Below are positions 1 to 64,000 of a DNA stretch of 64,000 nucleotides, in pieces. The notes under the pieces were generated by a model. The model saw nothing but the letters and a program-made list of their open reading frames with translations, did no database searches and was not told the DNA's origin. Each line of letters starts with the position of its first letter. The stretch's first letter is position 1. Source of the DNA: Anaerobaca lacustris (GTDB lineage: Bacteria; Planctomycetota; Phycisphaerae; Sedimentisphaerales; Anaerobacaceae); contig NZ_JASCXX010000006.1 in assembly GCF_030012215.1 (NCBI RefSeq), forward strand, positions 124,001-188,000, given 5' to 3'. Made by a program: the position numbers and the translations under genes.

Positions 1-2
1 CG

Positions 3-731
3 GTCCGATGGGCGGCCGCCGCCGTCATCCTCCTGGCGCTGGGCGTTCTCGTCGGCCAATTCGGCGCGATGCTCTCCGGCGGCGGCGTCGCCTGGGCCGA
101 GGTCACCCAACGTTTTCAGTCGGTCCCGTTCTTCTATGCCTCCATCTACATGCGGGACGGCGCGCTGGCCGAGCCCCGGCAGTTCGAGTTGTGGATGGGC
201 AAAGGCGGCCACGCCCGGATGCGCGTGGGGCCGCAGGTTCTCTTCGGTCGTGAGGGGCGGGTGACCCATGCGTTCGACGTGCGAAGCCGCACGGAAGTGG
301 AGGCGGACCGGACCGCCGCCGACATCATCGGTATTCTGGCCAGTTCCGAGGAGTTCTCGCTGGAGACGGTGATTCGCAGTTTGTCCGAAGGCAAGCTGCT
401 GGAGGTGACGCCGGCGATGAACGCCGAGGCGGCTATCGGCGAAGACCTCGTCGTATTCGATGCCCAGTCGGTGGTCAGTCCGGGGTGGGTGCGGATCTAC
501 GCGCTGCGCGAAAGCCGGCTGCCGGTGGGCCTGCGGATCTGGGACCCGGCCGAGGGGTTCTGCGTCGATGCGCTGATCACCTATGCGAAGGAGCCGCCGG
601 AGGTGTTTTTCGATGCCGAAGCCTTTGCGGCCCATCTCCACGACTCCGATCGCAGTGAGACGAGTCTGGCCTACATGTTCCTTAAGGACCCTGGCGGCCA
701 GATCGTGACGCCATATCACGAAGACCCGTAG
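3..731 (+). CDS. Membrane-anchored protein of unknown function, 5' end outside window
   Basis: The reading frame is open from the first bases of the window, so the gene is truncated at its 5' end. The visible part starts with a hydrophobic stretch (AAAAVILLALGVLVGQF) that looks like a single membrane anchor, followed by about 220 residues predicted to lie outside the cytoplasm. Proteins with this layout often follow an ECF sigma factor gene in planctomycetes, but the upstream gene is not visible, so that role is only a guess. I see no catalytic motif. The TAG stop lies inside a GTAG-type repeat. An internal ATG at 69 would remove the membrane anchor and is unlikely to be the true start. Confidence 0.7.
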   Translation, partial: VRWAAAAVILLALGVLVGQFGAMLSGGGVAWAEVTQRFQSVPFFYASIYMRDGALAEPRQFELWMGKGGHARMRVGPQVLFGREGRVTHAFDVRSRTEVEADRTAADIIGILASSEEFSLETVIRSLSEGKLLEVTPAMNAEAAIGEDLVVFDAQSVVSPGWVRIYALRESRLPVGLRIWDPAEGFCVDALITYAKEPPEVFFDAEAFAAHLHDSDRSETSLAYMFLKDPGGQIVTPYHEDP

Positions 732-753
732 ACCCGCAGGGCGGGCCACGCCC
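728..753 (+). repeat. GTAG-type short palindromic repeat on a stop codon
   Basis: The bases GTAG begin at 728 and their TAG is the stop codon of the preceding gene. They are followed by the inverted pair GGGCG (739-743) and CGCCC (749-753). The layout resembles the repeats at 1770-1795, 5292-5316, 11871-11894 and 40290-40314, though it is the most divergent member. Confidence 0.4.
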
Positions 754-777
754 ACCATCTGCCTTTAGAGGGAATCG

Positions 778-1773
778 ATGATGCAGAACGGCAATCCAAC
801 GAAGCCAATGGCACGACCGGCGATGCTTGGCGTCTTCATGCTGATGCTGATTTCAGGAGGATCGACGGTGACGCACGGCCAGGAACGGACGTATGCCGAG
901 CGGCTCGGATGGCCGGCGGGGACGAAGGTCGTCATCTTCCACGTGGACGACGCGGGCATGTCCCATGATTCCAACGTCGGGGCGCGCAAGGCCGTCGAGG
1001 AGGGCGTCGCCACGTCGCTGAGCGTCATGATGCCGTGCTCGTGGGTTCCCGAATGCGCCGCCTGGCTCAGAGACAATCCGCAGGTCGATGCGGGCGTGCA
1101 TCTGACGCTGACGAGCGAGTGGAAGAACTACCGATGGGGGCCCGTCGCGGGTGCATCGGTCGTGCCGGGACTGGTCGACGAACATGGCTACCTCTGGCGC
1201 GGTGTGGCCGACGTCGCAGCCCACGCCGGCGCCGATGAAGTCGAGGCCGAGATGCGCGCCCAGGTCGATAAGGCCATCGCGGTGGGCCTTCGCCCGACGC
1301 ATCTCGACAGTCACATGGGGACGTGCTTTCTTCCTCAGTTCGTCGAGCGCTATATGAAGGTCGGCATCGAGAAGAACATCCCGATCCTCATGTTCGGCGG
1401 GCACATGCAGCACATCGGCGCTGAGGCCGGCCTGTTCAAGCCTCTGCTGCGGTCTCTCTCTGAGCAATTGTGGAACGCCGGACTGCCCGTGATCGACGAC
1501 CTCGTGACGCAGCCGACGAAAGGCCCCCAGTACGAGCAGCGAAAGAGCGAGTTGATCGCTCTGTTGCGCGAGATGCAGCCGGGCGTCACACAGATCATCG
1601 TCCACTGCACCGAGCCGACGGAGGTCTTTTCGTACATCAGTGGCTCCGGCCCTGCGCGTCAGGCGGAATTGCGTCTGATGACCGATCCTGACGTCAAGGC
1701 GTTCATCGAATCCGAGGGCATCGTCCTGACGACCTGGCGCGAATTGGCCGAGCGCCGCCAGCGAGTTCGGTAG
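778..1773 (+). CDS. ChbG/YdjC-type carbohydrate deacetylase, secreted
   Basis: The protein (331 residues) matches the YdjC/ChbG family of metal-dependent deacetylases acting on N-acetylated sugars. A signal peptide-like segment lies at residues 13-33. The mature part opens with IFHVDDAG (Asp57 and Asp58 as probable metal/catalytic residues), then GVHLTLTSEW and THLDSHMG, which carry the family metal-binding histidines. An AGAGGGA ribosome site at 767-773 fits either ATG at 778 or the directly following ATG at 781. Substrate cannot be read from sequence; chitin-type or other acetylated oligosaccharides are plausible. The gene stands alone between the upstream membrane protein and a pseudopilin. 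Confidence 0.85.
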   Translation: MMQNGNPTKPMARPAMLGVFMLMLISGGSTVTHGQERTYAERLGWPAGTKVVIFHVDDAGMSHDSNVGARKAVEEGVATSLSVMMPCSWVPECAAWLRDNPQVDAGVHLTLTSEWKNYRWGPVAGASVVPGLVDEHGYLWRGVADVAAHAGADEVEAEMRAQVDKAIAVGLRPTHLDSHMGTCFLPQFVERYMKVGIEKNIPILMFGGHMQHIGAEAGLFKPLLRSLSEQLWNAGLPVIDDLVTQPTKGPQYEQRKSELIALLREMQPGVTQIIVHCTEPTEVFSYISGSGPARQAELRLMTDPDVKAFIESEGIVLTTWRELAERRQRVR

Positions 1774-1795
1774 GGGCGGGCCCCTGTGCCCGCCC
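1770..1795 (+). repeat. GTAGGGGC-type palindromic repeat on a stop codon
   Basis: GTAGGGGCGGGC starts with the TAG stop codon of the deacetylase gene. GGGCGGGC (1774-1781) pairs with GCCCGCCC (1788-1795) across a 6-nt loop. No T tract follows, so it is more like a REP element than a classical terminator. Confidence 0.55.
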
Positions 1796-1856
1796 GGCCC
1801 GCGGAGTGCCGGCGGCATCGTTATAACCGACCTGAAGATTGGAAAGAGGGCACGGA

Positions 1857-2639
1857 ATGTCTATCCACAGAACCACGCAGCCACGCCGTCCGGGGTTCAC
1901 GCTCATCGAGTTGCTGGTGGTCATCTCGATCATCGCGCTGCTGATGGCGATCATGGTCCCGGTTCTGGGCCGGGCCAGGGAGCAGGCCCGCCGGGTGGCC
2001 TGCCAGAACAACCTGCACCAGGGCCTGCTGGTCGGCCAGATGTACGCCGGCGACTATGATGGGTTTCTGCCGGAGGGCAACGTCATCGACAAGTCCGCTC
2101 CCGGCTACAATGAGGAGTGGGACAGCGCCGATCTGCTGACCCTGATCAACTACAAAACGATGATGGCCTTCGGCCGCTACGGGCTGACCGAGAAGCACGC
2201 CACCTGCGAGACGGCCCGCAAGCATTTCGAGGGCCAGGAAGGCTGGCTCAGCCCGCTGCCGGCCCCGCGCCCGGTGGTTGAGGCGACCCAGGTCGGCTGG
2301 ATCTACTGGGGCAATCGAGGCGACTGGACCGACACGAACACCGGACGCAAGTACATCACCGCGAAGAAGATTTCGGACCGGGCCACGTCCAACACCCTGG
2401 TCACCTGCTTCTGCTACAACCGCTACGATGCCGTCGGCGGCTCGGGCAACTGGCCCGCCTGGTACGGCTCGCACATCCGCGGCACGTTTCAGCACGCCGT
2501 CGGCCGGCCGATGCACCCGGCCCCCGACGGCCTGGCCGTCGGCTACCTCGACGGCTCCGTCCGCTTCGTCAGGTGGAACGACCTGACGCCCAGCAACCAC
2601 GAAGGCGACTACCTCGTCTACTACGACGCCGGCACGTAG
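1857..2639 (+). CDS. DUF1559-like type II pseudopilin
   Basis: The 260-residue protein has a class III prepilin N-terminus: Gly13 followed by [19 protein letters not shown], with Glu18 at position +5 after the predicted cleavage site, then a soluble domain. The C-terminal [13 protein letters not shown] resembles the DG(H/S)V signature of the planctomycete pseudopilin families (DUF1559 and relatives), which exist in many copies per genome. Such proteins are exported and probably form surface or periplasmic assemblies; the individual role is unknown. The start at 1857 is chosen because GGAAAGAGGG lies just upstream at 1841-1850; a TTG at 1839 in the same frame would add six residues and would overlap that ribosome site. 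Confidence 0.85.
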
Positions 2640-2848
2640 GATTTATGCCGGACATTGCCGCCGAACTCGCAGAAAAATGTGCTGTGCGCCCCTGTCGCCC
2701 TTCGTCAAGTTCGCGCTGCTGACAGCCGTCAGCGTGCCGCTGACGTTCCTGCTGGCCCACGGCCTGCGGCAATCCGCCCTCCTGCGCCGAATCCTCTGAG
2801 CGATGACTGTGTGGGATCGGCCCGTCTTACGGTATCGGCGAATTGCAC

Positions 2849-2900
2849 TTGACAATCCCGGTGAGGCCTGGCATAATGGTTCCATAGTGCAACCATTATG
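2849..2900 (+). promoter_or_regulatory. Promoter with overlapping operator palindrome for the fitAB-like pair
   Basis: TTGACA (2849-2854) is followed after exactly 17 bp by CATAAT (2872-2877). The -10 box lies inside the left arm of a perfect inverted repeat, CATAATGGTT (2872-2881) and AACCATTATG (2891-2900), with a 9-nt spacer. The right arm abuts the GGAG ribosome site of the antitoxin. Binding of the ribbon-helix-helix antitoxin here would block both RNA polymerase and ribosome, the classical autoregulation of such modules; that function is inferred. Confidence 0.75.
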
Positions 2901-2909
2901 GAGTCTGCT

Positions 2910-3152
2910 ATGCCAACGATCACCGTCAAGAATATCCCTGCGGAGATCTACGAGAAGTTGAAGAGAGCCGCTGAGATCAGCCGTCGCAGCATCAACAGCG
3001 AGATCATCGCGTGCATCGAGCGGGCCGTCGGCAGCCGTCCGTTCGATTCGGAGGTACTGCTGGCCAACGCCCGCAAACTGCGCGAGCAAACCGCCACTCA
3101 TCCGATCACGAATCGCCGGTTTTCCAAAGCGAAGACGGCGGGCCGCCCATGA
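2910..3152 (+). CDS. FitA-like ribbon-helix-helix antitoxin
   Basis: The 80-residue protein begins MPTITVKNIPAEIYEKLK, the Arc/FitA-type ribbon-helix-helix DNA-binding fold, followed by SRRSINSEIIACIERAV and a charged tail that would wrap the toxin. It overlaps the PIN-domain toxin gene by ATGA at 3149-3152, typical of an antitoxin-toxin operon. GGAG at 2900-2903 with a 6-nt spacer supports the ATG at 2910; an in-frame ATG at 2898 lies within the operator palindrome and lacks a ribosome site. It should neutralise the downstream RNase and repress its own promoter. Confidence 0.85.
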   Translation: MPTITVKNIPAEIYEKLKRAAEISRRSINSEIIACIERAVGSRPFDSEVLLANARKLREQTATHPITNRRFSKAKTAGRP

Positions 3153-3553
3153 TCGTCGTGGATACGAACATCATCGGGTACCTGTATCTGACCAGCCCGC
3201 ACTCGACGCAGGCGGAGCGTGTTCTTCTGAAGGACCCCGAATGGGTCGCGCCCCTGCTCTGGCGAAGTGAGTTGCGCAACGTGCTGGCTCTCTACGTGCG
3301 AAAGAAGCACCTCAGTCTCACCCAGGTCCAACGCATCATGGAGGAAGCCCTGCATCTGATGCACGGACGGGAGTATGAGGCGCCATCGCATCAGGTTCTG
3401 GCTCTGGCGGCCGCAAGCACCTGTTCTGCCTATGACTGCGAGTTTGTTGCCTTGGCCAAAGATCTGGATGTTCCGTTGGTCACGGCCGACAAACAAGTCT
3501 GCAACGAGTTTCCCGACGTTGCCGTTGGGCTTGCAGAGTTCATCGACGGTTAA
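3149..3553 (+). CDS. FitB/VapC-like PIN-domain ribonuclease toxin
   Basis: The 134-residue protein is a PIN-domain RNase. The acidic residues expected to bind Mg2+ are visible: Asp5 in IVVDTN, Glu41 in WRSELRN, Asp96 in SAYDCEFVALA and Asp114 in VTADK. Its start codon overlaps the antitoxin stop (ATGA), so the two are translationally coupled. Such toxins cleave tRNA or mRNA when released from the antitoxin. Full length compared with the family, with no visible damage, so the module is probably active. Confidence 0.88.
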   Translation: MIVVDTNIIGYLYLTSPHSTQAERVLLKDPEWVAPLLWRSELRNVLALYVRKKHLSLTQVQRIMEEALHLMHGREYEAPSHQVLALAAASTCSAYDCEFVALAKDLDVPLVTADKQVCNEFPDVAVGLAEFIDG

Positions 3554-3565
3554 GCCACGGCCTGT

Positions 3566-3760
3566 TTACAGTTTCCAGGCTTTGGCGAAGGCCTTGAAGC
3601 TGCGGTCGTAGGTCCGCTCGACGTCGTCGGGGAAGCAGCAGGCGGGCAGTTGCCTCGACGCGAGATGATAGATCAGGCAGTCACAGCAAATGCCCTTGTT
3701 GTCACAGCCGGGATAGGAGCAGTTGCAGTTGGTGAGGTTTCTGTCCTTCTTGCATTCCAT
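3566..3760 (-). CDS. Small Cys-rich protein, DUF6485-like
   Basis: The 64-residue protein starts MECKKDRNLTNCNCSYPGC and ends near ERTYDRSFKAFAKAW. Seven or more cysteines (NCNC, GC, ICCDC, ACC) suggest metal binding, probably a zinc or iron-sulfur site. The pattern fits the small cytoplasmic family DUF6485 known from anaerobic and planctomycete genomes, whose function is unknown. The frame extends further upstream without a plausible start, and ATG at 3758-3760 is chosen because the family begins at this motif. The 3' end is 12 bp from the convergent PIN toxin gene. Confidence 0.7.
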   Translation of the reverse strand: MECKKDRNLTNCNCSYPGCDNKGICCDCLIYHLASRQLPACCFPDDVERTYDRSFKAFAKAWKL

Positions 3761-3774
3761 GATGTCGATCTCTC

Positions 3775-4020
3775 CTATCTTTGTTCGCCTTTGGCGAACG
3801 GGTCGCTCATGATCTTGTACACTTCGGCCCCACATTCGAGGCATTGCCACGGTCGGGGCCGTCGGGCGTCGCGAATCCAGAAGATCGCCCAGAAGCCGGT
3901 CAGCAACGTCAGAATCAGGTGAGGGCCGTGGCGAATCCCCGGCCGCCCGACCGGCACCTGCTTGAGGCACTTGCCGCAATAGCCGCTGGCCTCATCCAAT
4001 CGACTGAAGTGCACTTTCAT
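3775..4020 (-). CDS. Small protein with two CxxC zinc-ribbon halves and one membrane segment
   Basis: The 81-residue protein has CGKC near residue 16 and CLEC near residue 61, which could form one zinc ribbon, separated by a hydrophobic segment (LILTLLTGFWAIFWI) that may enter the membrane. I do not recognise a named family. It lies 14 bp upstream of the DUF6485-like gene in the same direction and may share a transcript with it. The start at 4020 is tentative: a frame extension with another ATG at 4047 would add nine residues, and neither has a strong ribosome site. Confidence 0.6.
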   Translation of the reverse strand: MKVHFSRLDEASGYCGKCLKQVPVGRPGIRHGPHLILTLLTGFWAIFWIRDARRPRPWQCLECGAEVYKIMSDPFAKGEQR

Positions 4021-4121
4021 CTCGATTCGGCCTCTCTGGCTCTCCACTACAGCCGCCCAACGCCAGGCACTGCCGCCGGCTCCGGCCGTCCTGGTCGATG
4101 CTCTCGTTCGGGGCCAGGTCC

Positions 4122-5177
4122 TCAGTCCTTCATGCGTTTCTTTGCCGATTTGATGAATCGACCGAAGGCTTTGTCCTTCTTCCGTTTGTCTCGATATGAC
4201 ATCTCGTAATGTTCCGACTCCTTCTTGAGCTTGATGTAGTTGGCATAGCGGCCTGGATCCAACTCACCCTTCTCCACGGCGGTTCTGACAGCACAGCCGG
4301 GCTCGTGCTCGTGACTGCAATTTCCATATCGACATTGTGCGGAAAGCTCCGCAAACTCCTCGAAACCCGTGTTGACCCCGTCGCCGGCACCCACGATGCC
4401 CAGTTCTCGCATACCCGGCGTGTCAATCAACATCGCACCTTGGCTGAGAACGACGAGTTGTCGGCGTGAGGTCGTATGGGCGCCTTCTCCTGTGCTCCTC
4501 ACGGCCTTTGTCTCAAAGGCGTCCCGGCCTATGAGACGGTTGATGAGAGTCGTTTTGCCTACACCCGAGGAACCCAGCAGGCAGTATGTCTTTCCCGAAG
4601 AGACCGTCTGCCGAAACGCATCGAACCCGATTCCAGTGACATTGCTCAGTGCAATCACTCTGGCCGGGGTGACAGAACGGACGAGCGCGAGCTTCCGATC
4701 CAGTTCATCCTGGGTGACCAAGTCCGTCTTCGTGAGAATGACAATCGGTTCCACCTGTCCGTCCGCGGCCATGATCAGGTATCGCTCCAGCCGACTTGGA
4801 TTGAAGTCAAAATGGCAGGATTGAACGACAAAAGCGGTGTCCACGTTGGCGGCAATCATCTGGAAAGCAATGTCTTTGCCGGGAGTCTTGCGCCGCAAGA
4901 ACGTCCTTCGCGGAAACACCCGGCGGATGATCGCGGCGGTGTCATTGTTGCAGTACTGCGCCGTCACCCAATCGCCGACACAGGGCAGGTCGACGGGACG
5001 ATCGATCTGGTAAGCGAGCTTCCCTGACAGTTCCGCGGGGACTTCCCTTGATTCGTCCTTGATGAGGTATGACCCGCGATCGACGGCGGAGATGCGAGCA
5101 AAACCGCAACCGTCCAGGCGCAACTCCGCCGCATGTGCTTCAAACCATTCGTCGAAACCCAAATCACCCAATCTCAT
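4122..5177 (-). CDS. rsgA: Ribosome small subunit-dependent GTPase A (RsgA/YjeQ)
   Basis: The 351-residue protein has the RsgA layout: N-terminal OB-fold, a circularly permuted GTPase domain with the TKTD motif (149-152) before the P-loop GSSGVGKT (202-209) and DTPG (252-255), then a zinc-binding C-terminus with Cys282, Cys287, His289 and Cys295. The permuted order of GTPase motifs and the C-x4-C-x-H-x5-C zinc knuckle are diagnostic. RsgA assists late maturation of the 30S subunit. The gene is transcribed alone; upstream lies the 135-bp gap to the large arabinofuranosidase gene. Confidence 0.95.
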   Translation of the reverse strand: MRLGDLGFDEWFEAHAAELRLDGCGFARISAVDRGSYLIKDESREVPAELSGKLAYQIDRPVDLPCVGDWVTAQYCNNDTAAIIRRVFPRRTFLRRKTPGKDIAFQMIAANVDTAFVVQSCHFDFNPSRLERYLIMAADGQVEPIVILTKTDLVTQDELDRKLALVRSVTPARVIALSNVTGIGFDAFRQTVSSGKTYCLLGSSGVGKTTLINRLIGRDAFETKAVRSTGEGAHTTSRRQLVVLSQGAMLIDTPGMRELGIVGAGDGVNTGFEEFAELSAQCRYGNCSHEHEPGCAVRTAVEKGELDPGRYANYIKLKKESEHYEMSYRDKRKKDKAFGRFIKSAKKRMKD

Positions 5178-5291
5178 AGAGTCGCACCACCGAGCAATGC
5201 TCGCCCGACACTTTCCACAGGATCTCCATCCGGCAACAGCGCCGTCGTCCTGACGTACAAGTATACCCCATTCCCACCGGGTATTCCGTGG

Positions 5292-5316
5292 GGGGCGAAT
5301 GATGATTCGCCCCTAC
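5292..5316 (-). repeat. GTAGGGGCG palindromic repeat on a stop codon
   Basis: On the minus strand GTAGGGGCGAATCATC starts with the TAG stop codon of the large glycoside hydrolase gene (5313-5315). The arms GGGGCGAAT (5292-5300 on the plus strand) and ATTCGCCCC (5305-5313) pair perfectly around the 4-nt loop GATG. No T tract follows. It is the clearest member of the GTAGGGGC repeat group in the window. Confidence 0.65.
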
Positions 5317-8300
5317 GGGGTTTTCAATTCGTACAGTCGAACACTATAGCCCGGCGATGTCAATGTGTCGCATATCTCCGAAACGGATTCCTCTTCGATC
5401 GTCACCTTCGGCGCCTGCCCCGGGTCGTTATAGGCCATCGGATCGTCGTGGGCAATGGTCCAGCAGCGTCCTTCGCCGGTCAGCTCCAGCCCCTCCAGGT
5501 TCAGCGTGACATCGTACGGTGCTTCGGTGGGGTTCACGATGGCGACGGTGATCGCCTTCTTGTCGGCGGTCCATGCGGCGGCGACGTCCAGCCCGTACGT
5601 TTCACCGCTCACGGCGAGGGGGATCTGGCCAAAGTGATTCCGATACAGCTTCAGGACCAGGCCGGTGGTTTCGAATGCAGCCGCCGTTTTGGTCGTCTTG
5701 ATCGCGCCGATGACGTTGACCGTCTGGGCGTAGTTGGCCATGAAGTACAGGTCGCTGTTCCGCGCCATCTCGTGCACGCCGGCCGCGATGCCCAGGGCGT
5801 CCTTGAGGAAGTAGCGCGTGCCCAACTCGCCGAAGACGTGCGGGCCGTACCAGTAATTCCACTCGTCGAGCGCGATGCGGATGTCCTTGCCCTCGAGCGA
5901 ATCGATTCTGTCCCTGTAGCGACGATGCGCATCGGCGATCCGTCGAACGGCGTCGGGGATCTGCCGGACGTGCTCGGGCACCGACTCGCGCTCCTGGCAG
6001 TAGAAGTGCTCGCTGATCAGGTCCATCGTCTCGGCGCAGTGCTCGAACATGCCCTGGGTCCAACTGCCGACGGCGCCGACGCCGATGAGCTTGATCTCCG
6101 GGTCCACGGCCCACATCGCCTTGGCGAACAGGTTGTGCTTGAGTACATAATGATTCAGCGCCATGTGGCCAAGCTGCCAGTCGCCGTACATCTCGTTGCC
6201 CACGCACCACCACGTGACGTCGTAGGGTTCGGCGTGCCCGTTTTCCGTGCGCCAGCGGCCCATCAGCGTCTCGGGCGAGCCGTTGACGTACTCGACCTGC
6301 TGCGCCGCCGAATAATCGTCGCCGAAACCGGCGTTGACGGCGATCATCGGCTCGGTCCCGATCTGGTTGCAGAACAGCAGGAACTCATCGAGTCCAAAAT
6401 CGTTGTGTTCGACGCCGCGCCAGGCCGGGTTTCTTCGCGGCGGCCGCTTGTCGCGCGGGCCGACGCCGTCGCGCCAGTTGTAGCCGCTGACGAAGTTCCC
6501 GCCCGGCCAGCGATAGATCGGTGAATTCAACTGCTTGAGTAGATCGAGCGTGTCGGCCCGCATGCCGTGTACATTGTCGGCCGGCATCAGCGAGACCGTG
6601 CCGACGAACGCAGCGCCGCGACTGACGCGGACCTCCAGTGCCGCCTGGTCGGTGGAGATCTCCGGCGCAAACCGAAGGGGACACTGGATGTACTGACCGC
6701 CGTGGACGGTGAAGAAGTTCGACTCGCGCTGCTTCGGACTCTCGCCCCAGACGAGCGAGACCTCGACGTTCACGCCGGCTTCCGACTGCGGCTTGATCCA
6801 GATATAGCCCGTGTACTCTTTGTTTGCGACGATGCCCAGGCGACGCTGCCTCATCCCGGAGGCCGCATGAACGACGGGCGTGTGCTCGCCGACGAACGGC
6901 GACTGGTTGTCCATGACGACGCCGCTGGTCGATCCGATCGTCTCCCACACCGAAGGCCGGCTGCCGACGGGGTAGAAGAACTTGCGGTCTTCGAGCATCT
7001 CGGCCCAGATACCGCCGTAGATGCAGCGGCCAAGGTGCTCGATGAACTGCCCGTAGATGTACTCGGAGATCGGCTCGCTCTGTGCATCGGCGTCGATCGT
7101 CACCGCAGGCTTGATGCTCTCCTTGATCCGGAACACGCGGCCGTCCCTCGGCCGTACCAGATAAGGAATGCCCGCCTCGTCCCACTCCACCTTCATCTTC
7201 GAGATATACCAGCTCGCCCCCTTGTCGTTGTTGCCCTGGAAGAACAGATACGTCTGCCCGTCCTCGTCCTGGAAGACGCCTGGGTGGCCCGACTCGCTGG
7301 CGTTCCACTCGTTGGCGCCGCCGTTCGGCAGCAGAGGGTATCGCGACAGCCGCGTCCAGGACACCCCGTCGGTGCTGACGGCGCAGCCGATCTGCTGCGG
7401 CGCGTTGTTATAGGCGCCCGCATAGAACATGTAGAGCTTCCCATCGCGTTCGATCACGGCGGGGGCCTCGATGCACTGGCCCTCCCACGGCAGTTGCGGT
7501 TCGAGGATGGAGTCGTCGCAGAGTTGCGTCCACTTGTCACGACCCCAGTCGGAGTCGAGCGGCGCGGCGGCGACCACGAGCTTCTGGATCTTCATCGCCG
7601 GGTCGCGTGTGGCGCAGTAGAGCAGCAGATGACCCTGCCACTCGATCACGTCGGCGTCGATGGCCCGACCGCAGTTCCAGTCGCCTTCGGGACGGAAGAT
7701 CGGATTGCTTGCATTCCGCGTGAAGTGCAGGCCGTCGTCGGAGAATGCGTGGCAGATCGCGTCGTCGCGTCCGTTGCCGTACGTCTGGTAGAACAGGTGC
7801 ACCTTCCCGTCGCGCACCATCGCGCCGGGCGCCGCCAGGCCGTTTCGTTCGTACTCACCTCCGGGCAGGACCTCACCGACCTTCTTCCAGTGCGTCAGGT
7901 CAGTACTCTCGGCGATGCCGACGGCGAAGCCGGCCTTGCCGCGATCGATCGAGTAGTACATCAGGTAGCGGTCCTGGAATCGCACCACGTCCGGGTCCTT
8001 GGCGAACGGCCGGTCGTAGGAGTCGTCGGTGTAGTACATCCGGGGCCGGCCCGGTGAATCGGTCGCCTCGCCCAGCCGCTCGAGTTCGATATCGTCGAAC
8101 CAGGCCCGTCCGGTCGATTGGCCCCAGCCGCCGAAGAGGCAGTTGATTCCGATGCTCGAGTGTGCTCCGGTATCGAACTCGGTTTCCACCTTCGTCCAGT
8201 CGGTGGTCCCCGTCACCGCCTGGGTCCGAACGCTTTGGATGTCGTGGATGTTCAGCAGGGCGCCGCGACCGGTGCCGGGGGCGAGGTTCTCCGTCCGGAT

Positions 8301-10487
8301 CCAGCCGGTGAGGCGATACCGCGAGAAGGGCCGCACGCGGGTGGTCGCGAACCACCCGGCGTCGGCGCCGGTGGTCGATTCGATCATCACGCACCGCCCA
8401 TCCGTTCGTCCGCGCCGCACGTGACGGAACTGAGCCTGGCCTCCATAGGGGCGCTGTTCCCAGCCGGCCGGGACATTCCCATTCGCTTGCTCGAACGAGG
8501 CGTTGCGAAGCATCCCCGGCGGCAGTGTCGGCTCGGCAGCCGATTCGGTCCGGGCCGGCCAGACGGTCATCTCGCCCGGCCCGCGATGGGCCCATGCGTA
8601 GTAGGGAATCGCCATGATATCCCGTTCGCTTCGCAGCAGGGTTTGCCCGTTGCTGGCGTAGCGCAGGCTCGTGGCCTTGCCCCGGATCACCGTGACGCCG
8701 CCCAGCAGGTCCTCTTGATGGGTCGCCAACAACGGTGCGTCGTCGTCCAGCACGAGGTTGAACACCTGTCCGTCGTTGTCGGGCCCTTCGAGGCAGTAGA
8801 CGATCGGTCCTCTTTCGAGGGCCACGCGGCCGATGTTCGCTTCCACCTTCTCGTTGGCGATGACCCGCCGGATCGGCATGGGCAGATTCAACTCGACGAC
8901 GTTGCCGGTGGCCCACTGGCGCTCGATGCGGACGTAGCCTCTATCGATCTCCACGTCCTGCCTTTTGCCATCGACAGTCAGTTCGACGCTGGGCACGCCC
9001 GGCTGTGTGTAGCGGTACAGATCGCTCGGCACCGGCCGGCCCTGGGCCCAGCCGGGAATGCGCACGTGCACCGCGAATCGGCCGGCGGGCTCGGGACTGA
9101 TCGTCAGCCGGATCTTGCCGCTCCAGGGATAATCGGTCTCCTGCAACACGTAGACGGTCCGGTCGCCCAGCTTGATTGTCGCCGGGCCCTGGGCGAAGAG
9201 GTTCACGTACAACCCGTCGTCGGTCTGGGCATAGACGTAGCCCGGCACCGATGCGATGAAGCGGGCGACGTTGCCCGGGCAGCAGGCGCAGCCGAACCAC
9301 GGGCTCCGCTCGTGCTGGCCGCGCGAGGCCAGGGGGTTCGGATAGAAGAACCGGTTGCCTTCGAGCGAGACGCCCGAGATCACACCGTTGTAGAGGGTCC
9401 GCTCCATCACGTCGATGTACTTGGCGTCGCCGTGGAACAGGAACATGCGATGGTTCCAGTACACGTTTCCGATGGCCGCGCAGGTCTCGCAGTAGGCGGT
9501 TTCGTTGGGCAGCTCGTACGGTCCGCCGAAGGCTTCGCCCCGGTTGGTCGCCCCGATGCCCCCGGTCAGGTACAGCTTCCTGAAGACCACGTCGTCCCAG
9601 ATGCGGTCGATGGCTTCGAGGTACCGTTCATCGCCCGTCATCGCCGCGACGTCGGCCATCCCGCTGTACATGTACGCCGCACGCACCGCGTGGCCCACCG
9701 CCTCGCTCTGGTCGTAGGGTCTCTCATGCGACTGGTTGTAGGGATTGCCTCCCGGCCCTCGCGTGTCGAGGAAGAACTTCGCGAGGTTCAGGTATTTCTC
9801 ATCGCCGGTGGCGCGATAGAGCTTGACCAGGCCCATCTCGATCACCTGATGGCCCGGCGCGTCTTCGTTTCTGCCGGGACCGAAGACCAAAGCGAGCAGT
9901 TCGGCATTGTTCAGAGCGACATCGAGCAGGTTGCGTTTGCCCGTCGCCTGATAGTGGGCGGCGGCCGCCTCGTAGAGATGGCCCATGTTGTAGAGTTCGT
10001 GACTGTCGGCCAGCTTCTCCCACCGCTCGTTGCCGAACCAGTTCCGCAGTCGCTCGCAGTTGTTGGTCCGGCAGGTATAGAGATAGCCGTCCGGCTCCTG
10101 CGCGGCGGCGATCTTGGCGATCAGGTCATCGAGGTACCCGTCCAATTCGGGATCGGGCTGAACGTTCAGCACGTACGCGGCGCCTTCGAGGATCTTATAC
10201 GGATCGGTGTCGTCGAAGGGGAAATCGCCCTTGTGCTCGCCCTCGATCTTTCCGGCGGCCAGAAGGAAGTTGTCGATCCGGCCGGTCTGCTCGCATTGGC
10301 CGAACGCGTAGGGAATCGTCACGGTTCGATTCGTCTCGATGCGCGGCGTCCAGAACGCGTCGGTGATCTTCACCTCGGTGAACGGCACGGGGCGAATCGG
10401 GTAATCTCGACCCACAACGGGACCGGAGAGGAAGCCGGTCAGAAATGCGCCCGCCAGGGCGATCAGTACAGTCGGACGAGAATTCAT
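5313..10487 (-). CDS. Secreted tri-catalytic arabinofuranosidase: GH127 - CBM - GH43-like - GH51
   Basis: The 1,724-residue protein carries a signal peptide (MNSRPTVLIALAGAF...) and four domains. GH127 spans about 30-645, with the acid/base Glu318 in GEAFG, zinc ligands Glu334 and Cys336 in CETC, and Cys402-Cys403 in CACCP, Cys402 matching the known nucleophile. A CBM4/9-like jelly roll spans about 660-812. A five-bladed GH43-like propeller spans about 817-1125, with Asp831 (DPDV), Asp944 (AIDAD) and Glu1007 (IEAP) as a plausible triad. GH51 spans about 1135-1724, with acid/base Glu1432 in GNEMYG and nucleophile Glu1542 in LDEW. Together they would remove beta- and alpha-linked L-arabinofuranose. 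The ATG at 10487 has AAAGGAG 5 nt upstream; a TTG at 10502 would add five residues. No frameshift or stop interrupts the fusion. Confidence 0.9.
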   Translation of the reverse strand: MNSRPTVLIALAGAFLTGFLSGPVVGRDYPIRPVPFTEVKITDAFWTPRIETNRTVTIPYAFGQCEQTGRIDNFLLAAGKIEGEHKGDFPFDDTDPYKILEGAAYVLNVQPDPELDGYLDDLIAKIAAAQEPDGYLYTCRTNNCERLRNWFGNERWEKLADSHELYNMGHLYEAAAAHYQATGKRNLLDVALNNAELLALVFGPGRNEDAPGHQVIEMGLVKLYRATGDEKYLNLAKFFLDTRGPGGNPYNQSHERPYDQSEAVGHAVRAAYMYSGMADVAAMTGDERYLEAIDRIWDDVVFRKLYLTGGIGATNRGEAFGGPYELPNETAYCETCAAIGNVYWNHRMFLFHGDAKYIDVMERTLYNGVISGVSLEGNRFFYPNPLASRGQHERSPWFGCACCPGNVARFIASVPGYVYAQTDDGLYVNLFAQGPATIKLGDRTVYVLQETDYPWSGKIRLTISPEPAGRFAVHVRIPGWAQGRPVPSDLYRYTQPGVPSVELTVDGKRQDVEIDRGYVRIERQWATGNVVELNLPMPIRRVIANEKVEANIGRVALERGPIVYCLEGPDNDGQVFNLVLDDDAPLLATHQEDLLGGVTVIRGKATSLRYASNGQTLLRSERDIMAIPYYAWAHRGPGEMTVWPARTESAAEPTLPPGMLRNASFEQANGNVPAGWEQRPYGGQAQFRHVRRGRTDGRCVMIESTTGADAGWFATTRVRPFSRYRLTGWIRTENLAPGTGRGALLNIHDIQSVRTQAVTGTTDWTKVETEFDTGAHSSIGINCLFGGWGQSTGRAWFDDIELERLGEATDSPGRPRMYYTDDSYDRPFAKDPDVVRFQDRYLMYYSIDRGKAGFAVGIAESTDLTHWKKVGEVLPGGEYERNGLAAPGAMVRDGKVHLFYQTYGNGRDDAICHAFSDDGLHFTRNASNPIFRPEGDWNCGRAIDADVIEWQGHLLLYCATRDPAMKIQKLVVAAAPLDSDWGRDKWTQLCDDSILEPQLPWEGQCIEAPAVIERDGKLYMFYAGAYNNAPQQIGCAVSTDGVSWTRLSRYPLLPNGGANEWNASESGHPGVFQDEDGQTYLFFQGNNDKGASWYISKMKVEWDEAGIPYLVRPRDGRVFRIKESIKPAVTIDADAQSEPISEYIYGQFIEHLGRCIYGGIWAEMLEDRKFFYPVGSRPSVWETIGSTSGVVMDNQSPFVGEHTPVVHAASGMRQRRLGIVANKEYTGYIWIKPQSEAGVNVEVSLVWGESPKQRESNFFTVHGGQYIQCPLRFAPEISTDQAALEVRVSRGAAFVGTVSLMPADNVHGMRADTLDLLKQLNSPIYRWPGGNFVSGYNWRDGVGPRDKRPPRRNPAWRGVEHNDFGLDEFLLFCNQIGTEPMIAVNAGFGDDYSAAQQVEYVNGSPETLMGRWRTENGHAEPYDVTWWCVGNEMYGDWQLGHMALNHYVLKHNLFAKAMWAVDPEIKLIGVGAVGSWTQGMFEHCAETMDLISEHFYCQERESVPEHVRQIPDAVRRIADAHRRYRDRIDSLEGKDIRIALDEWNYWYGPHVFGELGTRYFLKDALGIAAGVHEMARNSDLYFMANYAQTVNVIGAIKTTKTAAAFETTGLVLKLYRNHFGQIPLAVSGETYGLDVAAAWTADKKAITVAIVNPTEAPYDVTLNLEGLELTGEGRCWTIAHDDPMAYNDPGQAPKVTIEEESVSEICDTLTSPGYSVRLYELKTP

Positions 10488-10708
10488 CACGTCTCCTTTC
10501 AACGATTCGTTTCAGAACGATGGAAGCACAGGGCCTCATTCTACGCCAAATGGCTGCAAATGCAATCCTTCGCCCCCGGCTTCCGCAGTCCGAAACCGCA
10601 GGCCGTTCGTCTCAAACCTCTGGGAATGCTTGACTAACCATCGGCTCGGTCGGACAATCTCCTTTATCCGGCATACTCGGCAATCTGGTCTGATCAAGGA
10701 GAGCTCCG

Positions 10709-11074
10709 ATGAGGACGGTTGCAGAAAAGCGATCTCTGGCTGTGGCATTGGCGGCGGGGGTGGTTCTGTGGTCTCTGCTGCTCGGCGGCTGTCACGGGCA
10801 GCGAAGGGCCGCCAGAGCCAGTCAGCCGTGTCCGGTCTGTCGGAACCAGACGCGGATTCTCCCCCTTGCGAAGCTGACCTACACGACTTGCGTGTGTCCG
10901 GCGTGCAGGACCGTGACCACGCTGAACGCCGCGACGCCGGCGGCGGTCGAGGACTACGCCGGCGCGGAGGTCGGCGACGCCGTCGAGGTCTGTAGCCATT
11001 GCCAGATTATCGTCGAGCGCTGCGCCGCCTGCCGGCAGGATCGGAACAAGCGAGCAGGTGCGGCGGGCCCTTGA
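10709..11074 (+). CDS. Small lipoprotein with several CxxC pairs
   Basis: The 121-residue protein has a lipoprotein signal peptide ending in LGGC (lipidated Cys28). The mature part contains CPVC, CVCPAC, CSHC and CAAC, so it could hold two zinc ribbons or another metal site on the outer face of a membrane. I know no function for it. AAGGAGAG just upstream supports the ATG at 10709. A weak promoter-like pair, TTGACT (10630-10635) and GACAAT (10653-10658) with a 17-bp spacer, lies upstream. Confidence 0.7.
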   Translation: MRTVAEKRSLAVALAAGVVLWSLLLGGCHGQRRAARASQPCPVCRNQTRILPLAKLTYTTCVCPACRTVTTLNAATPAAVEDYAGAEVGDAVEVCSHCQIIVERCAACRQDRNKRAGAAGP

Positions 11075-11145
11075 CCTTTCACGCGGCGCAGCGATAATGA
11101 TGGCCCTTTCCACAGACGATGGGATTGTCTCTGAGTGGTCCTTGA

Positions 11146-11838
11146 ATGAACCCACGTATTGGATGTTGTACAACGCTCTTCTTCGATCTGGACGGCACGC
11201 TGACCGACCCGAGGGAGGGAATCACCCGCTGCCTTCAATACAGTCTGGAACGGCTGGGCCGTCCGGCGCCGCCGCAGGCCGAACTGGTGCAGTACATCGG
11301 TCCGCCCTTGCGATGGACGTTCCCGCGTCTGCTCGGAACGGACGACACAACTCTGGTCGAGGCGGCGATCGAGCACTATCGGCAGCGCTATGCGACCGTC
11401 GGGCTCTTCGAGAACGAACTCTACGCGGGTATCCCTGAGTTGCTCGGGGCCTTGCACGACACGGGATTGCGGCTCTTTGTCGTCACGTCCAAACCGACGG
11501 TCTACGCCGAGCGGATCGTCCAGCACTTCGACCTGACGGAGTACTTCGAAGCGGTGTTCGGCCCACACCTCGACGGCCGCTTCGACGACAAGAGCGAGCT
11601 GATCGCCTATATTCTGCACGAACGAGCCATCGCGCCCGATCGATCCGTCATGATCGGCGACCGCGCCAGTGACATCACCGCCGGCCAGGCCAACCGCACG
11701 CGCACCATCGCCGTGACCTACGGCTTCGGCAGCATCGAAGAACTCCAAACCGTCGGTCCCGATCGCATCTGCCACAGCCCTTCCGAAATTCGCCAGACCC
11801 TCGATGGTCCGCCTCTGACACGATGTCCCGCGGGCTGA
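11146..11838 (+). CDS. HAD-family phosphatase, phosphoglycolate phosphatase-like
   Basis: The 230-residue protein shows all four HAD motifs: FFDLDGTLTDP with Asp14 as nucleophile and Asp16 as acid/base, VVTSKP, the lysine of DDKSEL, and MIGDRASD with the metal-binding aspartates. The cap between motifs I and II is helical and of the size seen in the Gph/PgmB group (subfamily IA). It is likely a small-metabolite phosphatase such as 2-phosphoglycolate phosphatase; the substrate cannot be fixed from sequence. No clear Shine-Dalgarno sequence is seen before the ATG. Confidence 0.85.
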   Translation: MNPRIGCCTTLFFDLDGTLTDPREGITRCLQYSLERLGRPAPPQAELVQYIGPPLRWTFPRLLGTDDTTLVEAAIEHYRQRYATVGLFENELYAGIPELLGALHDTGLRLFVVTSKPTVYAERIVQHFDLTEYFEAVFGPHLDGRFDDKSELIAYILHERAIAPDRSVMIGDRASDITAGQANRTRTIAVTYGFGSIEELQTVGPDRICHSPSEIRQTLDGPPLTRCPAG

Positions 11839-11870
11839 CCCATACGAACTCTGACGACGATTCGAAACCC

Positions 11871-11894
11871 GTAGGGGCGAGGCATGCCTCGCCC
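11871..11894 (+). repeat. GTAGGGGCG palindromic repeat
   Basis: GTAGGGGCGAGG is followed by a perfect 20-bp palindrome, GGGCGAGGCA joined to TGCCTCGCCC (11875-11894). It lies 33 bp after the HAD gene and in the same orientation. It belongs to the GTAGGGGC group. Confidence 0.6.
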
Positions 11895-11946
11895 TTGCCA
11901 GGGAACAATCCGGACTCGAAAAGAGGAAAGATGAGAGGATCACGAC

Positions 11947-12282
11947 ATGTTCGCACACGCCAGTGAAGAGGGGTATGCAACGCCCCTCGAGGGCATCCGC
12001 CAGAAGACGCTGACCTATGGGGCCAAGACGCTGATGACGGAATTCCGTTTGCAGGCGAGACGCATTCTGCCCCTGCACCGGCATCCCTACGAGCAGACCG
12101 GCTATCTCGTGTGCGGAAGGCTGCGTCTGACGATAGGACAACAGCAGCATGACACCGGTCCCGGCGACAGTTGGTGCATCGCACCCGACGTGATCCACGG
12201 CGCCGAGGTGATCGAAGACAGCGTCGCCATCGAGGTCTTCGCGCCACCCCGCGAGGATTATCTGCCCCGGCCAAATCGCTGA
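11947..12282 (+). CDS. Small single-domain cupin protein
   Basis: The 111-residue protein is a cupin beta barrel. Motif 1 carries His44, His46 and Glu49 (LHRHPYEQTGYL) and motif 2 carries His84 (PDVIHGAEV), the usual ligands for a divalent metal. Small cupins of this type act as metal-dependent isomerases or dioxygenases, or as sugar/ligand sensors; nothing in the sequence decides between these. It is separated from the HAD gene by a repeat and precedes the ABC transporter pair on the same strand. Confidence 0.82.
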   Translation: MFAHASEEGYATPLEGIRQKTLTYGAKTLMTEFRLQARRILPLHRHPYEQTGYLVCGRLRLTIGQQQHDTGPGDSWCIAPDVIHGAEVIEDSVAIEVFAPPREDYLPRPNR

Positions 12283-12343
12283 GCCCTCGTTCTGGCCGGG
12301 CATGTCACGATTCCTCTGGTGCGAAAAAATACTGTGACGTGGG

Positions 12344-12372
12344 TTGACTCTTCTCGATGGATCGGGTAGGCT
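12344..12372 (+). promoter_or_regulatory. Promoter-like site before the ABC transporter pair
   Basis: TTGACT (12344-12349) and TAGGCT (12367-12372) are separated by exactly 17 bp, about 80 bp before the ATP-binding subunit. The -35 box is close to consensus and the -10 box is weaker. Confidence 0.45.
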
Positions 12373-12454
12373 GAGCGAGTAGAGTGCGGCTCTGTTTGGA
12401 CCCGGCGGGAGGCTTTGACGCCGAGAGCATCGACAAGACAGGCGGCGAGTGTGC

Positions 12455-13384
12455 ATGGCGATTCTGGAAGCGCAGGAGATCAGGAAGGAATTCGGCCCTC
12501 TGGTGGCGGTCAACGATGTCAGTCTGTCCGTTGACGAGGGGGATGTTCTGGGTCTGATCGGTCCCAACGGGGCCGGCAAGAGCACGCTTCTGAGGATGTT
12601 CGGCACGCTGCTTCGTCCCACGGCCGGCCGGGCGCAGTTGGTGGGCCGCGATCTGACGAAGGACTACCTGCACATCCGAAAGCATGTGGGGTTCCTGCCT
12701 GATTTCTTCAACCTGTACAGCGATCTGACCTTGGGCGAGTGCCTGCGGTTCTTCGCGGAAGCCTACGGCGTGCCACGCAGCGCGATTGCCGCGCGTGTCG
12801 AGGAGGTCCTGAGCTACATCGAGCTTGCCGACAAACGCGACAGTTTCATTCGCCATCTCTCGCGTGGCATGGTCCAGCGGGTGGGTCTGGGCATGCTGCT
12901 GGTGCACGACCCCCAACTGTTCCTGCTGGATGAGCCGGCCTCCGGCCTGGATCCCAAGGCGCGAATCCAACTGCGCAACATCCTCCGAAAGCTCAGCGCC
13001 GAGGGCAAGACCGTGATCATCTCGTCGCACATTCTCACGGAACTCTCCGGGTTCTGTTCACACGTCGCCATTATGAATCGCGGACGGATCGAGCTGTCCG
13101 GCGCGGTGGACGAGATTCGCCGAAAGGTCACCGGTTCGATGCAGGTCGAGGTCTCGGTGCTGGGCGATCCCGAACAGGCCGTCGCCATGATCCGCCGGTT
13201 CCCGCTCGTCAGCGTTGTCGGGGTGGACCGGGCGACGATTTCGGTCGAAATGGTGGGGGGGCCGCAGGAGTTGGCGGGACTCAACGCCCATCTGGTCCAC
13301 GGCGGGATCGAGGTGGTCCGGTTCGCCGAACGAAAGACGGACCTGGAAGATCTCTTCATGAAGATATCGGGTGACGCACCGTGA
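12455..13384 (+). CDS. ABC transporter ATP-binding subunit (ABC-2 type exporter)
   Basis: The 309-residue protein has Walker A GPNGAGKS (36-43), an ABC signature written LSRGM, and Walker B LFLLDEPASGLDP, followed by a C-terminal extension of about 90 residues that is common in CcmA/NatA-type exporter ATPases. It overlaps the permease gene by 4 bp (GTGA), so the two form one transporter. GTG at 12449 would add two residues; ATG at 12455 is preferred. Exported substrate unknown. Confidence 0.92.
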   Translation: MAILEAQEIRKEFGPLVAVNDVSLSVDEGDVLGLIGPNGAGKSTLLRMFGTLLRPTAGRAQLVGRDLTKDYLHIRKHVGFLPDFFNLYSDLTLGECLRFFAEAYGVPRSAIAARVEEVLSYIELADKRDSFIRHLSRGMVQRVGLGMLLVHDPQLFLLDEPASGLDPKARIQLRNILRKLSAEGKTVIISSHILTELSGFCSHVAIMNRGRIELSGAVDEIRRKVTGSMQVEVSVLGDPEQAVAMIRRFPLVSVVGVDRATISVEMVGGPQELAGLNAHLVHGGIEVVRFAERKTDLEDLFMKISGDAP

Positions 13385-14847
13385 GCCGGACGACCGCTTC
13401 GGACAACCTGGTTTGGAACAATCCGCTGATCCGGCGATACTCCCGCAGTCTGTTTCGGCGCAGCCATCTCTGGGTGTACCTGACGATCTACATTTCGGTT
13501 GTGCTGCTCCTGCTGTTTCTCAACGTCACGGCCCGTAAATTGGACGAGGATTCGGCCATCGGCAGAACGTTCTTCCAGGGCCTCTATCACCAGTTCCTGA
13601 TGGCGGAAATCGCGATCCTCTGTGTGTGGTCCGCGCTCAACTCCCGGTCGGTGTTGCGGGATGAGATCGCCAACAAGACCTACGACTTCTTCCGGGTGCT
13701 GCCGCTCTCGGCCCTGCAGAAGGCGGTCGGCATTCTGGTGGGCAAGAACCTGCTTTGCCTGCTCCTGGCCGTCGTGACGCTGGTGCTGATGACACTTTAC
13801 GGTCTTCTGGGCGGCTTGCCCGTCTCGTTCCAGGCGCAGGTCCTGCTGCTCGTATCGTCGGTCGCCTTTTGCGTCAATGCCGTGGTTCTGCTGTCGTCGA
13901 GCGCATCGCCAAAACGCCGAGGCAAGATGGGCGTGGGCCTGTGGCTTGTGCTTCTGGTCTTCTTCGGCCCGATCGTCTTCGGCCCCGGATTGGCTCTGTT
14001 GCACGCCGGGGAATGGCTGCAGGAAGCTACAACCCAACACATCGCGTTCTACAGTCTCGAAGTCCCTGTCTTGATGCTGATCATCTTCCTCGCCCTCTAC
14101 TTCGGCCTTTGGAGTCTTCTGGGGATCTTGCGGAAGTTCACGTTCGAGGGCGCGCCGCTCTTCACCCGTCCCGCAGCCGTCCTGTTTCTGCTCGGATATG
14201 AGCTGATCGTGCTGGGCCTGTTCCTTCCCCATCTTCCCGGCGGCAAGATGTCGCTCTACTCCTCCTGGCTGGTTGTGTCTCTGCTGGCGGTCGTGTTCGT
14301 CCCCGTCGGTTCCATCAACGACAGGGCGACCTACCTTGAGGCCCTCGGCCGGCGGCCCGCCCATCCCGGTTCCGCCGGGCAGGGCATGCGCTCGCTTCTG
14401 TTGCAGCAGTGCAACCTGAGCCTTGGCATTGTCCTGTTCGCGATATGGCTCGTCTTCTTCGTGATAGCCAGCCGCAGCGAAGGGATCGCACCGGCGCAGC
14501 TCATCAAGGATGCCGTGGTGCTGGCCTCCTTCTATGGGTTCCTGCTGCTCCTGCTGGAACTGTGCGTGGTGTACGAACCCATTCACGGCACGATCCGCGT
14601 CCTGATGGCATTTGTCCTGATCCTGCATCTGTTCCTGCCTCTGATCCTGGCGGCGACTCTGGCGGTTCCGTTGTTGCATTTATACAGCCCTCTTGGCTTC
14701 CTTGCCGACTTCGTGAGTTTCGAGACTCCGCGAAGCGTCGACCTCTGGATGGCCATTCTCGGCGTGAACGTCGCGCTCGGAGTCGTCCCCGCGCTGGCGA
14801 TTCGACGGCAATACATGCAGATCCTCGCGCTGCGACGAACCATGTAG
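13381..14847 (+). CDS. ABC-2 type transporter permease
   Basis: The 488-residue protein starts with GTG overlapping the ATPase stop codon. It has about ten to twelve hydrophobic segments (for example YLTIYISVVLLLLFL near the N-terminus and LMAFVLILHLFLPLILAAT near the C-terminus), with the first half resembling the ABC-2 permease fold. It is the membrane partner of the preceding ATPase. No substrate-specific motif is visible. It converges on the DRG-type GTPase gene with a 22-bp gap. Confidence 0.85.
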   Translation: MSRTTASDNLVWNNPLIRRYSRSLFRRSHLWVYLTIYISVVLLLLFLNVTARKLDEDSAIGRTFFQGLYHQFLMAEIAILCVWSALNSRSVLRDEIANKTYDFFRVLPLSALQKAVGILVGKNLLCLLLAVVTLVLMTLYGLLGGLPVSFQAQVLLLVSSVAFCVNAVVLLSSSASPKRRGKMGVGLWLVLLVFFGPIVFGPGLALLHAGEWLQEATTQHIAFYSLEVPVLMLIIFLALYFGLWSLLGILRKFTFEGAPLFTRPAAVLFLLGYELIVLGLFLPHLPGGKMSLYSSWLVVSLLAVVFVPVGSINDRATYLEALGRRPAHPGSAGQGMRSLLLQQCNLSLGIVLFAIWLVFFVIASRSEGIAPAQLIKDAVVLASFYGFLLLLLELCVVYEPIHGTIRVLMAFVLILHLFLPLILAATLAVPLLHLYSPLGFLADFVSFETPRSVDLWMAILGVNVALGVVPALAIRRQYMQILALRRTM

Positions 14848-14869
14848 GGATCGCTCCCGACCATCGGCG

Positions 14870-15880
14870 TCAGCCGAAGTGCAGTTCGACGATGTCCCTG
14901 TCGTGGAGGACGTGGGTGAGCTGGACGTTCTGCCCGTCGTAGACGCCGGTGCCCCAGCACTTGGCGCTCTTGAGCTTCTCGGCCAGTTCCCGGTGGATCG
15001 TCCGCGCCAGGTCGTGCACGGTCGCCCCTGCCGGCAGCGTGAACGGATCGTTCATATCGGCCGGCTTGCCCGGCGGTTTGGCGTAGACGCGAATGATTTC
15101 GAGTGCGTCGAACAGGTACTTCCGGAAGGCGTCCAGTCCCTCGCCCGTCTCCGTCGAGATCGTCACGAATTCCAGCGGATGATCGCACGACTCCTTCGCC
15201 AACTCCAGCGCCCCGTCGGCTGCGATGTCGGCCTTGGTGCACAGGCAAAACACTTTGCGGCCGAGGACGTTGCCCCCTCGACCTTGCTCGGGGCAGGCCT
15301 GGTCGTCCACCGCCGGAGTCTCCGCGCCGGCCAGCAGCTTGCGCGTCTCCAGGAAGTCGAGCAGGATCAGCAGTTGCTCTTCGACGTCCTGCGAGAGGTC
15401 CACGACGATTGCGATCAGATCGCAGTTGCGATAGGTGCCCACCTGGCCCGGCGCGATGTAGTCGGCGGTGATCGGCGGCATGTCCACAAGCTGAATCTGT
15501 ACGTCCTCGTACTTGACCATGCCGGGCACTGGCGCGTGCGTGGCGAAAGGGAAGTCGGCCACGTTGACCTTCGCGTTGGTCAGCGCCGCGAGAATGGCGC
15601 TCTTGCCGGAGTTCGGGGTCCCCAGCAGGACCACCTGTCCGGCCCCCGTTGGCGGGACGTGGAAGACGTCCACGTGCTTGCCGCCCTTCTTCGGCTGCGT
15701 GGCCGCGTCTTTGAGCTGGCTGAGCTTGCGCTTCAGGTCCGCCTGGAGATGCTCGGTCCCCTTGTGCTTGGGCATCACCGCCAGCATCTCCTCCAGCGCG
15801 AGGATCTTCTCCTCGTTCGTCGAAGCACTGCGGTACCACTCTTCCGCCTTATGGTAATCTGGTGTCAGGTTCGCCGGCAT
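14870..15880 (-). CDS. DRG/Obg-type GTPase with C-terminal TGS domain
   Basis: The 336-residue protein starts with the helical DRG N-terminus (EEMLAVMPKHKGTEHLQADL), then P-loop GTPNSGKS (87-94), DMPP (133-136), TKAD (215-218) and a TGS domain (about 260-336) ending DRDIVELHFG. DRG/Obg relatives bind ribosomes and are involved in translation control. An odd Pro/Gly-rich insert (CPEQGRGG, 196-203) directly before the G4 strand is encoded by a short palindromic repeat at 15274-15297. The insert is in frame and the domain looks otherwise complete. Confidence 0.88.
   Translation of the reverse strand: MPANLTPDYHKAEEWYRSASTNEEKILALEEMLAVMPKHKGTEHLQADLKRKLSQLKDAATQPKKGGKHVDVFHVPPTGAGQVVLLGTPNSGKSAILAALTNAKVNVADFPFATHAPVPGMVKYEDVQIQLVDMPPITADYIAPGQVGTYRNCDLIAIVVDLSQDVEEQLLILLDFLETRKLLAGAETPAVDDQACPEQGRGGNVLGRKVFCLCTKADIAADGALELAKESCDHPLEFVTISTETGEGLDAFRKYLFDALEIIRVYAKPPGKPADMNDPFTLPAGATVHDLARTIHRELAEKLKSAKCWGTGVYDGQNVQLTHVLHDRDIVELHFG
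15274..15297 (-). repeat. Short palindromic repeat inserted in frame in a GTPase gene
   Basis: CCCCTCGACC and TTGCTCGGGG form a hairpin-like palindrome with CCCC/GGGG outer and CGA/TCG inner pairing. It resembles the widely dispersed CCTTCGAC..GCTCAGG class of repetitive elements. Translated in the GTPase frame it gives ACPEQGRGG, a peptide unlike the surrounding domain. Confidence 0.45.
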
Positions 15881-15926
15881 AGCTGTACAAAGTACGAGGT
15901 AAGGATGGGAAAGTCAAACGGTTCGC

Positions 15927-16766
15927 TCAGCCGGTTCTTGCATACCCTTTGCCCTGGCGTCCTGCCCTGCACCCTCTGTCGCCTGCCGAAATTGGGTTCG
16001 TTTCGTACGACGGTTCCTCCGCTGCCACGTCCGCAATGGGGCCGGCATGGTGGAATGATGCCTCCGTAGCGAGGGCGTCCCGCCCTTGATTCCCGCCCGC
16101 CGGCGCGTTCGTAGTGAGCCTGCCCTCGCGAACGCGGGGGCCGCAAGGCGTTCCCGAACCTCCAAACGCGGTCTCCGGCGTCCGGGCGCCCGGCGCCGCG
16201 TCCGCGCCAAACGAAGCCAATTGGGCCGCCGTTGCCGACTCCTGACCCGCCGTCACGCGCGCCTGCCGCTCCTTGCGCAGCGCCGCCATCGTCCGGTACA
16301 GGCTGTTTTCGATCCGCCGCTCGTAGACCAGCAGCCGGTCCAGCACCTGGGAGCGGGCGAAGTCCGTCATCACCACCTGCCCCAGGACCACCTCGTCCTC
16401 GCCCGGACCGGGCTTGATCGGCAGCCCATGCCTGGGCCAGAGCACGATGTCGTCGGCGTTCTCGCGATAGACCGTGGCGAAGACCGCGCTCTGGAGCCGC
16501 TCGGCCCGCCGGAGCCGCCAGGCCAGGCCCACCGCCCGCTCGGCCAATATCGTTTCGATCGCTCCGACCGGCGCCAGCTCCTCCAGCATCCGGTCCCGGT
16601 AGCCCTCAAACTCCGCCGGGTCTTCCCCCTTGATGACCACCTGCTCGGCCAGGAGCCCGTGCTTGGCGGCATTCTGTGACGCCGCCGCCTTCCCCTCGGC
16701 CGTACGCGGCCCCGTGGACTTCTGCGCGTTCAACCGATTCGCCTGGATCTGAGCAACGCTCGCCAT
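15927..16766 (-). CDS. Planctomycete conserved protein with NAQKSTGPRT motif, unknown function
   Basis: The 279-residue protein begins with RLNAQKSTGPRTAEGKAAAS followed by QNAAKHGLL, a signature of a protein family that occurs in many copies in planctomycete genomes. Residues about 40-185 are helical and charged (EFEGYRDRMLEELAP, RLRRAERLQSAVFATVY). The last 90 residues are low-complexity and include pieces such as YETNPI and KGYARTG that look like translated repeat DNA rather than a folded domain. The function is unknown; multi-copy behaviour hints at a mobile or defence-related role but this is speculation. GGAGG is 7 nt before the ATG. Confidence 0.7.
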   Translation of the reverse strand: MASVAQIQANRLNAQKSTGPRTAEGKAAASQNAAKHGLLAEQVVIKGEDPAEFEGYRDRMLEELAPVGAIETILAERAVGLAWRLRRAERLQSAVFATVYRENADDIVLWPRHGLPIKPGPGEDEVVLGQVVMTDFARSQVLDRLLVYERRIENSLYRTMAALRKERQARVTAGQESATAAQLASFGADAAPGARTPETAFGGSGTPCGPRVREGRLTTNAPAGGNQGRDALATEASFHHAGPIADVAAEEPSYETNPISAGDRGCRAGRQGKGYARTG

Positions 16767-17250
16767 GATGCATCCTCCATATTTGTCAATTACTGCTAAC
16801 CTATTCGTCTTTCATTGCCTAACTATCCTACTACTATGCCAATTCTTCTTACAGCAAACCACGTGCCACCACTAAACCCTTTTGCGTCCCGGAAGAAGCA
16901 ACGGCAAGACCTTGCCAAATAAGAAGTTACAGGCGGCGAGACGCAGACGTCGCGAACCTTGGCGCAAAGCCCGATCAGACTGTCACAATGGCAGTCCAGC
17001 GGGACCGTCCGCGCAGGATGGGCCGTGCCCACCGTTCCAGGAAAGCCACCGCCCAAGCCCGCCATGGGCGGACGCGGGCCGATAAGCTCTTCTCCGAAAA
17101 GGAGTTAGGCGGGTATGTAAGAAATGCACAGGAAGACGTCCGTTCAGCCCCCGCTTGCCTCCGTCTCTTCTCTCGGCCTGTGTCTGCGGAAAAGAAATTC
17201 CTGTGAATTCATAAGCGGGTACTTGACCCCCAACATGTAGAGGGTTAGCA

Positions 17251-17295
17251 TCCAGCAATCGCTACATATGCGAAGCATATGTAGCGATTGCTGGA
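17251..17295. repeat. Perfect 21-bp inverted repeat with 3-nt loop
   Basis: Bases 17251-17271 are the exact reverse complement of 17275-17295, with the loop GAA between them. The arm begins TCCAGCAATCGC and its inner end is ACATATGC. A T7 run starts 14 nt after the hairpin, which is too far for a textbook terminator. Possible identities are an RNA hairpin, a transposon end or a cruciform protein site. Confidence 0.8.
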
Positions 17296-17387
17296 GCGAA
17301 AGGCAACGGTTTTTTTGCAGCAATGGCAGAATCTGGTGAATATCTTGACTATCGTTGGACGACGCTATAGTATCACGCTTTTGTTCT

Positions 17388-17416
17388 TTGATTTTACTGA
17401 GGTTAGCTGCTATAAT
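17388..17416 (+). promoter_or_regulatory. Consensus sigma-70 type promoter of the island
   Basis: TTGATT (17388-17393) and TATAAT (17411-17416) are separated by exactly 17 bp. A second, weaker pair, TTGACT (17345-17350) and TATAGT (17366-17371), lies just upstream with a 15-bp spacer. The 8-bp inverted repeat AATTTGCC/GGCAAATT overlaps the TATAAT box and the likely start site and could be an operator. Confidence 0.6.
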
Positions 17417-17680
17417 TTGCCTGACAGGGAGGGACAGTAACAGGCTGGGCAAATTCTCTGGAGTAGGGATAGCCGTTGGGCGCGTGAAATCTCGTTGGCG
17501 TGAATGCGATTGCTTCTCGCGCAAACGCGTGACCAGAAGGTGCGTGTGACAAATAACGTGGTACTTGTTCTCTGCTCAGTGTTCGGTCATTCGCAGCACA
17601 GGATGGTTGTGGATGCGTATAGGCAATGGTCGCTGTAGTACTTTGGTGGACTGTAGACACTGATCTCAAGGGGTGGAGCG

Positions 17681-17854
17681 ATGGCGGACGAAGAACGGCA
17701 ACTGGAAGTATCAGAGGCAAGGGCGCAGGGCGAACGACGATTTGTGCTCGGTACGGTCATTGCTGACGATCAGCGCCAGTACATAGAGAGCGTGCGCGAG
17801 TGGCTGCGCGACTCTCTTGAGAAGAAAGAGAAGATCATGGGGAAGTGCCTTTAG
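17681..17854 (+). CDS. 57-residue acidic/basic helical protein, unknown function
   Basis: An open frame from ATG at 17681 to TAG at 17852-17854 encodes 57 residues, beginning MADEERQLEVSEARAQGE and ending LEKKEKIMGKCL. GGGGTGGAG lies just upstream of the start. The composition is helical and strongly charged, with no signal peptide or recognised domain. It lies 70 bp before the papain-like gene on the same strand, downstream of the promoter at 17388-17416, so it may be a regulator, inhibitor or partner of that protein; this is inference from position only. Confidence 0.55.
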   Translation: MADEERQLEVSEARAQGERRFVLGTVIADDQRQYIESVREWLRDSLEKKEKIMGKCL

Positions 17855-17924
17855 CGCGTCGACCGCGCGTGCGTCTCTTGGAGGGGGGGCGTAGCCCATT
17901 GTCATGGACAACGGAGGCGAGAAA

Positions 17925-19586
17925 ATGCGAGACCGATTCTGCCCTGTTTTGGAGCCGGAGTTCAAATCGTGTAAGCCGCCATTTTCCTTTTATCGTTTCG
18001 CGGACAAACAGTGGCCCGATGAGAACAACAGAACTCTGCACCGTATCTTTTCGCTAATGCGCAAGATGAAAGCGCAAACGATGGTCGTGGAGAAACTGGA
18101 CAGAGCAAGAGAGCTCGATGCCGAAGCTGCTGCGGCGGAGGTTCGCTGCCAAGCCTCTGTAGGGTTCCAAGCCTATCGCCTCGGCTTCTTCTCATCACCG
18201 GTGACTTGGGAGACGCTTCCATATGCTGACGACACCGATTATCTGGGCTATGCGGTAGTGTTGAGTATAGGGCTCCCAGATGGAACGTCGCGCAAGTATA
18301 TCTATGAAGCCGTTATTGTGGAACCGTCTTTTCAGCAGGAAGACCGGAAGACATTCGGAACCAGCCTGCCGGCCCACTACGTACATTGCGTACGCCGGTA
18401 TTCGGCATGGGTGGCTGGGCATAGGTTCACTCTTTGGGGGAGCTTCTTCGCGCAACAGAATGGCCTCACTAATGTATGTGCGCATGTCGCACTGCGATCC
18501 GTGCTTAACAACCTGCCTGAACGGGCAGAACGAATGATCTCGTGCGAGGAAATAAACCACGATCTGAATATTGACCACGCCACGCGCAAGATTGGAAGAT
18601 ATGGCGGCGAAGCAGAGAGCAGTGGTCTTCATCCCTCTGAAATATGCAAAGTCATCGAGAAGCATGGGTGGAAGTTCATTCTTTCGAACTACGAAGATCC
18701 TGTCGGACAGCCCCAACCGTACTGGAAGTTTGTATACTCCATAATTGAGTCCGGCTATCCGGTCCTGGTGTATTTCACAGCGGGCCAGGCTCAGCATGTG
18801 ATCTGCGTGGTCGGACACACGCTGAATACTGATGTATGGGATGCCGAAGCGCGGCTTGCGTATTCTGGAGCGCCACGCGCAGAGTACCTGTCAAGCGCTT
18901 CCTGGATAGACCATTTTGTCATACACGACGACAACTATGGGATGTATTTGTGTATGCCCTCGAAAGCCCTTTATCCAACGGCTGGCGGAAGGCGCCCATT
19001 TCAGGTGACTGGTGCGGTTGGCATTGTGCCGACTGAGATGGAGTTGGGTCCCCTTTTGGCGGAGCCCCTTGCCTCGTGGGCTTTGCGCTGTACCACTAGA
19101 ACGGACTTCCTTCAGGACTGTTACTGGCTGCATGTCTTGAGGCATGAGGATGATGCTTTTGGCAAGTGGCTTGTCCTGCGGACGTTATGCGTAGGCAAAG
19201 GCTGTTATCAACAGCACCTTCAGGACATAGAGGACGTGCAGGGAAATGCCCTGAAGGGAAATGAGATCAGCGTAATCACAGGTAGTTTGCCTGAGCACTT
19301 CTGGATGACGGAGGTTACGCTGACGGATGTATATACCGCCAACAAACGTAAGCTCGGAGAAGTGCTGTTTTCCCTTTCAGATCCGGCGATCCGGACAGAG
19401 GATTCTAATGAGGAATATACGTCGAAAGTATTCTCCAAGTGTCTAGCCATCCGCTTGCCGGGGAATGTGGTTATTCCCCAGGTCGAGTCCAACGACCAAG
19501 TATCCCTGAGAGTGTGGCCTACAGATCTCACGGGACATGTGCCCCTTCTGCGAATGCGTTCTCCCATTCCACGTTTTGAGTGGTGA
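17925..19586 (+). CDS. Papain-fold-like protein with Cys/His/Asp triad, unknown family
   Basis: The 553-residue protein has no signal peptide and is predicted cytoplasmic. The middle part (about 170-345) looks like a C39/papain-type cysteine peptidase: Gln178 and Cys185 in QQNGLTNVCAHVAL, His291 in QAQHVICVVGHT, and Asp335 or Asp336 in HDDNYG. The order Cys, His, Asp and the spacing fit that fold. The N-terminal 170 and C-terminal 200 residues match nothing I recognise. GC content is clearly lower than in flanking genes, suggesting transfer. GGAGG (17913-17917) supports the ATG at 17925; an in-frame ATG at 17904 has none. Protease, deamidase or transferase activity are all possible. Confidence 0.7.
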   Translation: MRDRFCPVLEPEFKSCKPPFSFYRFADKQWPDENNRTLHRIFSLMRKMKAQTMVVEKLDRARELDAEAAAAEVRCQASVGFQAYRLGFFSSPVTWETLPYADDTDYLGYAVVLSIGLPDGTSRKYIYEAVIVEPSFQQEDRKTFGTSLPAHYVHCVRRYSAWVAGHRFTLWGSFFAQQNGLTNVCAHVALRSVLNNLPERAERMISCEEINHDLNIDHATRKIGRYGGEAESSGLHPSEICKVIEKHGWKFILSNYEDPVGQPQPYWKFVYSIIESGYPVLVYFTAGQAQHVICVVGHTLNTDVWDAEARLAYSGAPRAEYLSSASWIDHFVIHDDNYGMYLCMPSKALYPTAGGRRPFQVTGAVGIVPTEMELGPLLAEPLASWALRCTTRTDFLQDCYWLHVLRHEDDAFGKWLVLRTLCVGKGCYQQHLQDIEDVQGNALKGNEISVITGSLPEHFWMTEVTLTDVYTANKRKLGEVLFSLSDPAIRTEDSNEEYTSKVFSKCLAIRLPGNVVIPQVESNDQVSLRVWPTDLTGHVPLLRMRSPIPRFEW

Positions 19587-19964
19587 TGCACAAAGAGCCC
19601 CGATAATGGGGTCACTCACAGTTATGGCCGAATATCGACAGCCCCTGCCCGGTGTCGTTCCGAACATCCGAAACGAATTCGACACTCGAAGCCCCAATGA
19701 CCGAGACGCTGCCGCTCTCGGGATGGGGACCTCTTGCTTCCTCTTCTATGTTTCCTGCGGGCAATACCACCGACGGCGGGACGCCCTCGGGACGCAAGGG
19801 CACGATGCCCTCGCCACGAAGGGCAGTGCTCGACCGGTCCGAGGCGGTCTTCGCATAACAAAACCGGGCGACAACTCATCTGCCGCATGTCCGTAAGGGT
19901 GTCAAGAGCGCCCTACGGCGTCGCTGCAGACGAGTTGCCGCCCGGAACAGAGTCTACCGCATCG
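19587..19964. other. Gene-free stretch with repeat fragments
   Basis: No credible gene is seen in these 378 bp. CCCC-GATAAT-GGGG at about 19598-19611 may be a weak terminator hairpin after the papain-like gene. Around 19785-19846 lie GGGACGCCCTCGGGACGC and related GCCCTCG/CGAGGGC fragments, similar to the GCGAGGGCGTCCCGCCC stretch near 16070-16090, which look like planctomycete intergenic repeats. Confidence 0.5.
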
Positions 19965-21044
19965 TTACTGGGCGACCTTCTCGGCCACGAGGTCGCCGAC
20001 TTCGCTGGTGGAGAAGCCCATGCGTCCGGCTGCCAGGCTCTTGAGCTTGTTGGCGGTCACGTACATGACGGCCTTCTCGATGGCGTCGGCGGCCTTCTCT
20101 TCGCCCAGCGTCGCGAGCATCATCTGGGCCGAGCAGATGGCGGCCAGCGGATTGATGACGCCTTTGCCCGTATACTTCGGGGCGCTGCCGCCGATGGGCT
20201 CGAACATGCTGACGCCCTCGGGGTTGATATTGCCGCCGGCGGCGATGCCCATGCCGCCCTGCGTGATGGCGCCGAGATCGGTGATGATGTCGCCGAACAT
20301 GTTGCCCGTGACGATCACGTCGAACCACTCGGGGTTCTTCACCATCCACATGCACGTCGCATCGACGTGGTAATAGTCGCGACGAATGTCGGGGTATTCG
20401 GCCTTGCCGATCTCATGGAAGGCCCGCTCCCACAGGTCGTAGATGTACGTCAGGACGTTGGTCTTGCCGCAGAGGGCCAGCGTGTTCTCCGGGCCCTTGC
20501 CCCGGGCCTTCTTGCCGTACTTGCGGGCGTATTCGAAGGCGTACCGCAGGCAGCGATCCACCTGGAACCGGCTGTACACAGCCGTCTGCACCGCGACCTC
20601 ATGCGGCGTGCCCTTCATGGTGAAGCCGCCGGTGCCGGTGTAGGCGTCGCCCGAGTTTTCGCGGACGACCACGTAATCGATCTCGTTGGGCCCCTTGTCC
20701 TTCAGCGGGGTCTCCACGCCGGGATAGAGCCGGACCGGACGAAGGTTGATGTACTGATCCAACTCGAACCGGGCCTTGAGCAGAATGCCTTTCTCGAGGA
20801 TCCCCGGCGCGATGTCCGGGTGGCCGATGGCGCCCAGCAGAATCGCATCGAACTTGCGCAGCTCCTCGACGGCGCTGTCGGGCAGCGTCTCGCCCGTTCG
20901 TTTGTATCGCTCGCCGCCGAAGTCGAACTCCGTCAGGTCCATCTTGAAACCGAACTTCGTCGCGGCGGTCTTCAGCACTTTCACGGCCTCGGCCGTCACT
21001 TCCGGCCCCGTCCCGTCACCGGGCATCACTGCGATCTTGTACAC
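19965..21044 (-). CDS. leuB: 3-isopropylmalate dehydrogenase
   Basis: The 359-residue protein belongs to the isocitrate/isopropylmalate dehydrogenase family: PGDGTGPEV near the N-terminus, VVRENSGDAYTG, and GNMFGDIITDLG with the metal-binding aspartates, followed by FEPIGGSAPKYTGKG for cofactor binding. Its place at the end of a leuA-leuC-leuD cluster fixes the role as oxidative decarboxylation of 3-isopropylmalate in leucine synthesis. The start is set at GTG 21044, which has AAAGGAG eight nucleotides upstream; TTG codons further upstream lie within or too near that ribosome site. It follows the sulfatase gene by 47 bp. Confidence 0.92.
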   Translation of the reverse strand: MYKIAVMPGDGTGPEVTAEAVKVLKTAATKFGFKMDLTEFDFGGERYKRTGETLPDSAVEELRKFDAILLGAIGHPDIAPGILEKGILLKARFELDQYINLRPVRLYPGVETPLKDKGPNEIDYVVVRENSGDAYTGTGGFTMKGTPHEVAVQTAVYSRFQVDRCLRYAFEYARKYGKKARGKGPENTLALCGKTNVLTYIYDLWERAFHEIGKAEYPDIRRDYYHVDATCMWMVKNPEWFDVIVTGNMFGDIITDLGAITQGGMGIAAGGNINPEGVSMFEPIGGSAPKYTGKGVINPLAAICSAQMMLATLGEEKAADAIEKAVMYVTANKLKSLAAGRMGFSTSEVGDLVAEKVAQ

Positions 21045-21091
21045 CTTCAATTCTCCTTTTCTCAAAGCTTCAAACGTGCTTCAACGAAACT

Positions 21092-22570
21092 CTATATCTC
21101 GTGATTCGGGTTCGCCGTGGGCATAGCCGCCCCGACGTCGCTGCGCCACTGGTGCAGCATTTGGCGAAGCTGGGCCGCCTTTTCGGGCATGGCAGCGGAC
21201 AGGTCCTTCTCTTCGCCGAGATCGTCGCGCAGATTATACAGTTCCACGCGGCTGTCCTCATAGAATTCGATCAACTTATAGTCGCCCAGCCGGATTGCTC
21301 CGCCCGGCGTGCCGCCCTGGTTGCCGTAGTGGGGATAGTGCCAGTACAGCGCGCGGGCCTTCTGCGGGCCCTGCTGCCGCAGCAGCGGGACCATGCTTCG
21401 CCCGTCCAGGTGCTGCTCAGGCTTGGCGGGCAACCCCGCCATCTCCAGCATCGTCGGGTAGAAGTCCGTACTGGTCACTGGCTCGTCGCACACGCTGCCG
21501 GCCTGAACGCGGCCGGGCCAGCGGACGATCATCGGCTCGCGAATGCCGCCCTCGTACAGCCATCCCTTGCCCGCCCGCAGCGGCAGATTCGACGTCGGAT
21601 GGCCCTCGGACGTCGAGAGCCCGCCGTTGTCCGACATGAAGAACACGATCGTTTCCCGCGTCAGGTCCAGGCGGTCGAGCGCGTCGAGCACCTTGCCCAC
21701 GGCCTGGTCCATCGCCTCGACCATGCCCGCGTAGACGGCGTGGTCCTGCACGAGGCGGACCTCGCGGTCGCCTTCTTTGCCCCAGGCCGGGCCATCATGC
21801 TCGATGGTTCTTGCCTTGGCTTCGTACTTGGCCTTGAGGTCCTCCCGCGCCATCAGCGGCGTGTGGACCGAGTAGAACGACAGATAGGCCAGGAAGGGTC
21901 CGTCCCGATGCTCTTCGATGAACTCGCAGGTTTCGGTCGCCAGCCGGTCGGGCAGATGTTCGCCGTCGGGGCCATCGGACAGTCGCGGGTTGCCATAGGG
22001 TGAGAAGTATCGCTTGCCGCCGTAGGGCCCGCCTCGGTCGTGGCCGCCTTTGTTGAAGTCAAAGCCCTGGTCCTCGGGCCAGAACCCCTCGGGCCCCAGG
22101 TGCCACTTGCCCGCAAAGAACGTCGCATACCCATGCTGCTTGAACGCCTCCGCCAGCGTCACCTCCTCCAGCGGCACCCGGTCGCGATACCGCGCCGGCA
22201 GCAGTGGCTTGTCCCGCGTCCAATGCCTCTGCACGGTATCGGGTTGCGGCGCGCCGAAGTAATCCGTCGTTCGCAGTCGAGCGGGATACTTGCCCGTCAT
22301 GATGCTGGCCCGCGTCGGCGAGCACACCGGACAAGCCGCGTAAGCGTTCGTAAACCGCATCCCCTGCGCTGCCAGCCTGTCCACATTCGGCGTCTCGTAG
22401 AACCTGCTGCCAAAGCAGCCCAGGTCCATCCAGCCCAGATCATCGACGAGAAAGAAAACGAAGTTCGGCCCTTTCGCCTCGCGAACTCCGCTAACCGAGC
22501 GCGAGACGCTTACGCCAGCCCCCAGAAGGGCGGCCGCCCCCAGTCTCTTGAGAAAGTGTCGCCGATTCAT
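21092..22570 (-). CDS. Tat-exported type I sulfatase
   Basis: The 492-residue protein has a twin-arginine signal (NRRHFLKRLGAAALLGAG) and the arylsulfatase fold. Asp43-Asp44 in LVDDLGWMDLG bind calcium, and CSPTRASIMTGKYPAR (Cys83) is the C-x-P-x-R motif whose cysteine becomes formylglycine. It is likely an extracytoplasmic sulfatase on sulfated polysaccharides (S1 family, subfamily not assignable here). It sits only 15 bp after leuD and 47 bp before leuB, so it lies inside the leucine operon. A formylglycine-generating enzyme is not in this window. Confidence 0.93.
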   Translation of the reverse strand: MNRRHFLKRLGAAALLGAGVSVSRSVSGVREAKGPNFVFFLVDDLGWMDLGCFGSRFYETPNVDRLAAQGMRFTNAYAACPVCSPTRASIMTGKYPARLRTTDYFGAPQPDTVQRHWTRDKPLLPARYRDRVPLEEVTLAEAFKQHGYATFFAGKWHLGPEGFWPEDQGFDFNKGGHDRGGPYGGKRYFSPYGNPRLSDGPDGEHLPDRLATETCEFIEEHRDGPFLAYLSFYSVHTPLMAREDLKAKYEAKARTIEHDGPAWGKEGDREVRLVQDHAVYAGMVEAMDQAVGKVLDALDRLDLTRETIVFFMSDNGGLSTSEGHPTSNLPLRAGKGWLYEGGIREPMIVRWPGRVQAGSVCDEPVTSTDFYPTMLEMAGLPAKPEQHLDGRSMVPLLRQQGPQKARALYWHYPHYGNQGGTPGGAIRLGDYKLIEFYEDSRVELYNLRDDLGEEKDLSAAMPEKAAQLRQMLHQWRSDVGAAMPTANPNHEI

Positions 22571-22585
22571 TATTCTCTCCTGTTC

Positions 22586-23083
22586 CTATCGGTTCTCGCT
22601 CTTCAACTCGGCCGCGATCTTGTCCAGCAGGCCGCCGGCGGCGATGATCTCCAGCGCGAAGTCGGGCAGCGGTTGGAACGTGATCTTCTCACCGTTGGTT
22701 TTGTCGTGGATCACGCCGGCATCGTAGTCGATCTCGACCTCGTCGCCGTCGCCGATCTTCTCGACCGCCTCGGCGGACTCGATCAGATAGAACCCGCAGT
22801 CGATCGCATTGCGGTAGAAGATCCGCGCAAACGATCGCGCGATCACGGTCTGGACCTTCGCGCCGCGAATCGCCCAGACCGCATGCTCGCGGCTCGATCC
22901 GCAACCGAAATCGTCGCCGGCCACCACCACGTCGCCCGGCCGGACCTTCTTGACGAAGTCCATGTCCAGGTCCTCCAGGCAGTGCGTCGCCAACTCGGCC
23001 TCGGCATCCGTGTTCAGGTACCGCGCCGGAATGATCTCGTCCGTATTGACATGATCCCGCTTGTACACATGTGCCTTTGCCAT
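22586..23083 (-). CDS. leuD: 3-isopropylmalate dehydratase small subunit
   Basis: The 165-residue protein matches the short, archaeal/bacterial-type Leu[16 protein letters not shown] near the N-terminus, then [17 protein letters not shown], the swivel-domain loop that closes the active site of the LeuCD dehydratase. It isomerises 2-isopropylmalate to 3-isopropylmalate with LeuC. GAGGAATAGTC precedes the ATG. It is separated from leuC by a four-helix-bundle gene and its flanking repeats rather than the close spacing expected for the two subunits. Confidence 0.93.
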
Positions 23084-23105
23084 GACTATTCCTCATCCTC
23101 AATTG

Positions 23106-23624
23106 AAACCACGTGAGATTGAAATCAAAGATCAAAAATTACACGTTCGCGAAATCCGAAATCCGAATCTCGAAATCCGAGACAAACCAGAATGCTCGAA
23201 TACCGAATGCCCAAAGACTATTCGCTCTTGCGAAGAATTGAGCCGAAAATGTTCATCAACTCTGTGGCCTCTTGAATGAGTTCCTGTCTGGGGATTTCCA
23301 GCTTCTTCTCACCGCAGGCGTCGACAAGCCGAAGCCAATACCGGCTTTCCTTGGATTCCTCCTTGCAGATCCTGATTCGCATCAGGAAATCCTTCTTGCC
23401 CAGAGACTCGTTGGCCTCAATGTAGTTGGCCCCGACGGAACCTGACGCCCTGACAAGCTGCTTGCCGTCCTCAATGTTGGCGGTCGTTGGCTTCAGGCTC
23501 TTGACGAATTCCCGAACGGCGCGGGCAAAGGCGAGCGTCCGGTCTTCCAGGTCGTACTGTTTCGAATTTCGAGCTTCGGTCATTCGAGTTTGTCTCGAAT
23601 TTCGGATTTCGTGCTTCGTGTTTT
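23106..23624. mobile_element. Putative mobile unit: four-helix-bundle gene between imperfect inverted repeats
   Basis: The stretch between leuC and leuD starts right after the leuC stop codon and ends before leuD. Both edges carry GAAATCCGAA-type repeats in inverted orientation. On the left (about 23149-23210, plus strand) one reads CGAAATCCGAGACAAACC; on the right (about 23572-23625, minus strand) CGAAATCCGAAATTCGAG then ACAAACTCGAATGACC. The unit contains one gene and no transposase, so it would need one in trans, or it may be an insertion hot spot. Neither leu gene is broken. Confidence 0.5.
23218..23583 (-). CDS. Four-helix bundle protein (23S rRNA intervening-sequence/bAvd-like)
   Basis: The 121-residue protein is of the four-helix bundle family first known from 23S rRNA intervening sequences and related to the accessory protein of diversity-generating retroelements. 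The conserved pattern is visible: LAFARAVREFVKSL, RASGSVGANYIEANES, FLMRIRICKEESKESRYWLRL. The first eight codons (MTEARNSK) lie within the flanking inverted repeat, so the repeat supplies the start. Molecular function is unknown; it binds nucleic acid in some relatives. No reverse transcriptase or rRNA is nearby. Confidence 0.85.
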   Translation of the reverse strand: MTEARNSKQYDLEDRTLAFARAVREFVKSLKPTTANIEDGKQLVRASGSVGANYIEANESLGKKDFLMRIRICKEESKESRYWLRLVDACGEKKLEIPRQELIQEATELMNIFGSILRKSE

Positions 23625-24887
23625 CTACAGGTATTTCCTTGGGTCGGCGAGCCGGCCTTCGACGGCGCTGGCGGCGACGGTGGCGGGGCTGGCGAGGTAG
23701 ACCTCGCTCTTGGGGCTGCCCATCCGGCCGACGAAGTTGCGGTTCGTCGTGCTGATGCATTTTTCCCCGGCGGCCAGGACACCCATGAATCCGCCCAGGC
23801 ACGCCCCGCAGGTCGGCGCCGAGATCACGCAGCCGGCGTCGTAGAACACGTCGAACAGCCCTTCGTCCTTCGCCTGCTTCCACACCTCGGGCGTGGCCGG
23901 CACGATCAGCGTTCGGATCGCCACCTCTTTGCCCTTGAGGATGCCGGCGGCGATGCGGTAGTCCTCGATCCGACCGTTCGTGCAACTGCCGATGTAGGCC
24001 TGGTCCATCTCCATGCCGGCGCAGTCGCCGATGGCAACCCCGCCGCTGGGTAGGTGCGGCAGGGCCACCGTCGGCTCGATCTTCGAGCAGTCGAATTCCT
24101 CGACCACCGTGTATGTTGCATCGTCGTCGGATTCGAAGACGGTGTATTCGCTGGTGTCCTTCAACCGTCCGTCGAGATATTCCCTCGTGACCTCGTCGAA
24201 CCCGATGATCGCGTTCTTCGCACCGGCCTCGATCCCCATGTTGGTGATCGTCATGCGGGCTTCCATCGACATCTCGGCCAGCGCCGGACCGACGAACTCC
24301 ATCGCCCTGTAGAGCGCCCCGTCGGTGCCGATCCGCGCGATCACGGTCAGCATCACGTCTTTGCTGTAGACGCCGTGCGGAAGCGAGCCGTTCAGGACGA
24401 ACTTCATCGACGCCGGCACGCGGAACCAGAGCTTGCCCGTTGCGATCGAGGCCGCCAGGTCGGTCGAGCCGATCCCCGTGCTGAAGGCCGCCAGGGCGCC
24501 GTAGGTGCACGTGTGCGAATCGCCGCCCACGATCACCTCGCCCGGGCGGATGTGTCCCTGCTCGGGCAGCAGGGCGTGGCAGACGCCGGCCCGGCCCAGC
24601 TTGTAGTAGTACTTGATCTTGTGGCGCTTGGCCCAGTCATCGAGGCGCTTGTGCAGTTCGGCGCTCTTGACGTCCTTGGGCGGCTGAAAGTGGTCCGGCG
24701 TCACCACGATCTTCTCCGGATCGAACACCCGGTCGATGCCGCGCTCGGCCAGCATCGAGATCGCCGGCGGCGTCGTCACATCGTGACACATCACCACGTC
24801 GATATTGGCATCCACCAGTTGTCCCGGCGTCACCTTCGCCTGCCCACTGGCTCGCGCGAAGATCTTCTCCGTTATCGTCATTGCCAT
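23625..24887 (-). CDS. leuC: 3-isopropylmalate dehydratase large subunit
   Basis: The 420-residue protein is the aconitase-superfamily subunit of isopropylmalate dehydratase (archaeal/short type). The [4Fe-4S] cysteines are in YIGSCTNG and CGACLGG. Other hallmarks are MCHDVTTP, GGDSHTCTYGALAAF and GEKCISTTNRNFVGRMG. It begins 24 bp after leuA, so both are on one transcript. It works with LeuD in the second step of leucine synthesis. Confidence 0.94.
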   Translation of the reverse strand: MAMTITEKIFARASGQAKVTPGQLVDANIDVVMCHDVTTPPAISMLAERGIDRVFDPEKIVVTPDHFQPPKDVKSAELHKRLDDWAKRHKIKYYYKLGRAGVCHALLPEQGHIRPGEVIVGGDSHTCTYGALAAFSTGIGSTDLAASIATGKLWFRVPASMKFVLNGSLPHGVYSKDVMLTVIARIGTDGALYRAMEFVGPALAEMSMEARMTITNMGIEAGAKNAIIGFDEVTREYLDGRLKDTSEYTVFESDDDATYTVVEEFDCSKIEPTVALPHLPSGGVAIGDCAGMEMDQAYIGSCTNGRIEDYRIAAGILKGKEVAIRTLIVPATPEVWKQAKDEGLFDVFYDAGCVISAPTCGACLGGFMGVLAAGEKCISTTNRNFVGRMGSPKSEVYLASPATVAASAVEGRLADPRKYL

Positions 24888-24911
24888 GATGTTGATTCCT
24901 TCTTCTTTCGA

Positions 24912-26474
24912 CTACAGTTCTGCTTTCGGCCCCGGACCGTTGGTTTCCTGGGCGGCGGTCATCCGGTTGATGGCGTCGACGTAGGCTTTGGCGCTGGCCT
25001 CGATGATGTCGGTCGAGGCGCCGCGGCCGATGAACGTTCGTCCGGCGTCGATGATGCGCACCGTGGCTTCGCCCATCGCTTCCTTGCCGCCGGTGACGGC
25101 GCGGATCGAATAATTCTCCAGCTTGGGCGACAGGCCCGTCGCCTCGCGGATCGCCTCGTACGCCGCATCGACCGGTCCATCGCCGCAGGCGGCCGCCTGA
25201 CGCTCCTGGCCCGCGATGCGGATACGCACGCTGGCTGTCGGCAGGGTCCCTGTTCCCGACGCAACGTGAAGGTACTTCAGTTCGTACACCTGCGAGACGA
25301 CACGGACTTCGTCGTTGATGATCGCGGCGACGTCCTCATCGAAGACCTCTTTCTTCTTGTCGGCGATCTCGAGGAACCGGGCGTAGGCCTGTTCGAGTTC
25401 CGCGTCCTTGAGCTTGTATCCGAGTTGCCGGCAGCGGTCGGCGAATCCGTGGCGGCCCGTGTGACGGCCGAGCACCATGCGCGAACCGCCCAGGCCGATC
25501 GTCTCGGGCGTCATGATCTCGTACGTGCTGCGCTCCTTGAGGATCCCGTCGACGTGGATGCCCGACTCGTGCGCGAAGGCGTTGGCGCCGACGATCGCCT
25601 TGTTGGGCTGGATCACGAAACCGGTCAGTTGCGAGACCAACTGGCTGGTGCGGTAGATCTCTTTCGTATTGATATTCATCGTCAACCCGCCCGAGCCGCC
25701 GTCCGTGAAGAAGTTGGCCCGCGTGTGGATCGCCATGACGATCTCCTCCAGCGCGGCGTTGCCGGCCCGTTCACCGAGCCCGTTGACGGCGCATTCGACC
25801 TGGCGGGCCCCGTTCTGGACGCCGGCCAGCGAATTGGCGACGGCCACGCCGAGATCGTTGTGACAATGCGTACTGATGACGCACCTGTCGATGCCGGGGA
25901 CATCGCGTTTGAGTGTGGCGATGAGCTGGCCGTACTCGTAGGGCAGCATGTAGCCCACCGTGTCCGGGATGTTCAAGGTGGTCGCCCCGGCCTCGATCAC
26001 GGCCGCGAGGATCTCGATGAGGAACGGGACCTCGCTGCGGCCGGCGTCCTCGGGCGAGAACTCCACGTCGTCCACGAACTGCCGGGCACATTGGACGGCG
26101 GCGACCGCCATCTTCACCACCTCAGCCGGCGGCTTGTTGAGCTTGTGCTTCATGTGGATCGGCGAGGTCGCGATGAACGTGTGGATCCGCTTGTTTGCCG
26201 CCGGGGCCAGGGCCTTGCCCGCCGCCTCGATGTCCACGTCTTTTGCTCGCGCAAGTCCTGTAATGACAGGGCCTTGAACCTGTTCGGCCACGAGGCGCGT
26301 CGCCTCGAACTGGGCCGGCGACGAGACCGGGAAGCCCGCTTCGATGATATCGACCCCCAGGGTCGCCAGTTGCTGGGCGATCTCCAGCTTCTGGGGGATC
26401 GAGAGCGAGGCGCCGGGCGACTGCTCGCCGTCGCGCAAGGTCGTGTCGAAAATGAAGACTTTGTCGTCAGGCAT
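24912..26474 (-). CDS. leuA: 2-isopropylmalate synthase
   Basis: The 520-residue protein has a DRE-TIM metallolyase domain starting FIFDTTLRDGEQSPGASL, the metal-binding STHCHNDLGVAVANS, GERAGNAALEE, and a C-terminal regulatory LeuA dimer domain (about 390-510) that gives feedback inhibition by leucine. It catalyses condensation of acetyl-CoA with 2-oxoisovalerate, the first committed step. GGAG 7 nt upstream supports the ATG at 26474; an in-frame ATG at 26495 has none. It is the first enzyme gene of the operon, 121 bp after a possible leader peptide. Confidence 0.94.
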   Translation of the reverse strand: MPDDKVFIFDTTLRDGEQSPGASLSIPQKLEIAQQLATLGVDIIEAGFPVSSPAQFEATRLVAEQVQGPVITGLARAKDVDIEAAGKALAPAANKRIHTFIATSPIHMKHKLNKPPAEVVKMAVAAVQCARQFVDDVEFSPEDAGRSEVPFLIEILAAVIEAGATTLNIPDTVGYMLPYEYGQLIATLKRDVPGIDRCVISTHCHNDLGVAVANSLAGVQNGARQVECAVNGLGERAGNAALEEIVMAIHTRANFFTDGGSGGLTMNINTKEIYRTSQLVSQLTGFVIQPNKAIVGANAFAHESGIHVDGILKERSTYEIMTPETIGLGGSRMVLGRHTGRHGFADRCRQLGYKLKDAELEQAYARFLEIADKKKEVFDEDVAAIINDEVRVVSQVYELKYLHVASGTGTLPTASVRIRIAGQERQAAACGDGPVDAAYEAIREATGLSPKLENYSIRAVTGGKEAMGEATVRIIDAGRTFIGRGASTDIIEASAKAYVDAINRMTAAQETNGPGPKAEL

Positions 26475-26595
26475 AGTATTTCTCCGGAACATCATTTCGG
26501 GCCGCCGGCATTATGCCGCAATGGGAGCCGAAATACTACGGTTTTGCATAAGAAAAGGGGACTGCAACGAGTTGTGGTGGTTCGTTATTCGCGCC

Positions 26596-26670
26596 TTAGC
26601 GGCGCAGGATCAGGGCGAGCAGGCCGATGCGGCCGTCGAGGATGGAACGAATTGTGCCCTTCTTATCCAT
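26596..26670 (-). CDS. Possible 24-residue leucine-rich leader peptide
   Basis: A short frame (ATG at 26668-26670, TAA at 26596-26598) upstream of leuA encodes 24 residues ending GLLALILRR, with five leucines, four of them in the last seven residues. That is what a ribosome-mediated attenuation peptide for a leucine operon looks like. There is no Shine-Dalgarno site, but the predicted transcription start is about 3 nt before the ATG, so the message may be leaderless. I did not find a convincing terminator hairpin between this frame and leuA, so the mechanism is open. Confidence 0.45.
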   Translation of the reverse strand: MDKKGTIRSILDGRIGLLALILRR

Positions 26671-26679
26671 AGACAAGTC

Positions 26680-26707
26680 ATTGTATATGTCGGCCGGCCG
26701 AGTGCAA
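26680..26707 (-). promoter_or_regulatory. Predicted promoter of the leucine operon
   Basis: On the minus strand TTGCAC (26702-26707) and TACAAT (26680-26685) are separated by 16 bp. The expected transcription start is near 26673, just before the leader peptide start. Confidence 0.45.
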
Positions 26708-26897
26708 GACTTTTCCGAAAAAAAATCTCAGTGGAATCTGCCTATGGGCCATTCCGGCATAATGGAATGTACTTGTCGCGTCCGGAGGATTAACATGAAA
26801 TGAATCTTGCTCTCACACGGTCCGAAAGTTCTCCGGCTAATTTGCCCGGCGTCGATCGAAGTATGGACAATGAAGGAATCGTGTAAAGGGTAGAGAC

Positions 26898-27656
26898 ATG
26901 AGAAGGCAGAGGGCGTTTACACTGATCGAGCTGCTCGTGGTCGTCGCGATCATTGCGCTTCTGATGGGGATTCTGATGCCGTCTCTGAAGAAGGCGCGGG
27001 ATCAGGCCAAAGGTGTCGTCTGCGTGGCACACATAAAAGGTCTCGGTGTGGCGCTACACATGTACCTGGACGACTACGACAGGAAGACCCATACCGCGCC
27101 GAACCAGGGACTGTGGGACAATGCCTGGGAAGGAGCGGCCGTCATTACCGACTACGGGCCGAACGATCCCTATGCGTACTGGGGCATTGCCTACGCACCC
27201 TACGCCAAGAACAAGAAGATCTTCCGGTGTCCCAGCACGATACGCAACGACGACTGGCCGGAAAACGGCTGGGGCGTACTGTACCAGAAGTACTTCGCAC
27301 ACTGTTCCTATGGTCTCAACAGCTACGTCGCGGACAAGAAGATCGACCGGGAGTTCAAGAAGCATGACGAGGTCATCGTTTTCCAGGACCACATCGAGCA
27401 GAAGCTGGACAGCGTGAATTCCGATATGTTCTGCATCGGACCGAGCGTCAGCATCAATCTGACGCAGTGGCGTCCGGGCAGCTCCCTGGTCAGCACGTAT
27501 TGGCAGGGCCATGACACCATCAGGGAGTGTTTCCGTCATTCGAAGGCTTCCAACACGTGCTGGCTGGACGGCCACGTCAGCGCGATCAAGGAATCGACGG
27601 GGGAAGATGTCCCGACCTACTGGTACGATGGCAAGCGCACGGAAACGAGGATGTAA
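26898..27656 (+). CDS. DUF1559-like type II pseudopilin
   Basis: The 252-residue protein begins [15 protein letters not shown]; cleavage is predicted after Ala6, with Glu11 at +5, and the hydrophobic helix runs to about residue 28. The C-terminal domain contains the HSKASNTCWLDGHV signature shared by planctomycete pseudopilins. As with the copy at 1857-2639 the exact assembly is unknown. It is divergent from the leucine operon and followed after 36 bp by a lipoprotein gene that may be cotranscribed. Confidence 0.85.
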   Translation: MRRQRAFTLIELLVVVAIIALLMGILMPSLKKARDQAKGVVCVAHIKGLGVALHMYLDDYDRKTHTAPNQGLWDNAWEGAAVITDYGPNDPYAYWGIAYAPYAKNKKIFRCPSTIRNDDWPENGWGVLYQKYFAHCSYGLNSYVADKKIDREFKKHDEVIVFQDHIEQKLDSVNSDMFCIGPSVSINLTQWRPGSSLVSTYWQGHDTIRECFRHSKASNTCWLDGHVSAIKESTGEDVPTYWYDGKRTETRM

Positions 27657-27692
27657 GCCACGGGCGCATCGGTTTATGAAAGGATTGTTGCG

Positions 27693-28127
27693 ATGAAGAG
27701 GAGATGCTGCCGGGCCTGCGTGACGCTCTGGATCGCGCTTCTGGTCGTTTCCGGTTGCGGGAAAGAGGGCGATACCGGACAGAACGATTCCGCCTCTGCC
27801 CCTGTCAGCGCCGAGCAGATCGCTGCGATCAGGAACAATCTGGCGCAGGGAATGAAGCCGATCGGTTTCGGCAATGTCAAGGCGTCCGATGCAGGCAGGC
27901 AGTGTCTCGTCGAGGCCCGGACGCCGGAGGGGGGCGTTCGAATCACACCGCCTCCACCACCGCTGGGCATGGTCCGAACCGTGGGGCAAGTCACCTTCTA
28001 TGCAGGCGAGCTTGACGGCGTCTCGCCCGACGGCCTGACCATCCGCAGAGCCTATCCGACGGCGGGCAACTTCAAGAAGGTGGAGATCCCCAAAGGGGAC
28101 ATCCAGTCGATCCACCTGGCCCCGTGA
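27693..28127 (+). CDS. Small lipoprotein of unknown function
   Basis: The 144-residue protein has a lipoprotein signal ending VVSGC (lipidated Cys22). The mature part contains a Pro run (about residues 89-93) and ends in a compact domain (VTFYAGELDGVSPDGLTIRRAYP) that may bind to a surface assembly. No family recognised. It sits between the pseudopilin and the phosphoesterase gene, all on the plus strand. Confidence 0.7.
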   Translation: MKRRCCRACVTLWIALLVVSGCGKEGDTGQNDSASAPVSAEQIAAIRNNLAQGMKPIGFGNVKASDAGRQCLVEARTPEGGVRITPPPPPLGMVRTVGQVTFYAGELDGVSPDGLTIRRAYPTAGNFKKVEIPKGDIQSIHLAP

Positions 28128-28195
28128 CTCGGTGTTGCACTCGATCGCGGCTGTGGTATCATGCGGGACAACCCCCATTCATTCTGGAGACGATC

Positions 28196-30016
28196 ATGAG
28201 CAGGACGTACCGTTGTGTTGTCGTTTGGGCCCTTCTTCTTGTGGTGACCGCCGGCGCACAGGTGAGCCACTGGCAATTCGGCAAGACGCATTGCACTGAC
28301 GGTGTCGTCGCCGATCGGATCGGCGACGCTCACGGGCGGCTCGAAGGCCGGGCCCGCTTCTTCGCCGACGCAATCGGCGAATACCTCGAACTGGACGGCG
28401 CTTCCGGCGTCGTTCATCTGGGGCGCTATCCTGACGGTCCCCGCCTGCCCGTCGAGCGGATCAGCGTCGAGGCGCTCGCCCGCTTTCGTCAGTTCGGCGA
28501 CTACGCCGGTGTGATCGGTGCGTTTCAGGACAACGGCGACTACGAGCGGGGCTGGGTGCTGGGCGCTCGGCGCGGGCGGCCCTTCTTCGCGGTGGCCAGC
28601 GAAGGCGCCAAGTCGCTGACCTATCTCCAGACGGCCAAGTCGGTCGAGGCCGGCAAGTGGTACCATCTCGTCGGAACGTACGACGGCAAGGTCCACAGGC
28701 TCTTCGTCAACGGCCAACTGGCGAACGAATCGACCGTCCAGCAGGGAAAGATCCTCTACCCCTCGCACGCCTGGTACACAATCGGGGCGTACCGCGACGA
28801 CAACGAGTTCGACGGGATGGTCGGCAGCTTGCGGATGGTCGCGGTCTACGATGAAGCCCTGGGGGCGGACCGGGTCAGGTCGCGATTCGAGGAGGTAAGG
28901 GCCTCGACCGAACTGCCCGCCGAGGTCGCGGCGCCGTCGATCATCAGCGTGGGGCCCTATCTGCAATACGCGACGAAAACCGGCATCACGATCCTGTGGG
29001 AGACGTCGCAGAAGGCCACGTCGGTGGTGGAGTTCGGCGAGCAGACGCCGCTGACGAATTCGGTCTCCGCTGCCGGCGATCGCGATCTGCATGAGGTGCG
29101 GCTGGAGAACCTCAAGCCGCAGACCAACTACTTCTATCGCGTCGTCTCCGTCGGGCCCGACGGCGCCGAATCGATCAGCGACCTCTATACCTTCCAGACG
29201 GCCGTGGAGGATGGGGCGGCCTTCGCCTTCGCCGGCGTCAGCGACACGCAGAACAACCCGCCCGTCTGGGGCCGAATCTCGCAGTTGGTCTTCAGGGAGC
29301 GTCCCAACTTCGTGATCCACGCCGGCGACATCGTGGGCACCGGATCGAGAAGGCACGAGTGGACGGACGAATTCCTCAAGCCGGCGCACGAGCTGATGAG
29401 CCGCGTGCCGATCTTCGCCATCCCCGGCAATCACGACCAGGACGACGCGAATTACTACCGCTACATCAGCAATCCGGCCCCCGAGTACCGCTATACCTTC
29501 ATCTACGGCAACGCCCAGTTCTTCCTGATCGACACCAATCGCAGTGTGGCTCCCGACAGCGAGCAATACGAGTGGCTCGAACAGGAGCTTGCCCGAAGCA
29601 CCGCGACGTGGAAGTTCACCGTGCACCACCATCCGCCGTACACCTCCGACGAAAACGACTACGGGGATACCTGGAAAGGCCGGTCGTCTCCACGAGGCGA
29701 TCTGCGGTTGCGGCCTCTGATCGGCTTATACGAACGGGCCAACGTGGATATCTGCTTCTTCGGGCATATCCACGACTACGAGCGGACCTGGCCCCTGCGA
29801 AACGACAAGGTCGATCCGCATGACGGCGTGATCTACCTCCAGATCGGCGGCGCCGGAGGCGGGCTCGAAAACTACGCGCCGACGCGCTCGTGGTTCACGG
29901 CCAAGGTCCATCGCGACCACCATTTCGTGCTGGTCAACATCTTCGACAAGACGCTCCAGCTTCAGGCCATCGACCAGAACGGCGTCCTGTTCGATCAGAT
30001 CACACTGCAGAAGTGA
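28196..30016 (+). CDS. Secreted LamG - purple acid phosphatase-type metallophosphoesterase
   Basis: The 606-residue protein has a signal peptide (VVVWALLLVVTAGA), a LamG/concanavalin-like domain (about 20-235), a fibronectin III-like N-domain as in purple acid phosphatases (about 245-330) and a metallophosphoesterase domain. Metal-binding motifs are GVSDTQ, HAGDIVG, GNHDQDD, HHHPPY and GHIHDYER. It should hydrolyse phosphate monoesters or diesters outside the cytoplasm, with the LamG domain perhaps binding polysaccharide. The start at 28196 is chosen at the ATG of the signal peptide; the frame is open 72 bp further upstream without one. Confidence 0.87.
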   Translation: MSRTYRCVVVWALLLVVTAGAQVSHWQFGKTHCTDGVVADRIGDAHGRLEGRARFFADAIGEYLELDGASGVVHLGRYPDGPRLPVERISVEALARFRQFGDYAGVIGAFQDNGDYERGWVLGARRGRPFFAVASEGAKSLTYLQTAKSVEAGKWYHLVGTYDGKVHRLFVNGQLANESTVQQGKILYPSHAWYTIGAYRDDNEFDGMVGSLRMVAVYDEALGADRVRSRFEEVRASTELPAEVAAPSIISVGPYLQYATKTGITILWETSQKATSVVEFGEQTPLTNSVSAAGDRDLHEVRLENLKPQTNYFYRVVSVGPDGAESISDLYTFQTAVEDGAAFAFAGVSDTQNNPPVWGRISQLVFRERPNFVIHAGDIVGTGSRRHEWTDEFLKPAHELMSRVPIFAIPGNHDQDDANYYRYISNPAPEYRYTFIYGNAQFFLIDTNRSVAPDSEQYEWLEQELARSTATWKFTVHHHPPYTSDENDYGDTWKGRSSPRGDLRLRPLIGLYERANVDICFFGHIHDYERTWPLRNDKVDPHDGVIYLQIGGAGGGLENYAPTRSWFTAKVHRDHHFVLVNIFDKTLQLQAIDQNGVLFDQITLQK

Positions 30017-30059
30017 TCCGCGGCCCCGCGCCTGCCCGACATGAAGAGGGGTGCCCCTT

Positions 30060-31931
30060 TCAGAACGATTTCCAGGGGTCTTCGACGTCGATCTGGGCGG
30101 TAGTCGCCGTGGTCTGGCGTTTCGTGGGCAGCGGTGTCATCGGCACCGTCAGGATCAGCGGGGTCTTGCCCGATCGTCGCCATTGCCACTTGTCGCGGGG
30201 CGGGATCACTTCGCCTTCTACGATGATCGTGCTGGCCATCGTCTTGAAGACGACCGGGTCGGCCACCTGCATGGGGGCGGCCGACCTCGTCACCGACAGC
30301 GTGAACACCACGCCGGCCGCGACGATCTTGTTGAAGTCGAATTCTCGCGTCACGCCGTTGTAGAGGACCACGTCCACCCAAACACCGTCGTCGTCACGGC
30401 CTGTTTCCATCCGCACGTGCAGGTCGTCGATCTGGGCCGCGTGGACGCAGAAGCGCGCCTGCATCCGGCCTGACTCCAGGGTGATCAGATCGCCGATGCG
30501 CACCTGATCGGGCAGCTTGAGATCGTGGGCCGCCCCTTCGAATTGCAGTCGCATTCGAAGGTCGCGTGCCTGAATCGTGCCGTTGGCGATGCGGTCGAGT
30601 GAGATATGCGTGTCACCCCGGTCGGTGGCGAAGACCACCGCGCCAAGCACGTCGGCGGCGTCCTGGATCGTGAAGAGACTGGCCGATGCGTAGTCGTAGC
30701 CGTCGTGGAGGAAGCGAACGCGCATGGCCGCCGGCCCGGCCGAGGTGTTCCAGTAGGCCACGAGCGGCCGGCGCTGGTTCCACAGATCGCCGCAGTTGAT
30801 CGAGCCCAGCGTAAAATCCGGGTGCAGATACGTCCGCCCGATCAGATCGTGCTCGCCGGACGGATTCATAACGAAGGCTTCGATCTCTTCGCGAGGCTCG
30901 GTGAGCGAAAGGAAATAGGGCAACAGGTCTTCCGGGCAGTCGATGGGGATGCGATGGGCGTCGATGGACTCATACGCCTCGGCCTCCGACAGGAAGCGCA
31001 CCGCGCCGTCGGTCCCCCGCTGGATGAAGGCCAGGGTGCTGGGGCGCAGCAGCGTCGCATACGACCGGCTGTGCGGTCCGGCCCACTGTTCCGTCGGGAC
31101 GTGAAAACGCCGGGCCAGATGGTACCAGGCGAAGCGGTTGAGCTCTTCGACGAGCCGCTTCGATTCGCCGTCCTTGACGTGGGCCAGGATGCGGGTCAAC
31201 TCGTGGATGGCGACGACGGTGTACGTGGGGCTGTTGTACTCGCTGAACGAGCCTTTCTCTTCCGTGTAGTCGCGAAAACGCTGAAGACGTTGCTTGCCGT
31301 AGTCGAGCAGCTCTCTGTCATCGAATCGCTCTCCTGCAATCAGCGTGACGTAGGTGCCCATGATGGCGATGTTGGTGTAGCCCGGCCCGACGTTGCGCCG
31401 CCGGATGGAGCGAGCGGCGTGCAGGATCGACTGCCGCACCTTCACTTGCAGTTCCTCGGGCAATCGGTCCATGTGATCGATGGCCACCTGAAGCAACTGC
31501 GTGCCGCAGAAGTCGGCCCAGTTCCAGTCGGGCGGCGACATCTGACTGAGCGGCTCTTCGAGGAACCACGACCAGATGCCATAGGTCCGGCTGGCCGGGT
31601 CCTGGTCCTGGAGGTCGATAACGCGGTCGAGAATCCGCTCGGCCCGCTCCAGACGATTGGGGTCGCCCGAATCGAGCAGGGCCACCGCATAGACGAGGGA
31701 ATCTCGCGTGCGATGGACCGTCCCGGAATCGAGCGTGGTGTGGTAGCCCGGCGAGGAGAAGGGCCCCGCCAGCATCTTCTCGGCCTCGTCGTAGTTCGCA
31801 TCCTGCCTGGCCAGCGCCTTGAGAAACCCCTCCCGCCGTGCCGACGTCGGAAAGAACTCGGCGCCGAAGCACGAGGCACAATACGTCACAGCGAGCAACC
31901 CAAGCCACGCAATCTGTCGGCAACCCATCAT
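30060..31931 (-). CDS. Secreted protein with alpha/alpha-toroid-like and beta parts, unknown enzyme
   Basis: The 623-residue protein has a signal peptide (MMGCRQIAWLGLLAVTYCAS). Residues about 40-330 are helical with repeating aromatic-rich helices (GIWSWFLEEPLSQ, FSEYNSPTYTVVAIHELTRI), like an alpha/alpha toroid. The C-terminal 250 residues look mainly beta. This two-part layout is seen in heparinase II/III-type and related polysaccharide lyases, but I cannot name a family or a catalytic residue pair, so the lyase idea is only suggestive. It converges on the phosphoesterase gene with a 43-bp gap. Confidence 0.65.
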   Translation of the reverse strand: MMGCRQIAWLGLLAVTYCASCFGAEFFPTSARREGFLKALARQDANYDEAEKMLAGPFSSPGYHTTLDSGTVHRTRDSLVYAVALLDSGDPNRLERAERILDRVIDLQDQDPASRTYGIWSWFLEEPLSQMSPPDWNWADFCGTQLLQVAIDHMDRLPEELQVKVRQSILHAARSIRRRNVGPGYTNIAIMGTYVTLIAGERFDDRELLDYGKQRLQRFRDYTEEKGSFSEYNSPTYTVVAIHELTRILAHVKDGESKRLVEELNRFAWYHLARRFHVPTEQWAGPHSRSYATLLRPSTLAFIQRGTDGAVRFLSEAEAYESIDAHRIPIDCPEDLLPYFLSLTEPREEIEAFVMNPSGEHDLIGRTYLHPDFTLGSINCGDLWNQRRPLVAYWNTSAGPAAMRVRFLHDGYDYASASLFTIQDAADVLGAVVFATDRGDTHISLDRIANGTIQARDLRMRLQFEGAAHDLKLPDQVRIGDLITLESGRMQARFCVHAAQIDDLHVRMETGRDDDGVWVDVVLYNGVTREFDFNKIVAAGVVFTLSVTRSAAPMQVADPVVFKTMASTIIVEGEVIPPRDKWQWRRSGKTPLILTVPMTPLPTKRQTTATTAQIDVEDPWKSF

Positions 31932-32103
31932 ACAGACGGCTCCTTCTTCTCTTTCTCAAAAAGATTCACCACCCCCGCCATGATACGCCACCGCACCCCC
32001 AATATCTACCCCCTCCTCCACCCCTGCAAGGCCTGATCGAGGTGCCCACATAGGATTGAACTCCTGGGGTGTGTCTGTGATCGTCACGCCGGTTCTGCGG
32101 CAT

Positions 32104-32439
32104 TCAGGACGAGAGTTTGGCGCTGGCGAGGCGGTTGAGGCTGACGTCTTCCTCGGCGGCTTCGAGGGCGAGGCGTCGATGGACTTCCGGCGGGACACGG
32201 ACCATGAACTTACCGCTGTATCGCCGGCGGCTCAGCGGTTCGGGCACGGTCTCTCCGCTGGCCTTCATGTCGGCGACGACGTCGGCCACCACCCTGCGGA
32301 TCCCTCGCAGGGCCTTTTCCGGCGTGGACGCCAGCCAACTGAGGCTGGGAAGCTCCGCGCACAGCCCCACGCATTGGGCGTCCTCCTCGGACCAGGTCAC
32401 GCGGTATGTATAGCGGTCAATCTCTGGCAGTCTCTTCAT
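32104..32439 (-). CDS. hicB: HicB-type antitoxin
   Basis: The 111-residue protein has the HicB half-RNase-H fold (YRVTWSEEDAQCVGLCAELPSLSWL) and a C-terminal ribbon-helix-helix (GKFMVRVPPEVHRRLALEAAEEDVSLN) for DNA binding. It overlaps the hicA gene by 23 bp, the toxin being first in the operon as is usual for HicAB. It should neutralise HicA and repress the operon promoter. Confidence 0.85.
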   Translation of the reverse strand: MKRLPEIDRYTYRVTWSEEDAQCVGLCAELPSLSWLASTPEKALRGIRRVVADVVADMKASGETVPEPLSRRRYSGKFMVRVPPEVHRRLALEAAEEDVSLNRLASAKLSS

Positions 32440-32677
32440 GCTGTAACCTTTCGATGGCCTTGAGCACCTGTCGGACCTGATACGCCTTGGCCATTCCCTT
32501 GTTGTTCTGTATGTTCACCCGAGGATCGCCGCACCAGGGCATCCGGTAGATGCGATGGCTGGTGCCGCCCTGTCGCGCGGCCCCGAAGTAGTGATCGCAC
32601 ACGCGACAGAGATTGGCGAAGCGCACCCCTTTGGGGTTGGTTCGCATCTGATCCAAGACATCATCAATGCTTGCCAT
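32417..32677 (-). CDS. hicA: HicA-type mRNA interferase toxin
   Basis: The 86-residue protein has the HicA double-stranded RNA-binding fold with catalytic His41 in GGTSHRIYRMPW. It is slightly longer than many HicA toxins because of an N-terminal helix. It is first in a two-gene operon with hicB. The transcription start predicted from the promoter at 32684-32712 coincides with the ATG, so the mRNA may lack a 5' leader. Confidence 0.82.
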   Translation of the reverse strand: MASIDDVLDQMRTNPKGVRFANLCRVCDHYFGAARQGGTSHRIYRMPWCGDPRVNIQNNKGMAKAYQVRQVLKAIERLQHEETARD

Positions 32678-32682
32678 ATCTA

Positions 32683-32712
32683 TATAATACCATTATTGAT
32701 ACTATACGTCAA
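32683..32712 (-). promoter_or_regulatory. hicAB promoter and palindromic operator
   Basis: On the minus strand TTGACG (32707-32712) and TATTAT (32684-32689) are 17 bp apart. The 24 bp between about 32683 and 32706 form an imperfect palindrome (TATAGTATCAAT against AATGGTATTATA) that fills the spacer and -10 box, a fitting HicB operator. Transcription would start at the hicA ATG. Confidence 0.65.
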
Positions 32713-33004
32713 GTCGATGCTTGGAGTTCGGATGCAGAATTCTCCGGACCATGCCAGCTCCCTCAGGCAAGGGGCGTATGAAAGAGAGCCGGTCTGGGCA
32801 GCCGATTTTGAAGGTTATTTCGCCTGTTTGCGTTGGCATGCAGGTGTCGCTTGCAGCGGGGGCGGCAATATGGAGTGGACAGGGGCGGGGTGGGTCTGTA
32901 GGATGGTCGGCCGTTCGGCCTTTGCACCCCCAGCGGCAGGGACCGGTTGTGCGCGGATCGCGCGGTATGCCACAGCACCCCAAGAGCTTTGAGTGATTGG
33001 AGTT

Positions 33005-34771
33005 ATGAAAGACGAGAAAGATGGACTGGCCGGCGCCGGCGGCGCTGAGGGCGAGGAGCGCAAGCTGGATTTCGTGCGGCAGATCGTCGCCGACGACCTG
33101 AAGACGGGCAAGTGGAACGGCGCGGTCTGCACGCGGTTTCCGCCGGAGCCTAACGGCTATCTGCATATCGGGCACGCCAAGAGCATCAACCTCAACTACG
33201 GGATCGCCGCGGAGTTCGGCGGCAAGTTCAACCTGCGGTTCGATGACACGAACCCGGAGAAAGAGGAGCAGGAGTACGTCGATTCGATCATCGCCGACGT
33301 CCGCTGGCTCGGTGCCGATTGGGAGGACCGGCTGTTCTACGGCTCCGATTACTTCCAGCAGATGTACGAATGGGCCGTCGAGTTGGTCAAGAAGGGCAAG
33401 GCCTACGTCTGCGACCTGACCGCTGAAGAGACCCGCGAGTATCGTGGCACACTGACCCGACCCGGCAAGGACAGCCCCTATCGCAGCCGCTCGGTCGAGG
33501 AGAACCTCGATCTCTTCGAGCGAATGGCCAAAGGCGAATTCCCCGATGGGTCCAAGACGCTCCGGGCCAGAATCGACATGGCCCACCCCAACCTGAACAT
33601 GCGCGATCCGATCATGTACCGGATCGTCCACGAGCGTCACCATCGCCAGGGCGACCGCTGGTGCATCTATCCGATGTACGACTGGGCCCACGGGTTCGAG
33701 GACTCGATCGAGGGCATCACGCACTCGATCTGCACACTCGAATTCGAGAACCACCGCCCGCTGTACGACTGGTTCATCGACGCGGTGAACGAGGGCCGCA
33801 CCGACGACGGCTCCGGCCCCTGGGGCAGGAAGATCCACCATCCGCAGCAGATCGAGTTCGCCCGCCTGAACCTGACGTACACCGTGATGAGCAAGCGCAA
33901 GCTGCTGCGGCTCGTGAAGGAGAGACTCGTCCGGGGCTGGGACGACCCGCGTATGCCCACGATCTGCGGCATGCGTCGTCGCGGGTTCTCGCCCGAGGCG
34001 ATCCGCAATTTCTGCAAGCTGATCGGCGTCAACAAATTCAACAGCACCGTGGAGATCGCCCTGCTCGAGCATTGCCTGCGCGAGGACCTGAACAAGACGT
34101 CGGCCCGTGTGATGGCGGTGCTGCGGCCGTTGAAGGTCGTGATCGACAACTACCCGGCCGATCAGGTCGAGGAGCTGGAGGCGATCAACAATCCCGAAGA
34201 CCCGTCGGCGGGAACGCGCAAGGTGCCGTTCTCGCGCGAGCTGTACATCGAGCGGGAAGACTTCATGGAGGAGCCGCCGAAGAAGTTCTTCCGGCTCGCC
34301 CCCGGTCGCGAGGTACGTCTGCGCTACGCGTACTTCATCACCTGCACCAGCGTCGTCAAGGACGCCGAAGGCAACGTTGTCGAGCTGCACTGCACCTACG
34401 ATCCCGCTACACGCGGCGGGGACGCCCCCGACGGCCGCAAGGTCAAGGCGACGCTGCATTGGGTCTCGGCCCGGCACGCGCGCAAGGCCGAAGTGCGACT
34501 CTATGACAACCTCTTCACCCAGGAGAATCCCGACGACGTCGAAGAAGGGCAGGACTTCACCGCCAGTCTGAATCCGGAATCGCTGGAGATCCTGAGCGAT
34601 TGCTACGTCGAGCCAGCCCTGGCCGAAGCCAAGACGCTGGACCGCTTCCAATTCGAGCGGCTCGGCTACTTCTGCGTCGATCCCGACAGCACATCCGAGA
34701 TGCCGGTCTTCAACCGCACCGTCGGCCTCCGCGACACCTGGGCCAGGATACAGAAGGGCCAGAGCGATTGA
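33005..34771 (+). CDS. glnS: Glutaminyl-tRNA synthetase
   Basis: The 588-residue protein is a class I glutaminyl-tRNA synthetase: the HIGH motif is in [15 protein letters not shown], the KMSKS equivalent is VMSKRKL, and there are C-terminal anticodon-binding beta barrels (about 360-580). Presence of GlnRS implies direct glutaminylation rather than only the amidotransferase route. The start is uncertain: ATG at 33005 has GGAG very close upstream, and an in-frame GTG at 32993 would add four residues. The bases 32713-32992 upstream hold nothing I recognise. Confidence 0.95.
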
Positions 34772-34796
34772 CGCGAAGCGGCAGGTTGGCCGTCCG

Positions 34797-36116
34797 TCAG
34801 AGCAGCGTTTCCACAACGGTCGGAACATCCTCGGCGCGCTGCACGCCCTGCAGGGTGGCCAGTGTGGCGTTTGTGCCGTTGCCTCCTCCGGCGAGCACCT
34901 GGTAGTGAGGCGCGGCCGCCCCGTCGATCTTGCGCAGCATCCCGACCAGACCGATTGACGCCACGGCGCTGTGCGCGCAGCCGTTGGGGCATCCGGAGAT
35001 GCTGATGCGAACACCCGAGAGCTTCTCCGTCGGCACGCATTCCCGTATCTTTGCGGCCGTGGCCCAGCAGTCCGTCAGGCCTCTGGGGCATGTCCTGGAG
35101 CCGGGGCAGGCGACAATCGTCGGGCCGGTCGCCCAAGCCGCCAGATCCGCCGGCAGTGGCACCGGCTTCGGACCGTACAGGACAAGTCCATGCTCCAGAT
35201 CGATCCGCACCGCTGCCTCGTGCGGCTCGACTACATCGGCCAATCGCACCGCTTGTGCGGGGGTGACGTTGCCGTCGGGCAACTGAAGCCGGCACTGTTG
35301 CTGCACCTGGCCGAGCCCGGCGCCGCAAGTAACGCGAGGCCGCGACCGGCGCGCCTTGACGTGTTCGAAGCGCGACTCCAGTTCGGCCTTGAAGACATCG
35401 TCGCCGAGCCTCTCTCGAACGTGGCGGAATCGCGCGCGACGCCTGTTCTGCCGGTCCCCGTGCTTCTCGAACATCTCGACAGCCGCGACACACAAAGGCA
35501 GAACGTCGCCGGCGGACATGTTGTGGTAGAGTTCGATGCCAAGAGCAGGTTTGGCGCCGAGCGAGCCGGCCCCGATGACGACGAATCGCCCGCCTGGCTG
35601 TCCGATGAAACCCAGGTCGTTCAGCCAGGGCTTGGCGCAGGCCTTCGGACAGCCCGAGAGGCTGATCTTGAACTTTCGCGGCAGGGTGAAGATAACCGGC
35701 TCCCGATCAATGCCCTGACGCACCAGTTGGGCCAAGGGCATCACGTCGAGACCGCCGGGGCAGAACTCACAGCCGGAGCAGACGGTGATGTTGCGTACCG
35801 AGTCGCCGCACGCTCCGAACACGGTCAGGCCGACCTCCGCCAGACGCTGCTGCACTGTCGCGACATCCTGGCGCCGAATGTTGTGCAGTTCGAGGTCCTG
35901 GCGGGTCGTCAAATGCAGGGGAAAGCCGTTGCAGCAGGTCTCGGCGAGTTCGGCGATCCTTCGCCATTGGGGCCAGTTGATTCGTCCTCCGGGAATCTTG
36001 ACCCTTTGCATGTACAAGCCGGCCTGCTTCTGTGGATAGACGCCAAGCACCCGACCGGGGAGGGGTGTTCCCTCCCCGGATGCCGGCGACACATTCGACT
36101 GCCGCTCATTCTCCAT
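34797..36116 (-). CDS. Nitrite/sulfite reductase with siroheme-[4Fe-4S] motifs in both halves
   Basis: The 439-residue protein is a two-fold pseudosymmetric nitrite/sulfite reductase. The second half carries the standard ligands Cys337-x5-Cys343 (CPGSRTC) and Cys376-x3-Cys380 (GCPNGC). The first half also has Cys113-x5-Cys119 (CSGCEFC) and Cys156-x3-Cys160 (GCPKAC), which are usually lost there. Next to APS reductase and the Rrf2 regulator it most likely reduces sulfite to sulfide with ferredoxin as donor. It follows cysH by 4 bp, so both are on one transcript. Nitrite as substrate cannot be excluded. Confidence 0.85.
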   Translation of the reverse strand: MENERQSNVSPASGEGTPLPGRVLGVYPQKQAGLYMQRVKIPGGRINWPQWRRIAELAETCCNGFPLHLTTRQDLELHNIRRQDVATVQQRLAEVGLTVFGACGDSVRNITVCSGCEFCPGGLDVMPLAQLVRQGIDREPVIFTLPRKFKISLSGCPKACAKPWLNDLGFIGQPGGRFVVIGAGSLGAKPALGIELYHNMSAGDVLPLCVAAVEMFEKHGDRQNRRRARFRHVRERLGDDVFKAELESRFEHVKARRSRPRVTCGAGLGQVQQQCRLQLPDGNVTPAQAVRLADVVEPHEAAVRIDLEHGLVLYGPKPVPLPADLAAWATGPTIVACPGSRTCPRGLTDCWATAAKIRECVPTEKLSGVRISISGCPNGCAHSAVASIGLVGMLRKIDGAAAPHYQVLAGGGNGTNATLATLQGVQRAEDVPTVVETLL

Positions 36117-36120
36117 AACA

Positions 36121-36840
36121 TTATCTTCCTTGTGCGACGGCCTTCAGCGGGCGCGTGTGGATGCCGCATTCACCGCCGCACTTGCTGGTTCCGATCCACC
36201 GGCCGGCCCGTTCGTCGGCGCCCAGCGTGATCCTCGTGCAGGGGGCGCAGCCCAGCGAACGATAGCCTTGGGCGTAGAGCGGATTGACGGGCACCTGATG
36301 GAGCGCCAGGTACTGCCAGACCTCCCGCTCGTGCCAGATCAGGATCGGATTGAGCTTAATCAGCCCGGGGTCTCGTTCCTCGACTTCTTTGAAATCCGTG
36401 CGGGTGCGGCCCTCGGTGCACCGCAAGCCCGTGACCCAGCACGTGACATTCATCTGTTCGATGGCCCGACGCGTGGGCTCGACCTTCAGCAGGTCGCAGC
36501 AGCGGTCCGGGTCCGTCTGGTGGAGGTTGTCGGGGATCTCCACATCGTTGCGGAAGACCCGCAGTTCCGGATACCTCGCGACTTCCTCGCGCATGAATTG
36601 CACGGTCTCCGGGGGTTTGTAGCGGGTCGTCACGATGAAGCCGCCGATGTCCGCACTGACGCTCTTGGCCAGGTGCCAGACGGCGACGGAGTCCTTGCCG
36701 AGGCTGTTCGCCACGACGAGTCCGCTGCCGTATTCCTCCAGGGCCAGGCGGATCAACTGCCGGGACCGCTCGACCTTTTCGGCGAAGTTCAGGCTCGCCA
36801 CCAGTTCCGCCACATCGTCAACCATCACATCTTCCAACAT
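36121..36840 (-). CDS. cysH: Adenylyl-sulfate (APS) reductase, CysH family
   Basis: The 239-residue protein has the PP-loop-like NSLGKDSVAVWHLA and the cysteines of the [4Fe-4S] APS-reducing type: Cys114-Cys115 and Cys198-x2-Cys201, plus the catalytic Cys225 in GECGIH. These cluster cysteines separate it from PAPS reductases. It gives sulfite from APS for the adjacent siroheme reductase. AAAGGAG lies 9 nt before the ATG. Confidence 0.92.
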   Translation of the reverse strand: MLEDVMVDDVAELVASLNFAEKVERSRQLIRLALEEYGSGLVVANSLGKDSVAVWHLAKSVSADIGGFIVTTRYKPPETVQFMREEVARYPELRVFRNDVEIPDNLHQTDPDRCCDLLKVEPTRRAIEQMNVTCWVTGLRCTEGRTRTDFKEVEERDPGLIKLNPILIWHEREVWQYLALHQVPVNPLYAQGYRSLGCAPCTRITLGADERAGRWIGTSKCGGECGIHTRPLKAVAQGR

Positions 36841-36872
36841 CGTACCGGTCTCCTTTCATTGTTTTGAATTTG

Positions 36873-37094
36873 TCAGATCTGGTATTCCGGCGGTTCTGCC
36901 CTGCCGAAACGGAGGTGATTCCACAGGCGCTCGTGGAAGTAGAAGGCCCCGATCTTTACGCCCGTGTCCAGCAGTCCGATCCGTGCGGCCAGGTCCAGGT
37001 TGCCTGTGAGCGCCCATGCCACGGCGCAGGTCACCACCGTTCCACCCGCCCGCCAGGTCACTGCTTTGAGGATGCTTCTTGAACGTGTCTCCAT
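36873..37094 (-). CDS. DUF2061 membrane protein
   Basis: The 73-residue protein matches DUF2061: RSILKAVTWRAGGTVVTCAVAW and HERLWNHLRFG are typical, with two membrane segments. Family members are often found in sulfur-assimilation operons, and here the gene is first of DUF2061 - cysH - siroheme reductase. Its function is unknown; a role in transport or electron transfer at the membrane is speculation. Confidence 0.85.
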   Translation of the reverse strand: METRSRSILKAVTWRAGGTVVTCAVAWALTGNLDLAARIGLLDTGVKIGAFYFHERLWNHLRFGRAEPPEYQI

Positions 37095-37113
37095 CCCTTA
37101 ATTCCTACCCATG

Positions 37114-37126
37114 TATTCCTATTGAT
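37114..37126 (-). promoter_or_regulatory. Shared 13-bp motif upstream of the sulfur operon
   Basis: On the minus strand the bases read ATCAATAGGAATA, 20 bp before the DUF2061 start. The same 13 bp occur upstream of the rrf2 gene at 37658-37670 in the opposite orientation. This is a candidate binding site of the Rrf2 protein. Confidence 0.5.
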
Positions 37127-37139
37127 TTACTATGTCTTG

Positions 37140-37166
37140 TGGGCAAAAAAAAAGACAGTCTTGCCC
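37140..37166 (-). terminator. Intrinsic terminator after rrf2
   Basis: Downstream of the rrf2 stop the minus strand carries AAGAC/GTCTT as a short stem within GGGCAAGA...TGCCC, followed by nine T. It separates rrf2 from the DUF2061 operon, which then needs its own promoter. Confidence 0.55.
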
Positions 37167-37169
37167 CCC

Positions 37170-37622
37170 TTAGATCACGAAATTCATCGCGTCGGCACAC
37201 CTGCACGCCGTCTCCTCTTCGACGAGATCGTGCACCGTCGTTTGATCGTAGACGTCGGAGATGGCCGCTTGCGTTCGTTTCCACAGGTGCGAAAATGCAA
37301 CATCGCCCGCGCGATCGGCGGTTGGGACGCCGCGGCTCTCTGTACTGTCCAAACGGCCCTCAAACAGGCGAATGACCTGGCCCACGTGGATATCGCGGGC
37401 GTCGCGCGCCAAGCTGTATCCACCACTGTTGCCTCTCTTGGAAACGACAAAGCCGCCGTTCTTCAGTTCGACCAAGATGGCCTCCAGAAAACGAGATGGG
37501 ATTCCTTGAGCGGACGCAATCTCCTGGATCTTCATAGAGCCTGAGTTGGCCTTTCGAGCGAGTTCGAAGACGGCTCTCAGCCCATACTCACACTTCTTCG
37601 AAACCAGCAACTGTGTCTTCAT
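37170..37622 (-). CDS. Rrf2-family transcriptional regulator, CymR-like
   Basis: The 150-residue protein has the Rrf2 winged helix (CEYGLRAVFELARK, IPSRFLEAILVELKNGGFVVSKRGNSGGYSLAR). Only two cysteines lie near the C-terminus (CRC), not the three-cysteine loop of IscR, so an Fe-S cluster is unlikely and it is nearer to CymR-type regulators of sulfur metabolism. It is just upstream of the sulfur-assimilation operon on the same strand, and a common 13-bp motif lies before both, which points to autoregulation and control of that operon. Confidence 0.85.
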   Translation of the reverse strand: MKTQLLVSKKCEYGLRAVFELARKANSGSMKIQEIASAQGIPSRFLEAILVELKNGGFVVSKRGNSGGYSLARDARDIHVGQVIRLFEGRLDSTESRGVPTADRAGDVAFSHLWKRTQAAISDVYDQTTVHDLVEEETACRCADAMNFVI

Positions 37623-37657
37623 CTTCGTTTCCTGCCCACCTGGACAATATACAGTAT

Positions 37658-37670
37658 ATCAATAGGAATA
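37658..37670 (-). promoter_or_regulatory. Shared 13-bp motif upstream of rrf2
   Basis: The plus strand reads ATCAATAGGAATA, 36 bp before the rrf2 start, beside AT-rich -10-like boxes (TATACT on the minus strand at 37653-37658). It is the second copy of the motif described at 37114-37126. Confidence 0.5.
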
Positions 37671-37854
37671 GATGAGTATAGCAAGGCGTTGCGTTCCCGT
37701 GCAAGAGATTTCTTGCAAATTTGATGCGCTTTCCTGATGATAGGGCAATGACTGGAATGCAAGTGTATGAAAATACATTGGTTACGTTTATACGAAGAAC
37801 AGAGGACCAAGACGGTGCGTTGGCATCGTCGTCTGGGCAGGTTTGGAGTTTGTG

Positions 37855-38448
37855 ATGTGTACTGTAGCACGGCGGATTTCCTTGGCTCGTCTTTTCTGGA
37901 CGTTCTTTCGCATCGGGCTGCTGACGTTTGGAGGCGGCGTGGCGATGGCGGCCGTGATGCGATATGAGCTCGTTCTCAAGCGTCGTTGGCTGGGTGAGGA
38001 CGACTTCGTCTCGGCCATGTCCACGGCGACGGCTGTTCCGGGCGTGATCGCGGTGAATCTTGCCTTTCTCCAGGGGCAGCGCTTCGGCGGGCTTCCGGGG
38101 GCAGGCGCCGCCGTTTTGGGGACGATCTGTCCGTCGTTCTTCGTGATCCTCCTGATCGTCGGGTTCGCGTTGCCCCATTTCGATCATCCGACGGTGGCGG
38201 TGTTTCTGAAAGGGTGTGCCATTGCCGTCAGCGGCCAGATCGCCTTCGCCACGTACACGTTTGCCCGGAGGGTGCGGCGGAACTGGCGCACCGGCCTGGC
38301 CTGTGCCGTCGGGCTGACCGTGCTGCTGCTGGGTCTTCACCCGATCTGGGCCGTGGTCGCTGCCGCCGGATTGAGCTATTTCCTTCAGGAGCCGAATGGA
38401 CTGTCGGACACCAACGGCAGCGAGGAATCGCAGGAAGGAGACGCATGA
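37855..38448 (+). CDS. Chromate transporter-type protein, N-terminal half
   Basis: The 197-residue protein is a single CHR domain: FFRIGLLTFGGGVAMAAVM, the LGEDDFVSAMSTATAVPGVIAVN loop, and hydrophobic helices. Such half-size proteins work as a pair with the next gene, which it overlaps by ATGA. GGAG 6 nt upstream supports the ATG at 37855 over an in-frame TTG at 37843. Real substrate is unclear; near sulfur genes, sulfate or an analogue is as likely as chromate. Confidence 0.85.
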   Translation: MCTVARRISLARLFWTFFRIGLLTFGGGVAMAAVMRYELVLKRRWLGEDDFVSAMSTATAVPGVIAVNLAFLQGQRFGGLPGAGAAVLGTICPSFFVILLIVGFALPHFDHPTVAVFLKGCAIAVSGQIAFATYTFARRVRRNWRTGLACAVGLTVLLLGLHPIWAVVAAAGLSYFLQEPNGLSDTNGSEESQEGDA

Positions 38449-38975
38449 ACCAAACGCTGTCGTCGCTGTTTGTGAGCTTCTGCCTCATCGGAATCGGCGC
38501 ATACGGGGGAGGTCTGGTGACGGTCCCTCTGATCCAGCACGAAATCACCGAGAATCACGACTGGCTCTCCCAACAGGAGATGGGCAGGATCGTGGCGATC
38601 GCGCAGATGACGCCCGGCCCAATCGCCATCAACGCCGCCACCTTCGTCGGGTATCGGGTCGCAGGGATCGGTGGAGCCATCGTGGCCACAACCGCCGTCG
38701 TTCTGCCTTCCATCACGATCCTCTTCGTATTGTCGCATATCGTCCGCCGCGTCCGTTCGAGCGAGTCCCTCATGCGTTTCCGCACAGGGATGCACACGGG
38801 CGTTCTGAGCCTGCTTCTCTTCGCCGTCTGGTCCTATGGGCGAGGCGTTGTCTCGGGAGCACCGGAGTTAGGGATCGCCGTGGCGGCGTTCCTGACGCTG
38901 GTGGTATTCGATCGTCGAATCCACCCTCTCATCGTCATTGTCGCCGCCGGGCTTGTCGGCTTGGTCATCTTCTGA
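38445..38975 (+). CDS. Chromate transporter-type protein, C-terminal half
   Basis: The 176-residue protein is the second CHR domain: GIGAYGGGLVTVPLIQHEI, LSQQEMGRIVAIAQMTPGPIAIN and further helices. It starts within the stop codon of the first half, so both are made together. Together they equal one full-length ChrA. Neighbouring sulfur genes are on the opposite strand. Confidence 0.85.
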   Translation: MNQTLSSLFVSFCLIGIGAYGGGLVTVPLIQHEITENHDWLSQQEMGRIVAIAQMTPGPIAINAATFVGYRVAGIGGAIVATTAVVLPSITILFVLSHIVRRVRSSESLMRFRTGMHTGVLSLLLFAVWSYGRGVVSGAPELGIAVAAFLTLVVFDRRIHPLIVIVAAGLVGLVIF

Positions 38976-39009
38976 GCCCGCCTCTTGCGGTTGCCATCCC
39001 GCGCGGCGA

Positions 39010-39813
39010 TCAGCCGAACAGCTCGGCGAACTTCTCGGCGATGTCGGAATGCTCGCAGAGGGTCTGGCCGATCAGGACGGCCCGAACGCCGACGCCGATG
39101 AGTCTCTCGACGTCGCCTCGCGTCCGCACGCCGCTTTCGGCGACGACGGGCACATCGTCATCGAGCATCCCCTTGAGCCGGCTGGTCGTGTTGAGATCGA
39201 CCGTCATGGTCGTCAGGTCGCGATTGTTGATGCCGAGCACGCTGTAGCCGTGTTCCGGGAAACCGATCAGGCTCCGGACGCTCAGCAGCGCATCGGCCTG
39301 GTGGACCTCGACGAGCACGGTCAGCGTCAGCTCCGTCGCCGCGATCATCAGGTCCATCAACTCGCCCGGCGGCAGGGCGTCGGCGATCAGCAGGATGGCG
39401 TCGGCCCCGGCGGCGCGCGACTCGTACACCTGCCAGAGATCGACAATGAAGTCCTTCCGCAACACCGGCACCTCGACCGCCTGTTTGACCTGCTCGACGT
39501 ATTCGAGCTTGCCCTGAAAGTACTTCTCGTCGGTCAGGACGCTGATCGCATCGGCGCCGCACCGTTCATACGTTCGGGCGATCGCCACGGGATCGAAATC
39601 GGCGCGAATCAGTCCGGCTGACGGCGAGGCCTTCTTGACCTCGGCGATCACGTTGAGTCCGCGCCGGTTCGGTTTGGTGACCGCCTTGTAGAAGTTGCGG
39701 CACCTCGGAAGGCCGACGATCCGCGCCTTGAGCTGGTCCAGACTGACCTGGGTCTGTCTGTCCCGCACCTCCCGGCGCTTGTCGGCAACGATCTGGTCCA
39801 GGATGTTTGCCAA
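39010..39813 (-). CDS. trpC: Indole-3-glycerol phosphate synthase
   Basis: The 267-residue protein is a TrpC beta/alpha barrel: AEVKKASPSAGLIRADFDP, VLRKDFIVD, INNRDLTTM and ESGVRTRGDV are the conserved catalytic and phosphate-binding segments. It converts CdRP to indole-3-glycerol phosphate in tryptophan synthesis. No other trp gene is in the window. It is followed in the minus-strand order after the DUF1844 gene, 39 bp away. Confidence 0.95.
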   Translation of the reverse strand: MANILDQIVADKRREVRDRQTQVSLDQLKARIVGLPRCRNFYKAVTKPNRRGLNVIAEVKKASPSAGLIRADFDPVAIARTYERCGADAISVLTDEKYFQGKLEYVEQVKQAVEVPVLRKDFIVDLWQVYESRAAGADAILLIADALPPGELMDLMIAATELTLTVLVEVHQADALLSVRSLIGFPEHGYSVLGINNRDLTTMTVDLNTTSRLKGMLDDDVPVVAESGVRTRGDVERLIGVGVRAVLIGQTLCEHSDIAEKFAELFG

Positions 39814-39852
39814 TGCACTCGTCCCGTCAACGAAAGATCGTCTGCGTCCGAG

Positions 39853-40260
39853 CTACTCGGGCTGCGGCATGCCGTGCTCGGCGATCTGGACGAAACCCAT
39901 GCGCAGCTCGCTCAGGGTGTTCTTGAGCACCTGCGCCTCCTGGTCCGTCAGGTTGCCTTTGGTCTTCTCTTCCAGCACCTCGAGCATGTCGATATTGTAC
40001 CGCGCCATCTCCAGGTCCGGCTCCCTGTCGTCCTGGCCCTCGACCCGCAGCACGCCCATCGCGAACAGCGCCTGCGTCGTCAGCATGTTGACCAGCGCCA
40101 GCAGGTCGCCCTCGGGCAACGGGCCGGACCGACCCGGGGCCTCGTCCGCCTCAGGCGCCTTGTCCTTCTCCTGCTTCTCCTTGGCAGCCAGGACCTCTTT
40201 TTCCTGCTGGGCCTGCTTCTTCCAATCCTCGTCGATGATGAGTTTCTTCTCGTCTGCCAT
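39853..40260 (-). CDS. DUF1844 protein
   Basis: The 135-residue protein has a charged, Lys/Glu-rich N-terminus (about 1-50) followed by the DUF1844 core (LALVNMLTTQALFAMGVL ... ARYNIDMLEVLEEKTKGNLT). It is a common small planctomycete and deltaproteobacterial cytoplasmic protein without known function. AAAAGGA lies before the ATG. The gene precedes trpC and follows smpB. Confidence 0.8.
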   Translation of the reverse strand: MADEKKLIIDEDWKKQAQQEKEVLAAKEKQEKDKAPEADEAPGRSGPLPEGDLLALVNMLTTQALFAMGVLRVEGQDDREPDLEMARYNIDMLEVLEEKTKGNLTDQEAQVLKNTLSELRMGFVQIAEHGMPQPE

Positions 40261-40289
40261 GCCGGTCGTCCTTTTCGAATGCTGAACTC

Positions 40290-40314
40290 GGGCAACCACA
40301 GGGGGTGCCCCTAC
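40290..40314 (-). repeat. GTAGGGGC-type repeat after smpB
   Basis: On the minus strand GTAGGGGCACCCCCTGTGG runs to TTGCCC. It starts 2 nt after the smpB stop codon and resembles the other GTAGGGGC elements, with GGGGC/GCCC pairing. Confidence 0.45.
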
Positions 40315-40316
40315 GA

Positions 40317-40811
40317 TTATCGTTTTCGATACTTCTTCATGTCGCGATCGAGATCGCGCTTCTGGCTGCGTTCGGCGATGGTCGCCCGCTTGTCGTACTG
40401 CCGTTTGCCCTGGGCCAGCGCCAGCTCGACCTTCGCCAGCCCTCTGCTGCTGAAGTACATGCGAAGAGGAACCAGCGTGAAGCCCCGCTGTTCGAGCTTG
40501 ACCGAGATGCGGTGCAGCTCGGCCTTGTGCAGCAGGAGCTTTCGCTTTCGCGTCGGCTCGTGGCCGCCGTCGCGGGCCATCGCATACGGTGCGATCTTGG
40601 CGCCGACGAGCCAGCATTCGCCCCTCTCCAGGCGGGCATACGAGCCGCTCAGGTCGGCCGCCGCACCGCGCAACGACTTGACTTCGCTGCCGGTCAGCGC
40701 CAGCCCGGCCTCGAACTTCTCGACCAGCTCATAATCGCGGTACGCCTTCTTGTTGAACGCCGCCGGATTGTCAAACCCCGTTTTACCCTTCTTCGACATC
40801 CGAGCCATCAT
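40317..40811 (-). CDS. smpB: SsrA-binding protein SmpB
   Basis: The 164-residue protein has the SmpB core (NKKAYRDYELVEKFEAGLALTGSEVKSLR) and the basic C-terminal tail (KRQYDKRATIAERSQKRDLD) that enters the ribosome during trans-translation. GGAGG 7 nt upstream selects the first of two adjacent ATGs at 40811. tmRNA itself is not visible in the window. It begins the smpB-DUF1844-trpC run on the minus strand. Confidence 0.93.
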   Translation of the reverse strand: MMARMSKKGKTGFDNPAAFNKKAYRDYELVEKFEAGLALTGSEVKSLRGAAADLSGSYARLERGECWLVGAKIAPYAMARDGGHEPTRKRKLLLHKAELHRISVKLEQRGFTLVPLRMYFSSRGLAKVELALAQGKRQYDKRATIAERSQKRDLDRDMKKYRKR

Positions 40812-40900
40812 AGCGACGCCTCCACCCTTTGGCAACCCATGCAACGCCGCCCCGATCGGTGTTTCTCGGTTTGGAAATGGGCGTCGTTCCGCAACGGGAT

Positions 40901-40929
40901 TGACAGGGTCTTTCCGGGCGGCTACTGTT
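40901..40929 (+). promoter_or_regulatory. Promoter for the Gfo/Idh - isomerase - deoC operon
   Basis: TTGACA (40901-40906) and TACTGT (40924-40929) are 17 bp apart, placing transcription start near 40936, 34 nt before the first gene, which has GAAGGAG as ribosome site. Confidence 0.6.
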
Positions 40930-40969
40930 TGCCCGTTACAGGTTCGATGGACTGCGAAGGAGCAAACTC

Positions 40970-42133
40970 ATGTCAGATGTGCGTGCGGCGGTTGTCGGCG
41001 CCGGGTTTATTGGCCCGGTACACGTCGAGGCGCTTCTACGAATCGGCGTCGAGGTCACGGGGGTTCTGGGTGTCTCTGACGCCGAATCGCGGGCGACGGC
41101 CGAAAGGCTGGGCCTGTCGAAGGCCTACCGGAGTTTCGAGGAGGTGCTTGAAGACGGAGCGGTGAAGGTCGTGCACATCGCCACGCCGAATCGGCTGCAC
41201 TATCCGATGGCCAAGGCGGTCCTGGAGGCGGGCAAGCACGTGCTGTGTGAGAAGCCGCTGGCGATGAACTCGGCCGAGTCGCAAGAGCTGGTCGAACTGG
41301 CCCGTACGAGCGGCTTGGCGGCGGCGGTCAACTACAACATCCGCTACTATCCGCTGTGTCTGGAGGCGGCCGATATCGTGCGGCGCGGCGATCTGGGCGA
41401 CGTCTACTCGGTCTGCGGCAGCTACGTGCAGGATTGGCTGCTCTACCCGACGGACTACAACTGGCGGGTCCTGGCCGAAGAGGGAGGCGAACTGCGTGCG
41501 ATTGCGGACATCGGCACGCACTGGCTGGATCTGGTCCATGCCATTACGGGCCTTGAGGTGGAAGCAGTTTGCGCGGACCTGTCCACGGTCCATCCCGTTC
41601 GGCAGCGCCCTCTCGGAGAGGTCCAGACGTTCAAGGGCAAGGAGAAGGGCGGGCCCGCCAAAACTGAGCCGGTGGACATCACCACCGAGGACTACGGGGC
41701 TGTGCTGATGCGCTTCAAGGAAGGTGCCCGCGGCTGCCTGGAAGTCTCGCAGGTGACGGCCGGTCGCAAGAACTGCCTGCGCTACGAGATCGCCGGCGCC
41801 CAGCGCGCGCTGACCTGGTGCAGCGAGCGGCCCAATGAATTGTGGGCAGGGCACCGCAACCGACCCAACGAGACCTTGATTCGCGACCCGGCCCTCGTGT
41901 CCGACCGGGCGCGCCACTTCATCAACTATCCGGGTGGGCACAATGAAGGCTTCCCGGACACGTTCAAGCAGTGTTTCCGTGCGTTCTATGAGTATATCGA
42001 GGCCGGTGATTTCGCTGCGCCGCCGACCTTTCCCACGCTTGCCGATGGACACCGCGAGATCGTGCTGTGCGAGGCTATTCTACGGAGCCATCGAGAACAG
42101 AGATGGGTCGAACTGAAAGGAGACCGTTCATGA
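40970..42133 (+). CDS. Gfo/Idh/MocA-family oxidoreductase
   Basis: The 387-residue protein has an N-terminal dinucleotide-binding fold ([18 protein letters not shown]), [13 protein letters not shown], and the catalytic CEKPLAMN, then a C-terminal alpha/beta domain. It lacks a signal peptide, so it is cytoplasmic. It is likely an NAD(P)-dependent sugar or inositol dehydrogenase. It overlaps the isomerase gene by ATGA and heads an operon with an isomerase and an aldolase. Confidence 0.9.
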
Positions 42134-43044
42134 AGCTTGGATTCGTCAGTGCGATTCTGCCCGATCTGCCGCTCGAAGAGGTGATCCGGTTTGCGTCGGA
42201 GACCGGATATTCTTGCGTGGAACTGATGTGCTGGCCGAAGGGCAAGGCGGAGCGTCGGTATGCCGGCGTGACCCACATCGACGCGGCCGGTTTCAGGCAA
42301 TCCGATGCCGAGAAGGTCCGCGTCCTTCTTAAGGATGCCGGCGTGAGTGTCAGCTCCCTGGGCTATTATCCAAACTACCTGACACCCAATGCGGAGGAAG
42401 CCAGGGCCGTGACGGCCCATTTCAAGAAGGTCATCCAGGCGGCGTCGCTGCTGGGCGTCGGGCGGGTCACGACCTTCATCGGGCGGGATTGGACGAAGTC
42501 GGTCGAGGAGAACTGGCCACGGTTCAAGAAGGTCTGGGCGCCACTGGTGCGATTTGCCGAAGACCACGATGTGCAGATCGGCATCGAAAACTGTCCCATG
42601 CTCTTCACCGACGATGAATGGCCGGGCGGCAAGAACCTCGCGCACAGCCCCAGCGTCTGGCGTCGGATGTTCGAGGAGCTTCCGTCGAAGTCTTTCGGGC
42701 TGAACTACGACCCGTCCCATCTGGTCTGGCAGCAGATGGACTACATCAAGCCGTTGTGGGAGTTCAAGGACCGCATCTTCCACGTGCACGCCAAGGACGT
42801 GCGGCTGGACCGCGACCGGCTCGATGACGTTGGCATTCTGGCGACGCCACTGCAATATCACAGCCCGAAGCTGCCCGGCCTGGGCGAAGTCGACTGGGGC
42901 CGGTTCTGTTCGGTCCTCGGTGAGATCGGCTACGATGGGCCGGTCTGCGTCGAGGTCGAGGACCGGGCCTACGAGGGGTCTCTGGAGACGCGCAAAGCGG
43001 CCCTTCGCCAAAGCGCCAGGTTTCTGAGCCAGTTCATCCCGTAA
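42130..43044 (+). CDS. Sugar phosphate isomerase/epimerase (xylose isomerase-like TIM barrel)
   Basis: The 304-residue protein is a TIM barrel of the IolE/xylose-isomerase-like superfamily: [56 protein letters not shown] and the terminal VCVEVED, which hold the metal-binding Glu, Asp and His residues. GGAGACC precedes the ATG that overlaps the stop of the dehydrogenase. Substrate unknown, likely a keto-sugar made by the neighbour. Confidence 0.9.
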
Positions 43045-43067
43045 ACGCCGATCTAGAAGGACCTGCG

Positions 43068-43760
43068 ATGGATTACACGTATGCCGACATCGCCAAGATG
43101 ATCGACCATTCGCTGCTGAACCCGACGCTGACGGATCGGCAGCTTGAAGAGGGGTGCCGGCTGGCTGTTGACTACGACGTTGCCAGCGTGTGCATTCTGC
43201 CGTACTGCCTGAAACGGTGTGCAGAAATCCTCGCGGGCAGCACGGTCAAAGCCAGCACGACGATCGGGTTTCCGCACGGTGGGCATGCGACGGTTGTCAA
43301 GGTGGCCGAAACGCTGCAGGCGCTGCGCGACGGCGGCCAGGAGCTGGACATGGTCGTCAATATCAGCAAGGTCCTCAGCGGCGACTGGGACTATGTTCGC
43401 GGCGATCTGGCGGCGGTGATCGAGCCAACGCATGCGCATGGTCAGAAGGTCAAGGTCATCTTCGAGAACTGCTACCTGAACGACGACCAGAAGATCCGGC
43501 TCTGCGAGATCTGCACTTCACTCGGCGCCGACTGGGTGAAGACCTCGACGGGGTACGGCACGGGCGGCGCGACGATGGAGGACCTGAAACTGATGCGGGC
43601 CCACTGCCCGGACCACGTACAGGTCAAGGCCGCCGGGGGTGTCCGCGATCTGGACACGCTGCTGGAGGTCAGGAGAATCGGCGTCACCCGCGCCGGCGCG
43701 ACCCGCACCGCCGAGATTCTCGATGAGTGCCAACGTCGGCTTGCTGCCGCCGGTCAGTAG
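43068..43760 (+). CDS. deoC: Deoxyribose-phosphate aldolase family protein
   Basis: The 230-residue protein is a DeoC-type class I aldolase with Schiff-base Lys158 in WVKTSTGYG and Lys187 in VKAAGG, plus IDHSLLNPT and TTIGFPHGG. Its operon with a dehydrogenase and an isomerase suggests breakdown of a deoxy or keto sugar phosphate rather than only nucleoside salvage, which is inference. It ends 7 bp into the opposite-strand lipoprotein gene. Confidence 0.92.
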   Translation: MDYTYADIAKMIDHSLLNPTLTDRQLEEGCRLAVDYDVASVCILPYCLKRCAEILAGSTVKASTTIGFPHGGHATVVKVAETLQALRDGGQELDMVVNISKVLSGDWDYVRGDLAAVIEPTHAHGQKVKVIFENCYLNDDQKIRLCEICTSLGADWVKTSTGYGTGGATMEDLKLMRAHCPDHVQVKAAGGVRDLDTLLEVRRIGVTRAGATRTAEILDECQRRLAAAGQ

Positions 43761-44362
43761 CCCAATGCCGTGCCCCGTTCCATAACGTGAGCCGATGCAC
43801 CCATCAGGGCGGTATAGATATGGGCCTGCAAAACCTCGGGCTCAGCGTCCGCTTCTGGATCGGCCAAGTCGATGATCCGCATGGACCAGGTGCCTTCATA
43901 GGGTTGCAGGACCGTTCCCGCCAATGCCTGGACCAGTGTGGCGGCTTCTGCTCTCGGACAGAAGTGCTCGCGATAGATCGCGACGTATTCGTGTCCGGGC
44001 AGGAACGTGTGCCGCAGGGTGAGGGGCCGGCCGTACGCCTCGCTGATCACCCCGGCGCCGACACGGGCCGCATAGCGAAACGAGGCGGTAATCTCACGTT
44101 CGCCCGGGGCGATGTGGTACTCGTGGGTGCCGCCCTGGCCGATACAGGACGGACGAACGTTCCGGCCGTCGATGCGGAGGATCTTCAACTCCGTGGTGTT
44201 GACCAGCAGCAGCGACCGCGTCGCCTGGATCGTGGGCGATTGCCAGGGGCCTCGCGGCTCGCATCGACTGGTGCATTGCCGGGTGCAGCCGGACACACAT
44301 ACTGCGATCAACGATCCGGCAAGCAGAGACGAGATCATCCTACGAAGTGCTCGAACGCGCAT
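43754..44362 (-). CDS. Paralogous lipoprotein 2 of a tandem pair
   Basis: The 202-residue protein has a lipoprotein signal ending VSGC (Cys26). The mature part shares PWQSPTIQATRSLLLVN and IDGR..RP.C with the neighbouring gene product, and the coding DNA around that stretch is nearly identical, so the two arose by duplication. AAGGAGGTGGGG with a 7-nt spacing precedes the ATG. No function is known. The 3' end overlaps deoC by 7 bp in convergent orientation. Confidence 0.75.
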   Translation of the reverse strand: MRVRALRRMISSLLAGSLIAVCVSGCTRQCTSRCEPRGPWQSPTIQATRSLLLVNTTELKILRIDGRNVRPSCIGQGGTHEYHIAPGEREITASFRYAARVGAGVISEAYGRPLTLRHTFLPGHEYVAIYREHFCPRAEAATLVQALAGTVLQPYEGTWSMRIIDLADPEADAEPEVLQAHIYTALMGASAHVMERGTALGY

Positions 44363-44431
44363 AACCCCACCTCCTTGTAGAGTAGGGCATGCCGATCCCG
44401 ATGGACGTCGGGATTGGGACACCCCATGCGC

Positions 44432-45049
44432 CTAATACATGGTTGGATTCTCGGGGCCCTTGGCGATGCCGGGCACGTCCTTGACCCACGACAGATAGGC
44501 TTGGGCGTCGGCTACCTCCGGCTCGAAACTCACAGAGGTATCGGCGACGTCCACGATCTCCAGCGTCCAATACAACTGCGGGGGATTCAAGACGTTGGTT
44601 GCGACGTCCGCGACGCCGAACCGCGCCTCGGGCGTGGGCCCCGCGTGCTCGCGGTAGACGGTCACGTATTCATGCCCGGCCAGGAACTCGTGCTCGGTTG
44701 TCAGAGGTCGCCCGTGCACGTCGGCCATCACGCCCTCGCTCGGCGGCGCGGCGTAGCGGAACACGGCGGTCAGCGTGTGTCGACCGGGCAGAAGGTGGTA
44801 CTCCTCCACACCGTCGGCGCTGACGCAGGTCGGCCGAGCGCGGCGGCCGTCGATGCAGACGACCCTCAACTCGTCCCGGTTGACCAGCAGCAGGCTGCGC
44901 GTCGCCTGGATCGTAGGCGATTGCCAGGGGCTTCGCGGCACACACTTGGCGCCCGCGCAGTCGGTGCACCGACAACCCGCAAGAAAGGACAAGAGAAGAA
45001 GTGCAACAGGAACGAACGGTCTGACCAAACGGCGTGCTCGAACGCACAT
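44432..45049 (-). CDS. Paralogous lipoprotein 1 of a tandem pair
   Basis: The 205-residue protein has a lipoprotein signal ending FLAGC (Cys26) and a mature domain that aligns with the neighbour: PWQSPTIQATRSLLLVN, FRYAAPPSEGV, FLAGHEYVTVYREH. The ribosome region AAGGAGGTAGGGTT is almost the same as in the second copy, so the duplication included the leader. Function unknown; probably a surface or periplasmic beta-rich protein. Confidence 0.75.
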   Translation of the reverse strand: MCVRARRLVRPFVPVALLLLSFLAGCRCTDCAGAKCVPRSPWQSPTIQATRSLLLVNRDELRVVCIDGRRARPTCVSADGVEEYHLLPGRHTLTAVFRYAAPPSEGVMADVHGRPLTTEHEFLAGHEYVTVYREHAGPTPEARFGVADVATNVLNPPQLYWTLEIVDVADTSVSFEPEVADAQAYLSWVKDVPGIAKGPENPTMY

Positions 45050-45222
45050 AACCCTACCTCCTTATAGAGTTATTCGGTTCACGGATCTTCTGCCTCGAGT
45101 GTCGCATGGCCTCCAAGCCGCAACAGCCGGTGCATCTATTGAACTGGCCGTAAATATAGGACCTTGTGGTGGATTTGTCCAGCCTTTTCTGCTCGGAATG
45201 CGAAAATTGCGCCTTCCATCTG

Positions 45223-47454
45223 TCATTCACAGGGCAAAGTGACAGTGACGGTGGTGCCTTGGTTGGGGACGCTGGCCAGGGCGAGGGTCCCGCCGTTGAG
45301 TTGGATCAGGCGAGCGGCGTAGGCCAGGCCCATACCGCGCTTGCGGCCGGCGGGCTTGGCGCTGAAGAACGGATGGGTCGCCTTTCGCAGTGTCTCGGCG
45401 TCCATGCCGCAGCCGAGATCGCGAACCTGCAGCATGATCCCGTCGGCGCCCGGTTCGGCGCAGATCTTGATGGGCCCGGCCGGATCGGTGTACGACTCGA
45501 TCGCGTTGGACAGGACGTTCGCCAGCGCCGAGACGACCTGGGCCGAATCGACGAACACCTCCGCGTCGGCCCTTACGCTCTGCACCTGGGCGTTGACGTG
45601 ATCGACCTTGCTCTTCTGCCCGGCCAGCTCGACGGCCTCCTCGATGATCTGACGGACGGCGGTCCGGGTCGGTTTGGGTTTCGATGGCTCGGCAAATGCC
45701 ATCAGATCGTCGATTACGCCGGTTGCTTCATCCACGTTGTCCTGGATCTGCTGAAGGTCCCGTCGCCGCTCCTCGTCAGCCTCGTTCTCCGCCAGCAGTT
45801 GGGCGCGGCCCGAGATGACCGACAGCGGGTTGTTCAGCTCATGGGCGACACCCGCCGCCATCTCGGCCAGGGCCTCCGTCGGCCTCTCCACCGCCTTGGG
45901 CTTGTCGATCGGTCGGATGTCGCTCATCGCGCGAACGAGTCGCTCGGAGAACCGGGTCTGTTTTTCTTTCGCCATCGCCAATCCGAGCACGGCTCCCGCC
46001 ATCGACGCCGCCGTCTGGAACTTCTCGGCGAACAACGCCGCATCGCCCGGATAGTTCAGCTCGAAGGCCATCAGCGCGATGGCGCGGCCGTCCGAAAGCA
46101 ATGGGGCGAGTCTGGTTCGACCGAGGTCGAGGTCGACGTCCACCTGCTCGATGAGCCAGCCGATATGGTCTTTCGCATCCAGCACGGTGAAGCGCTCTGC
46201 GAGCGGACGCGGGATTACGGGGCGGCTTTCGGGCGCCTCCAGCACCATCCTGTGGCTGTGGCCCAGGGCCTCGACAACGACGGTGTCGACCGCTCCGGGG
46301 TGGACCCCGCCGGCCAGGCACAGGCACACCGAGCCGGTCTGGAAGAACCGTTGCCATCGGCGCGCCAGGCTCTCTGCGATGACAATGGCGCCGGTGCTCG
46401 GGCCGACGTCTCCAAGAAAATCGCGCGCGAAGTCCAGATAGTTCGACGCCATCTTGAGGTCGCGTGTTTCAGCGGACATCGCCGTTTGTCCGGTCGAGAG
46501 TCCGGCCGCGACGGCCTGAATCGCGTCGCAGTATCGCGCTGCGGCGTTGGGTATGGTCAGGCCCAGCACGTCGGCTTTGTCCGTCACCTCTTGCCCCAGG
46601 GCGTCAGCGATTCGAGCCAGCACCTGGCCATCGGCGTCGATGGCCTTGGCGATGGAACTGATCCGCTCGGGCGGATCGAAACTGCCCGATCGGCCGATTC
46701 CGACGTGGCGAACGATGTGGTCGGCGGCCCATACGATGCGGGCGATACCCGTTTCGGGCAGGCCTTCCAGCATGGTGACGGCGTCGCTGTGGTGCAGCCA
46801 GATCGCCGTCGCGACCGGGTCGGGCAGCCGCCACTGGCGGGCCAACTGTTTGCCGAGCATGGCGTGATGGGTGCCGAGATGCTTCTGCTCGACGGTGTAC
46901 AGGCTTGCGCCGGTGGCCTCGGCCTCCTGGACGATGGCGGCCAGGCTCTTGGGCATGATGTCCTGAAGCGCGAGCTTGCCGATGTCGTGGAGCAGGCCGG
47001 CCGAATAAGCCATGTGCGGGTCCAGGGCGGGCTGGCAGGCCTCGACGATGCGTCTGGCACAGATCGCCACCGCCAGGCTGTGGCGGATCAGGTCGGTCCG
47101 AGCCGGCCAGGCCGGCTGGTTCTGGCCGAATTCGATCTCGAAGCCGGCCGAGACCTTCAGGCCCAGAAGGGCGTCGCGCACTTCGTCGGCGTCGAGCCGG
47201 TCGAGGACGAGATGGATAGCGTGACGCTGGCCGATGGGGACCGCCGGACAGCGCTGCCCCAGGGATAGGATCCGCGCCGCCATTGCCGGCTCGCATTCGG
47301 CGATGTCACCGATCGAGCCGGCATGGAAACGACCCTGGAGCATCCGGGTCAGATACGCAACGGCGACGCACGGCGGCACCGAGAGGGCCTCGAGCTCGCC
47401 TGCGGCCAATTCCACCTTTCGGGAAGCGGCGGCGTTCACAGTTCGTTCGGCCAT
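45223..47454 (-). CDS. HDOD-domain sensor histidine kinase
   Basis: The 743-residue protein has an N-terminal HDOD/HD-like domain (about 20-225, with LLHDIGKLAL retaining His156-Asp157), a middle GAF-like sensor region (about 330-510), a HisKA dimerisation part with H-box GVAHELNNPLSVISG, and an HATPase domain (NVLSNAIES, RDLGCGMD, GMGLAYA). No membrane segment is visible, so it senses a cytoplasmic signal. It lies 119 bp after the HTH-receiver gene on the same strand and probably phosphorylates it. Confidence 0.87.
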   Translation of the reverse strand: MAERTVNAAASRKVELAAGELEALSVPPCVAVAYLTRMLQGRFHAGSIGDIAECEPAMAARILSLGQRCPAVPIGQRHAIHLVLDRLDADEVRDALLGLKVSAGFEIEFGQNQPAWPARTDLIRHSLAVAICARRIVEACQPALDPHMAYSAGLLHDIGKLALQDIMPKSLAAIVQEAEATGASLYTVEQKHLGTHHAMLGKQLARQWRLPDPVATAIWLHHSDAVTMLEGLPETGIARIVWAADHIVRHVGIGRSGSFDPPERISSIAKAIDADGQVLARIADALGQEVTDKADVLGLTIPNAAARYCDAIQAVAAGLSTGQTAMSAETRDLKMASNYLDFARDFLGDVGPSTGAIVIAESLARRWQRFFQTGSVCLCLAGGVHPGAVDTVVVEALGHSHRMVLEAPESRPVIPRPLAERFTVLDAKDHIGWLIEQVDVDLDLGRTRLAPLLSDGRAIALMAFELNYPGDAALFAEKFQTAASMAGAVLGLAMAKEKQTRFSERLVRAMSDIRPIDKPKAVERPTEALAEMAAGVAHELNNPLSVISGRAQLLAENEADEERRRDLQQIQDNVDEATGVIDDLMAFAEPSKPKPTRTAVRQIIEEAVELAGQKSKVDHVNAQVQSVRADAEVFVDSAQVVSALANVLSNAIESYTDPAGPIKICAEPGADGIMLQVRDLGCGMDAETLRKATHPFFSAKPAGRKRGMGLAYAARLIQLNGGTLALASVPNQGTTVTVTLPCE

Positions 47455-47573
47455 GCCGGTATCCTCGTGGTTACGTCCCTTCGATGTGGTTCACCCGCCC
47501 CGATGAAACACCCTGTCCTTTCGTTTGTGGAGGGATGGCACGCGTCTGCTGCCGCGGCGTAGGTCCGACTCGC

Positions 47574-48140
47574 CTACGCGAACTGCAGGGCTGCATCGAC
47601 CTTCTCCGTCAGTTCGGCGATCGTGAAGGGCTTGCGAATGAAGCTCTCGGCGCCCGACCGCAAGAGCTGGTCGATCTCTTCCTGTTTGATGACGCCGCTG
47701 ACGATGATGATGCGCGTGTTCTCGAACTCCGGATTGCTTCGAATGGTCTGGCAGACCACGTTGCCGTTGACGTCGGGCAACATGTAGTCGAGCAGAATCA
47801 GGTCCGGCCGAAACTGCTGTGTGGCCATGCCCGCCTCGTATCCGCTCGACGCCGTTCGGATGTCGAACCGGCCGTCCCGTGACAGAATGTCACTGATCAG
47901 CTCGACGATCTCGGCGTCGTCATCGACCACGAGCACCTTCTTTTTGCCCGAATCCAGATTGTCCAGCGGGATGTTGTTGTCCCTCATGAACTTGATCAGA
48001 TTCTGGCGTGGAATGCGGCGGAACTTCGACCCTGGCACGCGGAAGCCCCTCAGTCGGCCCGAATCGAAACAGCGAATGATGGTTTGCTGACTGACCCTGC
48101 AGATCTCGGCGGCCTCGCCGGTGGTGAATAGATCCTTCAT
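47574..48140 (-). CDS. Response regulator with excisionase-type HTH fused to receiver domain
   Basis: The 188-residue protein starts with a MerR/excisionase-type helix-turn-helix (LFTTGEAAEICRVSQQTIIRCFD ... GSKFRRIP, about 1-58), then a receiver domain with Asp73-Asp74, phosphorylation Asp118 in LLDYM and Lys in FIRKPF. The DNA-binding part precedes the receiver, the reverse of the usual order. GGAAGGGGC precedes the ATG at 48140; the frame extends 10 codons upstream from another start. It is the likely partner of the HDOD kinase. Confidence 0.85.
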   Translation of the reverse strand: MKDLFTTGEAAEICRVSQQTIIRCFDSGRLRGFRVPGSKFRRIPRQNLIKFMRDNNIPLDNLDSGKKKVLVVDDDAEIVELISDILSRDGRFDIRTASSGYEAGMATQQFRPDLILLDYMLPDVNGNVVCQTIRSNPEFENTRIIIVSGVIKQEEIDQLLRSGAESFIRKPFTIAELTEKVDAALQFA

Positions 48141-48206
48141 CCTTGCCCCTTCCTTTTTCGCCAACTCCATTTGACAGAAGGCCGTTCCAGGTTGCCTTGA
48201 TGCCCC

Positions 48207-48235
48207 ACATTAACCATCGTCGGGCAATTTGTCAA
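48207..48235 (-). promoter_or_regulatory. Promoter of the two-component operon
   Basis: On the minus strand TTGACA (48230-48235) and TAATGT (48207-48212) are exactly 17 bp apart, about 65 bp before the response regulator start. Confidence 0.6.
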
Positions 48236-48901
48236 GTCGAAAAAAGTGCCGAAGTCCCGCTTTTTACCATGATACCTAAATTCTTATCGGAGATGGACAT
48301 CGGGGCAGGTTGAAGGCCTTCGGGTTGGGGGACTGTCCAACGCGTGACGCGGGGCGGGTTGCGTCTTTGTCCCCCCGCGCTGGTAGGCAGCCGACGCCGC
48401 GCAAACGTGACGCGGCGGTTCCCGTGCATCCTGTCGTTGTGGAGAGCGGATATCAAACACGATTGATATCCGCCTGTACCCGTCTGTCTCGGTCGAGCGG
48501 AGGCGACGGGGCGGATTGCCGTAGGGCGCGGCGTTGACACGGCGTCCGATATTAGCGGCGCAGGCCCCAGAATACTCCATCTTGAAGGCTGTCAGGCCAT
48601 CTTGAGGCCTGGAGAACCCAGGAATATCCCAGCATGGTTTTTTGGGATTTGTGGTGAATGTGCCGCCGGTTGTGGCCGATAGGTCCGCAGTTGACAGCGC
48701 GGATGCGATGTCAAGGGTATTTAATGGCGCCCCTTCAGTTGAAGAAGATCTGTGCAGGTCGTGTAGACGTTCGTGTCGGACTTCGGTTGGTCCGAATCTG
48801 TTAGGTGCCGGTTCAGCGTAGGCGCCCAGAGGCCTGGAGACCGTACGCCCACGCTGCCGGTGCTCGGCCTCTTGGACGACCCTGATTTTGGAGGTTCAGT
48901 T
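48236..48901. other. Gene-free intergenic stretch before cheW
   Basis: No convincing gene. TTGACA at 48691-48696 and TGTCAA at 48709-48714 form a 6-bp inverted pair; a proper -10 box is not evident. The 150 bp before cheW contain GC-rich potential stems (for example around 48790-48870) that may be a structured leader, which I cannot assign to a known riboswitch. Confidence 0.5.
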
Positions 48902-49423
48902 ATGACAAACGACGTGAAGCGGATTCAGGAGGCGCTGGGGTCCTCGCCAAACAAGGAGGGCAAATACCTCACGTTCGCGCTGGGCCGCGAGGAATACGGC
49001 CTGGAGATCCTCAAGGTGCGCGAGATCATCGGCTACATCGACGTGACCGCTGTCCCGCAGACGCCTCATTACGTCAAAGGCGTGGTCAACCTGCGCGGCC
49101 AGGTCATCCCCGTGATCGATCTGCGCGCCAAGTTCGGGATGGAGACCGCCGAGATCACCGGACAGACCTGCATCATCGTCGTCGAGATCGCGCAGGGTGG
49201 ACGGACGTTCAGTACGGGCATCACCGTCGATCGCGTGCAGGAGGTCCTCGACGTGGGGGGCGACGACATCGAGGGCCCGCCCGAGTTCGGTACGAGCATG
49301 GACAGCCGTTTCATTCTCGGCATCGCCAAGATCGGCAACTCGGTCAAGATCCTGCTCGATATCGACAAGGTCCTGGCCGGGGAGAGCCTGGATGGTGTGC
49401 ACCAGGACCTGCAGGAGCAGTGA
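48902..49423 (+). CDS. cheW: Chemotaxis adaptor CheW
   Basis: The 173-residue protein has the CheW core: YLTFALGREEYGLEILKVREII, VVNLRGQVIPVIDLRAKFGM, ILLDIDKVL. CheW couples chemoreceptors to the kinase CheA. GGAGG with a 7-nt spacing precedes the ATG at 48902. It lies 116 bp before a chemoreceptor gene, so the pair probably acts together; no cheA, cheR or cheB is in the window. Confidence 0.93.
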   Translation: MTNDVKRIQEALGSSPNKEGKYLTFALGREEYGLEILKVREIIGYIDVTAVPQTPHYVKGVVNLRGQVIPVIDLRAKFGMETAEITGQTCIIVVEIAQGGRTFSTGITVDRVQEVLDVGGDDIEGPPEFGTSMDSRFILGIAKIGNSVKILLDIDKVLAGESLDGVHQDLQEQ

Positions 49424-49539
49424 TGGAACAGAGATGACAGCTTCTTGTTGTCGGCCCGTCGGACGCTCCGCTGTGCGCAGACAAAGCCGCTGTCTTGTGT
49501 AGAGTGACCATACAATACTGAGGTGAAAGGGCAAATCCA

Positions 49540-51555
49540 ATGTTGAAGAACATGACAATCGGAAGAAAACTCGCGCTGGGATTCGGCGTTGTGCTCGTTC
49601 TGTTGACGCTGACGGGAGTTATCGCCTTTCGTGGTGTCAGCGGGATGGAAACGGATGCCGAAGAGGTGATTCACAAGAACGTACTTGTGAAGGATCTGTC
49701 GCAAGGTGAAATCGCCCATCTAAACTGGGCAAACCAGGTTGTCGCGCTGATCACCGACGAGAGCATCACGCAACTGAGTGTGGAAACGGACCACCACAAA
49801 TGCGCTTTCGGTCAGTGGCTCTACAGTGACGCGCGCAAGGAAGCGGAGAGACAAGTCCCTGAACTGGCGTCTATCCTGAAGGAAATCGAGAGGCCCCATC
49901 AGGAACTCCATGAGTCCGCCATTGAGATCGACCACCACTTCCAACAAGCCGACGCGGTGCTTCCCGGTCTTCTGGCAACCCGCATGGTGGACCATTTGAA
50001 GTGGGCCGACCTGATTCGTGACGCTTTCCTGAATGGTAAGACATCGCTGGAGGTGGAGACGGATCCAACCCGCTGCGCTCTGGGGCAATGGCTCACCAGC
50101 GCGGAGGGAAAGAAGGCCTACGAAGAGGCGGGCCCCGAATTGAAGCGCGCATGGGACCAGATGTTGGTCGTTCACCGTGCGTTGCACGAATCGGCGGTGG
50201 ATGTCTGCAGGCACATCGCCGAAGGTGAGCAGGGCAGGGTCGCAGCCAAGAAAGTGTTTGACGAGCGGACCATGCCCTTGCTCGAGCAGACGCTCGGTCA
50301 CATGGAGCAGATGAAACTTGCGGCCGAGCAGGCTCTCGAGGGCCAGAACCTCGCCAAACAGGTCCTTGTCACGAAGACCAAGCCGTGTCTGCACACGGTA
50401 CAGGGACTGCTCCATCAAGCGGTCGGTTGCGTCGACGAGGTTGTTACCCGTACGAACGACGGCATGATGGCCTCTGCAAGACTCACCAAATGGAGCGTTG
50501 GCGTTCTCAGTGTCGTTGCGGTTGCAATCGGAATCGTGGCAGCGGTCCTGATTGCCCGTGGCATCCTGTCGGCTCTGACGAAGATCATCGCCAGTCTCAA
50601 AGAAGGGTCCGAGCAGGTGGCGGCGGCGTCGGGGCAGGTCTCGGCGGCGTCGCAGTCGCTGGCCGAAGGGGCGACCGAACAGGCCGCCGGTCTGGAAGAG
50701 ACTTCTTCGAGCCTGGAAGAGATGTCGTCGATGACCAAGCAGAACGCCGACAACGCTCAGCAGGCCAATGCCTTGGCCGGCGAGGCCCGCAAGGCCGCCG
50801 ACACCGGCGCCGAATCCATGACCCGGATGAGCAAGGCCATCAACGACATCCAGAAGAGTTCCGACGAGACCGCCAAGATCATCAAGGTGATCGACGAGAT
50901 CGCCTTCCAGACGAACCTGCTGGCCCTGAACGCCGCGGTCGAAGCGGCCCGGGCCGGCGAGGCGGGCAAGGGCTTCGCGGTGGTCGCCGAAGAGGTTCGC
51001 AATCTCGCAATGCGGTCGGCCGAGGCCGCCAAGAACACGGCGAACATGATCGAAGAGTCCGTCAAGAACTCCAAGAACGGCGTCGACATCGCCACGGAGG
51101 TCGGCAAGGTCCTCGAACAGATCGTCCAGAGCGTCGGCAAGACCACGAACCTGGTCGGCGAGATCGCGGCCGCCTCGCAGGAGCAGGCGCAGGGCATCGA
51201 TCAGGTCAACACCGCCGTGTCGCAGATGGACAAGGTGACCCAGCAGAACGCCGCCAACGCCGAGGAAAGCGCCAGCGCCTCGGAGGAACTCAGCAGCCAG
51301 GCCGAGAGCATGAACGAGATCGTCGGCGAACTGGTTGCTCTGGTTGGAGGCGCATCGGGAAAGCCCAGGTCGGCCGGTCCTCAGCGTGGTGGACGACGCG
51401 GGGAACTCTCACGGTCGGACCATGTCTACCATGACATCGCCTCGGCTGCGCCGGCCCGGACGCCCAAGGCCAAGCAGGGCCACGTTGCCAAGCCGGCCGT
51501 CAAGAGACCGATCCCTCTGGACGAAGACGAGCGACTGGATCACTTCAACAGCTAA
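49540..51555 (+). CDS. Methyl-accepting chemotaxis protein with two tandem CZB domains
   Basis: The 671-residue protein has a first membrane segment (11-30), an extracytoplasmic sensor region, a second membrane segment (about 320-345) and a long signalling coiled coil with FQTNLLALNAAVEAARAGEA and GFAVVAEEVRNLA. The sensor part holds two chemoreceptor zinc-binding units with matching His-Cys-His-His sets: His60, Cys88, His120, His124 and His152, Cys179, His212, His216, each with a C-x2-G-x-W motif. Tandem CZB domains between the membrane segments are unusual; CZB is mostly single and cytoplasmic, linked to hypochlorite/zinc sensing. Confidence 0.9.
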   Translation: MLKNMTIGRKLALGFGVVLVLLTLTGVIAFRGVSGMETDAEEVIHKNVLVKDLSQGEIAHLNWANQVVALITDESITQLSVETDHHKCAFGQWLYSDARKEAERQVPELASILKEIERPHQELHESAIEIDHHFQQADAVLPGLLATRMVDHLKWADLIRDAFLNGKTSLEVETDPTRCALGQWLTSAEGKKAYEEAGPELKRAWDQMLVVHRALHESAVDVCRHIAEGEQGRVAAKKVFDERTMPLLEQTLGHMEQMKLAAEQALEGQNLAKQVLVTKTKPCLHTVQGLLHQAVGCVDEVVTRTNDGMMASARLTKWSVGVLSVVAVAIGIVAAVLIARGILSALTKIIASLKEGSEQVAAASGQVSAASQSLAEGATEQAAGLEETSSSLEEMSSMTKQNADNAQQANALAGEARKAADTGAESMTRMSKAINDIQKSSDETAKIIKVIDEIAFQTNLLALNAAVEAARAGEAGKGFAVVAEEVRNLAMRSAEAAKNTANMIEESVKNSKNGVDIATEVGKVLEQIVQSVGKTTNLVGEIAAASQEQAQGIDQVNTAVSQMDKVTQQNAANAEESASASEELSSQAESMNEIVGELVALVGGASGKPRSAGPQRGGRRGELSRSDHVYHDIASAAPARTPKAKQGHVAKPAVKRPIPLDEDERLDHFNS

Positions 51556-51565
51556 CCCCTTCACA

Positions 51566-51621
51566 CAGCCGATGGGCATTCCAGGCGGCGCAGAACGGTC
51601 TGCCTGGAATGCCGTCGGCTG
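51566..51621. terminator. Bidirectional hairpin between mcp and purC
   Basis: GGCATTCCAGGC and GCCTGGAATGCC pair perfectly, extended outward by CAGCCGA/TCGGCTG with a small internal mismatch, around a 15-nt loop. It lies exactly between two convergent genes. No long T run is present on either side. Confidence 0.6.
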
Positions 51622-51633
51622 GTTTCGGCCGGT

Positions 51634-52530
51634 TCAGGACCTCCAGGCAAAGGGTTTGCCGGTGAGGCGCTCGTAGGCTTCGATGTATTTGTCGCTGGTC
51701 TTGGCGACGATGTCCGGCGGCAGCTCGACGCCGGGGCCGGACTTATTGAACTTGATCTCTTCAAGGTAGTTGCGGACGAACTGCTTGTCGAAACTCTCCT
51801 GGTCGCGGCCCGCTTCGTACTTGTCGGCCGGCCAGAAGCGCGACGAGTCCGGCGTGAGCACCTCGTCGATCAGGATGATCTTGCCGTCGACCAGGCCCCA
51901 CTCGAACTTTGTGTCGGCCAGGATCAGCCCTTTGCTTTCGGCGTAGGCGCTGCCCTTCTGGAAGATCTCGATACTGCGGTCGCGGACGTACGCCGCCTTC
52001 TCCGAGCCGATGATCTCGGCGGCCCGCTCGAAACTGATGTTCTCATCGTGAGCGCCCAACTCGGCCTTGGTGGCGGGCGTGAAGATCGGTTCGGGCAGCT
52101 TCTGGCACTGCTTCAGGCCCGCCGGCAGCTTCACGCCGCAGACCGTGCCGTCCGCCTGATACTCCTTCCAGCCCGAACCCGCCAGGTAGCCGCGCACGAC
52201 GCACTCGATCGGCAGCACTTCGACCTTTTTCACCAGCATGGTGCGGCCGGCAAGCTGGTCGGCGTGGTCGCAAAACGGGTTGGGGAAGCCGGCGACGTCG
52301 TCGTCGATCAGATGGTGCTCGACCTGGCCGGCGAAGAATTCGAACCAGAACTTCGAGATCTGCGTCAGGACGATGCCCTTATAAGGAATGCCGTTGGTCA
52401 TAATCACGTCGAACGCGCTGATCCGGTCGGTCGCCGCGATCAGCAGCGTCTCGCCCAGGTCATAGATATCGCGGACTTTTCCCCGGCTCGGCTTCGTGCC
52501 GGCGATACTCGTCTGTAGCACGGTCTGCAT
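51634..52530 (-). CDS. purC: Phosphoribosylaminoimidazole-succinocarboxamide synthase
   Basis: The 298-residue protein is SAICAR synthetase: GKVRDIYDLGE, AATDRISAFDVIM, VLPIECVVRGYLAGSGWKEY and LILADTKFEWG are the conserved ATP- and substrate-binding motifs. It performs the eighth step of purine synthesis. Length matches the longer bacterial/yeast type. It is alone and divergent from the symporter gene. Confidence 0.95.
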   Translation of the reverse strand: MQTVLQTSIAGTKPSRGKVRDIYDLGETLLIAATDRISAFDVIMTNGIPYKGIVLTQISKFWFEFFAGQVEHHLIDDDVAGFPNPFCDHADQLAGRTMLVKKVEVLPIECVVRGYLAGSGWKEYQADGTVCGVKLPAGLKQCQKLPEPIFTPATKAELGAHDENISFERAAEIIGSEKAAYVRDRSIEIFQKGSAYAESKGLILADTKFEWGLVDGKIILIDEVLTPDSSRFWPADKYEAGRDQESFDKQFVRNYLEEIKFNKSGPGVELPPDIVAKTSDKYIEAYERLTGKPFAWRS

Positions 52531-52755
52531 CAGGAGTTCCTTTCACCTGTCGATTGGGCCATGCCCACTGTTTGAGCATCATCCGACGAGAGGTCGGCAT
52601 GCGCGGCACACCTTACCCGACTCGCCTGGCTGTGTCAATCCCGACGCAGGGCCGTCACACTTCACGCTTGACAGGTCCCACTGGACAACCCACACTCTGC
52701 CGCGACGCACCGATTGATCCCGATGGACGTCGGGACACTCTCTGGAAGGGCGCGC

Positions 52756-54345
52756 ATGAGGACGCATTTTACCGGCATTGACTGGATCGTCTTGGCGGCC
52801 TATTTTTCGGGCACGATGGCGATCGGCTTCTATTTCTACCGCAAGAGCCGCTCGACCGAGGGTTTTACCGCGGCGGGGCGGTCGCTGCCCGGCTGGGTGT
52901 GCGGGCTGTCGATCTTCGCCACCTACCTCAGCAGCATCAGCTTCCTGGCGCTGCCGGGCAAGTCCTACGCGTCCAACTGGAACCCGTTCGTCTTCAGCCT
53001 GTCTCTGCCGCTGGCGACCTGGATCGCGACGCGGTGGTTCCTGCCGTACTACCGACGGACGGGCGAGGTCTCGGCCTATGCCCACCTCGAAAGCCGCTTC
53101 GGCCCGTGGGCGAGGGTCTACGCCGGCGTGTTCTATCTGCTGACACAACTGGCCCGCATGGGAGCGGTGATGTATCTGATGGCCCTGCCGCTCAGCGTTC
53201 TGCTGGGCTGGGACATCCGCACGATCATCCTGATCACCGGTGTCTCCGTGACGATCTATGCGTTCGTCGGCGGGATCGTGGCGGTCATCTGGGCCGATGC
53301 GATGCAGTCGATTGTGCTGATGGCCGGCGCCGGCGTCTGTGCGGTCGTCATGCTTCTCGGAATGCCCGAGGGACCCGGTCAGGTCTTCTCGATCGCGGCC
53401 GCCAACGACAAATTCAGCCTCGGCAGCTTCGGCCTCTCGCTGGCCGAGCCGACCTTCTGGGTCGTCCTGATCTATGGCATCACGATGAACCTCCAGAACT
53501 TCGGCATCGACCAGAGCTACGTCCAGCGCTACATCGCCTCGCGCTCGGACCGCGAGGCCCGCAAGAGCGTCTGGCTCGGCGGCCTGCTGTATGTGCCGGT
53601 CTCGGCGGTGTTCTTCTTCATCGGCACGAGCCTGTTCGCCTATTATCAGGTCCATCCCTCCGCGCTCGAAGAGGTTCGCACGGCGGTGGCGGTGCAGAAG
53701 CTTCAATCTCAGAGGCTCGACCCTGCGGCCAACCCGGATGCATTGGTCGAGATCCGCGAGAATCTGACCCAGGACGAGATCGGCGACAAGGTCTTTCCGC
53801 ATTTCATCGGGGCCCGGCTGCCGGCCGGCATCACGGGACTGCTGATCGCCGCCGTCTTCGCCGCGGCCATGTCCACCGTTTCGACCAGTCTGAACTCCTC
53901 GGCCACGTTGTTGATGCGGGATTACTACCAGCGCTACGTCAACCGCCATGCAAACGAGCGCCAGTCCATGAGGGTGCTGTACGGCGCGACGGTGGTCTGG
54001 GGCATGCTGGGCACGGCTGTCGCGCTGCTGCTGGTGCAGGTCACCAGCGCGCTCGATGCGTGGTGGACGATGTCGGGCATCTTCGGGGGCGGCATGCTCG
54101 GCCTGTTCCTGCTGGGGATGATCTCGCGGCGGGCGGACAATCCGGCGGCCGTGACCGGGGTCTGCCTGGGGATGCTGGTCATCGCCTGGATGTCGCTTTC
54201 GAGCCGTCTGCCCGATGACTGGGCGGCCCTGCGCAGCGGGCTCCACGCCTTCCTCATCCCGGTGTTCGGCACGCTGACCATTCTGCTGGTGGGCCTGCTG
54301 ATCGGCCGCTTCCGCAGGGCGGGGCAAAGAGCAAAGATCAAATAG
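52756..54345 (+). CDS. Sodium:solute symporter (SSS family)
   Basis: The 529-residue protein has about 13 membrane segments. Family hallmarks are [39 protein letters not shown] and [25 protein letters not shown], the last holding the Na2-site serines. It probably imports a sugar, sialic-acid-like or organic acid substrate with Na+. ATG at 52756 is preferred over an in-frame upstream ATG at 52714 because GGAAGGG lies directly before it and the family starts here. A terminator follows. Confidence 0.93.
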
Positions 54346-54359
54346 CAGAGTGCAAAATG

Positions 54360-54397
54360 GCGGAAGTCATCCGCCGAAGGCGGATTCCGCTATTTTT
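54360..54397 (+). terminator. Rho-independent terminator after the symporter gene
   Basis: ATCCGCC (54369-54375) pairs with GGCGGAT (54379-54385) around GAA, extended by GCGGA (54360-54364) with TCCGC (54386-54390), and followed by TATTTTT (54391-54397). Confidence 0.8.
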
Positions 54398-54436
54398 ATC
54401 CTTGCACGTTGCTGTTTGCATTTGTACGATGCGACC

Positions 54437-55444
54437 ATGAAGTTTCCTGACGAGCGCAATTACACGGATGTCAACGCGCTGCTCGCCGATCTGCGCCGCT
54501 GGTTGCCGATTGTGGTTGCCGGCCTGGTCGTGTTGATCGTCGCGGCCGGGACGTTGACCATAGTCTACACCGTCCAGCCGGAAGAGCGGGCCGTCGTCAA
54601 GCGATTCGGCGCGGTGATCAAGACGACCGACCCCGGCCTCCATTTCAAGCTGCCGTTCGGCATCGACCACGTTCAGCGGGTCGCCACCGAGCGGGTGCTG
54701 AAGGAGGAGTTCGGCTTTCGTACGGCCGCGGCCGGTGAGCCGACGCGGTACGCCGAACGCAGTTTCCCCGATGAATCGCTGATGCTCTCGGGCGACCTGA
54801 ATATCATCGACGTCGAGTGGGTCGTCCAGTATCGCATCGGCGATCCGATCAAGTTTCTCTACAATATGCGAGAGCCCACGCGGACGCTGCGCGATATCTC
54901 GGAATCGGTGATGCGGCGGGTCGTCGGCAACCATCTCGGCAGCGAGATCCTGACCACCGCCCGCGTCAAAATCGCCAACCTCGCGCGCGACGAGATCCAG
55001 TCGGCCATGGAGCTGTACGAGACGGGTATCCACATCATTACGGTGGAGTTGCAGAACGTCGTGCCGCCCCGAGCGGTCCAGCCCGCGTTCAACGAGGTGA
55101 ACGAATCGCGCCAGGAGCGCGAGCGCATGATCAACGAGGCGACCAAGCAGGCCAACGAGGCAATTCCTCGCGCCGAGGGCGAAGCCAAGCGGATTATTGC
55201 CGAGGCCCAGGGGTACGCCGCCGAGCGGACCAACCAGGCGTTGGGCGAGGCGGCGCGGTTCCGCTCGATCCTCACCGAGTATGAGGCGGCGCCCGAAGTG
55301 ACGCGCCGGCGCATGTACCTGGAGACGTTGTCCGACGTCTTGCCCCAGATCGGCTCGGTGCTGGTCCTCCAGGAAGGGCAGAGTTCGCCTTTGCCCCTGC
55401 TGCACCTGCGCGACGGGCAGATGCCGAGGGAGGTGGCCCCATGA
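54437..55444 (+). CDS. hflK: FtsH protease modulator HflK
   Basis: The 335-residue protein has one N-terminal membrane segment (about 29-50) and a SPFH/prohibitin domain: VVKRFGAVIKTTDPGLHFKLPFG, VEWVVQYRIGDP, followed by a long coiled coil (ERERMINEATKQANEAI). HflK and HflC form a membrane ring around FtsH. It overlaps hflC by ATGA. ATG at 54437 is preferred to an open extension to 54350 that runs through the preceding terminator. Confidence 0.92.
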   Translation: MKFPDERNYTDVNALLADLRRWLPIVVAGLVVLIVAAGTLTIVYTVQPEERAVVKRFGAVIKTTDPGLHFKLPFGIDHVQRVATERVLKEEFGFRTAAAGEPTRYAERSFPDESLMLSGDLNIIDVEWVVQYRIGDPIKFLYNMREPTRTLRDISESVMRRVVGNHLGSEILTTARVKIANLARDEIQSAMELYETGIHIITVELQNVVPPRAVQPAFNEVNESRQERERMINEATKQANEAIPRAEGEAKRIIAEAQGYAAERTNQALGEAARFRSILTEYEAAPEVTRRRMYLETLSDVLPQIGSVLVLQEGQSSPLPLLHLRDGQMPREVAP

Positions 55445-56391
55445 TCAAACGGATCGTTCCCGCTTTCGTTGCCGTTGCCCTCCTCGTGCTCGTGGTGATT
55501 CTTGGCAGTGCTCTGTTCGTGATCGAGCAGGCCGAACAGGGGATTATCGTGCAGTTCGGCGAGCCCGTGGGCGACGTCGTCGCCACGCCGGGCCTGCACT
55601 GGAAGCTGCCGTTCATCCAGGAGGTCCGCCGGTTCGACAAACGCCTGCTGGCCTGGGACGGCGACGTCAGCCAGATTCCGACCCTGGGCCGCGAGTTCAT
55701 CGTCGTCGATACGACCGCCCGCTGGCGGATCGTCGACCCGCTGCAGTTCCTCCGCTCCGTGCGCGACGAGCTGGGGGCGCGCACCCGTCTCGACGACATC
55801 ATCGATTCGGTCGTCCGTGACATCGTCTCCAGCGCCGATCTCGAGGAGATCGTCCGCTCCCACGACTGGGAGGTGGACGCCGAGGCCCTCGAAGAGGAGG
55901 CGCTGATTCGCGAGGACGTGGACCTGGAGAAGCCGAAATTGGGTCGCCAGCGCCTGGAGCAGCAGATGCTCGTGGCCGCATCGAGGCTGATGCCGGAGCT
56001 GGGGATCGAGATCGTCGACGTCCGCATCAAGCGGATCAATTATATCGAATCGGTCCGCCGCCAGGTCGAGAGCCGGATGATCTCCGAGCGCCAGAGCATC
56101 GCCGCCAAGTTCCGCTCCGAGGGCGAGGGACGAAGCCAGGAGATCCTCGGCAACATGGAACGCAAGCTCCGCGAGATCAGCTCCGAGGCCAAACGCCAGG
56201 CCGAGGAGATTCGGGGCAAGGCCGACGCCGAAGCCACGCGCACCTATGGCCAGGCCTACGGGGCCGACGCCGAGTTCTTCGCGTTCCTCCGCACCCTCGA
56301 AAGCTATCGCGCCATGGGCGCCAACACCACTCTGATGATCGGCGCCGACGCCGAGTTCTTCCGCTACCTCGAATCCACCCACCAACCCTGA
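55441..56391 (+). CDS. hflC: FtsH protease modulator HflC
   Basis: The 316-residue protein has an N-terminal membrane segment (about 5-27), the SPFH core (GIIVQFGEPVGDVVATPGLHWK, FIVVDTTARWRI), and a C-terminal helix (SERQSIAAKFRSEGEGRSQEIL) ending in a membrane-distal tail. It forms a heteromeric ring with HflK, whose stop overlaps its start. Typical length. Confidence 0.93.
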   Translation: MIKRIVPAFVAVALLVLVVILGSALFVIEQAEQGIIVQFGEPVGDVVATPGLHWKLPFIQEVRRFDKRLLAWDGDVSQIPTLGREFIVVDTTARWRIVDPLQFLRSVRDELGARTRLDDIIDSVVRDIVSSADLEEIVRSHDWEVDAEALEEEALIREDVDLEKPKLGRQRLEQQMLVAASRLMPELGIEIVDVRIKRINYIESVRRQVESRMISERQSIAAKFRSEGEGRSQEILGNMERKLREISSEAKRQAEEIRGKADAEATRTYGQAYGADAEFFAFLRTLESYRAMGANTTLMIGADAEFFRYLESTHQP

Positions 56392-56464
56392 CCCCTCCAG
56401 CCGCACGCCGCACAGCCTGCGCGAATCCCCCGACGGAAGTGGCCTGCTGAAGTCGTGGCGCGCG

Positions 56465-56872
56465 TCAGTAGTCCTCTACGAGGAGGTGGGGAATATGCCT
56501 GAAGTGCCGGACGTTGCGTGTGATGAGCGAATGGCCGTGGACCATGGCCGTGGCGGCGATCAGCACGTCCATATCGCCGGCGGGTCTGCCGATCTGCTGT
56601 AGAAGGCCGGTGATCGAGCCGAAGACGCGCGCCGCCGCATCGTTGAACTCCAGCACCTCGAACTCACGTAGCAGAGTGCCGATGGCCTCCTCGTCGTCTT
56701 TGGGACGCGTGGACCTGGCCAGGCCCACGTAGAGTTCGGCAACGTTGAAACGCGTGGTCGTGAGTGCCTGGCCTCTTTCGGCCAGCTCCTCGATCTTGCG
56801 CACGGCCTGACGCTTGCGGGCCGAGCGCCTGCCGACCAGATCGATCAGGATGGTGGTATCCAGGCACGCCAT
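56465..56872 (-). CDS. VapC-type PIN-domain toxin
   Basis: The 135-residue protein is a PIN-domain RNase with Asp5 (CLDTTILID), Glu46 (FNVAELYVGLA) and Asp100/Asp102 (AGDMDVLIAATA); the fourth acidic position reads TRN rather than the usual T-x-D, so that residue is altered. The start codon overlaps the antitoxin stop (TAATG). It likely cleaves tRNA or rRNA. Confidence 0.87.
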   Translation of the reverse strand: MACLDTTILIDLVGRRSARKRQAVRKIEELAERGQALTTTRFNVAELYVGLARSTRPKDDEEAIGTLLREFEVLEFNDAAARVFGSITGLLQQIGRPAGDMDVLIAATAMVHGHSLITRNVRHFRHIPHLLVEDY

Positions 56873-57099
56873 TAGCGTTTCCGCCGGGATGGACGGCGCC
56901 GTTTCTCAACGTGCGCCTCGACGGCAGCCGCTGCTTCGTCACTGATCGGCTTATGGCCGATCCGCTTGAGGAATTGCGACACGTCCAGCGGCTTGCCCAC
57001 CACCCGCTTGATCACCTGGCTGAACGACTCGGTCTCCCGTTGCACCGCCTTGAGCCGGTCGTACGCCTCCAGATCGATACTGATCGTCTTCGTCGCCAC
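56872..57099 (-). CDS. VapB-type antitoxin
   Basis: The 75-residue protein begins with GTG (MATKTISIDLEAYDRLKAV), resembling the VapB family of antitoxins associated with PIN toxins, and ends in a very basic tail (VEKRRRPSRRKR). GGAG with a 6-nt spacing precedes the GTG. It overlaps the vapC-like gene and should bind its promoter palindrome. Confidence 0.82.
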   Translation of the reverse strand: MATKTISIDLEAYDRLKAVQRETESFSQVIKRVVGKPLDVSQFLKRIGHKPISDEAAAAVEAHVEKRRRPSRRKR

Positions 57100-57137
57100 A
57101 CATAGCTCCTTTCAACCATGCACATACATACATGTAC

Positions 57138-57166
57138 ATGATACAGCTCGTAAGACCGCCCGTCAA
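57138..57166 (-). promoter_or_regulatory. Promoter of the vapBC-like pair
   Basis: On the minus strand TTGACG (57161-57166) and TATCAT (57138-57143) are 17 bp apart. The palindrome CATGTACATG (57132-57141 on the plus strand) overlaps the -10 box and is a likely operator. Confidence 0.6.
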
Positions 57167-57418
57167 GAGAATCTGTGTCGCCGCGAGTTGTTGCTTCCTC
57201 GAACACGGTTGCCGCCCTGCTCGTCCCGTCGGGATTTGAACCTGGGTCTTGGCCTCCTCGGAGAAACCGAAAGGCAGCCGAAAAGGGTCGATATGGGCAT
57301 ATCCCTCTGGACCGCCACACCCACCCTCGTACCCGACCGAAAGACAAACCTGAAAGTGGGGTACGTCGCCGTTAGACTCCGTTTGACTGCTGTGTGGGAT
57401 GAATGAGAGACGATCTGC

Positions 57419-57447
57419 TTGACATAGGTATATGCCAGGTATATATT
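57419..57447 (+). promoter_or_regulatory. Promoter of the brnTA-like pair
   Basis: TTGACA (57419-57424) and TATATT (57442-57447) are 17 bp apart. AGGTATAT occurs twice (57426-57433 and 57437-57444), spaced by 11 bp, as a direct-repeat operator. The predicted start coincides with the brnT ATG, so the message may be leaderless. Confidence 0.65.
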
Positions 57448-57453
57448 CTGTAT

Positions 57454-57717
57454 ATGGACTTTGAGTTTGACGCCACCAAGAGCGGCAGCAACAAGGCCAA
57501 ACACGGGATCGACTTCGTCGAGGCCCAATCGCTTTGGAACGACCCGGATTTGGTTGAGATTCCCGTGCGAACCACGGATGAACGCAGGTTTATGATTGTC
57601 GGGAGGATCGCGAAGAGACACGGGTCGGCTGTCATTACCTATCGGGGCGATAGGATCAGGATTATCTCGGTCCGGCGGGCAAGACATGAGGAGATCGATA
57701 TCTATGAAGGCTCGTGA
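57454..57717 (+). CDS. brnT: BrnT-family toxin
   Basis: The 87-residue protein matches BrnT: FEFDATKSGSNKAKHGIDF, DDP-like WNDPDLVEIPVRTTDERRFMIVGRI and the C-terminal RIISVRRARHEE. BrnT is a RelE-fold ribonuclease. It is first in the operon and overlaps the antitoxin gene by 14 bp. An upstream frame extension has no ribosome site; the ATG at 57454 is directly after the promoter. Confidence 0.87.
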   Translation: MDFEFDATKSGSNKAKHGIDFVEAQSLWNDPDLVEIPVRTTDERRFMIVGRIAKRHGSAVITYRGDRIRIISVRRARHEEIDIYEGS

Positions 57718-57928
57718 ATTCGACAAACGGTTTGATGCCGGCGAGGACGTCTCCAAGCACCTCGATGTGGCCAACGCCCGCAGACCCGAACAGCAGCAGA
57801 AAAGGGTCAACGTGGATTTCCCTCTTTGGATGGTCCGCCTGCTCGACAAAGAAGCACGCCGCCTCGGCGTCCCCCGTCAATCCATCATCAAACTCTGGAT
57901 CTCCGAACGCCTGGAAAACGCCTCCTGA
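57704..57928 (+). CDS. brnA: BrnA-like antitoxin
   Basis: The 74-residue protein has a charged N-terminal part (KAREFDKRFDAGEDVSKHLD) and a CopG/ribbon-helix-helix end (KRVNVDFPLWMVRLLDKEARRLGVPRQSIIKLWI). It is the BrnT neutraliser and autorepressor. It overlaps brnT at its 5' end and the oppositely oriented orphan antitoxin at its 3' end. Confidence 0.85.
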   Translation: MKAREFDKRFDAGEDVSKHLDVANARRPEQQQKRVNVDFPLWMVRLLDKEARRLGVPRQSIIKLWISERLENAS

Positions 57929-58110
57929 TTGGCCAACCATCTCTTGAGGCTCTCCTGCACGTCCTCATGGGCGACGACCCGGCCCGCCTTGATGTCGGCC
58001 AGGCCCTTGTCGAGCCCGCCCAGGAAGCGGACACGCTCCTCGATGTCTTCCCAGGTCGCCGAGTCCAGCAGCTCCCGAATCGTCTTGAGGGCCGAATCCT
58101 TGCTCGGCAT
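57877..58110 (-). CDS. Orphan addiction-module antitoxin-like protein
   Basis: The 77-residue protein contains DSATWEDIEERVRFLGGLDKG and LADIKAGRVVAHEDVQESL, the signature of a RelE/ParE-partner antitoxin family. No toxin gene lies next to it on the same strand, and its 3' end runs 52 bp into brnA in the opposite direction, so the locus may be a remnant cut by the brnTA insertion. Its function in this genome is doubtful. Confidence 0.6.
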   Translation of the reverse strand: MPSKDSALKTIRELLDSATWEDIEERVRFLGGLDKGLADIKAGRVVAHEDVQESLKRWLANQEAFSRRSEIQSLMMD

Positions 58111-58334
58111 GCCACTACTCTACACCCGCGCGATCGGTCACATAAGCCGATTTGCCCAGGTCTTCCTCCGCGCCCGCTCTCTGGACCCGACGGCGCGCCC
58201 TGCCTCCTCTCGATCTTCAATCGCGTATGCTGTCCCCAGATATGGCGAGAGGCAGGTGGCTTGAGAAGAAGTTAGAAGCACAGATGCGGGGAGGCATGGG
58301 GCCGGGACGCGGAAGGGCTGCGTTGGCGGGGGCT

Positions 58335-58805
58335 TCAGTGGGATTCAGGCGGTGGCGGGTCGGGCGGTTCGGTGGTTGTGAGGAGGCGGATGTCTTCCAT
58401 GTCGATTTCTCGGCCGGCGGCCCGTTTGGAGCGGATCAGATCTTCGCGGGAGACGATGAAGAACTGCTGGCCTTGGTAGGAAACCACCTGATGGTGCGTC
58501 CACGCTTCCTGGAACGTCAGGCCCGGCGTGGAGGTCTGCACGTCCACGCGGATGCGATCCTTGAACATCGTGATCTCATGGGCGAGCAGATCGGCGGCCG
58601 AGGTCAGCGAGGCACTGCCCAAGCCGGCGTCCAGAAGAGCGCGTAGCAACCTCTCCGCATTCTCCGGCGTCGCTTCAATCAGGATGTCCAGGTCGAACGT
58701 AGCGCGGGGCACGCCGTGCAGGACGGAGGCGATTCCGCCGATCACGACGTACTTCACGTCATGATGCTGAAAGGACCTGAATACGTCCTGCAACCGGTTG
58801 AGCAT
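58335..58805 (-). CDS. Nucleotidyltransferase-fold protein (DUF6036/AbiEii-like)
   Basis: The 156-residue protein has the minimal nucleotidyltransferase motif: GGIASVLHGVPRATFDLDI, with Gly23-Gly24 and Asp38/Asp40. Such proteins act as antitoxins or toxins (type IV AbiE, MNT/HEPN) by nucleotidylation. It overlaps the upstream 53-residue gene by 47 bp, implying translational coupling. The C-terminus ends in a proline-rich tail. Target unknown. Confidence 0.8.
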   Translation of the reverse strand: MLNRLQDVFRSFQHHDVKYVVIGGIASVLHGVPRATFDLDILIEATPENAERLLRALLDAGLGSASLTSAADLLAHEITMFKDRIRVDVQTSTPGLTFQEAWTHHQVVSYQGQQFFIVSREDLIRSKRAAGREIDMEDIRLLTTTEPPDPPPPESH

Positions 58806-58920
58806 CTTTGCGTTCCTGGAGTGCGGGGTTGACGGTCAACGCCAGATCGGTGAAACAGCAGAGCATCTCCATCCGCTCGGAAAGCGGCAAAGACTGGAAC
58901 CAGCGGGCCTTTGCCTCCAT
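58759..58920 (-). CDS. 53-residue partner of the nucleotidyltransferase
   Basis: The 53-residue protein (MEAKARWFQSLPLSERMEM..., ending KDAQPVAGRIQVL) is preceded by GGGAGGAGAGC and overlaps the nucleotidyltransferase gene by 47 bp. It is helical and has two adjacent cysteines. I recognise similar short genes next to nucleotidyltransferases but no name or function. It may be the counterpart in a toxin-antitoxin-type pair. A promoter-like TTGATC (59047-59052) and TAGCAT (59024-59029) lie about 100 bp upstream. The rest of the 323-bp gap to the fucosidase gene is otherwise empty. Confidence 0.6.
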   Translation of the reverse strand: MEAKARWFQSLPLSERMEMLCCFTDLALTVNPALQERKDAQPVAGRIQVLSAS

Positions 58921-59243
58921 GCTCTCCTCCCGTCGATCGTGCGTCACTGCGCTGTGGGTTGTCGTGATCTTCCCAACCACATCATCTTCTCCGAGCCTGA
59001 GGTCTCTACCGATTCTCATCACTATGCTATCACAAGACCCCGAGCGGATCAATCGGGTTCTTGGGCCAATCGGTCGCTTCGCTTGAGTGATCACGCGACC
59101 GATTCGGTGAAGCCGAGCTTGGCTGGTTGCCACGTCTTTTCATTGGATTCCATCCTGTCCTGAGTCTATGATCGTTCTCGCCGGGCGATGCGGGTTGTGT
59201 CGCGTGTGGTGGTTGTCGAAACGTGCAGAAAGGAGTTGCTGCG

Positions 59244-60716
59244 ATGAAGAGGTGGATGGGTTTGTTTGTGCTGTGTTGTTTTGCGCTGCTGCTGATGGGG
59301 CCGGGGGTTTGCGGAGCGCAGAGGTACGAGGCGAAGTGGGAGTCGATCGACAAACGTCCGACGCCGCAGTGGTGGGTCGATGCCAAGTTCGGCATTTTCA
59401 TTCACTGGGGCGTGTACTCGGTGCCGGCCTGGTCTACGCCGGGGCAATACTCCGAGTGGTACTGGAATCGCATCACCGGCGACAAGGCCAAGAACGGCCC
59501 ATGGTGGCAATATCACAAGAAGATGTACGGCGAGAACTTCCCCTATGCGGAATTCGCGCCGATGTTCAAGGCCGAACTGTACGATCCCGACCAGTGGGCG
59601 GACATCTTCCATCGCAGCGGGGCCAAGTACATCGTGCTGACCAGCAAGCACCACGACGGCTACTGCCTGTGGCCGAGCCGGGAGGCGAACCGAAGCTGGG
59701 GCCGGCCGTGGAACAGCGTGGACATCGGGCCCAATCGCGACCTGCTCGGCGAGCTGACCGAGTCCGTCCGCGCCAAGGGCATCGAGATGGGCTTCTATTA
59801 CTCGCTGTACGAGTGGTACAACCCGCTCTGGGTGACGGACCGCGCGCTGTATGTCGAGAAGCACATGTTCCCGCAGTTCAAGGACCTGGTGACGCGGTAC
59901 GAGCCGACGGTGATCTTCTCCGACGGCGAGTGGGACATGCACAGCAGCGAGTGGCGCAGCGAGGAGCTGATGGCGTGGCTGCTCAACGATTCGGCGGTGA
60001 AGGACAGGGTAGTGATCAACGACCGGTGGGGCAAGGACAGCCGGCACAAGCATGGCGGGTACTGGACGACCGAGTACGGGGCCGGTCTGGCCAGCGGAAC
60101 GCATCCGTGGGAGGAGTGCCGCGGCATGGCGCATTCGTTCGGGTACAGCCGGACCGAGTCCCTTTCCGACTATAAGTCCGCACGCGAGCTGATCTTAATG
60201 CTGATCGACATCGTCAGTCGCGGTGGCAATCTGCTGCTGGACATCGGCCCGGACGGCGACGGCACCATCCCGGTCATCATGGAAGAACGCCTGATCCAGA
60301 TCGGCGACTGGCTCAAGGTCAACGGCGAGGCCATCTACGGCACGAGGAATTGGAAGAAGACGATTCAGTGGACCGAAGGCAAGCGCCCGGAGGTCGGCTA
60401 CGGACAGGAGTACAAGGCCAAGTACGATATCGCCGAGCTGACGGGGCCGCCCGCGCCCGAGAAGGCTGTTATTGATATATTTTTCACAACAAAGGGCGAC
60501 ACGCTGTATGCGATTACGCCTCGCTGGCCAAGATCCGAGCTGGTGATCGAGGATGTGGAGGTCTCGCCGAACACGAATGTAACGATGCTGGGCGTGGCGC
60601 AATCTGTCGAGTGGCGTCGGTCCGGTCGCAATGTGGTGGTTCAAGTCCCCGGTCTGTCCATCGACGAAGTGCCCTGCCAACACGCCTATGTGCTCAAAAT
60701 AACGCACGTTCGGTAG
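59244..60716 (+). CDS. GH29 alpha-L-fucosidase, secreted
   Basis: The 490-residue protein has a signal peptide (MGLFVLCCFALLLMGPGV) and a GH29 (alpha-L-fucosidase) barrel: FGIFIHWGVYSVPAW, KHHDGYCLWPS, GPNRDLLGEL, nucleophile Asp227 in FSDGEWD, and DIVSRGGNLLLDIGP. A C-terminal beta domain follows (about 390-490). It cleaves terminal alpha-L-fucose from glycans. AAAGGAG precedes the ATG at 59244. Confidence 0.93.
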   Translation: MKRWMGLFVLCCFALLLMGPGVCGAQRYEAKWESIDKRPTPQWWVDAKFGIFIHWGVYSVPAWSTPGQYSEWYWNRITGDKAKNGPWWQYHKKMYGENFPYAEFAPMFKAELYDPDQWADIFHRSGAKYIVLTSKHHDGYCLWPSREANRSWGRPWNSVDIGPNRDLLGELTESVRAKGIEMGFYYSLYEWYNPLWVTDRALYVEKHMFPQFKDLVTRYEPTVIFSDGEWDMHSSEWRSEELMAWLLNDSAVKDRVVINDRWGKDSRHKHGGYWTTEYGAGLASGTHPWEECRGMAHSFGYSRTESLSDYKSARELILMLIDIVSRGGNLLLDIGPDGDGTIPVIMEERLIQIGDWLKVNGEAIYGTRNWKKTIQWTEGKRPEVGYGQEYKAKYDIAELTGPPAPEKAVIDIFFTTKGDTLYAITPRWPRSELVIEDVEVSPNTNVTMLGVAQSVEWRRSGRNVVVQVPGLSIDEVPCQHAYVLKITHVR

Positions 60717-60761
60717 ATTTTATTGGCCGTTTGCGAAGTGGGATTTGGCTGGAAATTGCGT

Positions 60762-60789
60762 TTGCCACGCTCCGGCGGGCCGGTATAAT
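60762..60789 (+). promoter_or_regulatory. Promoter before the isomerase gene
   Basis: TTGCCA (60762-60767) and TATAAT (60784-60789) are separated by 16 bp. The 190-nt leader up to 60989 contains AAGCG/CGCTT (60913-60945) as part of an imperfect stem. Confidence 0.5.
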
Positions 60790-60988
60790 GGGGAGCCTTT
60801 AGGATGGCCTGGGAGGATCAGTACCTTTCATGGATACAAGCTCGGTTCGGCAACGCAGGATGTGCACGTCAAATGCTCGCGATCGGTGAGACTGCAATAA
60901 CGGGAGAAATGTAAGCGTTCTTTCCCGGAGAAAGGAATCGCTTTGATTGGGAAGAGCTTCACAGTGAACAGCAAAAGGAGGTTACGAG

Positions 60989-61987
60989 ATGGCTAGACCT
61001 GTCACACTTTTCACCGGGCAATGGGCGGACCTGCCGCTGGAGACGCTGGCCAAGAAGGCGGCCGGCTGGGGATACGATGGGCTGGAGCTGGCCTGCTGGG
61101 GCGACCACTTCGAGGTGGACAAGGCCCTGGCGGACGATGGGTACTGCAAGGCCAAGCGGGCGATGCTGAAGAAGCACGGTCTGGAAGTGTACGCGATCTC
61201 GACGCACCTGACGGGCCAGTGTGTCTGCGACAATATCGACGAGCGGCACAAGAGCATCGTCCCGCCGAGCGTCTGGGGTGACGGGGAGCCCGAGGGCGTC
61301 AAGAAGCGGGCGGCCCAGAGTGTGATCGACGCGGCCAAAGCCGCCAAGAAGCTCGGTATCAAGGTGGTCAACGGCTTCACCGGCAGTTCCATCTGGCACC
61401 TGCTGTACTCGTTCCCGCCGGCGTCGCCGGCGATGATCCAGGCCGGCTACGACGACTTCGCCAAGCGTTTCATGCCGATCCTCGACGCCTTTAAGGCCGA
61501 GGGGATCAAGTTTGGCCTGGAAGTCCATCCCACGGAAATCGCCTTTGACATCGCCTCGGCCCAGCGGGCCATCGACGCGGTCAAGGGGCACGAGTGCTTC
61601 GGCTTCAACTACGACCCCAGCCACTTCGGCTACCAGGGCGTGGACTACGTCAAGTTCATCCGCACCTTCTCCGACCGCATCTTCCACGCTCACATGAAAG
61701 ACGTCTGGTGGGGTCACGGAGACGGCACCGTCGGCGTTTTCGGGGGGCACACGGACTTTGCCGACCCGCGCCGCTACTGGGACTTCCGCTCGATCGGACA
61801 CGGTGACATCAACTTCGAGGAGATCATCGTTGCGCTGAACGACATCGGCTATCAGGGTCCGCTGTCGATCGAGTGGGAAGACAGCCGGATGGATCGCGAG
61901 CACGGGGCTGAAGAGGCGTGTGCCGCGGTCAAGAAGTTCGATTTCAAGCCGTCGGCGATTGCCTTCGACGCACAGTTTGACAGATAG
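60989..61987 (+). CDS. Sugar phosphate isomerase/epimerase
   Basis: The 332-residue protein is a xylose-isomerase-like TIM barrel: [89 protein letters not shown]. The Glu, Asp and His residues of these segments form the metal site. AAAAGGAGG is directly before the ATG. It is first in an operon with two Gfo/Idh oxidoreductases. Confidence 0.9.
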
Positions 61988-62222
61988 TCACGACCGACTT
62001 CCGCAGGGCCTGGACCTCTTGAGGGTCCGGGCCCCGGCGGTTGCAGGAGAAGCAGCATGAGCATCCGGCGCGGTAGGGTATGGCGCCAATCGGCTGGGAG
62101 GGTGGTGACGGCACCGAGTCGATACCACGGCGGGTCTGCCGATCCAGAGCACGCTCATGTCGGACCGAACGGCGTCGAGCCGGCGGTATCCGTTGGATTC
62201 ACCGAGAGTTGAGGGGTATTGC

Positions 62223-63512
62223 ATGACAGACCTAAAAATGGATCGGCGAGGGTTCTTGAGGATGGCGGCTGGTGCGGCGGTGGTGGGGTTCCCCTACGTT
62301 GTTCCGTCGTCGGTGTTTGCCCAGGGGGGCCAGACGCCGCCGAGCGAACGGATCACATTGGGATTCATCGGTTGCGGCAAGCAGAGCCAGCACCTGACGC
62401 GATCTTTCCTGAACTCGCCCGGCACCCATGTGGTGGCCGCGTGTGACGTGGACAAACTGAAGCTGGCGCGCAACAAGAAGATGGTCGAGGACCATTACGC
62501 CGGCAGGAGCGGCCCGTCCTATAAAGGCTGTGATACCTATGGTGATTTCCGTGACGTGCTGGCCCGCAGCGACATCGACGCGGTCGTGATTTCGACGCCG
62601 GACCACTGGCATGCCGTCAACGTGATCGAGTCGTGCAAGGCGGGCAAGGATGTCTTCTGCGAGAAGCCGCTGTCGCAGACGGTGGCCGAGGCGCGGGCGA
62701 TGGTCAATGCGGTGCGAAAGTACGACCGCGTGTTCCAGACCGGTAGCATGCAACGATCCGACTGGCACTTCCGTCTGGGCTGCGAGCTGGTCCGCAACGG
62801 ATACATCGGGCAGCTTCAGCACGTCACCGTCGGGATCGGCGGCCCGCCGGGAGACCGGCCGCTGCCGGCGCAGCCCGTGCCGGATTACCTCGACTGGGAC
62901 ATGTGGCTCGGTCCGGTGCTGTGGCGGCCGTACAATGAGGAACTGGCGCCGCACATCAGCCAGGACATCTTCCCGCACTGGCGCAACCACAGCGCCTTTG
63001 GTGGCGGGGGCATGACCGACTGGGGCGCGCACCACTTTGACATCGCCCAATGGGGACTGGGGATGGACGAGAGCGGGCCCATTGAGATCATTCCGCCGGA
63101 CGGCAAAGACACCAAGGTGCTCACGTACAAGTACGCCAGCGGCGTGACGATGGTCCGCGACAGTGCCAACGGCGTGCTGTTCACCGGGACCGAGGGCAAG
63201 GTCGAGACCAACCGTGGCCATCTGAAGACCTGGCCCGACGAACTGAAAGACGTCAAGCTCGGTCCCGACGAGATCCATCTTTACGAGTCCCGAAACCACT
63301 ATGTGGACTGGCTCGATGCGATCCGCAAGCGCACCCGGCCGATCTGCGACATCGAAGTCGGCTGCCGCTCGGTGACCGTCTGCCACCTCGGCAATATCGC
63401 GTACCAGCTTCAACGGCCGCTGAAATGGAACCCGGATCGCGAAGTGTTCGTCGGTGACGATGAGGCCAATCGTCTGCTGTCCCGAGGCTACCGAAGTCCG
63501 TGGAGCCTCTGA
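62223..63512 (+). CDS. Tat-exported Gfo/Idh/MocA-family oxidoreductase
   Basis: The 429-residue protein has a Tat signal (DRRGFLRMAAGAAVVGFPY) and the NAD-binding fold (LGFIGCGKQSQHL), STPDHWHA and CEKPLSQTV, with a C-terminal glycosidase-like domain (GGGMTDWGAHHFDIAQWGLG). Such exported members act on sugars or glycosides in the periplasm with tightly bound NAD. ATG at 62223 is preferred; an in-frame frame extension to 62157 lacks a ribosome site. Confidence 0.92.
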   Translation: MTDLKMDRRGFLRMAAGAAVVGFPYVVPSSVFAQGGQTPPSERITLGFIGCGKQSQHLTRSFLNSPGTHVVAACDVDKLKLARNKKMVEDHYAGRSGPSYKGCDTYGDFRDVLARSDIDAVVISTPDHWHAVNVIESCKAGKDVFCEKPLSQTVAEARAMVNAVRKYDRVFQTGSMQRSDWHFRLGCELVRNGYIGQLQHVTVGIGGPPGDRPLPAQPVPDYLDWDMWLGPVLWRPYNEELAPHISQDIFPHWRNHSAFGGGGMTDWGAHHFDIAQWGLGMDESGPIEIIPPDGKDTKVLTYKYASGVTMVRDSANGVLFTGTEGKVETNRGHLKTWPDELKDVKLGPDEIHLYESRNHYVDWLDAIRKRTRPICDIEVGCRSVTVCHLGNIAYQLQRPLKWNPDREVFVGDDEANRLLSRGYRSPWSL

Positions 63513-63564
63513 TCCGACGTGTGAGGCCCCTGACGAATCGTTGGGTGATTGAGGAGCAAAGCGC

Positions 63565-64000
63565 ATGACAAACAGGTATGTATCGCGTCGTCAGTTTCTT
63601 GGAGCCGCCGCCGGGTCGGTGGCGTTTCCGTATATCGTCCCTTCCTCGGTGTTCGGCGCCGGGGCCCCGAGCGGGAAGATCACGATGGGTTGCATCGGGG
63701 TCGGTTCCCAGGGCTCGGGCAACATGAATGGGTTCCTCGATAAGAAGGACGACGTACGAGTCCTCGCGGTCTGCGACGTGGACAAGGGACATCGTGACGG
63801 CGCCAAGAAGCGGGCCGATGACAAATACGGCAACAGCGATTGTGCGGCCTACCACGACTTTCGCGAGCTGATCGCCCGGGACGACATCGACGCCCTGTCG
63901 TTGGCGCTGCCGGACCACTGGCATTCCATCCCGGTCATCATGGCGGCCCGTGCCGGCAAAGATATGTATGGCGAAAAGCCGCTGGCGCGGACGATTGCCG
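63565..64000 (+). CDS. Tat-exported Gfo/Idh/MocA-family oxidoreductase, 3' end outside window
   Basis: The frame from ATG at 63565 is open to the window end (145 codons visible). It has a Tat signal (SRRQFLGAAAGSVAFPY), IGVGSQGSGNMNGF as NAD-binding loop, LPDHWHSIPV and GEKPLART. It is a close relative of the preceding gene product and shares its operon. GAGGAGC precedes the ATG. The C-terminal domain is not visible. Confidence 0.88.
   Translation, partial: MTNRYVSRRQFLGAAAGSVAFPYIVPSSVFGAGAPSGKITMGCIGVGSQGSGNMNGFLDKKDDVRVLAVCDVDKGHRDGAKKRADDKYGNSDCAAYHDFRELIARDDIDALSLALPDHWHSIPVIMAARAGKDMYGEKPLARTIA

Follow-up and report, generated by a model that had tools for sequence, protein, structure and literature searches.

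The question raised by this part of the Anaerobaca lacustris genome is whether a small gene and the large gene behind it, which lie in a segment unlike both of its sides, belong together, and what such a unit could do. Within the window (the whole stretch of DNA analysed, 64,000 nucleotides), the lowest-GC 2.4-kb segment covers positions 17101-19500, with 52.7% GC against 62.1%, the next-lowest reaching 58.1%. The gene for a 553-residue protein found here has a GC3 of 58%, compared with 80-89% in the neighbouring genes, and, scored against host genes, its codon use reaches 0.37, about half of 0.67-0.78. The island with composition and codon use foreign to its surroundings that the preliminary description had reported is thus borne out. 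Shorter low-GC dips are seen elsewhere in the window, at 26.4-27.5 and 36.8-37.8 kb (each about 1 kb) and at 57.0-58.0 kb.

The edges of the island could be set by comparing six genomes of the same genus, including its own. Two of the five others (G001 and G002) align with the window as far as 17152/17153 and pick up again at 19740 and 19628, respectively, with other genes in between, which defines a variable island (17153-19700, no strand assigned) with a left edge at about 17153 and a right edge between 19628 and 19740. The upstream GTPase gene is present in all six genomes, as is leuB beyond the variable stretch, of which the G002 contig has just the end, while the protease gene is found in its own genome only and is absent from the other five. 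At the island site, G001 contains a Y1 transposase (PF01797), and G002 codes for a DUF4238 protein (L038:747-2153 and flanks), which is hit by the PADLOC model DUF4238-Pers at 5.7e-11, so the site takes different cargo in close relatives. Judged by this sequence match, the cargo of G002 is of a known defence type, and protection against T7 has been reported for one DUF4238 protein, encoded in a P2-like phage hotspot (PMC9122126). This Persephone-type gene occupies the same chromosomal site as our pair but is a single gene, and its protein is unrelated to those of the window. The island is therefore horizontally acquired, exchangeable cargo at a chromosomal hotspot.

Some further features were observed around this site. 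In L038, one side of the DUF4238-Pers gene carries a duplicate of some 95 bp from the right flank. The inserts of both sister genomes (L037:3900-4300 and L038:2170-2330) start with related sequence holding ACCTGACACCTTT motifs, which are in tandem in G002 and beside the Y1 transposase in G001, and which are possibly a transposase target or end. Beside the hotspot, the minus strand of the window (15927-16766) codes for a protein of 279 residues, starting with MASVAQIQANRLNAQKSTGPRTAEGKAAA, which is kept in the sister genomes and has no Pfam match.

The noncoding features of the island contribute less to the answer. A hairpin with perfect 21-bp arms and a 3-nt loop (17251-17271/17275-17295, no strand assigned) exists as previously described, with an MFE z of -8.4 over 81 nt, and lies roughly 100 nt into the variable segment. 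Whether it stays together with the gene pair had been left to be checked. It is restricted to this single genome: no counterpart was found upstream of nine other family members, nor a second copy in the genome, which rejects it as a mobile repeat or a family hallmark. It does not appear to be a standard intrinsic terminator either, as the scan did not recognise it and the T-run begins about 14 nt past the stem. The hairpin is a bystander, inside the island and no part of the two-gene module. Downstream of it, the promoter noted before is present as a candidate extended sigma-70-like site on the plus strand (TTGATT-17-TATAAT plus TG, 17388-17416), assigned by consensus match only. It is the best site, scoring 10/12, and with five promoter-like sites observed versus 1.7 +/- 1.4 expected, the excess is modest.

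The large gene (17925-19586, plus strand) codes for 553 amino acids from an ATG at 17925 preceded by a GGAGG Shine-Dalgarno site, or for 560 from an ATG at 17904, and belongs to a family of which we aligned 20 members. The predicted nucleophile, Cys185 (codon 18477-18479), is invariant in 20/20, and the predicted catalytic His291 (18795-18797) and Asp335 (18927-18929), the latter being the first Asp of an HDD motif, are invariant in all 19 members reaching each column (192/298/342 in 560-residue numbering). The C39/papain-like order of these residues, pointed out from the single sequence, is consequently a conserved property of the homologues. Residues E63, R92, F95, and Q185 (560-residue numbering) are also nearly fixed in this alignment.

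The protease family is sporadic. The window protein alone gave no match in a single-sequence scan of genome contigs or in the plasmid search, while a scan of the contigs with a three-member alignment recovered five loci, including Thermodesulfobacteriota and Limisphaerales, and tblastn with a distant relative as query identified four plasmids, of Shewanella, Hymenobacter, Mesorhizobium, and Pseudomonas. Of 392 Planctomycetota genomes sampled, 13 have the family according to profile searches, and it is also present in Thermodesulfobacteriota, Verrucomicrobiota, and, with the four plasmids, three other lineages. On the family tree, no fewer than four switches between Planctomycetota and other phyla are needed, pointing to gene transfer across phylum borders. 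Scans of viral contigs found no relatives, and none were found in phage records. With regard to named families, the window protein reaches 16.9 bits (E 0.01) against Peptidase_C39_2 (PF13529), under the Pfam gathering cutoff of 24 bits, and the best family member an E value of 1e-5. NCBIfam and PHROGs gave no consistent match, no PADLOC model matched either window protein or two relatives, and single-sequence and profile searches of PDB gave no meaningful match. By these searches, the family appears to be unnamed in Pfam, NCBIfam, PHROGs, and PADLOC, which agrees with the earlier failure to match it to a known system.

Two variants of the gene were also seen. A genome of the same order carries a disrupted copy (L068, G336:C1:2920907-2923650, minus strand), in which two pieces matching the family profile lie about 1.5 kb apart with a stop inside each. 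The Shewanella and Pseudomonas members (L069:9977-12136 and L070:9881-12061) are about 190 residues longer, and their C-terminal extension aligns between those two alone.

An AlphaFold2 model of the 553-residue protein, built with six sequences, is of middling confidence (pLDDT 68, pTM 0.73), and the loop around Asp335 falls below a pLDDT of 50. Foldseek alone gave weak hits for the model (best E 0.08). The modelled core (residues 148-368) resembles staphopain C with a Z of 9.0 over 155 residues (rmsd 3.4), followed by ZUFSP (8.4 over 195 residues, the window protein having the catalytic order C-H-D), UfSP (7.6), and C39 domains (about 7). The core thus very probably adopts a papain-like peptidase fold, as proposed before, and the Cys-His-Asp/Asn order on such a fold, taken from the triad alignment and this middling-confidence model, would place the protein in clan CA. 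The flanks had been described as large and unmatched. This holds for the N-terminal domain (residues 1-175; 17925-18449, plus strand), which when folded alone has a pLDDT of 77 and no PDB relative above a Z of 4.4 among the Foldseek candidates. The C-terminal domain, within the full-length model, has only a marginal match to a uracil-DNA glycosylase inhibitor (Z 4.6).

The genes found around the pair in other genomes are often defence genes, as counted in a raw tally over the family loci. These neighbours comprise a type IIG methyltransferase/nuclease, an HKD+Snf2 helicase, and DUF1016/PDC-S02 at L010; PDC-S06 AAA ATPases, a type IIG fragment, and an HKD+Snf2 helicase at L063 and L064; a ResIII helicase with an HTH at L066; a caspase and a caspase-helicase protein at L072; and a TrlF ATPase at L069. 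In two of the plasmids (L070 and L071), multiubiquitin-ThiF operons adjoin the pair, L071 also having an AbiEi-type gene, and a Brocadia element (L009) carries a ThiF gene. An IS1-type transposase lies near the pair at L020 and a terminase-like gene at L018, and no defence neighbours were seen at L061, L062, L065, and L067. Together with the exchange at the sister site and the plasmids, the neighbours in this raw tally locate the family in defence islands and exchange hotspots. The protease sequence has no visible signal peptide and no gene for secretion was noticed beside the pair, so the toxin, effector, or defence module suggested initially, whose defence-type setting is upheld, can be narrowed to intracellular defence or addiction.

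The small gene (17681-17854, plus strand, 57 amino acids) sits where 17 other family loci also have a small gene. It has a GGAG directly 5' of its ATG and a coding-like GC content by codon position (67/34/65%), so the very small coding frame noted originally appears to be real. A same-strand frame of 45-85 residues lies directly upstream of the protease gene in all 18 loci with upstream sequence, ending anywhere from 86 nt before the start of the large gene to 29 nt inside it. The two genes are thus kept side by side in the family, as the preliminary description had left to be checked, though nothing points to a regulator in the transcription factor sense, the type of gene that its size had suggested. 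One could argue that such a frame is a chance ORF or a leader and that the protease works alone, as 73 of 103 control genes have an ORF of similar size upstream when no Shine-Dalgarno site is required. Nevertheless, the excess in the family is significant under this loose rule (18/18, p 0.004) and also with a Shine-Dalgarno site (11/18 versus 25/103, p 0.003), a rule that misses the window's own site, since the GGAG there sits too near the ATG. When the related loci L063 and L064 are compared, the small gene has a dN of 0.067, a dS of 0.51, and a dN/dS of about 0.13, and third positions account for 16 of its 24 changes, indicating that it is translated and constrained there, and NCBI annotates the gene in all four plasmids, which are unrelated. 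A chance frame is accordingly very improbable. As for kinship among the small proteins, 18 of 136 pairs are similar at p <= 0.05, a weak excess over the roughly seven expected, and that of the window is closest to those of L018 and L016. Their sequences diverge fast, and it is their shared position, rather than sequence, that makes a common origin of all of them likely.

If the small protein is genuine, it could be something other than an inhibitor. Peptidases of the C39 type mature small precursors whose genes lie nearby, and their domains are among the fold matches of the window protease, which also has their Cys-His-Asp order and a weak profile match in common with them. The small protein might then be a substrate, a precursor peptide or a zymogen-like activator matured by the protease. 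Yet the protease lies under the Pfam threshold and has other flanking domains, the small proteins show no evident double-glycine leader, and none of the loci examined has an ABC transporter beside the pair, so we give this little credence. A role in processing or deconjugating ubiquitin-like (Ubl) modifiers for bacterial Ubl conjugation systems, with the small protein as a cofactor, would agree with the papain fold shared with ZUFSP and UfSP (C78) and with the ThiF genes of the two plasmids and the Brocadia element. No sequence similarity to these proteases was found in the PDB sequence and profile searches, however, staphopain and C39 domains score equally, and most loci, including the window, have no Ubl genes nearby. 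Moreover, the catalytic order of UfSP is C-D-H, while that of the window protease is the one of papain and C39, and we regard this role as rather improbable. The pair could also be a pure addiction module, serving to stabilise mobile DNA without acting against phages, as the small-then-large gene order, the plasmid and island locations, and the hotspot exchange would suggest. Sequence alone does not tell addiction and defence apart, but the frequent defence gene setting and the defence gene at the corresponding sister site make pure addiction unlikely.

Precedents exist for a protease with a small adjacent partner. Papain-like proteases are paired with small inhibitors of adjacent genes in staphopain/staphostatin, SpeB/Spi, and Bfp/Bfi, and some of the Bacteroides Bfp/Bfi (C10) pairs are carried by mobile DNA (PMC2873492). 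Like staphopain/staphostatin (C47), our pair combines a papain-like fold with a small adjoining gene, although here it is upstream rather than downstream in every locus, the protease has large extra N- and C-terminal domains, and it has no visible signal peptide, while staphopain and the Bfp proteases are secreted. Inhibitors of the staphostatin/Bfi type are beta-barrel proteins of about 100 residues, larger than the small protein of the window. In conflict systems, trypsins co-occur with small domains and peptidases are paired with small proteins (PMC7159879). There, as in our pair, a peptidase in defence-type loci has a small partner gene linked to it, but the peptidase is of another class, and the MoxR-vWA or NTPase core is not found beside our pair. 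A peptidase with a small partner in defence loci is hence a known kind of arrangement, while this particular pair is absent from the databases searched, and no paper on it turned up in the literature collection that was searched.

That the module and its family are real is highly probable, and the pair probably serves bacterial defence as a module that has so far gone unrecognised. The reading that we prefer, at a probability of roughly 0.45, is a mobile two-gene defence/addiction cassette with an intracellular papain-like protease restrained by its small partner. In its favour, we count the site exchange, the invariant triad, the papain fold, the constant small gene, the defence neighbours, the sporadic spread, the cross-phylum transfer, the lack of a visible signal peptide, and the precedent of adjacent inhibitors (PMC2873492); against it, the middling model with its low-confidence Asp335 loop, the four loci with no defence neighbours, the weak kinship of the small proteins, the lack of a PADLOC match, and that of phage or viral relatives. 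Taken separately, a defence role of the pair is somewhat favoured, while the small protein as an inhibitor of the protease is a tentative assignment. Beyond the sequence comparisons, we infer that the protease is active, that the pair acts against phages, that the small protein is inhibitory, and that there are a trigger and a substrate. The cassette is exchanged at the hotspot, and the small protein would bind the protease and hold it inactive; infection, or loss of a labile partner, would release the protease, which would cut host or viral proteins and abort the infection. The bolder version, an undescribed immune module crossing phyla, with a cytosolic papain-like effector released by infection, a novel N-terminal domain, and a fast-evolving small inhibitor, is more speculative still.

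If this is true, an uncatalogued two-gene module with a papain-like effector would be added to the bacterial immune repertoire, in which the proteases named in a survey of conflict systems are mostly trypsin- or caspase-like (PMC7159879). Its layout is compact enough for the module to be cloned whole, and because it occasionally lies next to bacterial ubiquitin-like systems, a connection of papain-like proteases with prokaryotic Ubl pathways becomes testable.
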